Shown: positions 1 to 43,218, counted from the first letter of the stretch. The stretch: DNA of 43,218 bases from Campylobacteraceae bacterium (GCA_027050775.1 JALUBH010000048.1:1-43218); one strand, 5' to 3'. A program made the numbers and translations. The notes: generated by a model from the sequence alone, not told the origin.

Positions 1-113
1 TTGTCCGTTCCGGCCGCTTGTTGCCTGGCGCGCAGTGCCGGGCTACAGGCGGGTGTTCAACCCGCGCCCCCGTAGCCTCGGTAAGCGAAGCGTCCGAGGC
101 TACTATTTATTAG
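1..113. other. GC-rich fragment at the left edge, open in all three forward frames
   Basis: The first ~100 bases are strongly GC-rich while everything that follows is AT-rich. All three forward frames are open from the edge: one stops at 73-75, one at 111-113 and one runs on to 241. It could be the 3' end of a gene lying to the left, or the end of a mobile or diversity-generating element. No recognisable protein family can be named from so short a piece. The composition break lies at about 104. Confidence 0.5.
41..103. repeat. Nested and adjacent inverted repeats
   Basis: GTAGCCTCGG (72-81) and CCGAGGCTAC (94-103) form a perfect 10-bp stem with a 12-base loop. GCGGGT (49-54) pairs with ACCCGC (60-65). 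GGCTAC (41-46) can pair with GTAGCC (72-77), enclosing the second stem and competing with the first. Such alternative GC stems in AT-rich DNA suggest a structured RNA end, a transposon end or a terminator of foreign DNA. Confidence 0.7.
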
Positions 114-244
114 TGGACATTATATCACCTTTTGGTATGTATTACAATTTAAAATGTCTATTTATTTGTATCGTTTATATAGTGTTTAAAGCATATAATT
201 TAGTTTCTCTGTGTATTTTATTATTTTTTGATGTCTATTAATAA

Positions 245-321
245 TATAATGGGGGAGTAAATAGGTATATCTTGGGTGTTAATGTTTGAATATATGTATT
301 AAAAGGACAAAATGTCTTTTT
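245..321 (+). other. TATAAT-like box followed by a terminator-like hairpin; no gene in 114-369
   Basis: No convincing gene lies between 114 and 369. TATAAT at 245-250 is followed about 50 bases later by a 9-bp stem (301-309 with 313-321, one G-T pair, loop AAA) whose 3' arm ends in five T. This could mark a very short transcript or merely the end of transcription entering from the left. Confidence 0.25.
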
Positions 322-369
322 AAACAAAAATTTAACTTTTCACTTCAGTATAAATTGCATTTTCCATTT

Positions 370-732
370 TCAACACTTTTTTAAATCGCTGCCAAAACCC
401 TGCAACTTACTCTTCGCACAAATAAGTGCATCCATAAAATCAATATTTTTTGCCTCTATGATACTTAATGCTTCATAGAGTATGATTTTGCTACTGTTAA
501 TAACACCATTAAGTGCAAGAATTGTTTTAGGATCACCAATCACTTCATCTTTGGGAAGTTTATAAAATTTTGTCAATACAAAAAATACCTCCATCAAAAC
601 ACCATCTAGTATCTCAACTTGTAGCTTAGCACTCTCTATGTCTTTAAAATTCTCTATGCTTTTAACTAAGTGTTTTTGATGGTCTCCTATTAAAAAGCGT
701 ATGATGATATTTGCATCAAGAAGATAAACCAT
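370..732 (-). CDS. PIN-domain protein (VapC-like ribonuclease), orphan and possibly degraded
   Basis: 120 residues, the usual length of a single PIN domain. The N-terminus MVYLLDANIIIRFL carries the first metal-binding Asp (D6); a Glu in GVLMEVFF and an Asp in DFMDALICAK supply further acidic ligands. The usual C-terminal TFD strand before the last basic helix is missing: the end reads LQGFGSDLKKC, as if a few residues had been deleted. No antitoxin gene sits in the 66 bases upstream. The ATG at 732 has no Shine-Dalgarno close by; a good one (AAGGAAAG) precedes an out-of-frame ATG near 745 followed by a run of eight A. With one A fewer that ATG would join this frame. It may be an inactive remnant or part of a split toxin-antitoxin locus. 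The family call is fairly safe; activity is doubtful. Confidence 0.6.
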   Translation of the reverse strand: MVYLLDANIIIRFLIGDHQKHLVKSIENFKDIESAKLQVEILDGVLMEVFFVLTKFYKLPKDEVIGDPKTILALNGVINSSKIILYEALSIIEAKNIDFMDALICAKSKLQGFGSDLKKC

Positions 733-798
733 ACTTTTTTTTCATAGCTGCTTTCCTTGTATATATTGATTTTATCATATATAAAATAAACTTCTATG

Positions 799-1860
799 TC
801 AGGTCTGGCTCAAAATGAAAATACTGCCTTTTGAGCCAGATTGTACTTCTATATCCATATCCATGGATGTTGCCAATCTTTTGACGATATCAAGTCCTAT
901 ACCGCTGCTGTTTTTATCACTAAAAGAGCGGTCAAATATCTTTTGAGGATTCTTTATCCCTCTTCCGCTATCTTCGATGTAGAGCTTTTTCTCTTTTGTA
1001 TAAATTTTTACGAAACCGTTTTTTGAGTTATATTTGCATGCATTTGAGATGATATTTTGTAGTATCTGTTTCATCGCATTTGTATTTATCTTTGCCACTA
1101 GAGATGAACTGTCTATAGAAAAATTGATATTTGGATATATCTGTTGCTGGATTTGTACAACTTCTTTCGCTAGATGCGTGATGTCTGTCTCTTGCATCTG
1201 AAAAGTCTCTTCTTGCAAGAGTATGGTTAGGTTTTCATGCAGTTCAGATATGGTATATACGCTTTTATTTAACCTTTCAAGTGCTCTGTTATCCTTGAAA
1301 TTCACATCTTTTTTCAACAGTTTTATATTTAACTTCATGGATGTTACGGGTGTGTTTAAATCATGTATCAAATCTTTTGCAAATCTATCAAGTGTTAGGA
1401 TACTCTGCTCTAGGGGCAAGAGAGCATTTTTTGCCAAGCGGTAACTAATGAGAGCAAAAATCATCAATAAAATCAACTGAACAATAGCAATTTTTGATTT
1501 TAACTCAAATATCTTTTTATCAAAACTTTTTGTTGATTTTATAATTTCAAAATATTTACCATGTTTATTCAAAGGGATAAACTTTATAAACCTGTCCTTT
1601 GTAATTGTAAAATTTTTTATATCGATATATTTGAAAGTTTTTTTAGGATATATATGTTTGTATTCATCACTAAATTTGCTCAAATCGTTGCCCATCTTAA
1701 TCTCTCTGGCATATTTTATCATGGAGAATTCTTCTGTGTTTAGATACTGATTTTTCATCTGTAAAAAGTAGAAAAAACCAACAGCCAATATCAAAATAGC
1801 GACACTTAAAAAATAGATCAGAAAAAATTTTAAAAAAGCTTTTTTTTCATGAGTTTTCAA
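799..1860 (-). CDS. Sensor histidine kinase (pair 1)
   Basis: A 353-residue inner-membrane kinase. Hydrophobic segments at about 11-33 and 124-143 flank a ~90-residue periplasmic sensor region without a recognisable fold. The phosphoacceptor is H166 in LIHDLNTPVTS, an H box with Asp and Asn-Thr-Pro as in other campylobacterial kinases. The ATPase domain shows an N box (IISNACKYN), a G1 box (EDSGRGI) and a G2 box (GIGLDIVK). Its start overlaps the end of the response regulator by 14 bases, so the two are translationally coupled. The stimulus cannot be deduced. The second pair at 35.6-37.4 kb is a paralogue. Confidence 0.9.
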   Translation of the reverse strand: MKTHEKKAFLKFFLIYFLSVAILILAVGFFYFLQMKNQYLNTEEFSMIKYAREIKMGNDLSKFSDEYKHIYPKKTFKYIDIKNFTITKDRFIKFIPLNKHGKYFEIIKSTKSFDKKIFELKSKIAIVQLILLMIFALISYRLAKNALLPLEQSILTLDRFAKDLIHDLNTPVTSMKLNIKLLKKDVNFKDNRALERLNKSVYTISELHENLTILLQEETFQMQETDITHLAKEVVQIQQQIYPNINFSIDSSSLVAKINTNAMKQILQNIISNACKYNSKNGFVKIYTKEKKLYIEDSGRGIKNPQKIFDRSFSDKNSSGIGLDIVKRLATSMDMDIEVQSGSKGSIFILSQT

Positions 1861-2500
1861 GACGATACCCTATGCCTTTTATCGTGTCGATCGGCAAACC
1901 AATCTTGCGTAGTTTTGTCATATGAACTCTCAAAGCCCCTTCGCTCATCTCTTTTCCATCACCTAAAACATCCAACAAATACTCTTTTTGGACTGTTTTA
2001 TTTAGATTTTGAAATAAAATTCTTGCGATATGAAGCTCGTATGGAGGCAGAGGGATAAACTTCGCGCCGATGTAAAGCTCATCTTTTTCTATTACAAAAC
2101 GAAAATCTCCTATGGTTATCTCGTTTGAATATGTGTGATACCGTTTTTTTAACAGAGCATTGATGCGTATCAAAAGTTCATCAAAATCAAACGGCTTTTT
2201 GATATAGTCATCAGCTCCAACTTCAAAACCCTGCGATAAAGATGCGACATCGCTAAGAGCTGTTATAAAGATAGCGGGTGTCATATCTCCACTCTCTCTC
2301 AAACTTTTCAAAAGCTCAAATCCATTTAAAAAAGGAACATTTACATCTAAAAGTAAAAGGTCAAATTTAGATATAAATGTAGCATCAAGTGCCATCTCTC
2401 CGTCCTCTACATGTAGAGCCTCAAAGCCCTCACTCTCCAAGAGTTCAATAAGTGTTTCAGACAATACATCATCGTCTTCTAATAGTAGTATTTTTGACAT
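1847..2500 (-). CDS. OmpR-family response regulator (pair 1)
   Basis: 217 residues. The receiver domain (1-~120) has the acidic pocket LLEDDD, phosphoacceptor D52 in LLLDVNVP and the conserved Lys in DDYIKKPFD. The winged-helix DNA-binding domain (~128-217) ends in IKGIGYRLE, typical of the OmpR/PhoB type. It is first in an operon with the kinase. The upstream region holds a dyad (2543-2565) that could be its own operator. The closest relative in the window is the regulator at 36747-37403; the receivers share phrases such as MTPAI and DDYIKKPFD. Confidence 0.92.
   Translation of the reverse strand: MSKILLLEDDDVLSETLIELLESEGFEALHVEDGEMALDATFISKFDLLLLDVNVPFLNGFELLKSLRESGDMTPAIFITALSDVASLSQGFEVGADDYIKKPFDFDELLIRINALLKKRYHTYSNEITIGDFRFVIEKDELYIGAKFIPLPPYELHIARILFQNLNKTVQKEYLLDVLGDGKEMSEGALRVHMTKLRKIGLPIDTIKGIGYRLENS
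2405..2418. repeat. CTCTACATGTAGAG palindrome, copy 1 (exact)
   Basis: Perfect 14-bp palindrome inside the response-regulator gene, read there as Leu-His-Val-Glu. It is one of five exact copies in the window; see findings. Confidence 0.85.
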
Positions 2501-2542
2501 ACGGTATTATATGAAAAGATGTATTAGCTTATCGTTAAGTGT

Positions 2543-2565
2543 AATAAGATAATTTTAGTCTTATT
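2543..2565. promoter_or_regulatory. Dyad between the regulator and nfu genes
   Basis: AATAAGA (2543-2549) and TCTTATT (2559-2565) form a 7-bp dyad with a 9-base centre, in the gap between the divergent response-regulator gene and the Nfu gene. It is a plausible operator for either promoter; nothing else supports it. Confidence 0.25.
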
Positions 2566-2609
2566 TAAGGTGAGTTGATGTATATTTCCAAAAAAATAAG
2601 GACTCACAA

Positions 2610-2963
2610 ATGATATTTAGCGATGAAGAGGTTTACAAAGCGGTTAAACACTATCTACCAACTGTCAACGAATATGTAAAATCACATGGTGGAAATATAA
2701 AACTTTTAGGCGTCAGGGACGGTACAGTATATATAGAATTAGCCGGGACTTGTCATGGGTGCTCCATGAGTTTGATGACTACAAAGATGGTCGTTCAAAA
2801 ACAGCTTAGAGAGTTGATATATCCTGAATTAAATGTCACAAATGTTGACAGTACAGAGCAAAACAGACTACCGCAAGAGTATTATATAGATGAAAATGAT
2901 AAGATAGAGCTCAACAAAAGTACCAAAGATAAACTATTTGATAAAATCAAAAAATTTCTTTAA
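2610..2963 (+). CDS. NifU C-terminal-domain (Nfu-type) Fe-S cluster protein
   Basis: 117 residues. The NFU fold is recognised from HGGNIKLLGVRDGTVYIEL and the CxxC motif in GTCHGCSMS, whose two Cys would bridge a [4Fe-4S] cluster across a dimer for delivery to apoproteins. The last ~35 residues are a charged tail beyond the domain. The start is supported by AAGGA seven bases upstream. It stands alone on the plus strand, next to the respiratory genes whose partners need Fe-S clusters. It could be an NfuA-like carrier or a partial NifU; no IscU-like N-terminal domain is present. Confidence 0.85.
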   Translation: MIFSDEEVYKAVKHYLPTVNEYVKSHGGNIKLLGVRDGTVYIELAGTCHGCSMSLMTTKMVVQKQLRELIYPELNVTNVDSTEQNRLPQEYYIDENDKIELNKSTKDKLFDKIKKFL

Positions 2964-2969
2964 AAATTA

Positions 2970-3000
2970 ATCAGGAGGCAAAGCTTTTTTGCCTCCTGAT
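2970..3000. terminator. Terminator hairpin between nfu and the cyd operon
   Basis: A perfect 13-bp stem (2970-2982 with 2988-3000) with loop GCTTT lies between two convergent genes. On the minus strand it is followed by TTAATTTTT, so it ends the cyd operon best; on the plus strand it closes the Nfu gene with a weaker T tract. Confidence 0.85.
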
Positions 3001-3003
3001 AGA

Positions 3004-3123
3004 CTACTTCAAATTTTTTTCAAAATGTTCTATATTTATAGATATAAATTTGTATGCCACATATATCAAAACTGGCCAAGAACATAGCCAAATAATAGCT
3101 GATGTATAACTGATAGATTCCAT
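3004..3123 (-). CDS. 39-residue single-span membrane protein, candidate cytochrome bd small subunit
   Basis: This short ORF lies 8 bases after cydB. It starts with ATG at 3121-3123 behind a good AGGAG and ends with TAG just before the terminator. The product (MESISYTSAIIWLCSWPVLI, then a polar tail ending HFEKNLK) has one hydrophobic segment with two Trp and a charged C-terminus with Glu. CydX/CbdX subunits in other bacteria are 30-50-residue single-span proteins encoded just after cydB and stabilise the haems. Sequence similarity to E. coli CydX is slight, so the assignment rests on position, size and topology. That it is translated is likely given the spacing and ribosome-binding site. Confidence 0.65.
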   Translation of the reverse strand: MESISYTSAIIWLCSWPVLIYVAYKFISINIEHFEKNLK

Positions 3124-3131
3124 TTTTTCTC

Positions 3132-4256
3132 CTAGTATTTATGTGTGTCAGACTTGATTTCATCTGAAGTGATATTGTCTCTGTCCATCACTCGCCATAC
3201 AAATATGATATATCCAAGCACGATTGGTACGAGCAAGGACACATAACTCATAGTTGTCAAGTTATAAAAACTTCCCGAACTATTTTGTATGGTAAGCGAA
3301 CTGTTGATGTCTGCAAGCGAAGGATATATAGCAGTATTATTAAATCCTAGCAAACATAAAATCGAAAAGACAACCAACACAGTGCCAACTCCACTAAACC
3401 ATATACCATTTCTGCTATTTTTAAACAGAGCAATAAATAGTGCGTACAATACCGATAAAGTACCAACTAAAAACAGCACAAGCAAAATAGGATTTGCTAA
3501 AAAATTTAATAAAAATTTATGCTTTTGAACAAAAAATCCATTTGCTCCATAACCTACGCCACTTAGAGCAAATAACATAGCGACCAATACAAGAAAAAAT
3601 GCAACAAAAAGTATGGCATCATTTCTAAGTTGGGCTTTTATCCTTTTTTGTATGTTTTTATGATCTATATTGTGTAGAAAATATAGGCTTGCCTGAGCTC
3701 TAGATAGAAAAAACAGTGTCAAACCGAGCACAACATTGAAAGGATTTAAAACCGCTTCAAGTCCTCTAGTTGCTGTTGTCCAATGTGATTGGTGCATATC
3801 ATTTACTATAAAATTTCCACCGGTGAAAAGCGTTCCTAGAGCAACACCAATGAGGATAATCCCTATGCCTCCATTGATAAACAAAAACATTTCATAAGTT
3901 TTTTGACCGAGAAAGTTATTTGGTTTTTTTCTATACTCATAAGATACGGCTTGAATGATGAAGCAAAATAGTATCGCCATCCATGCAAAATATGCTCCAC
4001 TGAAACTGACTGCATAAAAGAGTGGAAAGGCTGCAAAAAGTGCTCCACCAAACATAACCAAAGTCGTAAATGAAAGTTCCCACTTTCTTCCAAGTGAAGC
4101 TATTATGATATCTTTTTCATCTTCGCCTTTTGCTATTTTATTGAGTATAGTCTGACCACCTTGCACGAATATGATAAAAGAAAAAAGAGCGCCCAAAAGT
4201 GCCACAATCACCCACCAATACTCTTGCAAAGTCAAGTATGATAATTTTTCAAACAT
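3132..4256 (-). CDS. cydB: Cytochrome bd quinol oxidase subunit II
   Basis: A 374-residue membrane protein with about eight hydrophobic helices and the N-terminal EYWWVIVALLGALFSFIIF region typical of CydB, the structural partner of CydA in the bd oxidase that reduces O2 to water with quinol. Its ATG follows the cydA stop codon with no gap, and its ribosome-binding site AAGGAGT lies in the end of cydA, so translation is coupled. Length and order fit the family. Confidence 0.93.
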   Translation of the reverse strand: MFEKLSYLTLQEYWWVIVALLGALFSFIIFVQGGQTILNKIAKGEDEKDIIIASLGRKWELSFTTLVMFGGALFAAFPLFYAVSFSGAYFAWMAILFCFIIQAVSYEYRKKPNNFLGQKTYEMFLFINGGIGIILIGVALGTLFTGGNFIVNDMHQSHWTTATRGLEAVLNPFNVVLGLTLFFLSRAQASLYFLHNIDHKNIQKRIKAQLRNDAILFVAFFLVLVAMLFALSGVGYGANGFFVQKHKFLLNFLANPILLVLFLVGTLSVLYALFIALFKNSRNGIWFSGVGTVLVVFSILCLLGFNNTAIYPSLADINSSLTIQNSSGSFYNLTTMSYVSLLVPIVLGYIIFVWRVMDRDNITSDEIKSDTHKY

Positions 4257-5786
4257 TTAAGACTCCTTCGGACCGATTTTTATTTGTGTAAACATTATCT
4301 TTAATTCAGCTATCAAAAGTACTGTAAAGATAATCACAAAAAGCGCTATGGTAATGCCAACGGCACTACTGTCAAGCTGTGAAGTAGCAAGCTTTGTCGG
4401 CAATAAGCCCTGTATAGCCCAAGGTTGTCTCCCAACCTCAGCTACTATCCAGCCTACTTCTCCCGCTAGATAACCAAGTGGTACTGTAAATACTCCTAGC
4501 CACAAAAGCAATCTTTGTTTTTCTACTTTTCCAACCATTGAAAAATACAGTAGAAGTAAAAATAGTGCTAAAAACCAGGTTCCAAGTCCAACCATGATGT
4601 GAAAACTGTAAAAAGTTATAGCAACAGGAGGAATTATCTCTTTTGGATTATTAAGATAACCATATCCAAGATATTTTTCATATATCCTAAATTCTTTTAG
4701 TGATGACTTTGCTTTTTGTAAGTTTTGATTTTTCTTTGCATCCTTGTATGCCCGAAGAAAATTTACAGCCTTTTTTCCTTTCGCTATCTTTGCACTCGCA
4801 GGCTCAATTCCATATTTTTTATTTCCATACACCAAATCATCAGCTCCTGCAACAAATGAGTTTACATTGTGATAAGCCAAAAACGATAGAGCATAAGGAA
4901 CTTTAAATGAAAAGAGAAATTCGTCTTTACCCTTCTCTCCAATTTTTCTTTTATTGTTCAAAATCCCAAAAGCTACTATGCCTTCCCTTCTTGCACCATC
5001 ATATAAGCCCTCCATAGCTGCCAATTTTGTTGGCTGTTTGAGAGCAACTTGATGAGCTGCTTCATCCCCTGTTGAAATCAAAAATAGTGAAACCAACAAT
5101 CCAAATGAAGAAGCTACGATGATACTTCGCTTGGCAAAAATCACATCTCTTTTTTTAAGCAGATACCAACTGCTTATACCGACTACAAATAGTGAACCCA
5201 TAACATAACCACTTGAGATAGTATGCAAAAATTTTGAAATAGCAACAGGACTAAAAAGCACATCGAAGAAATTTTTCATCTCAAATCTTGCAGTATCAGG
5301 GTTAAACTGCATACCTACAGGAAATTGCATCCATCCGTTTGCTACAAGTATCCATAGTGCTGACAAGTTTGAGCCTATAGCAACCAACCAAGTCGAAAGC
5401 AAGTGAGTCTTTTTTGAAACCTTATTCCAACCAAAAAACATAATCGCAAAAAATGTTGATTCCATAAAAAATGCCATCAATCCCTCTATCGCTAGAGGTG
5501 CTCCAAATATATCCCCTACAATCCAAGAGTAGTTAGACCAATTTGTACCAAATTCAAACTCCATAATGATACCCGTAGCCAAACCTATCGCAAAGTTTAT
5601 TCCAAAAAGAGTCATCCAAAACTTCGTAAGTTTTTTCCATTGCGGATCATTTGTCTTTACATATATAGTCTCCATTATGGCTATGATAAATGACAATCCA
5701 AGAGTCAAAGGCACAAAAAGCCAGTGATATAGTGCTGTTAAGGCAAACTGTGATCTTGAAAGGTCAACCAATAGACTGCTGTCCAT
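4257..5786 (-). CDS. cydA: Cytochrome bd quinol oxidase subunit I
   Basis: 509 residues. Haem ligands expected from E. coli are in place: H21 (YHWLFVPLTLG), H188 (FLHTISSGY) and M398 (SFHIMVG). E101 and E109 match the proton-path glutamates and GRQPWAIQG is the family signature. The quinol loop contains LKQPTKLAAMEG with the Lys and Glu that contact quinol. It should form a high-affinity oxidase for microaerobic growth. It follows the small DUF4492 gene by 10 bases and runs directly into cydB. Confidence 0.96.
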   Translation of the reverse strand: MDSSLLVDLSRSQFALTALYHWLFVPLTLGLSFIIAIMETIYVKTNDPQWKKLTKFWMTLFGINFAIGLATGIIMEFEFGTNWSNYSWIVGDIFGAPLAIEGLMAFFMESTFFAIMFFGWNKVSKKTHLLSTWLVAIGSNLSALWILVANGWMQFPVGMQFNPDTARFEMKNFFDVLFSPVAISKFLHTISSGYVMGSLFVVGISSWYLLKKRDVIFAKRSIIVASSFGLLVSLFLISTGDEAAHQVALKQPTKLAAMEGLYDGARREGIVAFGILNNKRKIGEKGKDEFLFSFKVPYALSFLAYHNVNSFVAGADDLVYGNKKYGIEPASAKIAKGKKAVNFLRAYKDAKKNQNLQKAKSSLKEFRIYEKYLGYGYLNNPKEIIPPVAITFYSFHIMVGLGTWFLALFLLLLYFSMVGKVEKQRLLLWLGVFTVPLGYLAGEVGWIVAEVGRQPWAIQGLLPTKLATSQLDSSAVGITIALFVIIFTVLLIAELKIMFTQIKIGPKES

Positions 5787-5796
5787 ATTTTCTTCC

Positions 5797-6003
5797 TTAT
5801 TTTGTTAAATTTTCAATGACATAATTGGCTCTATCTTTATCATTTGAAAATTTTGTTTGAAGTATATTTGGAAAAAATAATAGTTTTAAAATCACAAAAA
5901 TTATGAAAAGTTTTATAGCTATGATGAGCCACAATCTTTTACCTACTTTCATACTTTTAAAACCATCAATGTAAAAAAGAGCTATTTTTTTGCAAAATTC
6001 CAT
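5797..6003 (-). CDS. DUF4492-type small membrane protein, first gene of the cyd operon
   Basis: 68 residues with one strongly hydrophobic helix (LWLIIAIKLFIIFVILKLLF) after a basic start with FYIDGFKSMKVGK. This pattern, and a place just ahead of cydA, are features I associate with the DUF4492 family of Campylobacterota and Bacteroidetes. The function is unknown to me; a role in assembly or stability of the bd oxidase is inferred from context only. The promoter and Fur-like box lie directly upstream, so it is translated from the 5' end of the cyd transcript. Confidence 0.75.
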   Translation of the reverse strand: MEFCKKIALFYIDGFKSMKVGKRLWLIIAIKLFIIFVILKLLFFPNILQTKFSNDKDRANYVIENLTK

Positions 6004-6020
6004 CTATACATAACCTTTAT

Positions 6021-6047
6021 TGATAATCATTTTCAGTTGAAATTATA
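6021..6047 (-). promoter_or_regulatory. Fur-like box over the cyd promoter
   Basis: TGATAATCATTTTCA (6021-6035) matches the 7-1-7 Fur consensus TGATAATNATTATCA at all but one position. A TATAAT -10 box for the leftward cyd operon lies at 6042-6047 (minus strand), so the Fur-like box would cover the transcription start. A second pair of ATTATC hexamers (6106-6111 and 6113-6118) lies further upstream, between the cyd and pet promoters. Confidence 0.5.
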
Positions 6048-6176
6048 ATCCTATTAGAATTAATTTTTACTTAAAACATTTCTGTAATGTTTAACCTTAC
6101 ACTTTATTATCAATTATCTTCATAAGATTGTATTTAGTTCTTGACAAATATCACCTTAACTTAAAAAATAATTTGA

Positions 6177-6182
6177 TATAAT
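6177..6182 (+). promoter_or_regulatory. -10 box of petABC
   Basis: TATAAT 28 bases before the petA start, preceded by AT-rich DNA without a -35 at the proper distance, as is common in Campylobacterota. AAGGA at 6200-6204 is the ribosome-binding site. Confidence 0.55.
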
Positions 6183-6209
6183 AAGAGAAATCTAATAATA
6201 AGGATAGAG

Positions 6210-6719
6210 ATGGCAGTAAAAAAAGAGAGAAGAGACTTTCTTGGTCTCGCACTTGGAGGCTTTACTACTTTAGGTGGTATAGCAGTTTTAGGTGCAGCTA
6301 AACAAACTTGGGATCCCCTCCCTAGTGTAAAAGCTGCGGGTTACACAACTATAGATGTAAGTGGTGCAAAACCAAATGTCTTAAATATTGCAAAATGGAG
6401 AGGCAAACCTATATTTATTTTGAAAAAGACAGCGGCTATGAAAAAAGATCCTAGAGATATTATCATAGCTAAAGAGAGGTTTCTTATAACGATAGGACTT
6501 TGTACTCACCTTGGTTGTATACCGTCATACTACCCTAAGCAGTTAAAATTCATCTGTGCTTGCCACGGTGGAGAGTATAACACAGCGGGTCGTGTAACAA
6601 AATCTCCTCCTCCGTTACCTTTGTATATCCCACCTTTTAAGGTTAAGGGAACAAAAGTGGTTCTTGGAGAAGAGGGTGAGACATTTAAAAAAATGAAAGC
6701 CGCTGGCTTAACAGTATAA
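6210..6719 (+). CDS. petA: Rieske iron-sulfur subunit of the quinol:cytochrome c reductase
   Basis: 169 residues. A twin-arginine signal/anchor (ERRDFLGLALGGFTTLGG) is followed by the Rieske domain. [2Fe-2S] ligands are C98 and H100 in CTHLGC and C116 and H119 in CACHGGEY; C103 and C118 would form the disulfide. The Ser that raises the potential in high-potential Rieske proteins (CHGS) is replaced by Gly at 121, while the Tyr two residues later is kept. From known Rieske chemistry this points to a low-potential, menaquinol-type protein. First gene of petABC; petB follows after 10 bases. Confidence 0.95.
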   Translation: MAVKKERRDFLGLALGGFTTLGGIAVLGAAKQTWDPLPSVKAAGYTTIDVSGAKPNVLNIAKWRGKPIFILKKTAAMKKDPRDIIIAKERFLITIGLCTHLGCIPSYYPKQLKFICACHGGEYNTAGRVTKSPPPLPLYIPPFKVKGTKVVLGEEGETFKKMKAAGLTV

Positions 6720-6729
6720 AGGAGGATTG

Positions 6730-7956
6730 ATGGCACATTTTACAAAGGCAACGAGCATCCACGACTGGTTAAACCAAAGACTTGCTGTTGATACAGTAAA
6801 AAAAGCTTTGGCAACGGAGTATTGGATACCTAAAAATATAAACTTTTTATGGGCAATGGGTATGATTTTGGCAACCACTTTCGGTGTGCTTTTAATTTCT
6901 GGTATTTTCTTACTTATGTATTACAAACCAGATACAAAACTTGCGTTTGACAGCGTTAACTACACTATTATGAGTCAAGTCGGTTATGGTTGGCTCTGGA
7001 GACATGTTCATGCTGTTGCTGCTTCTGTTATATTTCTTATCATATATATACATATGTTTACAGGTATCTACTATGGCAGTTACAAAAAAGGTAGGGAGAT
7101 GATATGGATCTCCGGTATGCTTCTTTTTGTTACATTTTCAGCCGAGGCCTTTAGTGGCTACATGCTCCCTTGGGGACAGATGAGCTACTGGGCTGGTATG
7201 GTTATCACGGATATATTTGGTATGGGTTCTCTGAATCTAACTGGTTTGGTTGAGTGGATTAGAGGTGGATATGTTCCTGGAGATGCATTCTTGACAAGAT
7301 TTTTTATGTTGCATGTTGTGCTTTTGCCATTAGCAATCATAGGATTGATAGTATTTCACTTTGCAACACTTAGAATTCCACATGTCAACAATCAAGACGG
7401 TGAAGAGATAGACTTCAAAGAGGAGAGTAAAAAATACCTTTCCGGCGACACAAAACACTCTAAAGTCATAAGATTTCAATTTGACTTTTTGAGCAAAGAT
7501 ATAGTCGTACTTGGATTTTTCTTTATATTCTTCTTCTATCTCGTATTTTACCATTTCGAATTTGCGATGGATCCGGTTAACTTTGATCCTGCAAATGGTT
7601 TAAAAACTCCAACACACATATACCCTGAGTGGTACTTCTTGTGGAGTTATGAGATTTTAAGACCATTTCCAAAAAATCCAGGTCTTATAGCTTTTGCTTT
7701 TGCACAAGGAATATTTTTCCTATTGCCATTCTTGGATAGAAGTCCAAATGTAGTTCCTGCTCATAAAAGAGGCATGTTTCAAGTTTGGTTTTGGTTATTA
7801 CTTATAGACATGGTTGCTCTTACTATCATCGGCAAAATACCTCCTGAAGGTGTGTATAAAACATATGGTACGATAGCTGCTAGCTTCTTTATAATCTTAT
7901 GGATAGCACTTCCTATAATAACGAAACTGGAAAAACCAATAGGAGGTAAAAGATAA
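6730..7956 (+). CDS. petB: Cytochrome b subunit of the bc1 complex
   Basis: 408 residues from the ATG at 6730. That start is preferred over the TTG at 6727, which lies only one base from the AAAGGAGG ribosome-binding site. A full-length cytochrome b: haem b histidines are in RHVHAVAAS and in the LHVVLL...FHFATL helix, and the quinol-site motif is PEWY (IYPEWYFLWS). Eight hydrophobic helices are expected. It forms the membrane core that splits quinol electrons between the Rieske protein and the low-potential haems. Its stop overlaps the petC start by one base. Confidence 0.95.
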   Translation: MAHFTKATSIHDWLNQRLAVDTVKKALATEYWIPKNINFLWAMGMILATTFGVLLISGIFLLMYYKPDTKLAFDSVNYTIMSQVGYGWLWRHVHAVAASVIFLIIYIHMFTGIYYGSYKKGREMIWISGMLLFVTFSAEAFSGYMLPWGQMSYWAGMVITDIFGMGSLNLTGLVEWIRGGYVPGDAFLTRFFMLHVVLLPLAIIGLIVFHFATLRIPHVNNQDGEEIDFKEESKKYLSGDTKHSKVIRFQFDFLSKDIVVLGFFFIFFFYLVFYHFEFAMDPVNFDPANGLKTPTHIYPEWYFLWSYEILRPFPKNPGLIAFAFAQGIFFLLPFLDRSPNVVPAHKRGMFQVWFWLLLIDMVALTIIGKIPPEGVYKTYGTIAASFFIILWIALPIITKLEKPIGGKR

Positions 7957-8906
7957 TGAAAGAATTAAAGATACTATTGGTAGTTGTGTTTTTCGCTCTC
8001 TTGACATACTGGGGAGTTGAGCCTTTTGCGCATAGCAAGATGCATAAACATGTAGAATTTAAAAATTTTACATACAAAGATTTACCGGCTCTTAGCAAAA
8101 CAGGTGATGCAAGCAGGGGTAAAGCTCTGGTCATGGGTGCTGGTGCCTGTGTCGGGTGTCATAGCATCAAAGTCGCCGGTGTACCTGCTCCTATGAGTCC
8201 AAATGCGGCAGCAGCAAGCTATGGAGTAAATCCACCTGACTTGAGCGATGTAGGCGGTCTCTTGGATGGGAGATTTTTGGCTCAGATGATTAAAAATCCT
8301 GTAAAAGCGTTAAACTTAGAAAATAAATTTGATGGTAAAACTAGATTTTTTCCTATGCCGGCTTTTGCCGGTGCGGGCGGAAACAAAGACCAAGAAGTAG
8401 CTGATATGGTTGCTTACTTAAAGTCAATAGCTCCCAAAGAGATAACTCCGAAAGAGGCTTATGTGACAACTTGCGGTAGATGCCATGCAAATAGGTATGG
8501 AAAGTATGAGCAGATAGGATTTGTTCCAAAAACTAAATCCAATATCAAAACAAATCAAGATGTAGATCTTTTAAAATTTAAAGAAAATGTTGGCAAATAC
8601 CAAGGACACTTGGCTGATTATTTGGGTAAACTTCCTCCTGATCTTTCAATTATAGTAAGAGCAAGAAGTGAAGACTTTTTAAAGACTTTTGTAGAAGATC
8701 CTCAAAGCCAACTAAAAGGTACAGCGATGCCTAGAGTCGGTGTAACAAAAGAGGGTTATGAAAAAGTTATGAAGTATCTAGACAAAACAGGGGATCCTAG
8801 CAAGCCAGCTAGAGAATCACTTGGCATAAAGGTTATAGGCTTCTTTGTAATATTTACAATACTAGCACTATTGTGGAAAAGATCTGTGTGGAAAGATTTA
8901 CACTAG
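7956..8906 (+). CDS. petC: Di-haem cytochrome c subunit of the bc1 complex
   Basis: 316 residues. An N-terminal hydrophobic helix (5-18) and a C-terminal one (VIGFFVIFTILALLW) anchor a periplasmic part with two haem c motifs, CVGCH (C65, C68, H69) and CGRCH (C173, C176, H177). Candidate Met ligands are in FFPMPAF and GTAMPRVG. Two haems set it apart from mitochondrial-type mono-haem c1 and match the epsilonproteobacterial form. It passes electrons to soluble cytochromes. Last gene of the operon, followed by a strong terminator. Confidence 0.93.
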   Translation: MKELKILLVVVFFALLTYWGVEPFAHSKMHKHVEFKNFTYKDLPALSKTGDASRGKALVMGAGACVGCHSIKVAGVPAPMSPNAAAASYGVNPPDLSDVGGLLDGRFLAQMIKNPVKALNLENKFDGKTRFFPMPAFAGAGGNKDQEVADMVAYLKSIAPKEITPKEAYVTTCGRCHANRYGKYEQIGFVPKTKSNIKTNQDVDLLKFKENVGKYQGHLADYLGKLPPDLSIIVRARSEDFLKTFVEDPQSQLKGTAMPRVGVTKEGYEKVMKYLDKTGDPSKPARESLGIKVIGFFVIFTILALLWKRSVWKDLH

Positions 8907-8914
8907 ATATATAA

Positions 8915-8941
8915 AAATCGGAGGATTTAATCCTCCGATTT
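8915..8941. terminator. Bidirectional terminator between petC and accA
   Basis: A perfect 12-bp stem (8915-8926 with 8930-8941) with a TTA loop, between convergent genes. T residues lie at the stem base on both strands. Confidence 0.85.
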
Positions 8942-8976
8942 ATCACTACTGTAGTTTAAAAATTATAGTATGTTTT

Positions 8977-9915
8977 TTATTTTTCTTCGTAAGCACCGAT
9001 AGATAGTATCTTCTCTACTCTTCTTTTCACTCTCTCTTCATTACTCATCACATTCATCTCATCAAGAAATTTTAAAAAGTAGTCTTTTACAACTTTTGCA
9101 GCCCCCACTTTATCTCTATGTGCACCGACAATGGGTTCGTCTAAAACATCATCCACCAATCCTAATTTATATAGATCATCAGCAGTTATCTTCATAGCTT
9201 TTGTAGCTGCCTCTTGTTTGAGAGGGTTATTCCATAATATCGCAGCGCATCCCTCAGGAGAGATAACAGAAAACACAGAGTACTTCATCATCACAAGTCT
9301 ATCCGCCACACCAAGAGCCAATGCTCCTCCGCTTCCACCCTCTCCTATAACTATTGAGAGCATTTTTGTTTTCAAATCACTTAGTTCAAAAAGATTTCTC
9401 GCTATTGCTTCGCTCTGTCCTCTCTCTTCAGCTTCAAGTCCGGGAAATGCACCAGGGGTATCTACAAGAAAAAGAATTGGAATATCAAATTTTTCTGCCA
9501 TTTTAGCAATTCTGAGAGCTTTTCTATAGCCCTCCGGATGAGGCATACCAAAGTTTCTTTTTAGCTTATATTTGGTTCCTCTTCCTTTTTGCTGTCCTAT
9601 AAGTATGACCTTTTTACCACCGATATATCCTAGATATGCAAGTATGGCCTGATCATCTCTAAAGGCTCTGTCTCCATGAATTTGATAACCATCATCTAAA
9701 ATCAATCTTACATAATCCATAAAATATGGACGATCAGGATGACGAGCAAGCTGTAATTTTTGGTAATCATCAAGATTTTTATAAACTTTGGAGACCTCTT
9801 TTTTTAAATTCTTATCCAATATCTCGACTGCAGGAGCATCTCCTTTGATCTTGGCACTCGAAATTGCCTCATCGAGCTCTTTTATATTGTGCTCAAAATC
9901 AAGATAAGTTGCCAT
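8977..9915 (-). CDS. accA: Acetyl-CoA carboxylase carboxyltransferase subunit alpha
   Basis: 312 residues, full length. Typical AccA sequences include [31 protein letters not shown] and the [16 protein letters not shown] oxyanion/CoA region. With AccD it transfers the carboxyl group from biotin to acetyl-CoA to form malonyl-CoA in the cytoplasm. It lies 8 bases after fabF with its ribosome-binding site (AGGAA) next to the fabF stop, so it belongs to the fatty-acid operon read leftward. Confidence 0.96.
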
Positions 9916-9923
9916 ATATTTTC

Positions 9924-11132
9924 CTAGATTTTTTTAAAGATGACAGAACCATTGGTTCCGCCAAAGCCAAAAGAGTTACTCATAACAATATCAGTATCAA
10001 CTTTTCTAGCTTTGTTTGCGATATAATCCAAATCACAATCAGGATCAGGATTTACCAGATTTATAGTTGGAGGTAAGATTTGATCTCTCAAACACATAAG
10101 AGATACAACAGCTTCTATAGCTCCGGCTGCTCCCAAACAGTGTCCAATTTGTCCCTTTGTAGAACTAACCAAAGGTATCTTGTCGCCAAAAAGTCTTTTT
10201 ATAGCTGCTGTTTCATTTTTGTCATTTGCCGCAGTGCTTGTTCCATGTGCATTTATATAATCTATATTTGGTTTCCCAGCCATCTCATAAGCGGCTCTCA
10301 TCGCTCTAAACGCACCATCAGGATCAGGCGTAGTTATATGATAAGCATCTCCACTCTCGCCAAATCCTATAAGTTCACCATATATATGTGCACCTCGCTC
10401 AATCGCATCTTCATAAGATTCAAGTACAAGTGCACCTGCACCCTCACCCATAACAAAACCATCTCTTTCTTTATCAAAAGGACGAGAAGCAAGCTGGGGT
10501 TCATCATTTCTAGTTGAAAGTGCCTTCATAGACGAAAATCCTCCAACTCCAACTGCACTTATCGCTGCTTCTGCTCCGACAACTAGCATCTTATCTGCTC
10601 CGCCTAGCATAATTGTTTTTGCTGCGGCACTTATTGCATGTGTACCTGCAGCACAAGCTGTGACTGAAGATATATTTGGTCCTTTTATCTTGTGTTCGAT
10701 TGCCACAAAACCACCTAACATATTTACAAGTGCTGAGGGGATGAAAAATGGAGAAATTCTTCTTGGACCCCTGCTTTTACATACCAAAGAGTTTTTTTCT
10801 ATAGCTATAAGCCCGCCAATTCCTGAAGCAGAACTTACACCAAATCTATCGCCGTCAAAGGAGTTAAATTTCGCATCCTCCATGGCTTCTGCAGCTGCTT
10901 TTATACCTAATTGGATAAATCTATCTGCTTTTTTTACATCTTTTGGATTCATAATAGTTTTTGGATCAAAGTCAGTAATCTCTCCGGCAATCTTAACCGA
11001 ATGATTAGTTGTATCAAATGAACTAATCCTTTTAATGCCACATTTTCCCTCAACCATAGCCTTAAAAGAACTCTCTTTTTCAGAACCAACTGAACTTATC
11101 ATACCCAAACCTGTAACCACCACTCTTCTCAA
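9924..11132 (-). CDS. fabF: Beta-ketoacyl-ACP synthase II
   Basis: 402 residues. The Cys-His-His triad is complete: C160 in [10 protein letters not shown]296 in [11 protein letters not shown] and H331 in [12 protein letters not shown]; the C-terminal SFGFGGTN loop is present. It condenses acyl-enzyme with malonyl-ACP to elongate fatty acids. It lies between acpP and accA. A terminator-like hairpin stands between acpP and this gene, so fabF is probably made at a lower level than the carrier protein. Confidence 0.96.
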
Positions 11133-11154
11133 AATAACTCCTTAATTTCCAGTC

Positions 11155-11186
11155 AAAAAAGACATCAGGCCTATCTGACCTGATGT
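11155..11186 (-). terminator. Terminator or attenuator between acpP and fabF
   Basis: ACATCAGG (11162-11169) pairs with CCTGATGT (11179-11186) around a 9-base loop. On the minus strand the stem is followed by TTTTTT (11160-11155). It lies inside the co-directional gap between acpP and fabF. Confidence 0.75.
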
Positions 11187-11208
11187 AAAAAATAGTCTAA
11201 TATAATAT

Positions 11209-11439
11209 TTATTTATGCTCTTGTATATATTTTAAAGCATCATTTACTGTTATGATTTTTTCTGCATCAGTGTCAGGAATCTCTATATCAAATTTTTCTT
11301 CCAATGCCATAACTAGCTCTACAACATCCAATGAATCAGCGCCTAAATCTTCTACAAATTTCGACTCTTCTTTTACTTCATCCGGATTTACATTTAATTG
11401 CTCAACAACTACTTCTTTTACTTCATCAATTAGTGCCAT
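11209..11439 (-). CDS. acpP: Acyl carrier protein
   Basis: 76 residues from the ATG at 11439, preferred to the adjacent GTG at 11442 because AGGAG then has normal spacing. Highly acidic, with the phosphopantetheine Ser in [10 protein letters not shown] and the usual helix pattern. It carries growing acyl chains for FabG, FabF and lipid acyltransferases. There is a 55-base gap after fabG with an AT-rich possible promoter (TAAAAT), and a terminator after it, consistent with separate, high expression. Confidence 0.97.
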
Positions 11440-11494
11440 CACTAACTCCTTTAAAAAATTTTTATTATTTTATCTAAATTAACTTTAAAATAAG

Positions 11495-12238
11495 TTACAT
11501 ATACATTCCACCATTTACTTTTAAAGCAACACCTGTTATATAAGAAGAGTTATCACTAAGTAAAAAAGCAACACTCTGGGCTATATCTTCTGGTGTTCCA
11601 AACCTCTTTAGAGGTATTTTATCTGTATAACTTTTTTTCATATCATCATTTAACTGCTGTGTCATCTCTGTCTCTATAAAGCCTGGTGTTATCGCATTGC
11701 ATCTTATGCCTCTTGCGCTTCCTTCGAGGGCAAAACTCTTAGTCATGGCTATCAGTCCACCTTTGCTTGCACTGTAATTCACCTGTCCTACATTGCCTGT
11801 TTCCCCGATAATTGATGATATATTTACAATGCTGCCAAATCTTTTTTTATTCATGGCTTTCAAAGCTTCACGACAACCAACAAAAGCAGAAGTAAGATTA
11901 ACTTTGATGACTGATTCAAAATCCTCTGTTTTCATCCTGATAGCCAGCTTGTCATTTGTGATTCCCGCATTGTTTACCAAATATGACAACTCTCCATCAC
12001 TTTGAATGATAGTTTTTATACCATCCACAAACGCAACCTCATCAGCTACATCAAAGCCTATGACAGCGGCAACTCCGCCATTTTCTTCAATCTCATTTTT
12101 TATCAAATCTGCCTCTTGCGGGCGAGATCTATAATTTATCCAAACTTTTAAACCTTTGCTTGCCAAAGTGATAGCAATCTGCTTACCTATACCACTTGCG
12201 GCACCTGTTACTAAAACATTTTTACCTGTAAATTTCAT
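11495..12238 (-). CDS. fabG: 3-oxoacyl-ACP reductase
   Basis: A 247-residue short-chain dehydrogenase. The cofactor motif TGAASGIG is at 11-18 and NNAG at 89-92; the catalytic residues are S142, Y155 and K159 (YSASK). The C-terminus ITGVALKVNGGMYM is typical of FabG. It reduces beta-ketoacyl-ACP with NADPH. Surrounding acpP, fabF and accA make the fatty-acid role clear. Ribosome-binding site AAAGGA; it follows gpmI by 9 bases. Confidence 0.95.
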   Translation of the reverse strand: MKFTGKNVLVTGAASGIGKQIAITLASKGLKVWINYRSRPQEADLIKNEIEENGGVAAVIGFDVADEVAFVDGIKTIIQSDGELSYLVNNAGITNDKLAIRMKTEDFESVIKVNLTSAFVGCREALKAMNKKRFGSIVNISSIIGETGNVGQVNYSASKGGLIAMTKSFALEGSARGIRCNAITPGFIETEMTQQLNDDMKKSYTDKIPLKRFGTPEDIAQSVAFLLSDNSSYITGVALKVNGGMYM

Positions 12239-12247
12239 ACATATCCT

Positions 12248-13732
12248 TTATATTAGTGGTTCATCCATCTCTTTTGGGATTTTTAGGCCCATTAATTTTA
12301 AAACTGTCGGGGCTATGTTGTTTAAGCCGCCATCTTTTACTGTTTTAACACCTTCTGCTTTTACAAAACAAAATACATCAAAAGTCGTATGGTTAGTCAA
12401 CATCTCTCCTTTTTCATTTGACATTTGCTCACAATTTCCATGATCGCTTGTCAATATGAAAGCATACTCTTTTTCATCACATTTTTTTAATATTCTACCA
12501 ATCTGTTTATCTACGGCCTCTACTGCTTTCACGGCTGCATCATAATTTCCTGTATGACCTACCATATCTCCATTTGCAAAGTTTACCACTATGAAATCAT
12601 ACTCTGCATCCATGGCTGTCAAAACAGCATCTCCTACTTGTTCGCTACTCATCTCAGGCTTCAGATCATAAGTGGCAACTTTAGGGCTTGGTATAAGCAC
12701 CCTGCTCTCTCCTCTGTCCGGCTCTTCTGTGCCACCATTTAGAAAAAATGTCACATGTGCGTACTTCTCCGTCTCTGCAGTATGAAGTTGTGAGAGATTA
12801 TTTTGGGATATGACATCTGCTAGTGTATTTTTTGGAGGGGTTGAGGGGAACATCACTTCAAACGGATAAGCGGCATCATATTCTGTCATCGTAATACTTT
12901 TAGTCGTATTGATTTTTCTCTGAAACTCATCAAATTTTGATATACCTATCGCCTTTGACAGCTCTCTCATCCTATCGTTTCTAAAATTGGCAAATATAAC
13001 CCCGTCAACTTCGCTCATGCCATCATAATCTTCCATACTTACCGGCTCTATAAACTCATCTGTGATATCTTTAGAGTATGAATCTTTTATGTATTGCTGT
13101 GGATTTTTATCTGTTTTTGGTTTTGCGTTGACGATAGCATCATACGCTTTTTCCACTCTATCCCATCTGTTGTCTCTGTCCATCGCATAAAATCTTCCAC
13201 AAATTGTGGCAATTTTTATATCCTCATCGCAAATCTTTTCCAACTCTTTTATAAAGTTTATACCAGAAACAGGGCTTACATCTCTGCCATCAGTTATAAC
13301 ATGCAAATGTACTTTTTTACCGGCATTTTTGGCTATCTTTGCAAGAGCTATAATGTGGTCTATATGAGAATGGACGCCGCCATCACTCACTAGTCCTGCT
13401 ACATGGATATCACCTTGAACTTTTAAAATATCTTTTAAGGCAGGATTATCCTTTAGAGTGTTTTTTTCTATGGATAGAGAAATTTTGACTAAATTTTGAT
13501 ACATAACTCTACCGGCACCTATACTCATGTGGCCAACTTCACTGTTTCCCATCTGTCCTTTTGGCAAGCCTACTGCTAAACCAGAGGTTTTAATCTTAGA
13601 ATTTGGAACTTCTTTGAAAAGTTTATCATAAGTCGGTTTTACAGCATTTGCAAAAGCATTTGCTCTAGAACTCGGGTTGTACCCTATACCGTCTGTTATG
13701 ACTAAAATAGTCTTTTGAATATCTTTTTTCAC
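12248..13732 (-). CDS. gpmI: 2,3-bisphosphoglycerate-independent phosphoglycerate mutase
   Basis: 494 residues of the alkaline-phosphatase superfamily. The N-terminal metal site is in VITDGIGY, the catalytic Ser in GQMGNSEVGHMS, and the second metal site in TSDHGNCEQM near the C-terminus. It interconverts 3- and 2-phosphoglycerate. The start is GTG, backed by AAAGGA six bases upstream. It heads the leftward operon that continues into fatty-acid genes and is divergent from mraY. Confidence 0.95.
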   Translation of the reverse strand: MKKDIQKTILVITDGIGYNPSSRANAFANAVKPTYDKLFKEVPNSKIKTSGLAVGLPKGQMGNSEVGHMSIGAGRVMYQNLVKISLSIEKNTLKDNPALKDILKVQGDIHVAGLVSDGGVHSHIDHIIALAKIAKNAGKKVHLHVITDGRDVSPVSGINFIKELEKICDEDIKIATICGRFYAMDRDNRWDRVEKAYDAIVNAKPKTDKNPQQYIKDSYSKDITDEFIEPVSMEDYDGMSEVDGVIFANFRNDRMRELSKAIGISKFDEFQRKINTTKSITMTEYDAAYPFEVMFPSTPPKNTLADVISQNNLSQLHTAETEKYAHVTFFLNGGTEEPDRGESRVLIPSPKVATYDLKPEMSSEQVGDAVLTAMDAEYDFIVVNFANGDMVGHTGNYDAAVKAVEAVDKQIGRILKKCDEKEYAFILTSDHGNCEQMSNEKGEMLTNHTTFDVFCFVKAEGVKTVKDGGLNNIAPTVLKLMGLKIPKEMDEPLI

Positions 13733-13778
13733 TTTTTTCCTTTAGATTACCATCTTATAAGTAATATTTTACTAAAAT

Positions 13779-13784
13779 TATACT
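13779..13784 (+). promoter_or_regulatory. -10 box for mraY-murD
   Basis: TATACT 27 bases before the mraY ATG, in the 78-base divergent gap with gpmI. The mraY ribosome-binding site is weak (GGA at 13801-13803). Confidence 0.4.
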
Positions 13785-13810
13785 TTCAATAAAATATAAA
13801 TGGATTTTTT

Positions 13811-14875
13811 ATGCTCTATTGGCTCTATGAAGTTTCACATATCAATATTTTTCAATACATCACGGTTCGTTCAGGCATAGCTTTTTTTATTTCACTTGTT
13901 ATAAGCATGTATCTTATGCCAAAATTTATAAAATGGGCAAAAGCAAAAAACGCAAACCAACCCATATACTCTTTGGCTCCACAAAGTCATCAGGCAAAAG
14001 AAAAAACACCTACAATGGGTGGATTAGTCATAGTCTTTTCAGCTCTTGTAGCTATAATTACATGTGTAAATCTCACAAATATATTTGCATTGATTGGTTT
14101 TGGGGTTATAACTCTTTTTGGTTTAATCGGCGTAAGAGATGATATATCAAAAATTATTGGTAAAGATAACAATTCCGGTCTAAGTGCAAAAACAAAAATT
14201 TTTATGCAATTTTCTTCTGCGCTCGTAATTGCATATTTTTTATACAGTAGCACCATACTAAATACTGAACTTTTCGTTCCTTTTTATAAACACCCCGTTT
14301 TAGATATGGGCTGGTTTTCAGTTGTCTTTTGGGCATTAGTAATGGTTTCATCGAGCAATGCCGTCAACCTAACAGATGGATTAGATGGATTAGCTACCGT
14401 GCCTTCCATACTCTCTATGTTGACTCTTGGTATATTTGTATATATCAGTGGTCATGCCATACTTAGCGGGTATCTACTTTTACCAAAGATTAGCGGGATT
14501 GGCGAAGTTGTGATTATAGCAGCAGCACTCATAGGCTCACTCGTGGGATTTCTTTGGTATAACTGCTATCCTGCCGAAGTTTTTATGGGAGATAGTGGCA
14601 GTTTGAGCTTAGGAGCTTTCATCGGCTATATGGCGATTATCTCTAAAAATGAATTTTTACTTATACTCATAGGTTTTGTCTTTGTGCTTGAAACTGTTTC
14701 TGTTATTTTACAAGTCGGTAGCTTCAAAACTAGGAAAAAGAGGATCTTTTTGATGGCACCTATTCACCACCATTTTGAGATAAAAGGTTGGGCTGAAAAT
14801 AAAATAATAGTAAGATTTTGGATTATGGCTCTTATATCAAATATCATAGCATTAACGGCCCTTAAAATCAGATGA
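13811..14875 (+). CDS. mraY: Phospho-N-acetylmuramoyl-pentapeptide transferase
   Basis: A 354-residue polytopic membrane enzyme (about ten helices) that moves phospho-MurNAc-pentapeptide from UDP to undecaprenyl phosphate, forming lipid I. Key motifs are [19 protein letters not shown] with the catalytic Asp residues, MGDSGSL and [12 protein letters not shown]. Its stop overlaps the murD start (ATGA), showing coupling. The mraY-murD order is that of the common dcw cluster, here with only these two genes. Confidence 0.96.
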
Positions 14876-16068
14876 TAGCACTATTTGGATACGGTAAAAC
14901 CAACAAAGCCATAGCAAAGAGATTTCAAAATTGCCAAATCTTTGATGACCATTTTAAAGAGAAAAGTTGTGATGAGTTTGGAAACGAACTGTTGCCTCCA
15001 AGTGAATTTAATCCACTAAACTCTTCCATTCAGATACCAAGCCCTAGCTTTCCACAAAATCATCCTCTTATGAAAAAATCTACAAATCTAGTAAGTGAGT
15101 ATGATTTTTTTGCAAAAGATATGCCAAATTCAATCTGGATAAGCGGAACAAACGGGAAAACAACCACTACACAAATGCTAGATTTTATATTTGCAGAAAA
15201 AGGGGTACAAACCGGTGGAAATATAGGGAATCCACTGGCAAATTTGGATAAAAATGCTACCATGTGGATACTAGAAACAAGCTCATACATGCTACATCAA
15301 ACAAAAATGGCTACTCCAAATATCTACCTCCTTTTGCCCGTAAAGCCGGATCACCTGAGTTGGCATGGAAACTTTGAAGAGTATGAAAAGGCAAAACTAA
15401 ACCCTCTTGCAAGGATGGAAGAGGGATCTGTGGCAATAATCCCGAAAAAGTATGGAAATATAAGCACTCAAGCGTATATCATAACCTATAGCAACGAGTT
15501 TGATTTGGCAGAAAAAATGCAAATAGATATAGAAAAGATTAAGTTTCAAACCCCTTTTTTACTCGATGCAGTGCTTGCAGTTTGTGCAGAAAAGATACTG
15601 CTTGGAAGCGTAAACTATGAAAAAATAAACAGTTTTAAAACTGATGTTCATAAACTAGAAGAGTTTAAAGACAACAGAGGCAGAACCTGGGTCAACGACT
15701 CCAAAGGTACAAACTTAGACGCAACTTTAGAAGCCGTAAAAAGGTACAAAGACAAAGATTTGATACTCATACTAGGAGGGGATGACAAAGGGGTAGATTT
15801 AACGCCTCTTTTTAAGATGCTCAAACCTCTACATGTAGAGGTCTTTGCGATAGGCACAAATACTGACAAATTAGTAGATTTTTGCACTTCAATAGACAAA
15901 AAAGTAACCGCCTCTTATGAGTTAGAAAAGGCTATGAAAGAGATACAAAAGATACACACTCGAAACAGAGTCGTTCTTCTATCACCTGCTGCTTCTAGCT
16001 TGGATCAATTTTCCTCTTATGTAAAAAGAGGAGATATATTTAAAGAGTTAGCTCGTAAACTCTCTTAG
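14872..16068 (+). CDS. murD: UDP-N-acetylmuramoyl-L-alanine--D-glutamate ligase
   Basis: 398 residues, somewhat short for MurD. The N-terminal domain is abbreviated ([12 protein letters not shown]); the ATP loop [10 protein letters not shown] is at 91-100, the substrate region is ETSSYML, and the C-terminal domain has [15 protein letters not shown] and [11 protein letters not shown]. It adds D-Glu to UDP-MurNAc-Ala in the cytoplasm. Translationally coupled to mraY. Its last 21 bases overlap the 3' end of the convergent ATP-grasp gene. Confidence 0.95.
15827..15840. repeat. CTCTACATGTAGAG palindrome, copy 2 (exact)
   Basis: Exact copy within murD, extended to a 16-bp palindrome by flanking C and G. 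Read as Leu-His-Val-Glu. Confidence 0.85.
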
Positions 16069-17214
16069 ATCTGAGCCCAATATATACTCAAGCTCTTTCA
16101 TATCTTCTTTCTTAGTTTCTACAAAGAGAAATCCAAACACCGGATATGTATGAAAATCTATCTTTCTTAACTCTAGCGGTTGTTTAAACTTACTCAGTAA
16201 TTTTTCATAATCAAAACACTCTATCTTCTTTGTTGAAATCCCAGTAGAATTATCGAGTACCACTATACTATAAAGTTCATCGCCTACACTATCAAAAATC
16301 TCGCTCCAATTTGGCTTCTTTTGTTCGTAGTAATAGAGATATGGATTGAAACCATAAGCAAGATATGTGATATCTGCTGTTGTGCACCAACCACCAAAAC
16401 GCATAGGATTTATCTCTATGGGCAGTATATTGCCAAATTTATCTTTTCTGAGCTCTACATGTAGAGGTTTATTTTTTATCTTTGCTAAACTTCCTATATC
16501 CTTTAAAAATTTCTTAAACTCGTCTATATTGCCTTTTACTATCTCTTTTGAAGTAGAATATACCCTATCCCCAACATCAGAATTATCAAAAAATATATGT
16601 TTAAAGATATTTAAAATGACAGGCTCACCAGATAAATCAAAATACACATCTACTGCATATTCATCACCATATATAAGCTCTTCAATTATAAACTTTTTTT
16701 CGCTCAAAACCTCTTTTGGATACAAACCAGATATCTCGTTAAACTCCTTTTTTATGGATTTTTTAGCATCTTCAAACTCGTCTTTATTTAAAATTATATG
16801 CACACCTGCACTCATAAAACCAACTGAGGGTTTCAAAACAAAATTTTGTGGAAAATCCTCGTATCTTGCACCACCCAAATCATCATATCTAAGCTCTTTA
16901 AAGTAAAATTCAGGAAACATAGATTTAACCATATCCCTAAATATTAATTTATCTTTAAAAAGATTTATCTTGCTTGGAAGTGTCAAAAAGTGAAGATTTT
17001 TAGACATCCAACCTATAGAGTTTTCAGAAGTACAGTAAAGAGGCATATCTTTGTTGTTTTTTATCATCTCTATAGATTCTTTTTCGCTGACTATATTCAA
17101 TCCTTCCATTAAATCAAGTTTACAAAGAGACTCGGTTTGAACTATGGGAATTTGCTTTTCATACAAAGTTCTTTGCAAAAACTTTGAAACATAGGGCAAA
17201 TCAAGAAAAAACAC
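16048..17214 (-). CDS. ATP-grasp family protein, substrate unknown
   Basis: 388 residues. An ATP-grasp fold is suggested by FVLKPSVGFMSAGVHII (nucleotide-binding Lys and glycine-rich loop), FIIEELIYGDEYAVDVYFD (the typical covering strand) and HVELRKDKFGNILPIEINP (metal-binding Glu and Asn). Such enzymes join a carboxylate to an amine or thiol using ATP; the substrate cannot be inferred. The start is GTG overlapping the xth stop by one base, with AAAGGAG inside the end of xth. Its 3' end overlaps murD antisense by 21 bases. Context gives no pathway. Confidence 0.75.
   Translation of the reverse strand: MFFLDLPYVSKFLQRTLYEKQIPIVQTESLCKLDLMEGLNIVSEKESIEMIKNNKDMPLYCTSENSIGWMSKNLHFLTLPSKINLFKDKLIFRDMVKSMFPEFYFKELRYDDLGGARYEDFPQNFVLKPSVGFMSAGVHIILNKDEFEDAKKSIKKEFNEISGLYPKEVLSEKKFIIEELIYGDEYAVDVYFDLSGEPVILNIFKHIFFDNSDVGDRVYSTSKEIVKGNIDEFKKFLKDIGSLAKIKNKPLHVELRKDKFGNILPIEINPMRFGGWCTTADITYLAYGFNPYLYYYEQKKPNWSEIFDSVGDELYSIVVLDNSTGISTKKIECFDYEKLLSKFKQPLELRKIDFHTYPVFGFLFVETKKEDMKELEYILGSDLREFTS
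16453..16466. repeat. CTCTACATGTAGAG palindrome, copy 3 (exact)
   Basis: Exact copy in the ATP-grasp gene, coding Leu-His-Val-Glu within KPLHVELRK. It lies 626 bases from copy 2, in the facing gene. Confidence 0.85.
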
Positions 17215-17999
17215 TACATCTCCTTTGGTAGTTTGAGAGTTAGACTAATAGGACAGTGATCGCTACCAAGTATATCATCATGAATTTTAGCATCTATTAT
17301 ATGCTCTTGTAAATCTTGTGAAACAAAGAAGTAATCTATCCTCCATCCGACATTGTTGCCTCTTGCCCCCGCTCTGTACGACCACCATGAGTATTTATCT
17401 TCTATATCGCCATTTACATATCTAAATGTATCTATATAACCTAGCGATAAAAACTTGTCTATCCATTCTCTCTCCATCTTTAAAAATCCTGAAGTATTTT
17501 CATTTGCTTTGGGTCTAGCGATATCAATCTCTTTATGGGCTGTGTTTACATCTCCACATATAATCAAAGATTTGCCATCTTTTCGAAGATTTTCGCAGTG
17601 CTCAAGAAATCTATCATAAAAAGCCATCTTATACTCCAATCTCTCCTCATTTCTTTGGCCATTTGGAAAATAGACATTTAAAAATACTACATTGCCAAAA
17701 TGAAACTCATTGATTCTACCTTCATCCAATATATCTACATCTTGAGCTATATCTGATTTTATAGAGGGAACAGCACTAAACAATGCCACTCCAGATTGAC
17801 CTTTTTTGCATGAAGAGTTAACATGTAGCTCGCAAAATTCTTTAGTGAAGATGCTTGGGGGTATCTGTTCCTTTTGAGCTTTTATCTCTTGGAGAGCCAA
17901 AAAGTCAACTTTTGTTTTATCTATCCAACCAAGAGCCTGTTTTTTATCTACCGCCCTTATGCCATTTACATTCCATGATATAAAATTTAATTCTTCCAT
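17214..17999 (-). CDS. xth: Exodeoxyribonuclease III family AP endonuclease
   Basis: 261 residues. Endonuclease/exonuclease/phosphatase fold with SWNVNGIRA, the metal-binding Glu in LALQEIKA, ICGDVNTAHKEID, WWSYRAGARGNNVGWRIDYF and the C-terminal GSDHCPI. It nicks DNA at abasic sites and trims 3' ends in base-excision repair. First of a two-gene leftward operon with the ATP-grasp gene, which it overlaps by one base. Confidence 0.95.
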   Translation of the reverse strand: MEELNFISWNVNGIRAVDKKQALGWIDKTKVDFLALQEIKAQKEQIPPSIFTKEFCELHVNSSCKKGQSGVALFSAVPSIKSDIAQDVDILDEGRINEFHFGNVVFLNVYFPNGQRNEERLEYKMAFYDRFLEHCENLRKDGKSLIICGDVNTAHKEIDIARPKANENTSGFLKMEREWIDKFLSLGYIDTFRYVNGDIEDKYSWWSYRAGARGNNVGWRIDYFFVSQDLQEHIIDAKIHDDILGSDHCPISLTLKLPKEM

Positions 18000-18076
18000 C
18001 TATTGAAATACCTTTGAGTAATTTTTAATATACATTTTAGTATTATAAAACAAAATTATTAATAAAAGGAAATTCT

Positions 18077-18499
18077 ATGGTTCGTATTATCGTTGGTCTG
18101 TTATTGTTTTCATCTCTCATGTTTGCTTCGGGTATAGCTATAGTAAAAAAAGTTTCGGGAGATACATATGCAAAGAGAGCAGAAAAAAATATAAAGATTA
18201 AAGTCGGTGATCAACTACAAAAAGGTGATATTATAATCACGAGAGAAAATGCCTCCATTGGGTTGATATTTCATGATGGGACACTTTTATCTTTAGGAGG
18301 AAACAGTATAATCTCCATAGACAAATACATTTTTAAACCATCGACCAAAGAGTTTGCTTTTGATTTAAATATGAAAAAAGGTTTGGCCACATTTGAATCT
18401 GGCAAAATAGGAAAATTAGCTCCAAAAAAAGTTCATTTTAGGGTTCCTGAGGGTACGATTGGAATTCGTGGTACTAAATTTTATGTGGAGGTAAAATAG
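18077..18499 (+). CDS. FecR-domain periplasmic protein
   Basis: 140 residues with a cleavable signal peptide (about 1-18, ending LMFASG). The rest matches the FecR domain: VKVGDQL-like KIKVGDQLQKGDIIIT, GLIFHDGTLLSLGGNS, and the closing VPEGTIGIRGTKFYVEV, as in FecR proteins with a C-terminal GVRGT motif. These are periplasmic beta-rich modules, often next to CHASE2 proteins. First of three genes; the OmpA-like gene starts 2 bases after its stop. It probably serves signal input to the CHASE2 sensor; the ligand is unknown. Confidence 0.8.
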   Translation: MVRIIVGLLLFSSLMFASGIAIVKKVSGDTYAKRAEKNIKIKVGDQLQKGDIIITRENASIGLIFHDGTLLSLGGNSIISIDKYIFKPSTKEFAFDLNMKKGLATFESGKIGKLAPKKVHFRVPEGTIGIRGTKFYVEVK

Positions 18500-18501
18500 C
18501 G

Positions 18502-19101
18502 ATGGAAGCAGCAGTTATATTGACTTGGATTGGTATGCTAGTCGCATCGCTCATGCATAATCCGACCAAAACTACAGTAGTATTGGCAGACAACAACAAA
18601 GCGCACAATGCCATCGTAGTCAGAACTAAAGCAGGGGCTGTAGTGATAGATAAGCCTGGATATTATGTTGATTTGACATCAGAAAATCAAAAACCAAGCA
18701 AGATCAAAAAGATGTCAGACAAAGAGATAAAAAAGAGATTTAGCAGCGCTATAAAAGCATTACCGCCAAAACCAGAGCATGTATATCTTTACTTCAAAAA
18801 GGGTACAAGTGAGCTGACAGCGGACTCTATCAATAAACTTCCTCATATATATGAACTTCTAAGGCAACGAGCTCCTTGTGATCTAAATATAATAGGTCAT
18901 ACAGATACAAAAGGAACACAACAGAATAATCTTAAACTATCTATGCAAAGGGCGCAAGATATAAAGAGATGGATACTCTCAAAAGAGATTAACCTAGATA
19001 AGCTAAAAGTAGAGGCCTATGGGGAAAATGACCTTTTGATTCCGACAGCTGATGGTGTTTCAGAGCCTAGAAACCGCTGTGTCGAATTGATGATAAGATA
19101 A
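18502..19101 (+). CDS. OmpA-family peptidoglycan-binding protein
   Basis: 199 residues. A short hydrophobic N-terminus (AAVILTWIGMLVASLM) acts as signal or anchor. The C-terminal OmpA domain (~95-199) has VYLYFKKGTSELTADS, IIGHTDTKGTQQNN with the Asp, and SMQRAQDIKRWI with the Arg that bind meso-diaminopimelate. It would hold the FecR/CHASE2 system at the cell wall. The nearest GGAGG is 10 bases before the ATG. Two Cys (PCDL, NRCV) could pair in the periplasm. Confidence 0.85.
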   Translation: MEAAVILTWIGMLVASLMHNPTKTTVVLADNNKAHNAIVVRTKAGAVVIDKPGYYVDLTSENQKPSKIKKMSDKEIKKRFSSAIKALPPKPEHVYLYFKKGTSELTADSINKLPHIYELLRQRAPCDLNIIGHTDTKGTQQNNLKLSMQRAQDIKRWILSKEINLDKLKVEAYGENDLLIPTADGVSEPRNRCVELMIR

Positions 19102-19113
19102 TAAGAAAATATA

Positions 19114-21012
19114 TTGAGATTTTTGAAGATATTTTATGGGATTGTTTTTACTTCGATTCTATTTTTTTTCATATACAAAAGTGGGGCTTTAGAGTATTTT
19201 GATTTTAAATTATATGATATAATCAGCAGTCTGGCAAAGACAAGTCAACACAAAAAAAATTCCTCGGTTGTCATTGTTGATATAGATGAAAAAAGTTTAA
19301 AATATCTTGGACAGTGGCCATGGTCTAGGTTGATCTTGTCAAAACTGATAGACAATATCTCTCGCACAAATCCTGCAAATATAGGTATAGACATACTTTT
19401 CCCGGAAAAAGACAAAACTTCAATTTTGGAAGTGGAAAAGTTTTTCAAAAACTATTTTTCAAAAAATCTTAAAATCTCAGGTGTTGGAAAATACCTCTTT
19501 GATAATGACAATTTTTTTGCACAAACACTTGCCAAAAATCAAGTCACAATGCCCGTATACCTCACAAATACAAAAGGCAAACGATGTTTTATACCTAAAA
19601 AAAATAGACAAATTTACAAGAGTACAGAGACATCATACGAATCACCAAATATGCTTTGCAATCTTAGTGAATTGCAAAAAAGTGCAGCAGATATAGGCTT
19701 TATAAATGCCCAAAAAGACAAAGACGGCATCTTGAGAAGAGTTCCTATGTTCATAAAATACAAGAACTACAATATACCCTCTTTTGCATTGGCAAATCTG
19801 ATAAATATCGATGGTATAGAGATCAAAAATCACACAATCTCCATATTAAATCGTACATTTAAAACTGATAAAAACTCTAATATTTTATTAAATTTTAACA
19901 ATAAAAAATACTATAAAACTATTTCTGCTATTAATGTTCTCTCAAATAAATTTGATAAAAATGAGTTTCTAGGAAAATTTATCATCATAGGAACCTCTGC
20001 GGTTGGTCTTCACGATGACTATATGGTCTCGTCAGGAGAGATAGTCCCCGGCGTTTTCATTCATGCTACAGTTATAGACAACATCTTAAACAACAAAACC
20101 ATATATCAACCCCAATATTTAAAATTCATAAATTTTAGTATATCTTTTTTACTCTCACTAATTCTTCTTATTTTGATTTACAAAAGGCTATATATCAGAG
20201 TTTTATCTCTGTTTATAGGAGCTTCTTTATTCTATCTAGCAGCTGGTTTTTACTTTTTAAAGAATTTTATATATATCTCGGTGGGTTATTTTTTAACGCC
20301 ATATTTCATTTTTTTCTTTTTTGCAAATATGATTTTTATACTCTTTTATTATAAAGAACGGAAAAACTTTCTTGAGGATCTTTCAAAAGCACATTCAGAG
20401 ACTATCGATAGTATGTCTTTGGTCGTGGAGACAAGAGATGCAGAAACAGGAGCTCATATACTAAGAACAAAAGAGTATATGAGATGCCTTGTCGACTATC
20501 TTTTTACACACGATCTCTATAAAAACGATTTAACAAAAAATTATAGAGAGCTGATATACAGAGCAACATCTCTGCATGACATAGGAAAAGTCGGTATCCC
20601 TGATCATATCTTAAAAAAACCATCGAAATTAGATAAAGATGAATATGAAATTATGAAACAGCACAGCACAATAGGCAGAGACATCATAGAAAATGCCATG
20701 AAAAACAACAAAAACAATCAGTTTCTAAAAATAGCATATAACATAGCCTATTATCATCACGAAAAATGGGATGGTAGCGGATACCCCTGTGGCATCAAAA
20801 AAGATGAAATTCCCCTGGAGGCAAGGATGATGGCATTGGTGGATGTTTATGATGCACTTATCAGTAAAAGATGCTATAAGATTCCTTTTAGTTTTGAAGA
20901 GTCTGAAAAGATGATTGTAAAGGGCAGCGGTACACATTTTGATCCTATTTTAGTTGGAGTTTTTGTGGAATTAAAACAGAAATTTAAAGAGATAGCCCAA
21001 GAGATAAGATAG
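19114..21012 (+). CDS. CHASE2 sensor with HD-GYP c-di-GMP phosphodiesterase output
   Basis: 632 residues. An N-terminal hydrophobic helix (~3-22) leads to a periplasmic CHASE2 domain (~30-330; [19 protein letters not shown] is diagnostic), three membrane helices (~335-410) and a cytoplasmic HD-GYP domain (~425-630). The metal and signature residues are present: [11 protein letters not shown] and [16 protein letters not shown] enzymes hydrolyse c-di-GMP. CHASE2 usually precedes adenylate cyclase, kinase or GGDEF modules, so the HD-GYP output is less usual. The start is TTG at 19114 (another TTG at 19123); no nearby ATG and only a weak AAGAAA ribosome-binding site. Confidence 0.88.
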
Positions 21013-21023
21013 TTTTTATAAAA

Positions 21024-22184
21024 TCATTTGCTATTATGCAAATTTGCATAAGCAACTCTGTTTCTTCCTCTGTTTTTTGCTATATAAAGCATTTTGTCTG
21101 CTACTTGGATCGCCTCTTTGAGCGTTTTATTTTTAGATGGATTTACACTTACCCCTATTGATGCCGTCACATTTATACTCAAACTTTCACTTATTCTTAT
21201 CTTTTCACTAGCTATGCTCACGCGAATCCTATCAGCTATACGCATCACTTCTTCATCGCTTTTCGACCATCTTAAAAAGATCAAAAACTCTTCTCCGCCA
21301 TATCTTATAACCTTGTCTTCAAGCCTTGTTTCACCCATCAGCTTTCTAGCGACCGAACTTAAGACTATATCTCCGACATCATGCCCGTATTGGTCATTTA
21401 CCAATTTGAAATAATCTATATCCAACATCATTATGGAGATTTTTTTAAGATTCACCTTATGCCAAATCTCTTTTAGAAAATTTCTATTGTAGAGTTTAGT
21501 TAAGGGGTCTATGATGCTCTTTTTACGCTCTTTATAAAACATATACATTTGTGCCATGACAACTAAAACTATAATTATCAAAACAGACAAAAAAACTCTT
21601 AGAAAATTGTACAATGGAATTAAAAAATTATTTAGGTTTTGATACTCTTTGGTTGATATATCCAATGCCAATACCGCTCTTACTTTTTTGCCTATTATTA
21701 TAGGATGCAGATATGTTATCCACAATCCATCGGCCTTCTTTTGAAACCCATGCATCGAGTGGCCTGTTTTCAAGGAAGTTTTCCATATATTGGTCAGTAA
21801 AGGAAAAAACTTTTGCCCAAACTCACCTCTGTCAACACCGTAAGAACCATCAAGCAGATATCGATATGCGCCCTTTTTGTCCTTATATATGACATATATA
21901 TATTTGAACTCATCAGTTACATTTAAAGATAAAAAACTTGATATATCTTCTCTGAGTTCTTTATATTGGAGCAACAGTGAAAAATCACCTGTGATTTTAT
22001 TTCTTATGTGCAAGATTATTTTATCGCTTAAAGCTTTGGCTCGATTTATCTCTATCTTATTAATTTCATTGTTGGTCTCATCGATTACTTTACCAAACTG
22101 ATAGTATAATCCACCGACCATCATAATAAAAAGAATAGAAACTAGGAAGTAAAATGAATTTATAGAAAAATTGAATCTTTTCAC
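21024..22184 (-). CDS. Membrane-bound GGDEF diguanylate cyclase
   Basis: 386 residues. Two hydrophobic helices (~12-30 and ~190-215) bracket a ~160-residue periplasmic sensor region. The GGDEF domain (~225-386) has the active site GGEEF at 296-300, DPLTKLYNR at its start, and an inhibitory I-site RLED (R287, D290) five residues before GGEEF. All residues for making c-di-GMP are present, with product inhibition. Last gene of the TonB-receptor operon, 12 bases after the periplasmic protein; it ends 11 bases from the convergent HD-GYP gene. Confidence 0.93.
   Translation of the reverse strand: MKRFNFSINSFYFLVSILFIMMVGGLYYQFGKVIDETNNEINKIEINRAKALSDKIILHIRNKITGDFSLLLQYKELREDISSFLSLNVTDEFKYIYVIYKDKKGAYRYLLDGSYGVDRGEFGQKFFPLLTNIWKTSLKTGHSMHGFQKKADGLWITYLHPIIIGKKVRAVLALDISTKEYQNLNNFLIPLYNFLRVFLSVLIIIVLVVMAQMYMFYKERKKSIIDPLTKLYNRNFLKEIWHKVNLKKISIMMLDIDYFKLVNDQYGHDVGDIVLSSVARKLMGETRLEDKVIRYGGEEFLIFLRWSKSDEEVMRIADRIRVSIASEKIRISESLSINVTASIGVSVNPSKNKTLKEAIQVADKMLYIAKNRGRNRVAYANLHNSK
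21034..21051. repeat. 18-bp perfect palindrome at the end of the GGDEF gene
   Basis: TTATGCAAATTTGCATAA is perfectly self-complementary, with TTGCT and AGCAA extending the dyad. It covers the last codons of the GGDEF gene and lies just after the convergent HD-GYP gene. It may act as a weak two-way terminator or as a protein site. Confidence 0.5.
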
Positions 22185-22196
22185 AAATATACTTTT

Positions 22197-22610
22197 TTAG
22201 TCTATATACTTTTGGAAATTTTTAGGTAGAGCTATACTTAGATGCTTAAGTTGTTTTTGCCTGAAGATTATATTTGGTCTACCTTTTTGCCAAAAAAATG
22301 CTCCAACTATCATTGGAGAGTGTTCATACAGATAATATGAGGTTGAAAATATAAGATGAGTTTTGCACTTCTTGTTTATGTCATTGTCTTTTGAAGTAAA
22401 CACAATATCAGCTCTGCCACAAGAGACGACATTTAAACTTTTTGCATACTTTCCAATACCTTTAAAATTTCTATCGTCTATACAAATATTTACACTCTTT
22501 TTATGCACTAAAGAGTGCGCTATAGAAGAGAGTATTTGGGCCTCTAGTTTTTTTACATTTGAGCTAAAAAGAGATGATACCACCATGAATGAGAGTAAAA
22601 ATATTTTCAA
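22197..22610 (-). CDS. Small periplasmic protein, YfiR-like by context
   Basis: 137 residues with a signal peptide (MKIFLLSFMVVSSLFSS). The mature part has a C..ADIVFTS segment and ends with VGAFFWQKGRPNIIFRQK and a hydrophobic LPKNF tail. This order resembles YfiR/DUF4154 proteins, which bind and inhibit a periplasm-facing diguanylate cyclase, but identity is too low to be sure. Its start overlaps the TonB-receptor stop by 4 bases and the GGDEF gene follows, the same set as receptor-YfiR-YfiN systems. Function is inferred from context. Confidence 0.5.
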   Translation of the reverse strand: MKIFLLSFMVVSSLFSSNVKKLEAQILSSIAHSLVHKKSVNICIDDRNFKGIGKYAKSLNVVSCGRADIVFTSKDNDINKKCKTHLIFSTSYYLYEHSPMIVGAFFWQKGRPNIIFRQKQLKHLSIALPKNFQKYID

Positions 22611-24517
22611 AATTCATACTCCAAACCAAACCAAACTGTCCTGTCAAATACAGGGGTATTATTTAGAGTAGTTACTTGATAACTTAGAGGATTTACCCTG
22701 TAATAGTCCGTTTTTATAGCATCTTTTAAAAGATTTTCTCCTTTTAAGAAAAAAGATAGGTGTCTCGAATACGTATAATTTAGTGTTAAATCATAGTTCC
22801 AAGCAGGAGGTATATTATCATACCCATCACGATAAGTTATGGAGTTATATGTATCGATCTTACCAAACTTTTTAAATAGTGTTAGGTATCCGCCATATTT
22901 ATTGTCATATCTGTCAGTTGAATTTTTGCCATAATCTTCAAACATAACCCAAAAGTTGAACTCTATCTTATCTAAGTCATTTAGCATATAATTACTTTTA
23001 AAAGAAACAGAATCAAAGGCAAACTCATCCTTTGCATTTTTAAAATTGCTTAAATCAAAATAGATGGATTTATTCATCACTGTTCTAGCAAGAAGTAGAG
23101 AATTGGTGGTATTTTTATATCTCCAGATTGATTTTGTAGATATTGAGTATGCTTTTTCTGAATCCAAATTATCTAAACCGGGCTGAAGTAAATCATTTAC
23201 CAAAAGTTCATAAGGGGTGGGTCTAAACTCTCCATAAAATAATAATGTCTTTTGTGTAAAATTATCTGTACTGTATATATGACCTAGTCTAGCCCCATAT
23301 ATAGTCTTATCTTTAATATTTGCATTTTCAAAATACCTTTCGGCACTCGTAGAAAACACCAAGCGATTATGTTCATCAAGCAAATAATCTATCTCACTAA
23401 ATAGTGAAGTTATATCTTCGCTATTATAGTTACTGTTTAGCGGTACCTCTACTCCATCCCTAGTATGAGAATCATTAATAAACTTTTTATACCTATTTCT
23501 AAGACCGAGCAGCAATGAAAATTTGCCAAAATTTAATTTTTTGGTAATTTGGGTATCGAGCAAATGTTCACTTTCCTTGACTCTTGTATTGTAATATGGA
23601 ATATAATAAGGAAGAGATACTCCCAATGGTGCGTTTGAGCTATCATGATAATCATCTAGCAAATGCGAATAGTTGATACTTGCTTTTGTACTTTTATCTA
23701 GTGAAGTATAGCTATATCCTGCATAAAGATATGAAAAATCAGTATAGGAGTTTTTCGGTGTCATATTCCAACTACTTCCTAAAAAATTATCCATACTGCC
23801 TTTTATGGCCTGAAACTCAAATCTCGATGTCGGCATCGTAACTTGTGCATAAAAATCTCCGCTCTCCTTATTTCTTGAAAGTATGCTGCCCAAATGATAC
23901 AATTTTTTTCGTTTCAAATTACGGTGATTTGCATATATAAAATAGGAAAAATCTTTCATATCTTTAGATGTGTATCCGTATGTATCACTTGTACCATAAC
24001 TTCCACCGGAAATCCCCATCATGGTTGTATTCTCTCTCTTGCCTGTCTTGGTATATGCTTTGATAACTATGGTTGTAGGCTCGATTGAAATTTCATAAGA
24101 AGGGACACCCATATAAATCTCTATATGGTCGATATATGCCATATCAATTTGCCCTAAGATTTGAAAGCCACCGCCAAACAAAGGTGATAGCAACTCTCTA
24201 TCGTTTATAAAAATACGGATTCTAGCTGGATTATTTGCCTGATAGGGTTCAAAGTACGGAGCACTTAAGCCGGTTGAGTTTTCATTGTATCTTATAAAGG
24301 GTATTTTTTCTATCAGCTCTTTCAGCGATTTAACCTTCATCCGATCAAGGTCTTGACGAGTAAAGACAGTCAGGTAACCTGCATTTTCTTTTTTTGTATG
24401 CATAGACATATCATCTTTTTGTGCAAGCGTATCTAGTAGCATATCTATATTTTGTGCATAAATCGCCTGAACGAACAGTATAGCAGCAACAACGACTATA
24501 TTTATCTTTTTAAACAT
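22607..24517 (-). CDS. TonB-dependent outer-membrane receptor
   Basis: 636 residues from the ATG at 24517. A start 11 codons upstream (24550) is open but the signal peptide begins at MFKKINIVVVAAILFVQ, so the internal ATG is chosen. A plug domain (~35-150; LTVFTRQDLDRMKVKSLKEL, RIRIFINDRELLSP) is followed by a barrel rich in alternating aromatic strands, ending in the usual terminal Phe (WFGLEYEF). No clear TonB box is seen. The substrate is unknown; it has no ABC importer beside it but a periplasmic protein and a GGDEF cyclase, suggesting a signalling rather than a purely transport role. Confidence 0.8.
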   Translation of the reverse strand: MFKKINIVVVAAILFVQAIYAQNIDMLLDTLAQKDDMSMHTKKENAGYLTVFTRQDLDRMKVKSLKELIEKIPFIRYNENSTGLSAPYFEPYQANNPARIRIFINDRELLSPLFGGGFQILGQIDMAYIDHIEIYMGVPSYEISIEPTTIVIKAYTKTGKRENTTMMGISGGSYGTSDTYGYTSKDMKDFSYFIYANHRNLKRKKLYHLGSILSRNKESGDFYAQVTMPTSRFEFQAIKGSMDNFLGSSWNMTPKNSYTDFSYLYAGYSYTSLDKSTKASINYSHLLDDYHDSSNAPLGVSLPYYIPYYNTRVKESEHLLDTQITKKLNFGKFSLLLGLRNRYKKFINDSHTRDGVEVPLNSNYNSEDITSLFSEIDYLLDEHNRLVFSTSAERYFENANIKDKTIYGARLGHIYSTDNFTQKTLLFYGEFRPTPYELLVNDLLQPGLDNLDSEKAYSISTKSIWRYKNTTNSLLLARTVMNKSIYFDLSNFKNAKDEFAFDSVSFKSNYMLNDLDKIEFNFWVMFEDYGKNSTDRYDNKYGGYLTLFKKFGKIDTYNSITYRDGYDNIPPAWNYDLTLNYTYSRHLSFFLKGENLLKDAIKTDYYRVNPLSYQVTTLNNTPVFDRTVWFGLEYEF

Positions 24518-24603
24518 TAAAACCCCAAACCCTATTTTTATGTCCAACATTATACATAATACTTTCTTAAAAGTCGGATAAGCAAATATTAAAGTTATTA
24601 GGC

Positions 24604-24609
24604 TATAAT
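24604..24609 (+). promoter_or_regulatory. -10 box of tRNA-Phe
   Basis: TATAAT 18 bases before the first base of the tRNA. Confidence 0.5.
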
Positions 24610-24627
24610 TTCAATCTCAAATTAAGT

Positions 24628-24703
24628 GGCTTGATAGCTCAGTCGGTAGAGCAGGTGACTGAAAATCACCGTGTCGGCAGTTCAATTCTGTCTCAAGCCA
24701 CCA
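24628..24703 (+). tRNA. tRNA-Phe (GAA)
   Basis: 76 bases including an encoded CCA (24701-24703). The acceptor stem is GGCTTGA with TCAAGCC, the D arm GCTC/GAGC, the anticodon stem GGTGA/TCACC with loop CTGAAAA (anticodon GAA at 24661-24663), and the T arm GGCAG/CTGTC with TTCAATT. All arms pair. The LysE-type gene follows at once and may be read through from the same promoter. Confidence 0.97.
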
Positions 24704-24718
24704 CCCTCTTTTTCGTAT

Positions 24719-25357
24719 TTGATACTCTTAACTTTAAAAAAAGGTTGTGTTATCAGTCTATTCTTGCAAGGTTTTTTAGTCAGTTTTGGTCTTATCGTGG
24801 CAATTGGAGCTCAAAATGTCTATGTATTGAAAAAAGGTCTGCTTAAAGAGCACACTTTTCCTATCGCTCTTATATGTTTTTTACTTGATGCAACACTGAT
24901 AATCGCAGGTGTAAAAGGTGTAGGCAAGATACTAGAACTCTACCCATCTTTTTTTATATATATCACTTGGTTTGGCATTACATTTTTGTCTATTTATGGA
25001 TTTATCGCATTAAAAAATATCTTTTTAACCCAAAAAATGAAAGTTATAGTTAAAAAAGAGAAAAGCAATCTAGCTAGAACTATACTCTCAACACTTGCTA
25101 TATCACTTTTGAATCCACATGTATATCTTGATACTATGATGCTTATAGGCTCAATAGGCAGTCATCTTAGAGGGTTTGAGCAAAATCTTTTTATATTGGG
25201 TGCGATTAGTGCGTCTTTTATATGGTTTTTCTCTTTGGCATATGGAAGCAGAGTTCTAATACCACTTTTTACAAAGCCGCTAACATGGAAATTATTAGAT
25301 CTATTTACGGCTTTTATAATGTTTTTTATCGCGTATAACTTTTACAAAACAATTTAA
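24719..25357 (+). CDS. LysE/ArgO-family amino-acid exporter
   Basis: About 212 residues from TTG 24719, six hydrophobic helices. Family marks are QGFLVSFGLIVAIGAQNVYV at the start of helix 1 and LLNPHVYLDTMMLIGSIGS, typical of basic amino-acid exporters. The start is uncertain: the family normally begins about six residues before the FLQG phrase, where there is no ATG or GTG in frame. The choices are TTG at 24719 (no ribosome-binding site) or a rare ATC at 24752, which sits 7 bases after AAAAAAAGG. A longer frame would begin inside tRNA-Phe and is rejected. It abuts the convergent clc gene without a gap. Confidence 0.85.
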   Translation: MILLTLKKGCVISLFLQGFLVSFGLIVAIGAQNVYVLKKGLLKEHTFPIALICFLLDATLIIAGVKGVGKILELYPSFFIYITWFGITFLSIYGFIALKNIFLTQKMKVIVKKEKSNLARTILSTLAISLLNPHVYLDTMMLIGSIGSHLRGFEQNLFILGAISASFIWFFSLAYGSRVLIPLFTKPLTWKLLDLFTAFIMFFIAYNFYKTI

Positions 25358-26755
25358 CTATTTTTTATTGTGAAAATTTTTAGCTTGCCACTTCAATCTT
25401 TTGTACCTAAGTTTGGATCTTATATTTTTAAATTTCTCTAGATCTTGAGTATGTATGCTTATATTAGTGTGTTCTATGTCCTCATCCCCTTCCACTTCTA
25501 TATTGCCGGCTTTACTCATAGCTATCTTTTGCGAAGGGAAAACACTTCTATGACCAGAAACCAAAAAAGCGATAACAGCCGACAAGGCGGCATAATGCGC
25601 AATCTCTATACCAAAAAGTTCGACTGCCATGATGACAGATGCTATAGGTGCATTTGTGGTTCCGGCAAGAACGCTGACAAAACCAAGAGCTGCAAAGAGC
25701 GCTACTTCATGGTTGTTTATCAAGTGTCCAAACAAAACTCCGCTAGTAGCGCCAACATAAAATATAGGAGTTACTATTCCTCCACTTCCTCCACTTCCTA
25801 GAGATATAGATGTAAAAATAGTCTTGAGTATAAAATCATACCAATGAATATTTGCAGATAAAAATCCCTCAGGATCAAGAGCATTTCCAATCACATTTAA
25901 ACCAAGACCAAGATAGCGATCACCGACTACCAATGTGGCCAAAACCATCACTACACCGGCAACAAATGCTTTAAGATAAGGACTTGCTTTGATTTTATTT
26001 ATCATGTGTTCCGTATCATTTAAAACAGTGATAAAAAAATCCGCTACAAATCCAAAAAATATACCGGCAACAACAACCTCTGCTATCAACACCAAATCAA
26101 GATTGACTGCTTTGTAAAAATGTATATCAAAATATGTGTAGTCAACTCCTAAAAACTGGGCAGTAGTAAACGCAGCAAACCCTGCGATAAAAGATGGAAG
26201 AAGAACATCATATAAAATAATACCGATAGTTAAAACTTCGATACCAAAGATAGCTCCGGCGATCGGCGTACCAAAAACAGATGCGAAACCAGCGCTAATA
26301 CCGCAAATCACCAATTTTTTTCTATCAACATCACTAAATTTTAAAATTGAAGCCACGACAGAAGAAGCTCCAGCACCTATTTGAGCACCCGGTCCTTCTT
26401 TTCCGACAGAACCACCTGCAAATATAGTAAATACCGTTGCCAAAAGCTTTATGGGCATGACAACCACTTGTATTTTTCCACTGTTTTTATGGACAGCCTC
26501 TATGACCTTTTCTGTTCCATGACCTTGAGCATTTGGGGCAAATGTCTTAATCACATATACAGTTAACGGTAATGCAAATGGAAGAATGAAATAGTAAGGA
26601 ATCCCCAAAACACCTCTGTGATCAACAGAATACTCTAGTATCCATAAAAAAAGCGCCATCAAAGCACCGATTATAACCCCTACAAATGAGGATAAAAATA
26701 TCCATTTGGATACACTAAAAAATATGACCGTCTGCTCTGTTACATGTTTTCTCAC
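25358..26755 (-). CDS. CLC-type chloride channel or Cl-/H+ antiporter
   Basis: 465 residues with about ten or more hydrophobic helices. Selectivity-filter motifs are GGSVGKEGPGAQIGAG with the gating Glu (E120) and GSGGSGGIVTPIFYVGA. The usual GREGP is GKEGP here. No CBS domains; a ~70-residue charged cytoplasmic tail follows the last helix. It likely moves chloride across the inner membrane; channel or antiporter cannot be decided. Stop codons of this gene and the LysE-type gene are adjacent. Confidence 0.9.
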   Translation of the reverse strand: MRKHVTEQTVIFFSVSKWIFLSSFVGVIIGALMALFLWILEYSVDHRGVLGIPYYFILPFALPLTVYVIKTFAPNAQGHGTEKVIEAVHKNSGKIQVVVMPIKLLATVFTIFAGGSVGKEGPGAQIGAGASSVVASILKFSDVDRKKLVICGISAGFASVFGTPIAGAIFGIEVLTIGIILYDVLLPSFIAGFAAFTTAQFLGVDYTYFDIHFYKAVNLDLVLIAEVVVAGIFFGFVADFFITVLNDTEHMINKIKASPYLKAFVAGVVMVLATLVVGDRYLGLGLNVIGNALDPEGFLSANIHWYDFILKTIFTSISLGSGGSGGIVTPIFYVGATSGVLFGHLINNHEVALFAALGFVSVLAGTTNAPIASVIMAVELFGIEIAHYAALSAVIAFLVSGHRSVFPSQKIAMSKAGNIEVEGDEDIEHTNISIHTQDLEKFKNIRSKLRYKRLKWQAKNFHNKK

Positions 26756-26922
26756 AAATTACTCTTATAAGGGATTTAATAGACTTTTTGCATAATCTTA
26801 AACTAGCTCTAAATGCTCTGAGATTTTAATAGCTTACCCAAGATATCTAATGATAGAATCATACCTTTTTAAATCTTACATATCGTTTTATCACTCAATA
26901 AAGAACTATGCTTAAGTTTCAT

Positions 26923-27528
26923 TTAATCACAGTTTTCAACACAAATCTTATGAGGCACGACCTCCCCTCCACAACTTATAAAACAACTATCAAACATATC
27001 ATCACAGGAGCATTTTTTAACACATCTGTTTTGCTGTTGAATTAGTATCTCATCAAATGTGATATATCTCGGCTCTCTTGGTTTGCCTGGTTTGCTTCTT
27101 CTGAGATTTTTTATCATATATCTCAGCTCATCTCTTCTGCCACATGCGTATCTGTCGCCATTTTGCGAGCATTTATCACTAAAATATTTCCAATCGTTGT
27201 ATTTCTCATCATATCTATTTTGCCAATCAAATATATCAAAATTATAATCACTCAACTTGGCTTGATAGCGAGCATATCTCTGTTTGTAACTCTTGTCTGT
27301 TTTGCTTTGTATCTGTTTTGCTTTATCGTAGGCATAACTCAAACAATCGCTATAATCTTCTGCACATCTTTGCTTACACTGCTGCTTTGCCTTTGAACAA
27401 TTTTGCAAACATACTTTGGAGTTTTTCCCAAGTGGCGGTATGTACTGATTTTTTATGACATACTGTGGAGCACATCCGCTAAACAAAAACCCAAAACCCA
27501 AAACAAATACAACAATCATAGTTTTCAT
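26923..27528 (-). CDS. Cys-rich lipoprotein of unknown function
   Basis: 201 residues from the ATG at 27528, chosen because AAAGGAG lies just before it and the signal peptide begins there. Lipobox LFSGC gives a lipidated Cys about residue 19. Two Cys clusters follow: CLQNCSKAKQQCKQRC and CVKKCSCDDMFDSCFISC, joined by a Tyr/Lys/Arg-rich linker. Paired Cys spaced by three residues suggest disulfide-linked helical hairpins rather than haem (no CxxCH). It lies 40 bases downstream of the CiaB-like gene on the same strand. No family recognised. Confidence 0.7.
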   Translation of the reverse strand: MKTMIVVFVLGFGFLFSGCAPQYVIKNQYIPPLGKNSKVCLQNCSKAKQQCKQRCAEDYSDCLSYAYDKAKQIQSKTDKSYKQRYARYQAKLSDYNFDIFDWQNRYDEKYNDWKYFSDKCSQNGDRYACGRRDELRYMIKNLRRSKPGKPREPRYITFDEILIQQQNRCVKKCSCDDMFDSCFISCGGEVVPHKICVENCD

Positions 27529-27568
27529 ATCGACTCCTTTATAGAACACTCTATCTAATATTTGTGAA

Positions 27569-29449
27569 TTAGATGTGATTTGATTTGGTATTAGTTTCTA
27601 GCCACTCTTTTTTATCTTCGCTCTCATCTATTTCTCGCCCTATATCTTGGTGCAAATTCCAATAGTATTCGACAAAAGACTCAACAATACTATTTTTTGG
27701 CATATAATCACCACTCTTTTTAGATACAAATCTTTTTAAAAATTCATTCGCATCTCTTTTTTGCAAATAATGCCCAGCCAACTCTTCGTAAGTCTTAAGA
27801 TACCATTTTTTCAATCTATCATAAAATTCATCCTCTACATGTAGAGTTAATTTTCCATCAAATTCCAACACTCCACTGTCAAAAAGTGCTTGTAGATGTA
27901 TCAATCCTTCACAATAATACGGTTCTACTTCACCTGTTTTTCTCCAGGCTATCAGAGATACTGCTCTTTTTATCAGTTCAAGAAAGATATACTCTCTTGT
28001 CTCCTCTTCTTCACTCATAAAAAAAGCTACCAAGCCTCCGGTTGTTGCTTTAAACTCTTCTATATTTTTAAATACTCCGCTTCTGTTCATCGCCATTTCC
28101 GTATCACTATCAAGCCACAAGATATGCCCAAACTCGTGTCCGATAGTACTAATCTCGTAAACTTTATGCCAAATCTTACTTTTTTTAAAAATCAACTCTC
28201 TCTCTTTTTGGACAAATTCATCTCCAAATACAATCTTGTCTATCTTAAGAAATGGCTTTGCTCTTTGAATATCAAGTATATTGTCTGCAAAAGCAAATAT
28301 TTTTTTACCCTCTTCTTTGCTCACCAATTCATCATTCGGTACGACCTGAGCTGAAAAAAGACCATTGAATTCACTTGCAAAAAATAGTGCGGGACGGCCT
28401 ATATAGAGCTGAACTCTTTTTAGATTCTCTTGAGTTCTCTTTTGCACTTGCATATACTTTTCATCAAATTTTTTAAAAAGTTTTTTATACATGGAAGATA
28501 TGGCATCATAAGTGTCATTTGCACCTAGATTTTTTGGGTTTGCTATCCTGACATCCCACTCTAACGCAACTGTTTTTCTATAATGGTCCTCATAATATTC
28601 AAGAGGATGCCCAACTTGTATAGGCGAGGTTACTTGCATCCATGCTCTGTCCACATCCCTCCATCTTGAGAGTAGCATAGTTCTATTTTTTTCACCAAAT
28701 GCTTTTTTCAAACTCTCAAAGTACCTTATATACTCATTTTTTTGATTGGTATCTCTATCTTCAAGAGTCTTCAAAGTCGCTACTAGGTTTTCAAGCTTTT
28801 GACATACTTTCTTAACAAAATTACTAAAATGCTGAGCATAAGTCTCTATCTTATACCCGTTCTCATCTTCCACTAATACAGAGTAAGATCTGTCTGTCAA
28901 ATCTCCGTTTTCATCCCTCTCAAAAAGATCATTTTTTCTTAAAAATTCTATCGTTTCATCACCATATTTACTTTGTAATTCTTGATTTAGCGTTTCGATT
29001 ATATACTCATTCCAATCAAATTGCCACTCACTCATCACCAAACCTATCTCATAAACACCATCTAACAATTCTCTATAAAATGAATTTAACAAACCCATGC
29101 TTTTTACATCTTCTATCAGTTTTTTTTCTCTTTTAAGATGAAAATTTTTTGTCCATAGATATGCTAGCGCTTTTTTCTTCTCTATCTCTTTTTTACTATT
29201 TTTTTCTTTGATGAGTACTTGTATAAACTGTTCATCTCGCAAATTTATCAATCTTGAAAGCAATGCCAAATAGTTTTCTTTAGTATGTTTTAGTTCACAC
29301 TCATCCAAAAATTCATCTACATATATATTTATCCCATCATTACTATAATCTTCATCTTCCACTATGCCAAAAAATGATCCTAACTCTTTTTGATTTTCAC
29401 TAATCAAATCATAAAACCTAGTTAAATCGTTTTGAAATTTTCTGTCCAC
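27569..29449 (-). CDS. CiaB-like protein with HExxH metallopeptidase motif
   Basis: 626 residues, no signal peptide. Overall length and sequence style match the CiaB proteins found across Campylobacterota, named for the C. jejuni invasion antigen but present in free-living species. Residues 437-446 read GHEFGHILWL, a zinc-peptidase HExxH (H438, E439, H442), and EEFKATTGG (464 on) could give the third ligand Glu, so the protein probably is a cytoplasmic peptidase-like enzyme. The start is GTG with AAGGA seven bases upstream. The family name is from memory and moderately sure; the HExxH is directly visible. Confidence 0.65.
   Translation of the reverse strand: MDRKFQNDLTRFYDLISENQKELGSFFGIVEDEDYSNDGINIYVDEFLDECELKHTKENYLALLSRLINLRDEQFIQVLIKEKNSKKEIEKKKALAYLWTKNFHLKREKKLIEDVKSMGLLNSFYRELLDGVYEIGLVMSEWQFDWNEYIIETLNQELQSKYGDETIEFLRKNDLFERDENGDLTDRSYSVLVEDENGYKIETYAQHFSNFVKKVCQKLENLVATLKTLEDRDTNQKNEYIRYFESLKKAFGEKNRTMLLSRWRDVDRAWMQVTSPIQVGHPLEYYEDHYRKTVALEWDVRIANPKNLGANDTYDAISSMYKKLFKKFDEKYMQVQKRTQENLKRVQLYIGRPALFFASEFNGLFSAQVVPNDELVSKEEGKKIFAFADNILDIQRAKPFLKIDKIVFGDEFVQKERELIFKKSKIWHKVYEISTIGHEFGHILWLDSDTEMAMNRSGVFKNIEEFKATTGGLVAFFMSEEEETREYIFLELIKRAVSLIAWRKTGEVEPYYCEGLIHLQALFDSGVLEFDGKLTLHVEDEFYDRLKKWYLKTYEELAGHYLQKRDANEFLKRFVSKKSGDYMPKNSIVESFVEYYWNLHQDIGREIDESEDKKEWLETNTKSNHI
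27833..27846. repeat. CTCTACATGTAGAG palindrome, copy 4 (exact)
   Basis: Exact copy inside the CiaB-like gene, coding Leu-His-Val-Glu in TLHVEDEF. Confidence 0.85.
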
Positions 29450-29523
29450 TTCTTTTCCTTCTAAATATAATTTAATAGTAGTATTATAGCAAGTAAGTTA
29501 TAATATCATAATGGAGAGTATGT

Positions 29524-30642
29524 ATGACAAAAGATACCGAGATAAATAATTACCTAGCAAGAGGTATTGTTGAAGCAAACCTTAATTTTTCTAAGGACAA
29601 AAAAAGTCCGTTTTCACTAGTCAAATTTGAATACAAAGTTGATTTGAGTGATGCTTACTCTTTTAAAGATTTTATCTCTTTTATCCATATTTATACAGAT
29701 TTTAGCCCTATCTTAAAGCAGGGCAAAGATAGCTTTTTGATTTTTTTAAAAGATACAAAGATACATCAGGCAAAAGCTATCATAAATAAATTATTTTATA
29801 AATGCAACAACAAATTTCGCATAGATATCGAAGATATAGGCATCACCCTAAGCAGTCCAAACGATAATTACAAAACATTGATTGACAGAGTGGACAAGTA
29901 CTATGTAATGTCAAAACTTTCGAGCTCAAAAAAAGTATTTTACGGGACTGTTGATTTTGATTATTATGACACTATAGATCCTCTTAAGGTCATCAAAAAT
30001 ATATTTAACAAATCCAGCCATATCATTTTAAACAACCTCTACAAGGGCATACCGATTCAATCTGGTGTAAGGGTAAGCGGTTTTAGTGAGGGCATAATAC
30101 AAGCAAAGATAAATGCTGATAAAATTCCATTTTATGAGAAAGAAAAATTTACATTTATTCAGCACGATATGATACCCGATATAATCAAAGCTGACATACT
30201 AAAAGTAGATAAAAATAGATTTTTAATAGTCTTAGGAAATCTACAATTTCTCAGATCTTCACCTCTCGAAAGAAGCAATATAAGAATTCATCCAAACAAA
30301 AATATACATGCAATCCTTGCAAAAGCTCATAAAAAGCTCGCGGAAGGAAATATAATAAGTATTTCGGAAAACTCCATCTCACTAAAAATAGTCTCGGAAA
30401 AAGCAAAAATTCTGATGAGTAGCGATCTGTTTCAAAAAGAGTTAGAGATAAAATTTTTATTGGCAAATGATAAAAATTTTCTATCTCCGATAAAAGTAAA
30501 ATCTTATATATTTAATATAATAGACGAACAAATTATACTAAATATTTCTCCAAACAAGAACGAAAGAACCAGAATCAGAGATTATATATCTATTCAACAA
30601 AATGAACTGTTGACAGCATTAAAGCTAGAGCTAAAAAAATAA
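29524..30642 (+). CDS. Degenerate GGDEF plus PilZ-like c-di-GMP receptor (putative)
   Basis: 372 residues, soluble. The first ~165 residues read like a GGDEF domain that has lost its active site: the signature position is QGKDSFLIFL, and the closing helix LIDRVDKYYVMSKL followed by SSSKKVFYG matches the usual end of a GGDEF fold. The second half has an RSNIR motif and SISENSISLKI, which resemble the RxxxR and (D/N)xSxxG motifs of PilZ but are imperfect. This suggests a c-di-GMP-binding or evolved regulatory protein without catalysis. The PiT permease gene follows 16 bases on, possibly co-transcribed. The assignment is by eye and tentative. Confidence 0.5.
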   Translation: MTKDTEINNYLARGIVEANLNFSKDKKSPFSLVKFEYKVDLSDAYSFKDFISFIHIYTDFSPILKQGKDSFLIFLKDTKIHQAKAIINKLFYKCNNKFRIDIEDIGITLSSPNDNYKTLIDRVDKYYVMSKLSSSKKVFYGTVDFDYYDTIDPLKVIKNIFNKSSHIILNNLYKGIPIQSGVRVSGFSEGIIQAKINADKIPFYEKEKFTFIQHDMIPDIIKADILKVDKNRFLIVLGNLQFLRSSPLERSNIRIHPNKNIHAILAKAHKKLAEGNIISISENSISLKIVSEKAKILMSSDLFQKELEIKFLLANDKNFLSPIKVKSYIFNIIDEQIILNISPNKNERTRIRDYISIQQNELLTALKLELKK

Positions 30643-30658
30643 GAATTTAAGGATATCT

Positions 30659-32272
30659 ATGGATTTAAAATCCGTTGCCTATATGCAAAAGGCAAAAAAA
30701 GCAAGAAATAAAACTGCCTCTAGCATAGCAGTCAGTTTAATCTTTATAGTATTGGTTTCATACTATGTGTATCTATTTTCATCACAAACACCAAATTATG
30801 TTCTGCTTATGATTTCAGCAGTTTTTGGTGCATATATGGCAATGAATATAGGCGCAAATGATGTCGCCAACAATGTCGGTCCGGCTGTAGGTTCAAATGC
30901 TATCAGTATATTTTGGGCGATCATATTAGCTGCTATCTTTGAATCAGCCGGTGCTTTGATAGCCGGTGGCGATGTTGTGGGAACTATAAAAAAAGGTATC
31001 ATAAATCCAGCACTCATACAAAATGCGGATGTTTTTATATGGATTATGATGGCCGCTCTTTTAGCAGGTGCTCTGTGGTTAAATCTCGCAACTGCACTAG
31101 GTGCCCCGGTCTCTACCACTCACTCCATAGTCGGAGGAGTAATGGGTGCCGGTATAGCAGCTGCCGGATGGGATATTGTAAACTGGTCAAAGATGGAAGC
31201 CATAGTTGCAAGCTGGGTTATCTCTCCTCTGCTTGGTGGATTAATCGCGGCAGGTTTTTTGATGTTTATCAAAAAAACTATCATATTTAAAGATGATAAA
31301 AAAGAGGCGGCTAAAACCATAGTTCCCATCTTGATAGCCATAATGACTTGGGCATTTTCAACTTATATACTACTAAAAGGCTTCAAGCACCTCATCAAAC
31401 TAAACTTTTTAACTGCTAGTGTAATTGGACTAGGCATATCTTTGTTTCTCTACTATCTAACCAAACCATCCATCATGAGAGCAGCCACTAAACTTCCAAA
31501 TACAAGAGTTGCAATCAATAAACTCTTCAATATACCTTTGATATTTTCAGCTGCCCTGCTTAGTTTTGCACATGGCGCCAATGATGTAGCAAACGCAGTG
31601 GGACCACTTGCAGCCATAAATGATGCAATCATGCATAGTGCATTTTCGGCCAAAGCTCATATACCTCTTTGGGTTATGGTTGTAGGAGCCATCGGCATAT
31701 CACTAGGCCTAGCACTTTATGGACCAAAACTCATAAGAAAAGTGGGGAGCGAAATAACTGAACTAGACCAGATAAGGGCTTTTTGTGTCGCTATGGCAGC
31801 TTCTATCACAGTTATCATCGCTAGTCAGCTAGGTCTGCCTGTAAGCTCCACGCATATAGCACTTGGAGGAATTTTCGGGGTAGGTTTTTTAAGAGAGTAT
31901 TTAACTAGAAACGAAGTCCAAGAGATAAAAGAGGAGATCAAAAAAACTCATCTTGAAGAGCAACTAGAACAATTAGAAGAGTATAAAAACGAGCTCGAAT
32001 CACTAGGTAAACTCAAAAAAGTCGATCCATATCTAATCAAAAATCTCATGAGCAAGATAAACGAAGAGAAAAAAATTATCAACAAGATAGATGCCGGCAA
32101 AATTCACATGAGCAAGATTGAGAAAAAAGCTGTCAAAGTAGTAAAAAAACATGAATTAGTAAAACGCTCTGCCATAAAGATGATAGTAGCTGCTTGGCTC
32201 ATAACAGTGCCGGCTGCCGGGCTACTCTCTGCGATGTTCTACTTTATGCTAAGGGGAATTTTACTACCATAA
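30659..32272 (+). CDS. pit: PiT-family inorganic phosphate permease
   Basis: 537 residues. The two inverted halves each carry the signature: GANDVANNVGPAVGS (~60-75) and HGANDVANAVGPLAAI (~302-317), with APVSTTHSIVGGVMG and LPVSSTHIALGGIFG as the partner loops. Phosphate is taken up with a cation. A ~90-residue Lys/Glu-rich coiled-coil stretch (EEIKKTHLEEQLEQLEEYKN and on) sits before the last membrane helix, in the cytoplasm, and is unusual. Ribosome-binding site AAGGA; the previous gene ends 16 bases upstream. Confidence 0.92.
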   Translation: MDLKSVAYMQKAKKARNKTASSIAVSLIFIVLVSYYVYLFSSQTPNYVLLMISAVFGAYMAMNIGANDVANNVGPAVGSNAISIFWAIILAAIFESAGALIAGGDVVGTIKKGIINPALIQNADVFIWIMMAALLAGALWLNLATALGAPVSTTHSIVGGVMGAGIAAAGWDIVNWSKMEAIVASWVISPLLGGLIAAGFLMFIKKTIIFKDDKKEAAKTIVPILIAIMTWAFSTYILLKGFKHLIKLNFLTASVIGLGISLFLYYLTKPSIMRAATKLPNTRVAINKLFNIPLIFSAALLSFAHGANDVANAVGPLAAINDAIMHSAFSAKAHIPLWVMVVGAIGISLGLALYGPKLIRKVGSEITELDQIRAFCVAMAASITVIIASQLGLPVSSTHIALGGIFGVGFLREYLTRNEVQEIKEEIKKTHLEEQLEQLEEYKNELESLGKLKKVDPYLIKNLMSKINEEKKIINKIDAGKIHMSKIEKKAVKVVKKHELVKRSAIKMIVAAWLITVPAAGLLSAMFYFMLRGILLP

Positions 32273-32361
32273 GACACGATAATCAAAATCCTTTCTTCAA
32301 CATTAGTTTTGATTCACCGTGACCATAAGAGCACTTTAAGTATAAAAATGTAAAATGTCGA

Positions 32362-32449
32362 AACAGCTAGGGGTGCCATCGTGCTGAGAAGAGTTCTCTC
32401 TAACCCTTGAACCTGAATATGGATAATACCAGCGTAGGAAAGCGAACAC
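32362..32449 (+). ncRNA. TPP riboswitch (THI box)
   Basis: The conserved parts are plain: CTAGGGGTGCC, then GTGCTGAGA, ACCCTTGAACCTGA and GGATAATACCAGCGTAGGAA. It binds thiamine pyrophosphate and controls the thiS-thiG-thiH-thiE operon that begins 55 bases later. A TATAAA-like box near 32341 would start the leader. Confidence 0.95.
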
Positions 32450-32457
32450 TTCAAACT

Positions 32458-32512
32458 TCTAATCAGCGTATATATCCAAATTCACCATGCAGGAGATTAG
32501 ACTTTGGATATA
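32458..32512 (+). promoter_or_regulatory. Expression platform of the TPP riboswitch with two crossing helices
   Basis: TCTAATC (32458-32464) can pair with GATTAGA (32495-32501), and TATATCCAAA (32471-32480) with TTTGGATATA (32503-32512). The helices cross, so they are mutually exclusive or form a pseudoknot. The ribosome-binding site AGGAG (32491-32495) lies at the first helix and the thiS start at 32504 inside the second. No T tract follows, which points to translational control. Confidence 0.65.
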
Positions 32513-32704
32513 GTATTGAACAGCAAACCTCACAATATGAAAGAAAAATCATCGCTATATGATTTATTGAAAAATCTTAAACTAAATCCTGACAATGTAG
32601 TCACAGAACTAAATCTACAGATTATAAAAAAAGATAAAAGAGAAAGCACAATTCTCAAAAATAGCGACAGAGTTGAAATCATAACTTTCATGGGAGGCGG
32701 ATAA
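32504..32704 (+). CDS. thiS: Sulfur carrier protein ThiS
   Basis: 66 residues of the ubiquitin-like sulfur carriers. The start MDIVLNSKP and the C-terminus ITFMGGG with the terminal Gly-Gly that becomes the thiocarboxylate fit ThiS. The start is TTG at 32504, 8 bases after AGGAG; an ATG at 32537 would remove the first strand and is rejected. It donates sulfur to thiazole synthesis on ThiG. No ThiF activating enzyme is seen in the window. Confidence 0.9.
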   Translation: MDIVLNSKPHNMKEKSSLYDLLKNLKLNPDNVVTELNLQIIKKDKRESTILKNSDRVEIITFMGGG

Positions 32705-33472
32705 TTGGATAAATTAAAGATTGCTAACAAAGAGTTTTCAAGCAGACTACTTAGCGGAACAGGAAAATTCAGAGATAAAGCTGATATAAAAGAGATGCTT
32801 AAACAAAGTGGTTCACAAATCATCACTATAGCCTTAAGGCGTGTAAATTTGGAAAATCCGCAAGATAATATACTAAATTATATACCAAAATCAACAACAC
32901 TTTTGCCCAATACCTCAGGTGCAAGAGATGCAGATGAAGCCATAAGGATAGCCCATATAGCAAGAGAAGTGGGCTGTGGGAATTTTATAAAGATAGAAGT
33001 CATACATGATGCAAAGTACCTAATGCCAGACAATGAAGAGACTATAAAAGCTACAAAAATTTTAGCAAAAGATGGATTTGTAGTTTTGCCTTACATAACA
33101 CCAGATATAATCACATGTAAAAAACTAGAAGATGCCGGAGCAAGTGCCGTTATGCCTCTAGGAGCGCCTATCGGCTCAAATGCCGGACTTCAAACCAAGG
33201 CACTTTTGGAGATGATTATAGAAAACAGTAATCTACCTGTCATAGTAGATGCAGGCATAGGATTGCCTTCGCACGCTGCTAGTGCTATGGAGCTTGGAGC
33301 AGATGCCGTGCTCATAAATACAGCCATAGCAACAGCAGATAATCCTCCTTTGATGGCAGAAGCATTTAGCATGGCTATCAAAGCCGGAAGAGTTGCATAT
33401 CTATCAAAACTTCAAAAAAGCAGTAAATATGCCAATGCCTCTTCTCCTCTTACAGGATTTTTAAACTTATGA
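32705..33472 (+). CDS. thiG: Thiazole synthase ThiG
   Basis: A 255-residue TIM barrel. Family phrases are [26 protein letters not shown] (usually NTAGC), FIKIEVIHD with the Schiff-base Lys, [12 protein letters not shown] and [12 protein letters not shown]. It builds the thiazole phosphate from DXP, dehydroglycine (from ThiH) and the ThiS thiocarboxylate. The start is TTG directly after the thiS stop, with GGAGG in the end of thiS. Its stop overlaps thiH by 4 bases. Confidence 0.95.
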
Positions 33473-34569
33473 GTTTTTTAAATATTTTAAACAAATACGA
33501 CAATTTTGATTTTGAAGAGTATTTAAGAAGCGTAGATGACGAGATGGTGCTTTCGTCTTTAGAAAAAAAGAGACTAGATGATTTTGATTTTCTAAATCTA
33601 CTCTCACCAAAAGCTAAAAGCCATATAGAAGCTCTAGCCAAAAAAGCTCACGAAATCACGGTGGCAAATTTTGGATATACTATAAATCTCTATCTTCCTA
33701 TCTATATCTCAAACTACTGTAGTAGTGACTGTTTATACTGTGGTTTCAGCAAAAAAAATAGAATTCAAAGAAAAAAACTATCTTTGAATGAGATAGAAAT
33801 CGAAGCACAAGAGATAGCAAAAAGTAAAATCAAACATATATTGCTTCTAACAGGAGAATCTAGAGCTGTAACGCCACTAAAATATCTTTGTGATGCAGTT
33901 AAGATATTGAAAAAATACTTTTCATTTGTAGCTATTGAAGTTTATCCTATGAGTCAAGAAGATTATGAAGTGCTTTTTAACTCAGGAGTTGACGGCCTGA
34001 CGGTTTATCAAGAATCTTATGACAAAAAGATATATGAAAGTGTACATATAAGTGGTGAAAAAAGTAACTATGAGTACAGACTAGAAACCCCGCAAAGAGG
34101 AGCAGAAGCAGGGTTTAGGAACATAAATATAGGCACTCTCTTTGGTTTGGGTCATATTTTAAAAGAGGCATTTTTCAGTGGACTCCACGCCGCGTATTTG
34201 AGCGATAGATACCTAGGTTGCGAGTTTGGATTGTCTCTTCCGCGCATAAATGATGCAGAGGGACATTTTAAGCCAAATCATATACTAGATGATGTAACAT
34301 TTGTACAAATCATGTGTGCATATAGGCTCTTTTTACCAAGGGTTGAGATAAATATCTCTACTCGAGAGAGTGCAGATTTTAGAGATAATCTTTTGGGGAT
34401 TTGCGCTACAAAATTTTCAGCCGGTTCTAAAACAGAAGTTGGTGGCTATACGAAAGCCAAAACAGAACCTCAGTTTGAAATCTCAGATACAAGAAAGAGT
34501 GACGCCGTGATACAAAGAATTCAAAACCTAGGATATGAGCCTGTGTATAAAAATTGGGAAAATATATGA
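33469..34569 (+). CDS. thiH: 2-iminoacetate (dehydroglycine) synthase ThiH
   Basis: A 366-residue radical-SAM enzyme. The [4Fe-4S] motif CxxxCxxC is C84-C88-C91 ([13 protein letters not shown]). [10 protein letters not shown], the [12 protein letters not shown] stretch and [14 protein letters not shown] further mark ThiH, which cleaves Tyr to give dehydroglycine and p-cresol. The anaerobic route fits a microaerophile, in contrast to the oxygen-dependent ThiO. Overlaps thiG by 4 bases and the thiE start by 4. Confidence 0.95.
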
Positions 34570-35597
34570 TGATGAAATATATTTATAGAATTTTAGATGC
34601 AAATGTAAACCGAGCGGCTGAGGGGATAAGAGTAGTTGAAGATATATGCAGATTTAACTATGAAAACGAAAAACTGACAAAAAAACTAAGAGACATGCGG
34701 CACAAAATAAGAAAAAATCTAAAAGACATAGACTCTCACCTCCTAAGACATAGAGATTCAGCCCACGATATAGGTAAAAAAATCACAAAACAGAGCAAGA
34801 TAGACAAGAAAGAGGGATTATCTCAAATCATCGCCGCAAACTTCAAGCGAGCACTAGAGGCCATAAGAGTGATAGAAGAGATAAGCAAAACCACAGATAA
34901 TATGTACGGTATCGGTAAAGAGTATGAGGCTCTCAGATATGAGCTCTATTATCTCGAAAAAGAGGTGCTTCTACTCACATCTAAAAAGTCTCTCCCACAA
35001 GGAATTTACGGTATAACATTTGAGAAATTTTCAAACGGCAGGAGCAATATAGAAGTAGTAGATGAGATGATAAAAGCCGGCATAAAAATCATCCAATACA
35101 GAGAAAAAGACAAAAATTTTCAAAAGATGTATGAAGAGGCAAAAACCCTAAGAAAGATGACAAAAGAGGCTGGTGTACTCTTCATAATCAATGACCATGT
35201 AGAGCTAGCAATGATGGTAGATGCTGATGGTGTGCACATAGGGGATGATGACTGGCCTCTTAAAGAGGTGAGAAAACTACTAGGGGACGACAAAATCATA
35301 GGTCTATCCACCCACTCAAAAGAACAGGCATTAAGGGCAGTCGAGCTTGGGGCTGATTATATAGGAGTGGGTCCCATATATGATACTTTGACAAAAGATT
35401 ATGCAACTGTTGGCATAAAATACCTCGAATTTGTAGCACAAAATATCCCTATACCCTTTGTAGCGATAGGAGGCATCAAAGAACACAATATCCAAGAAGT
35501 GATAAAAGCAGGTGCTAAAAGCATCGCACTAGTAACAGAAATCACCCAGGCTATAGACATAAAAGAGAAGATAAAAATACTAGGCAAACAGTTTTAA
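34566..35597 (+). CDS. thiE: ThiD2-like domain fused to thiamine-phosphate synthase ThiE
   Basis: 344 residues from the ATG at 34566, the first of three in-frame ATG codons; it overlaps the thiH stop and is chosen over the upstream TTG. The N-terminal ~135 residues (RILDANVNRAAEGIRVVED, later RALEAIRVIEEI) match the ThiD2 domain, reported to serve as an HMP-phosphate kinase. The C-terminal ~200 residues form the ThiE barrel: IIQYREKD, FIINDHVELA, DGVHIGDDDW and YIGVGPIYDT. The fusion would make HMP-PP and join it to thiazole phosphate. A separate ThiD and ThiC are not in the window. Its end overlaps the convergent kinase gene by 4 bases. Confidence 0.9.
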   Translation: MMMKYIYRILDANVNRAAEGIRVVEDICRFNYENEKLTKKLRDMRHKIRKNLKDIDSHLLRHRDSAHDIGKKITKQSKIDKKEGLSQIIAANFKRALEAIRVIEEISKTTDNMYGIGKEYEALRYELYYLEKEVLLLTSKKSLPQGIYGITFEKFSNGRSNIEVVDEMIKAGIKIIQYREKDKNFQKMYEEAKTLRKMTKEAGVLFIINDHVELAMMVDADGVHIGDDDWPLKEVRKLLGDDKIIGLSTHSKEQALRAVELGADYIGVGPIYDTLTKDYATVGIKYLEFVAQNIPIPFVAIGGIKEHNIQEVIKAGAKSIALVTEITQAIDIKEKIKILGKQF

Positions 35598-36754
35598 GCC
35601 TTTGGAAAGATAAGAAAAAATGTAGTTTTTTTATTGGGTATGGATTCTACTTCTATCTTTATATTGTACTCATTGCAAACACTTTGGACTATGTCTAAGC
35701 CTATGCCAAAGCCTCCTTCACTCTTGCTCCTTCTTTCAAATCTTTTGAAGATTGCTTTTTGGTCATCTTCATTTATGCCCTCGCCCTCATTGATGATGCA
35801 AAGAGTATATTCCTTTAGTATTACCTCAATTTTGCTCTTTTGAAACGAATATTTCAGAGCATTTGAGAGAAGATTGTTGATAACTTTTTGGATTCTTGTT
35901 TTATCTAAAAAAACAGGAGTATTTTGGAGCGAACACTCTATGGTGTTTCCTCTACTTTTTACTATCTCATCAAAAAACCTAACACTCTCTTCAATCAACT
36001 CTTTTAAATCAAATTTTTCATCGTATCTGTCATCTATATCATTAAATGCTACAAAGGAGAGAGTATTGTAGATTTGAGAAATCAGTTTTGCACTAACAGA
36101 TATATGGTTTAAAACTCTAGGGTTTAACTCTTTTGAATTTTTAATGGAAGATGTACTCATAATGAGTGCCGATACGGGGGTATTTAGCTCATGCGAACTG
36201 TCTCTTATAAATCGATTTAATTTTTTTATTCTATCGCGAATGGGCTTTAAGAGCACTTTGCTCAAAAGATACCCGACAAACAAAATAAAAACAACAGATG
36301 CAAACATAGTTGTTAAAATTATTGTGATTAGCTTAATCTTTTCACTCTTGCTTCCATCATTTTCAGCGACTATATAAGAAACACCCAAAATCGGAGTATC
36401 TAACTTGTGCACATGGTATTCGTGCCTATTATTTTTATAGGCTTTATTTGCAAAAAATATCTTGTTGTCTTTTAGGTTTGAGTATAAAACTTTCCCATTT
36501 TTATCGAACAAGCCAAGTCTTAATCTACCATTTTTAGGTGGTGTAAATTTATATATCTGTTTATTCATCTCAGCTTGCATAAGCTCTTTTTCGGCCATCA
36601 AAGAGGCATTTCTCATCTGGATACTACACTTGTCGCTGATCGAGACTATACCTCTGTTATAATATAAAAAAGCTATGATAGAAATAAGCACAAAAGCAGA
36701 GAGTGTATAGATGCCCAAAAAGCCAATCAGTGCCCTCTTCTCTTCTTTATTCAA
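35594..36754 (-). CDS. Sensor histidine kinase (pair 2)
   Basis: 386 residues. Membrane helices at about 10-33 and 141-165 enclose a ~105-residue periplasmic sensor region. The phosphoacceptor is H188 in DSSHELNTPVSAL; the N box is NNLLSNALKYSFQ and the nucleotide-binding boxes are NEGEGI and GFGIGLDIVQS. It overlaps its regulator by 8 bases. Paralogous to the kinase at 799-1860: both share HxLNTPV and a similar length. The signal is unknown. Confidence 0.92.
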   Translation of the reverse strand: MNKEEKRALIGFLGIYTLSAFVLISIIAFLYYNRGIVSISDKCSIQMRNASLMAEKELMQAEMNKQIYKFTPPKNGRLRLGLFDKNGKVLYSNLKDNKIFFANKAYKNNRHEYHVHKLDTPILGVSYIVAENDGSKSEKIKLITIILTTMFASVVFILFVGYLLSKVLLKPIRDRIKKLNRFIRDSSHELNTPVSALIMSTSSIKNSKELNPRVLNHISVSAKLISQIYNTLSFVAFNDIDDRYDEKFDLKELIEESVRFFDEIVKSRGNTIECSLQNTPVFLDKTRIQKVINNLLSNALKYSFQKSKIEVILKEYTLCIINEGEGINEDDQKAIFKRFERRSKSEGGFGIGLDIVQSVCNEYNIKIEVESIPNKKTTFFLIFPKA

Positions 36755-37403
36755 AAAAGTACCCGCTTCCCCGTATGGTTTTGATTCTCTCTTTGCCGAC
36801 TATATTTCTAAGGTTTCTTATATAGACTCTGATTGTTGCATCTGTCGGCATCTCTTCAAATTCCCACAGATTTTGAATCAACTCATCTCCGGATATGACT
36901 CTTTTTTTTCTGCTTGTTAGATAGAGTAGTATCTCTATCTCTTTTTTTGCAAGTTGGTGCTCTACTCCATCTATGCTTAATAGGTTTTTAGAGGGAATCA
37001 TATACATCGCTTCATCAATCTTCACGATATTATCATTTTCTATGCTAAACCTCTTCTTGATATTATTTATCCGCAAATCCAACTCTTCTAAATCAAAAGG
37101 CTTCTTTATATAATCATCACAGCCATTTTCAAATCCGTTTTTGAGATGTTTAGTATCTTGATAGGCAGTGATGAGTATAGCAGGAGTCATATCGTTATAC
37201 TCCCTGATACTCTTTATCACATCGAGCCCGCTTACCTTTGGGACATTTATATCTAATATCATTAAATCAAATGTATTTGAACTCACCTCTTCCAAAGCTT
37301 TCGCACCATCATCTACATGTAAAACTTCGTAAGATAACTCCTTTAGATGATGGTAGAGTATATCTGCTAGCATAAAATCATCTTCAAGAAGCAAAATTCT
37401 CAT
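36747..37403 (-). CDS. OmpR-family response regulator (pair 2)
   Basis: 218 residues from the ATG at 37403, where the receiver begins (MRILLLEDDF) and GGGGA lies 8 bases upstream. A longer frame from 37451 would read through the structured leader and is rejected. Phosphoacceptor D51 in MILDINVP, Lys in DDYIKKPFD; a winged-helix domain ends IKTIRGSGYFFE. It carries the near-palindrome ATCTACATGTAAAA at VLHVDD. Its 5' leader is one of the repeated structured elements described in findings. Confidence 0.92.
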   Translation of the reverse strand: MRILLLEDDFMLADILYHHLKELSYEVLHVDDGAKALEEVSSNTFDLMILDINVPKVSGLDVIKSIREYNDMTPAILITAYQDTKHLKNGFENGCDDYIKKPFDLEELDLRINNIKKRFSIENDNIVKIDEAMYMIPSKNLLSIDGVEHQLAKKEIEILLYLTSRKKRVISGDELIQNLWEFEEMPTDATIRVYIRNLRNIVGKERIKTIRGSGYFFE

Positions 37404-37485
37404 TTTATGTCCCCTTTTTGTGGAAGTAAATTCCGCTAAAATTCCTCGCACTTATGCTACGGCTGTCGCCGAGAAATTACTATTT
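37404..37485 (-). promoter_or_regulatory. Repeated structured leader, copy 1 (before the pair 2 regulator)
   Basis: Read on the minus strand: TATAAT at 37500-37495, then about 80 bases of leader ending in GGGGACATAAA and the regulator ATG. An inner hairpin CGGC-GACA-GCCG (37471-37460) is enclosed by an imperfect stem AATTTCTC/GAGGAATT (37478-37471 with 37447-37440). A second hairpin (37441-37431 with 37425-37415, two mismatches) sits against the ribosome-binding site. It is close to copies 2 and 3 in sequence and shape. Confidence 0.7.
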
Positions 37486-37533
37486 ATTTTGTATATTATA
37501 ACAATTATATTTAGTTTTTGTGTAATCTTAAGC

Positions 37534-38457
37534 TTATTCCATCGGCTCACCTGTTTCCATCGGTAAATTTGTCCTTGAATACTCAACCATACTGCCATCA
37601 AAAACTTGTACATTTTTCATCCCAATTAGAAATCTTGAGACGAACCAAAGTCCTCTAGCTTTGTGCCCGGTGTTACAATATGTGATCAAGGGCTTATCAA
37701 GTTCTACACCATATCCGCTATTGTGCAAAGTCTTTTTTGCCTCTTTTGGTGAGATTAACTCAAAGTATTTTCCCATATTTTTTGTATATCTTATGACAGG
37801 TGTTAGTTTTGCTGTTGGGATTCTTCCGTGTCTCGCCAAATCTTTTCTTTTGTCGCTTCCTGTATAAAATTTTGAAACTCTCGCATCTGTAATCTGTTTA
37901 TCTTCATCATAAATAGCCTCATTTATATCGCTAAGAGAAGCTATTATACTCCCATCATATCTATCCAACTCTATATCACTCTTTGCGATCTTTGGCAGCT
38001 TGCTTGTAACATCTCTTTTTTCAAAACTCCATTTTGCATATCCACCATTTAAAAGTGCACTCTTTTGGATGCCATATAGCCATAAATTCCATATGCCGCT
38101 TGCCGCGTCTGCAAAGTCTTTGTTTTTCTCTCCTGCGCTATAGAAGATTATCGCACTATCTTCACTAACGCCGGCATCTTGTAACATCTTTTGTACTTGT
38201 TCTAGTGTGCTCGGGAGCTTTGGGATATTTCCAAGTTTTCCTTTAAAAAATGATTTTTTAGGGTAATTTATAGCGCCTTTTATATGAGACTTTTTATAGG
38301 CTTCCGGTTTTCTTGTATCTATGATCACTAGATTCTTACTGCCTAGATTTTTTTGCAACCAATTAGTAGACACTATATGATTTTGTGGAATTTGCAAAGC
38401 AAACAGAGCGGTTGAGAAAGCTAGAACTATCATGATTTTTCGTATGATACTTTTCAT
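37534..38457 (-). CDS. Periplasmic two-domain rhodanese (thiosulfate sulfurtransferase-like)
   Basis: 307 residues with a signal peptide (~1-20, IMIVLAFSTALFALQ). The first rhodanese domain (~30-150) has a catalytic loop without Cys (FYSAGEKN); the second (~165-300) has the active Cys in ITYCNTGHKARG. It would transfer sulfane sulfur in the periplasm, fitting a sulfur-oxidising lifestyle. It is divergent from an ArsR regulator with palindromic sites between them. The sulfur donor cannot be told from sequence. Confidence 0.88.
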   Translation of the reverse strand: MKSIIRKIMIVLAFSTALFALQIPQNHIVSTNWLQKNLGSKNLVIIDTRKPEAYKKSHIKGAINYPKKSFFKGKLGNIPKLPSTLEQVQKMLQDAGVSEDSAIIFYSAGEKNKDFADAASGIWNLWLYGIQKSALLNGGYAKWSFEKRDVTSKLPKIAKSDIELDRYDGSIIASLSDINEAIYDEDKQITDARVSKFYTGSDKRKDLARHGRIPTAKLTPVIRYTKNMGKYFELISPKEAKKTLHNSGYGVELDKPLITYCNTGHKARGLWFVSRFLIGMKNVQVFDGSMVEYSRTNLPMETGEPME

Positions 38458-38484
38458 TTTAATTTCCTTACATAAGATAATATT

Positions 38485-38504
38485 ATTTAGCTAATATGCT
38501 AAAT
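38485..38504. promoter_or_regulatory. ArsR operator 1 (rhodanese side)
   Basis: ATTTAGC (38485-38491) and GCTAAAT (38498-38504) are a perfect 7-bp dyad with centre TAATAT. It lies 28 bases before the rhodanese start, where its promoter should be. A second dyad of the same sequence is found at 38547-38558. Confidence 0.65.
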
Positions 38505-38546
38505 AGATTTGGTATGGTACACAAATCGATAAAAATTGTCAATGTT

Positions 38547-38558
38547 ATTTAGCTAAAT
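38547..38558. promoter_or_regulatory. ArsR operator 2 (regulator side)
   Basis: ATTTAGCTAAAT, a perfect 12-bp palindrome with the same half site as operator 1 but no spacer. It precedes a TATACT box (38572-38577) for the arsR-type gene. Confidence 0.65.
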
Positions 38559-38604
38559 TACAAATAAATGCTATACTTTCAAAATAAGAAAAGAGGTGAT
38601 TGAT

Positions 38605-38967
38605 ATGTTAGATACGAAACAAAAGATAAAAATTTTTAAAGCACTCGGCAATGAAACAAGATTTTTAATTTTCAAAAACATATTTACAGGTGGCTATGCC
38701 TGTTCCATCGACGAAACAAAACCAAAAAATGACATCATAGCACAAGCTACTTGCGTCACTACTATAGCTGAGCATTTTGACTTTGCTTTACCTACTATCT
38801 CTAGGCATTTAAAAGAGCTAAGAGATGCGGACATAATAAAAATGACCAAAAAAAGCAATAAAATCTATATAGAACCAAACCCAAAAATCATAAAAGAGCT
38901 ATCAGCTTGCTTCACAACACTCGTCGATAACTACAAAGCATCAAGTTTTCAATTTGATAATAGATAA
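38605..38967 (+). CDS. ArsR-family transcriptional regulator, candidate sulfur sensor
   Basis: 120 residues from the ATG at 38605, with GAGGTGAT just upstream; the GTG at 38596 lies inside that site. Winged helix with the recognition helix ALPTISRHLKELRDADII and wing MTKKSNKIYIE. Cys at 33, 50 and 102: the last lies in the C-terminal helix, as does one of the two reactive Cys of persulfide sensors SqrR/BigR, and no ArsR-type ELCVCDL metal motif is present. Together with the divergent rhodanese this suggests control by reactive sulfur; that is inference. Confidence 0.8.
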   Translation: MLDTKQKIKIFKALGNETRFLIFKNIFTGGYACSIDETKPKNDIIAQATCVTTIAEHFDFALPTISRHLKELRDADIIKMTKKSNKIYIEPNPKIIKELSACFTTLVDNYKASSFQFDNR

Positions 38968-38970
38968 AAG

Positions 38971-39192
38971 CTAAAATATTTCATCAGACACATCATCCAC
39001 ATGCCCTTTTTTTCCATTTTTTATATGAATCCAGGTTACCGGCACAGCAATTAATGCGGATATAATTATAAAATATAAAAAGTTAAACACCATATAAGCA
39101 TAATAATCCACGATACCTAAAATTACGACAAAAAGCACAAAATATGTTAAAAATAACTTGGCAAACTTCTTAGATAAAACTCTATTTTTCAT
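38971..39192 (-). CDS. Small two-helix membrane protein
   Basis: 73 residues, two hydrophobic stretches (~12-33 and ~36-55), charged tail rich in Lys then Asp/Glu. It overlaps the gene before it by 11 bases, implying coupled translation. No family recognised. It ends 3 bases from the convergent arsR-type gene. Confidence 0.55.
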   Translation of the reverse strand: MKNRVLSKKFAKLFLTYFVLFVVILGIVDYYAYMVFNFLYFIIISALIAVPVTWIHIKNGKKGHVDDVSDEIF

Positions 39193-39436
39193 TTTTTTCT
39201 ATCTGTCTTATCTTTCTAATCGCATTTTTTCTCACCAAATAGAACCCTATCATAGATAAAATTGTGATACCTATGTACTCCGGAGCGATTGATTTTATAT
39301 CTATATTTTTCTCCATGATATTCATCATATCTTTGGCGATATTCCAGCCACCAAACATAGTCAAAAGTACAAACATATAGTACCTAAATGGACTTCCTAC
39401 TACGAAGTACAACTCTGTTAACTGTGAATCTTTCAT
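39182..39436 (-). CDS. Small membrane protein behind repeated leader copy 2
   Basis: 84 residues with hydrophobic stretches at ~18-32 and ~52-67 and a basic C-terminus. Its ATG follows GGGGATATAAAA, the end of leader copy 2, and is the first codon after the structured element. It overlaps the next small membrane gene. Function unknown; the two probably form one small membrane complex. Confidence 0.6.
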   Translation of the reverse strand: MKDSQLTELYFVVGSPFRYYMFVLLTMFGGWNIAKDMMNIMEKNIDIKSIAPEYIGITILSMIGFYLVRKNAIRKIRQIEKNEK

Positions 39437-39520
39437 TTTTATATCCCCTTTTTACGGAAGTGAATTCCGTAAAAATTCCTCGCGACTAAAGCTTTGGCTA
39501 TCGCCAAGAAATTACTATTT
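39437..39520 (-). promoter_or_regulatory. Repeated structured leader, copy 2 (before the small membrane pair)
   Basis: On the minus strand a TATATA box (39527-39522) is followed by AAATAGTAATTTC, a hairpin TTGGC-GATA-GCCAA (39507-39494), the conserved GCGAGGAATT, and an 11-bp hairpin (39475-39465 with 39459-39449, loop TTCAC) directly before GGGGA. A further fragment with GAGC-GATA-GCTC and similar following bases lies at about 39526-39556. Confidence 0.72.
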
Positions 39521-39566
39521 TTATATACTGAAGCACGAGCTATCGCTCTGTATTTCTTTGTCTTAA

Positions 39567-39667
39567 TTCTTATGTCCCCTCTGCTCATAAATAGTTTTGC
39601 CCTTTTGAAAAAAATTTATGGGCAGATTCCTCGCACTTATGCTTTGACTATTACCAAGGAATTTTAT
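39567..39667 (-). promoter_or_regulatory. Repeated structured leader, copy 3 (no ORF of its own)
   Basis: On the minus strand TATAAT (39687-39682) precedes a hairpin TTGGT-AATA-GTCAA (39657-39644), the conserved AGCATAAGTGCGAGGAAT, and a longer hairpin of different sequence (39625-39614 with 39592-39581, one mismatch) before GGGGACATAA. No start codon follows in the expected place. This copy, the fragment and copy 2 fill the 352-base gap 39437-39788. Confidence 0.62.
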
Positions 39668-39788
39668 CAATTTTAATGCGTATTATAGCAGGTATATTTT
39701 ACTTTTTGATTATTTTTTGATTACTACACATAAAATGCACTTTATTTTGCTAAAATAAATCATATATTAAAAAATTTAAGGAGAATGC

Positions 39789-40226
39789 ATGAGATTGAAA
39801 GTTTTAATTTTGAGTTTGTTTGCTATTGTAGCTTTAAGTGCGGGGAATTTGACTATTAAAAGCAGTGTAAATTCGGTAAACAAAACGGTTGCAAAAATGC
39901 AAAAGATTATGAAGGCAAAGGGCATAACCGTGTTTAATGTCATAGACTTTAGAAAAGGCGCTAAAAGCATAGGTGCAGATATGACAAGTGCTAAGCTCAT
40001 CATCTTTGGAAATCCAAAACTTGGTACTAGAATCATGCAAAGAGATATAAAAGCGGCTATCGAGCTACCTATGAAGATCTTGGTATATAAAGATTTTGAC
40101 GGCAAGACAAAGATGGAGTATAAAGACCCGAAACAGTTAGAAAAAACATATGATTTGGCAGGATGTAGCGTCCTTCCTAAGATGTCAAATGCTTTGAATA
40201 AAATAACAACAAAAGCCGGAATGTAA
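39789..40226 (+). CDS. DUF302-family periplasmic protein
   Basis: 145 residues with a signal peptide (~1-18). The DUF302 fold shows in KLIIFGNPKLGTRIMQ, ELPMKILVYKDFDGKTKMEY and DPKQLEKTYDL. DUF302 proteins are small, widespread in sulfur bacteria and of unknown role; some are suspected ligand-binding proteins. The start has AAGGAG at 39778-39783. One Cys in DLAGCSVL. It is monocistronic. Confidence 0.8.
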   Translation: MRLKVLILSLFAIVALSAGNLTIKSSVNSVNKTVAKMQKIMKAKGITVFNVIDFRKGAKSIGADMTSAKLIIFGNPKLGTRIMQRDIKAAIELPMKILVYKDFDGKTKMEYKDPKQLEKTYDLAGCSVLPKMSNALNKITTKAGM

Positions 40227-40258
40227 AAAACTTCGTAGCAAAGCTATTTTGCTACGAA
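40225..40258 (-). terminator. Terminator after queC
   Basis: An 11-bp perfect stem (40232-40242 with 40248-40258), loop GCTAT, followed on the minus strand by TTTTTT (40230-40225). The queC stop codon lies in the hairpin. On the plus strand it may also end the DUF302 gene, with no T tract. Confidence 0.85.
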
Positions 40259-40909
40259 CTCCTCCCATCCTTTTGCCCTAAGCACACATGCAGGACACTC
40301 TCCGCAACCATAACCCCAATCATGAAAACTCTTGTGGTCGCCATTGTAGCAAGTATGTGACTGTTTTACTACTATGTCCAATATACCCTCTTTTTTTGCC
40401 AATTCAAAAGTTTCACCCTTGCTTAGATGCATAAGCGGATAGTGAAATCTTATATCTGACTCACTTCCTAGATTTAGTGCGATTTCGAGCGCTTTTACAA
40501 AGTTTTCTCGACAATCCGGATATCCTGAGTAATCCGTCTGGTTTATCCCCGTAACTAGATTATTTATACCCTGTTTTTGTGCAAAAGCATGAGCTAGAGT
40601 AAAAAATATAGCATTTCTGTTTGGCACAAAAGAGGCAGGCAGATTTGGCTTCGTATGATGAGAACTAGATATATCTATGCTCGAGTCTATAAGTGCTGAG
40701 TCATTTAACTCTGTAAAGGCATTGATACTAAGAAGTGTGTTTTTTACACCCATCATATTTGCTATCTTTTTTGCCTGTTCTATCTCAACTTTATGTTTTT
40801 GTCCATAATCAAATGTGATAGTTTCAACTAAATCAAATCTCTCTTTTGCCCAACCAAGGCAAGTTGTACTGTCTTGTCCGCCTGAAAATATTATCAATGC
40901 TTTTTTCAT
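40244..40909 (-). CDS. queC: 7-cyano-7-deazaguanine synthase
   Basis: 221 residues from the ATG at 40909, where the PP-loop domain begins (MKKALIIFSGGQDSTTC); a longer frame from 40987 overlaps queE and is rejected. ATP-binding SGGQDS and the C-terminal zinc cluster (HTCYNGDH, then CGECPAC) are complete. It converts CDG to preQ0 with ATP and ammonia. It follows the queE stop by 2 bases in a two-gene operon. queD lies nearby; queF and folE are not in the window. Confidence 0.95.
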   Translation of the reverse strand: MKKALIIFSGGQDSTTCLGWAKERFDLVETITFDYGQKHKVEIEQAKKIANMMGVKNTLLSINAFTELNDSALIDSSIDISSSHHTKPNLPASFVPNRNAIFFTLAHAFAQKQGINNLVTGINQTDYSGYPDCRENFVKALEIALNLGSESDIRFHYPLMHLSKGETFELAKKEGILDIVVKQSHTCYNGDHKSFHDWGYGCGECPACVLRAKGWEEFVAK

Positions 40910-40911
40910 TA

Positions 40912-41490
40912 TTACTCCACTCCTAAAAATTTGTGCATTTGAATACTGAGTTTTAGATGCGGGTACTTTTTGGCTAAATCTATACAAAAATCAAGATTTT
41001 CAAAATTTGGTTTATCAAAAAAATTCAGAGGTTGTATATAGATTGGTTTTTCACTTTGAAGTTTTAGTATTTTATCTATTTCACTATCTTTTGAAACTAT
41101 AAACTTTATCTCGCTCCAACCATCTTTTTTGATATCATCCCAATCTTTTGGGCTATATGTAATCCAATCCGCATTTTTGACATTTTCAAGCTTATAGCCA
41201 TTGGTTTCGATGCATACAAAATAACCCTCTACATGTAGAGCATCTATAAACTCTCTCAAATCATAGAGTGTAGGCTCACCGCCTGTTATGATGATCTGTT
41301 TGGCAGGATATGATTTAATCTCATCTATGATTTTAGAAAAACTATATCTCTTATAGTCTCCTACATGTAGAGCATCATCACAAAAAGAGCAAGCTAGATT
41401 ACACCCGTGTAACCTCAAAAAAATACTAGGAGTTCCGCTATAAAAACCTTCTCCTTGTATAGAATAAAATATTTCAACAACTTTAAGCAC
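40912..41490 (-). CDS. queE: 7-carboxy-7-deazaguanine synthase (radical SAM)
   Basis: 192 residues. The [4Fe-4S] cluster motif is HGCNLACSFCD (C30, C34, C37); FYSIQGEGFYSGTP and IITGGEPTLYD are typical of QueE, which contracts CPH4 to CDG. The GTG start follows GGAG by 6 bases. A minus-strand -10 box (TATAAT at 41529-41524) lies upstream. The gene carries two copies of the CTACATGTAG palindrome 134 bases apart. Confidence 0.94.
   Translation of the reverse strand: MLKVVEIFYSIQGEGFYSGTPSIFLRLHGCNLACSFCDDALHVGDYKRYSFSKIIDEIKSYPAKQIIITGGEPTLYDLREFIDALHVEGYFVCIETNGYKLENVKNADWITYSPKDWDDIKKDGWSEIKFIVSKDSEIDKILKLQSEKPIYIQPLNFFDKPNFENLDFCIDLAKKYPHLKLSIQMHKFLGVE
41227..41240. repeat. CTCTACATGTAGAG palindrome, copy 5 (exact)
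   Basis: Exact copy in queE, coding Leu-His-Val-Glu in DALHVEGY. Confidence 0.85.
41359..41372. repeat. CTACATGTAG palindrome, near copy in queE
   Basis: TCCTACATGTAGAG, 12 of 14 positions; it keeps the 10-bp core and codes Leu-His-Val. Confidence 0.7.
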
Positions 41491-41578
41491 TGGTTACTCC
41501 ACAAAATTAAAACTAGAGTCGGCATTATAGCAAATTTATTTCCCACAACCTAAAATTGATTATGATATACTTATACGC

Positions 41579-42319
41579 ATGAAGCAAATCTTAAATATAT
41601 CTCTTATTTTTATCATATCTATGTTTTTTTCTGCTTGCGCAAATAAGCAAAGAGCTTCGCAGATTTTACAGTCAAACAGTGCTGCGATTATATCCAAGGA
41701 TTATCAGAATCTTACAACACTTCTTTTGAAATACAAAAAAATCTTGGACTTAAGAAATCCCAGATTAAGCGATAAAAAACTCTCAAGAGAGATTGTTTTC
41801 AGTATAGAGCACAATTATAACACTATAAATCCTCTAAAAAATTCCTCATATAGCGACTATCTAAAAAAAGCTTTTGCAAAAGATAGTAAAAATAGAAGTG
41901 ATTTTTTGATACTTGGCCTGTATAAAATGTTTTACAAAACTTACAATATAAAAGATGGTCATCATCTCACAGCACTAGGGTATGATGCAAACCTTTTCAA
42001 AAACACCTACTATACTCTCAAAGTTTTGAGGTGGAAGATACGAAATGAAAAAGATGAGAAAGGGAGATTTATCTTTGCTACTTGGCAGTTAAATTGGCAG
42101 CTAGAACTAAATAAAAATTACAAAAATATAACGATAAACGATCTCAAAAATTTACCATCTCTAAAAAGTAGCAAAGAGACTCTACTCGATCACTCTAACT
42201 TCAATTTTGAAATTATTCTGGCTATGATGATAAACAGGGTTAAAAATTCTCTAGAAGTGATGGGCGAGGAGCCACTCAATCTAAGTATCACAGCTATGAA
42301 AGCGATAATTTTACTATAA
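41579..42319 (+). CDS. Lipoprotein of unknown function, possibly leaderless mRNA
   Basis: 246 residues. The signal peptide with lipobox MFFSAC puts a lipidated Cys near residue 20. The mature part is rich in Lys, Asn and Leu, with YKMFYKTYNIKDGHHLTALGYD-like aromatic stretches and no known domain. There is no Shine-Dalgarno before the ATG, and TATACT (41566-41571) or TATGAT (41561-41566) lies so close that the transcript would begin within a few bases of the ATG. It is divergent from queE and upstream of queD. No family recognised. Confidence 0.7.
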   Translation: MKQILNISLIFIISMFFSACANKQRASQILQSNSAAIISKDYQNLTTLLLKYKKILDLRNPRLSDKKLSREIVFSIEHNYNTINPLKNSSYSDYLKKAFAKDSKNRSDFLILGLYKMFYKTYNIKDGHHLTALGYDANLFKNTYYTLKVLRWKIRNEKDEKGRFIFATWQLNWQLELNKNYKNITINDLKNLPSLKSSKETLLDHSNFNFEIILAMMINRVKNSLEVMGEEPLNLSITAMKAIILL

Positions 42320-42325
42320 AATTGT

Positions 42326-42415
42326 ATAATATAACTCTTTTAAGATAATTTTGTGAGGCTCAGACCAACGGGAGTATTTGTCCTCTAAAAAATTATTTTA
42401 AAAGAGTTATATTAT
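42326..42415 (+). ncRNA. Long stem-loop with a small GC-rich head, just before queD
   Basis: 42326-42352 pairs with 42389-42415 over 27 bp, with one G-U. The loop (42353-42388) is GC-rich and can form GAGG/CCTC (42355-42358 with 42382-42385) and CTC/GAG (42359-42361 with 42372-42374), followed by TCTAAAAAATT. It lies between the lipoprotein gene and queD (start 42435). A GAGG/CCTC stem followed by an A-rich tail recalls class I preQ1 riboswitches, but the loop is about twice the usual size. It could instead be a terminator or small insertion. Confidence 0.45.
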
Positions 42416-42434
42416 TGCTTAAAAAAGGTTTTAA

Positions 42435-42974
42435 ATGTATTGGGAGATATCCAAAGAGTTTGATTTTTGCTATGGTCACAGAGTATGGACGCAAGTTTTG
42501 GACAAAGAGTTTGCATTGAAAAGTTGCTCTACATGTAGGCATCTTCACGGACATCAGGGAAAGATTATAATATATCTCCAAAGCGATACTTTAAAAGATG
42601 GCATGGTGACGGATTTTGGACATCTCAACTGGTTTAAGATATTTTTAGATGATACGCTTGACCATAAATTTATCATAGATATAAACGACCCTCTTTTTAC
42701 TACACTTCTGCCTCATTTTGGAGATAAAAAACATCTGATTGAACATAAAGACGGTTTTAAGACTGTTGATTTTGCACATATACAAGATGAAGATGAGTAT
42801 ATATTTGAGATGTATGAAGGTTATGTGATAGTTGATTTTATCCCAACAAGTGAAAATATATCTGCTTGGCTTTTAAAAATTATACAAAAAAAGATGAGTA
42901 AGATAGGCGTCAAAGTCTCAAAAGTTGAGTTTTTAGAGACGCCTAAAAGTAAGAGTATCGTTTATAGTAGCTAA
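42435..42974 (+). CDS. queD: 6-carboxy-5,6,7,8-tetrahydropterin synthase
   Basis: 179 residues, longer than the usual ~120-140 because of an insert around 70-130. Zinc ligands H15 (YGHRVW), H38 and H40 (CRHLHGH) with catalytic C34 match QueD. VTDFGHLNWF and LDHKFI complete the active site. It makes CPH4, the substrate of QueE. Ribosome-binding site AAAAAAGG. It carries a near copy of the palindrome (42527-42540) read in another frame as Ser-Thr-Cys-Arg, placing the catalytic Cys within it. Confidence 0.92.
   Translation: MYWEISKEFDFCYGHRVWTQVLDKEFALKSCSTCRHLHGHQGKIIIYLQSDTLKDGMVTDFGHLNWFKIFLDDTLDHKFIIDINDPLFTTLLPHFGDKKHLIEHKDGFKTVDFAHIQDEDEYIFEMYEGYVIVDFIPTSENISAWLLKIIQKKMSKIGVKVSKVEFLETPKSKSIVYSS
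42527..42540. repeat. CTCTACATGTAG palindrome, near copy in queD
   Basis: CTCTACATGTAGGC, 12 of 14 positions, read as Ser-Thr-Cys-Arg, a different frame from the other copies. Confidence 0.7.
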
Positions 42975-42981
42975 ACTTACG

Positions 42982-43030
42982 CGCTATAATGAGCAAAGCT
43001 TCGTTATAGTGGCAAGGGGACTAAAGTCCC
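42982..43030. repeat. Two hairpins downstream of queD
   Basis: An 8-bp stem (42982-42989 with 43004-43011, one G-T) is followed by GGGACT (43017-43022) and AGTCCC (43025-43030) with a 2-base loop. They lie between queD and the right-edge ORF and may be the end of a mobile element or the queD terminator. The rest of 42975-43177 holds no gene that I can see. Confidence 0.4.
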
Positions 43031-43177
43031 TACAACACCCTAAAGCTACAAAAAGTAGAACTTTTCGAGAAAGGTCAGATAGTAAAACTATTGAGACTGT
43101 AAATCTAACTGTGTAAACCTTAAAAACTAGATTCATTTGATAAACTAACCAAGTGAATTATTTCAAAGGATTTACAC

Positions 43178-43218
43178 ATGAGCTTAATCAACCACAAAGA
43201 GTTAAAAAAACAATTAGC
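43178..43218 (+). CDS. Truncated ORF at the right edge, possibly a transposase
   Basis: Only 13 codons (MSLINHKELKKQL) are inside the window. The ATG has AAAGGA seven bases upstream, so it is probably translated. Before it, ACTGTGTAAACC (43108-43119) and the inverted GGATTTACAC (43168-43177) recall the terminal repeats and short leader of IS256-type elements, but this is a weak resemblance. Confidence 0.35.
   Translation, partial: MSLINHKELKKQL

Follow-up and report, generated by a model that had tools for sequence, protein, structure and literature searches.

What is the sequence that recurs in three copies on the minus strand of a 43,218-nt stretch of DNA from a Campylobacteraceae bacterium (GCA_027050775.1 JALUBH010000048.1:1-43218; hereafter, the window)? 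An earlier note, made from this sequence alone, saw in it a promoter plus a structured 5′ leader standing in front of three different operons, and took it for a mobile or duplicated cis-regulatory RNA. Here, we describe the family to which these copies belong, its position relative to genes and the explanations that may account for it.

The copies in the window

All three copies are present when the minus strand is read. A covariance model built from 30 copies, copy 2 among them, places copy 1 at 37402-37479 (E = 7.5e-23), copy 2 at 39436-39514 (E = 4.8e-30) and copy 3 at 39567-39664 (E = 2.2e-11). Because of these scores, and of the 99 matches that the model gives in the genome, the three copies are not chance resemblances. 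The three separate operons, by contrast, do not stand, as copies 2 and 3 lie in tandem before a single operon and, therefore, the window holds two loci and two arrays (Table 1). The copy 1 locus precedes a response regulator/histidine kinase pair. The TATAAT box upstream of this copy is probably the promoter of that transcription unit, outside the element, and the TATATA of copy 2 sits in the flank that is shared with the gene start. At the gathering threshold, Rfam finds only a tRNA in the window and no family for the repeat; the sub-threshold matches in the region, SNORD24 and RybB (other strand), have E above 1 and are at chance level.

Table 1. Features of the two arrays and of the genes that follow them (window coordinates)
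Feature	Position	Strand	Remarks
TATAAT box upstream of copy 1	37495..37500	-	
Copy 1, H1	37457..37473	-	CT-type stem-loop (CU-CGGC-GACA-GCCG-U bulge-AG)
Copy 1, linker	37441..37456	-	CATAAGT + conserved GCGAGGAAT
Copy 1, H2	37416..37440	-	25-nt stem-loop with two mismatches (A.A, C.A)
Copy 1, AGGGGA	37410..37415	-	Shine-Dalgarno sequence of the response regulator gene; ATG at 37403-37401
Gene 3′ of copy 1	36747..37403	-	OmpR-type response regulator (PF00072 + PF00486)
TATAAT box upstream of the copy 3/copy 2 array	39682..39687	-	
Copy 3, H1	39642..39658	-	CT-type stem-loop with two G-U pairs
Copy 3, linker	39626..39641	-	CATAAGT + GCGAGGAAT
Copy 3, H2	39581..39625	-	Long variant (CTGCCCATAAAT...ATTTATGAGCAG), kin to the aroC and fliQ forms in relatives
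Copy 3, AGGGGA	39575..39580	-	Array-internal, no ATG after it
Candidate coupling micro-ORF	39439..39588	-	49 codons, spans the end of copy 3, the half-unit and copy 2
Half-unit between copies 3 and 2	39527..39550	-	CA-type H1 (CAGAGCGATAGCTCGTG) + CTTCAGT, without H2
Copy 2, left flank	39517..39526	-	ATATAAAAAT, exact repeat at the gene start; resembles a target site duplication
Copy 2, H1	39492..39508	-	CT-type stem-loop (CU-UGGC-GAUA-GCCA-A bulge-AG)
Copy 2, linker	39475..39491	-	CTTTAGTC + GCGAGGAAT
Copy 2, H2	39450..39474	-	Perfect 10-bp stem, loop TTCAC
Copy 2, AGGGGA	39444..39449	-	Shine-Dalgarno sequence of the 84-aa membrane-protein gene; ATG at 39436-39434
Copy 2, right flank	39435..39444	-	ATATAAAAAT, overlaps the start codon
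Gene 3′ of copy 2	39182..39436	-	84-aa predicted membrane protein, without Pfam match

Structure of the unit

The unit is about 80 nt long and consists of a first hairpin (H1), a linker with the consensus C-UUYAGU-nGAGGAAU, a second hairpin (H2) and a Shine-Dalgarno sequence; it occurs singly or in tandem. H1 has the layout C[U/A] - 4-5 bp - 3-5 nt loop - one bulged nucleotide - [A/U]G-C, with a second outer pair that is U-A in the CT-type units and A-U in the CA-type ones, while H2 comprises 10 bp and a loop of 5 nt that reads TTYAC or CTTTG in most cases. The GGGGA that had been noticed after the second hairpin is indeed there, and it is the Shine-Dalgarno sequence. Units end in AGGGGA or AGGAGA, with the start codon typically 7 nt on.

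That the leaders hold a structured RNA is supported, as both hairpins covary strongly and sense G-U pairs exceed A.C ones. The 72 distinct forms of H1 contain 285 Watson-Crick pairs, eight sense G-U, one A.C and three other combinations, in a fit that takes the best hairpin of each unit and forces a few odd ones; the corresponding numbers for the 61 distinct 25-nt sequences of H2 are 542, 30, 13 and 25. Over 30 copies, H1 and H2 are 98.5% paired and reach a covariation score of 0.560, against 0.151 in shuffled data, but these copies were chosen for H1 pairing and, consequently, the support for H1 comes from the 72-form survey. The sequences of both hairpins are almost freely exchangeable, with pairing kept. 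Summed over the two, sense G-U pairs outnumber A.C ones 38 to 14, a surplus that is inflated by related copies and that suggests selection acting on the sense RNA, rather than on both DNA strands alike. Within the window, the compensatory base changes reported between copies 1 and 2 were confirmed, as were the G-U pairs of H1 in copy 3. H2 of copy 1, however, has two mismatches instead of the single one described, and the outer stem proposed between the 5′ flank and GAGGAAT shows no covariation (65.8% of cells paired in 30 copies).

The 3′ half of the unit has two forms, Y, with GGA on both sides of H2 and mostly AGGGGA or AGGAGA at its end, and Y′ (GAGCGTGAAT ... AGATGA). Both GGA motifs are found in 115 of 123 Y units and neither of them in 25 of 25 Y′ units. 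As a start codon lies 4-9 nt on in 104/123 Y units vs 3/25 Y′ units (p = 4e-12), the unit has a Shine-Dalgarno sequence when it abuts a start, and none otherwise; in several Y′ arrays, an ordinary Shine-Dalgarno sequence and then a start are found 11-24 nt further. Sequence variants of the unit include GAGAGGAAU as well as the Y′ forms.

Family size and distribution

The covariance-model search suggested by the earlier note found further copies in plenty. The 2.19-Mb genome to which the window belongs has 99 matches at E ≤ 0.1, in 58 arrays of one to four units, and BLASTN with copy 1 gives 36 matches there and up to 34 in other genomes of the genus. With the covariance model, the relatives G005 and G006 have at least 106 matches each, a floor set by scoring the best 107 candidates per genome; a further member of the genus has 15, and the counts for genera g3, g5 and g2 are 0-3, 7-57 and 15-42, respectively. 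Extending the search to the phylum, 53 of 298 evenly drawn genomes match (E ≤ 0.01, with the best 15 candidates per genome scored), all of them within the order Campylobacterales. Up to 12 copies appear in family f17 and 11 in f6 among the best 15 candidates of each genome. Chance may explain some of the single matches whose E lies around 0.001-0.01, and copy counts are not counts of independent events. The named carriers of the exact core pattern are Campylobacterales metagenome-assembled genomes which, going by their record names, presumably come from deep-sea vents. Phages, plasmids and viral contigs gave no match to the element, and our literature search found no description of these repeats. 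The family is undescribed and unnamed, without an Rfam entry and order-wide in Campylobacterales.

Position relative to genes and promoters

In the genome of the window, a same-strand start is found at most 30 nt away in 51 of the 58 arrays, and several of the seven that lie beyond this distance are gene-calling failures or Y′ arrays. A same-strand gene follows 54/58 arrays; the three arrays classed as "down minus" reflect apparent gene-calling problems. The upstream gene is co-directional in 44 arrays (within 40 nt in 31 of them) and divergent in 10. Two of the seven arrays beyond 30 nt lie in a tRNA cluster and one of these, which is decayed, is the sole antisense copy.

The genes downstream of the arrays share no theme, as they include fliQ, aroC, argF, guaA, purS, ddl, pdxA, dnaK and response regulators. 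In genus g3, a unit precedes what we take, from the start of the protein, to be argF, and by the same token the genes behind units in distant families are presumably hslV (twice), ispH, murI, rimO, msbA and trpB. So many unrelated genes behind 58 arrays make the proposed cis-regulatory switch unlikely. The promoter-plus-leader description does not extend to the family either, because the majority of copies lie inside operons and lack a promoter. TATAAT is found upstream of 5/10 arrays behind divergent genes vs 2/31 operon-internal ones, and the promoter was therefore rejected as part of the element.

Gain, loss and flanks

The suggestion that the element is mobile or duplicated is supported by some 100 dispersed copies, by presence and absence at orthologous junctions and by changes in tandem copy number. 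For instance, the hemB-argF junction carries three units in G000 and one each in G005, G011, G013, G015, G018 and G024, and none in 11 family members (G001, G002, G003, G006, G007, G009, G012, G016, G019, G020 and G022), in which -4 to +4 nt separate the stop from the start. One of these 11, G003, has an ArgF segment that is 98% identical. The rnc-aroC and fliQ junctions show a similarly mixed presence and absence in an incomplete survey. As an alternative to insertion, this patchiness could derive from ancestral presence and repeated loss.

In 77 solitary copies, left and right flanks are more similar to each other than permuted ones (7.60 vs 6.54 ± 0.17). The flank repeat varies in length (about 8-15 nt) and the matching flanks often hold the start codon, as in L056 (AATAAAATGAATAAT), L085 (AATAAGATGAAATT) and copy 2 of the window. 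This likeness is reminiscent of a target site duplication whose length varies; part of the signal could come from tandem duplication.

No autonomous element or enzyme for movement was found. By inspection, no terminal inverted repeats were seen, as neither of the left ends (TTACAG, TAGTAATTTCT) is matched by its inverted repeat at the right end (GGGGACANTAAA). RAYT was discarded as the mover because rayt genes are bordered by another repeat: the element is absent from 260 nt on each side of 15 rayt-like loci, and many such loci are flanked by a different inverted repeat (GGGGTCAGGGCTAAACTT). Additionally, the 72 H1 forms have no common GTAG/GTGG head next to the palindrome. A reverse transcriptase was also rejected, none having been found in the genome of the window and its occurrence in relatives being patchy.

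Micro-ORFs at gene junctions

Of the 40 operon-internal arrays, 28 have an ORF, or a chain of ORFs, that connects the stop codon of the preceding gene with the start codon of the following one, while 7.9 ± 2.2 (maximum 14) are expected from 100 trials in which the units were shuffled with their dinucleotides kept. These 28 arrays thus show the adjacency or overlap of stop and start that termination-reinitiation demands. Such micro-ORFs, which the earlier note overlooked, typically have 27-31 codons; some linking ORFs begin inside the unit and are short, and multi-unit arrays can form one long ORF. In L074 (hemB - 28 codons - argF in G005), L085, L090, L277 and L303 there is a -4 overlap at both ends, as there is in L253, from another family (f6). 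Within the window, the ORF of the copy 3/copy 2 array stops 2 nt short of the gene that follows, and copy 1 has no linking ORF from an ATG. As this copy and 12/40 operon-internal arrays lack an ORF chain, coupling would not be general.

The type of unit also matters. In CT-type units, the left ATG is missing in 79/92, while 28/37 ORFs of the CA-type units with a left-flank ATG terminate by overlapping the next start (ATGA). The ATG-to-ATG length of CA-type units is 2 mod 3 in 30/35 cases or, counting each distinct combination of lengths once, in 10 of 15 (p = 0.009), the lengths of flank, H1, linker, H2 and spacer offsetting one another. Since the frame shifts inside several units and the total is restored, it is the frame, and not the peptide, that seems to be kept. 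A conserved protein product was considered and rejected, as none of the three micro-ORF products compared with Pfam had a match of meaningful score, and some units change frame internally with total length kept.

A possible mechanism

Judging from these sequence features, we think that the family is probably, although by no means certainly, an undescribed Campylobacterales repeat that occupies stop-start junctions, replaces the ribosome-binding site and keeps translational coupling. We infer that units insert in sense at such junctions, mostly inside operons. Insertion would duplicate a short stretch around the start codon and, as a consequence, the left side would retain the old start and the right side would gain a new one. 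The old start would then open a micro-ORF that crosses the unit and stops at or close to the new start (as an ATGA overlap), and ribosomes leaving the upstream gene would translate this micro-ORF and reinitiate on the downstream gene by means of the Shine-Dalgarno sequence of the unit. The unit would be tolerated, or even useful, because the operon would stay translated and coupled. We conjecture that passing ribosomes may unfold the stem-loops, and that folding when translation stops might make coupling strict. In a more specific version, the family would be a mobile "coupling cassette" that targets overlapping stop-start junctions, duplicates the start and inserts a structured micro-ORF plus a Shine-Dalgarno sequence, the translation of the next gene becoming, or remaining, strictly dependent on that of the previous one; we offer this version tentatively, and lean slightly against it.

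Alternative explanations

It might be argued that we are dealing with a purely selfish REP/BOX/MITE-like repeat, with micro-ORFs as a by-product and with the position at starts and the sense orientation as leftovers of purifying selection, because only sense insertions at start codons would keep the downstream gene expressed and survive. The change from 0 to more than 100 copies between relatives fits this idea, as do tandem expansion, the patchy occupation of orthologous junctions and neighbour genes without a common function. However, such a repeat would be expected at the sites of least harm, as are the convergent positions of BOX, RUP and SPRITE (PMC3049150), while here nearly every array has a same-strand gene downstream and the only antisense copy is a decayed one in a tRNA cluster. 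Frame-compensating length changes are also unexpected of a by-product. For these reasons, we find a purely selfish repeat rather unlikely.

More improbable still is a cis-regulatory, riboswitch-like RNA that has been copied to put many genes under one signal. It would account for the strong covariation, the sense-strand G-U excess, the conserved unpaired residues and the Shine-Dalgarno sequence adjoining a hairpin, as well as for an identical placement in front of argF in several genera and of what we take to be hslV in two genomes. Nevertheless, the downstream genes belong to no single pathway, the sequences and loops of H1 and H2 swap freely, unlike those of a ligand pocket, and identical junctions occur without the unit; unrelated housekeeping genes downstream, together with the gain and loss of units, thus indicate a dispersed repeat and not a ligand riboswitch. 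The distribution of GGA motifs between Y and Y′ units suggests yet another model, in which a CsrA dimer would bridge the motifs flanking H2, the second of them over the Shine-Dalgarno sequence, and repress translation. Although CsrA is encoded in the genome of the window, none was found in seven tested f6 carriers, among them G219, which has 11 copies, and G258, G262 and G297, whose genomes are each in one contig; this makes a role for the protein unlikely. Moreover, avoiding spurious Shine-Dalgarno sequences could also explain the loss of GGA in Y′. Consequently, we give hardly any credit to a CsrA cassette.

Comparison with known systems

The repeat that we propose works most like a small interspersed repeat, with a distribution opposite to that of BOX, RUP and SPRITE. 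These pneumococcal elements are small dispersed structured repeats enriched between convergent genes; BOX is modular, with a variable number of modules, and some large elements form expressed ORFs (PMC3049150). The family described here is also dispersed, modular and structured, and differs in copy number between relatives, but its units are sense-oriented directly before starts, carry a Shine-Dalgarno sequence and link ORFs (no relation of sequence is implied by the comparison). Far from being enriched between convergent genes as BOX is, 44/58 arrays lie between co-directional genes and 10 after a divergent one. We rate the family, then, as a repeat built around translation starts.

REP sequences are short palindromic extragenic repeats with many copies, compensatory changes and arrays of alternating orientation (PMC2817692). 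Our units are likewise short and numerous and show compensatory changes, and RAYT-like Y1 transposases exist in these genomes; however, there is no conserved GTAG head, arrays do not alternate and rayt genes are flanked by GGGGTCAGGGCTAAACTT. The enterobacterial RU/ERIC-type elements are small, mobile and intergenic, and an ORF read through them can be fused to a gene, RU units being MITE-like, 103-168 bp long and also found inside genes (PMC2759123). By contrast, the ORF here stops on or near the next start, and it is total length that is kept, not the peptide. Finally, coupling by termination-reinitiation is an established mechanism in bacterial gene pairs with ATGA overlaps (PMC6728339). 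The -4 (ATGA) junctions at both ends of a number of units resemble this coupling, although it is known from ordinary gene pairs, whereas in this family the ORF in between is provided by a dispersed repeat, and coupling is predicted.

Significance

Small interspersed repeats are usually regarded as neutral debris or as accidental regulators. Here is an order-wide family, without an Rfam entry, that is fixed to translation starts and whose units in operons appear to carry micro-ORFs bridging gene junctions. If so, each genome would offer dozens of natural experiments on translational coupling. The family also poses a puzzle of mobility, that of a sequence with exchangeable hairpins which spreads to start codons in one orientation. 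In addition, gene finders are likely to mis-annotate the leader ORFs that the units add. If the coupling cassette were true, it would represent a class of mobile elements defined by translation rather than by the ends of their DNA.

Gene context of the units

The genes surrounding the arrays in the window may form a sulfur-related cluster. Elsewhere in the same genome, a cluster of tRNAs for Gly, Leu, Cys and Ser holds two degenerate units, the second of which is the only antisense copy seen.

Coordinates of the features described in this section
Feature	Position	Remarks
Genes surrounding arrays	window 37534-40226	rhodanese, ArsR-type regulator (opposite strand), two small membrane proteins, DUF302 gene
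Degenerate unit 1 in tRNA cluster	L313:1262-1345	
Degenerate unit 2 in tRNA cluster	L313:1537-1615	antisense to tRNAs
Long H2 of copy 3	window 39581-39625, minus strand	CTGCCCATAAAT...
Palindromic repeat region	L051:1600-1700	GGGACTAAAGTCCCT, GCAGAACTTTTCGAGAAAAAAGTGCATAAGG
Frame crossing a unit	L078:1300	relative JALUXQ01

Other palindromic sequences

In other genomes, forms related to the long second stem-loop (H2) of copy 3 occur at fliQ and aroC. This long form may represent a second palindromic repeat, also small, that sits inside H2. At locus L051, a palindromic region distinct from the units lies 5′ of one of them and possibly represents an additional repeat family. RAYT-like Y1 transposase genes of the host's taxonomic family (loci L208-L222, e.g., L213 and L219) are often bordered by the inverted repeat AGGGGTCAGGGCTAAACTT...AAGTTTAGCCCTGACCCC, which is probably these genes' own REP-like sequence.

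An upstream frame that runs into a unit

At locus L078, the frame of the upstream gene, apparently encoding the cytochrome b of a fumarate reductase/succinate dehydrogenase, continues across the unit and terminates 2 nt short of the following start codon. Consequently, this gene gains a repeat-encoded tail.
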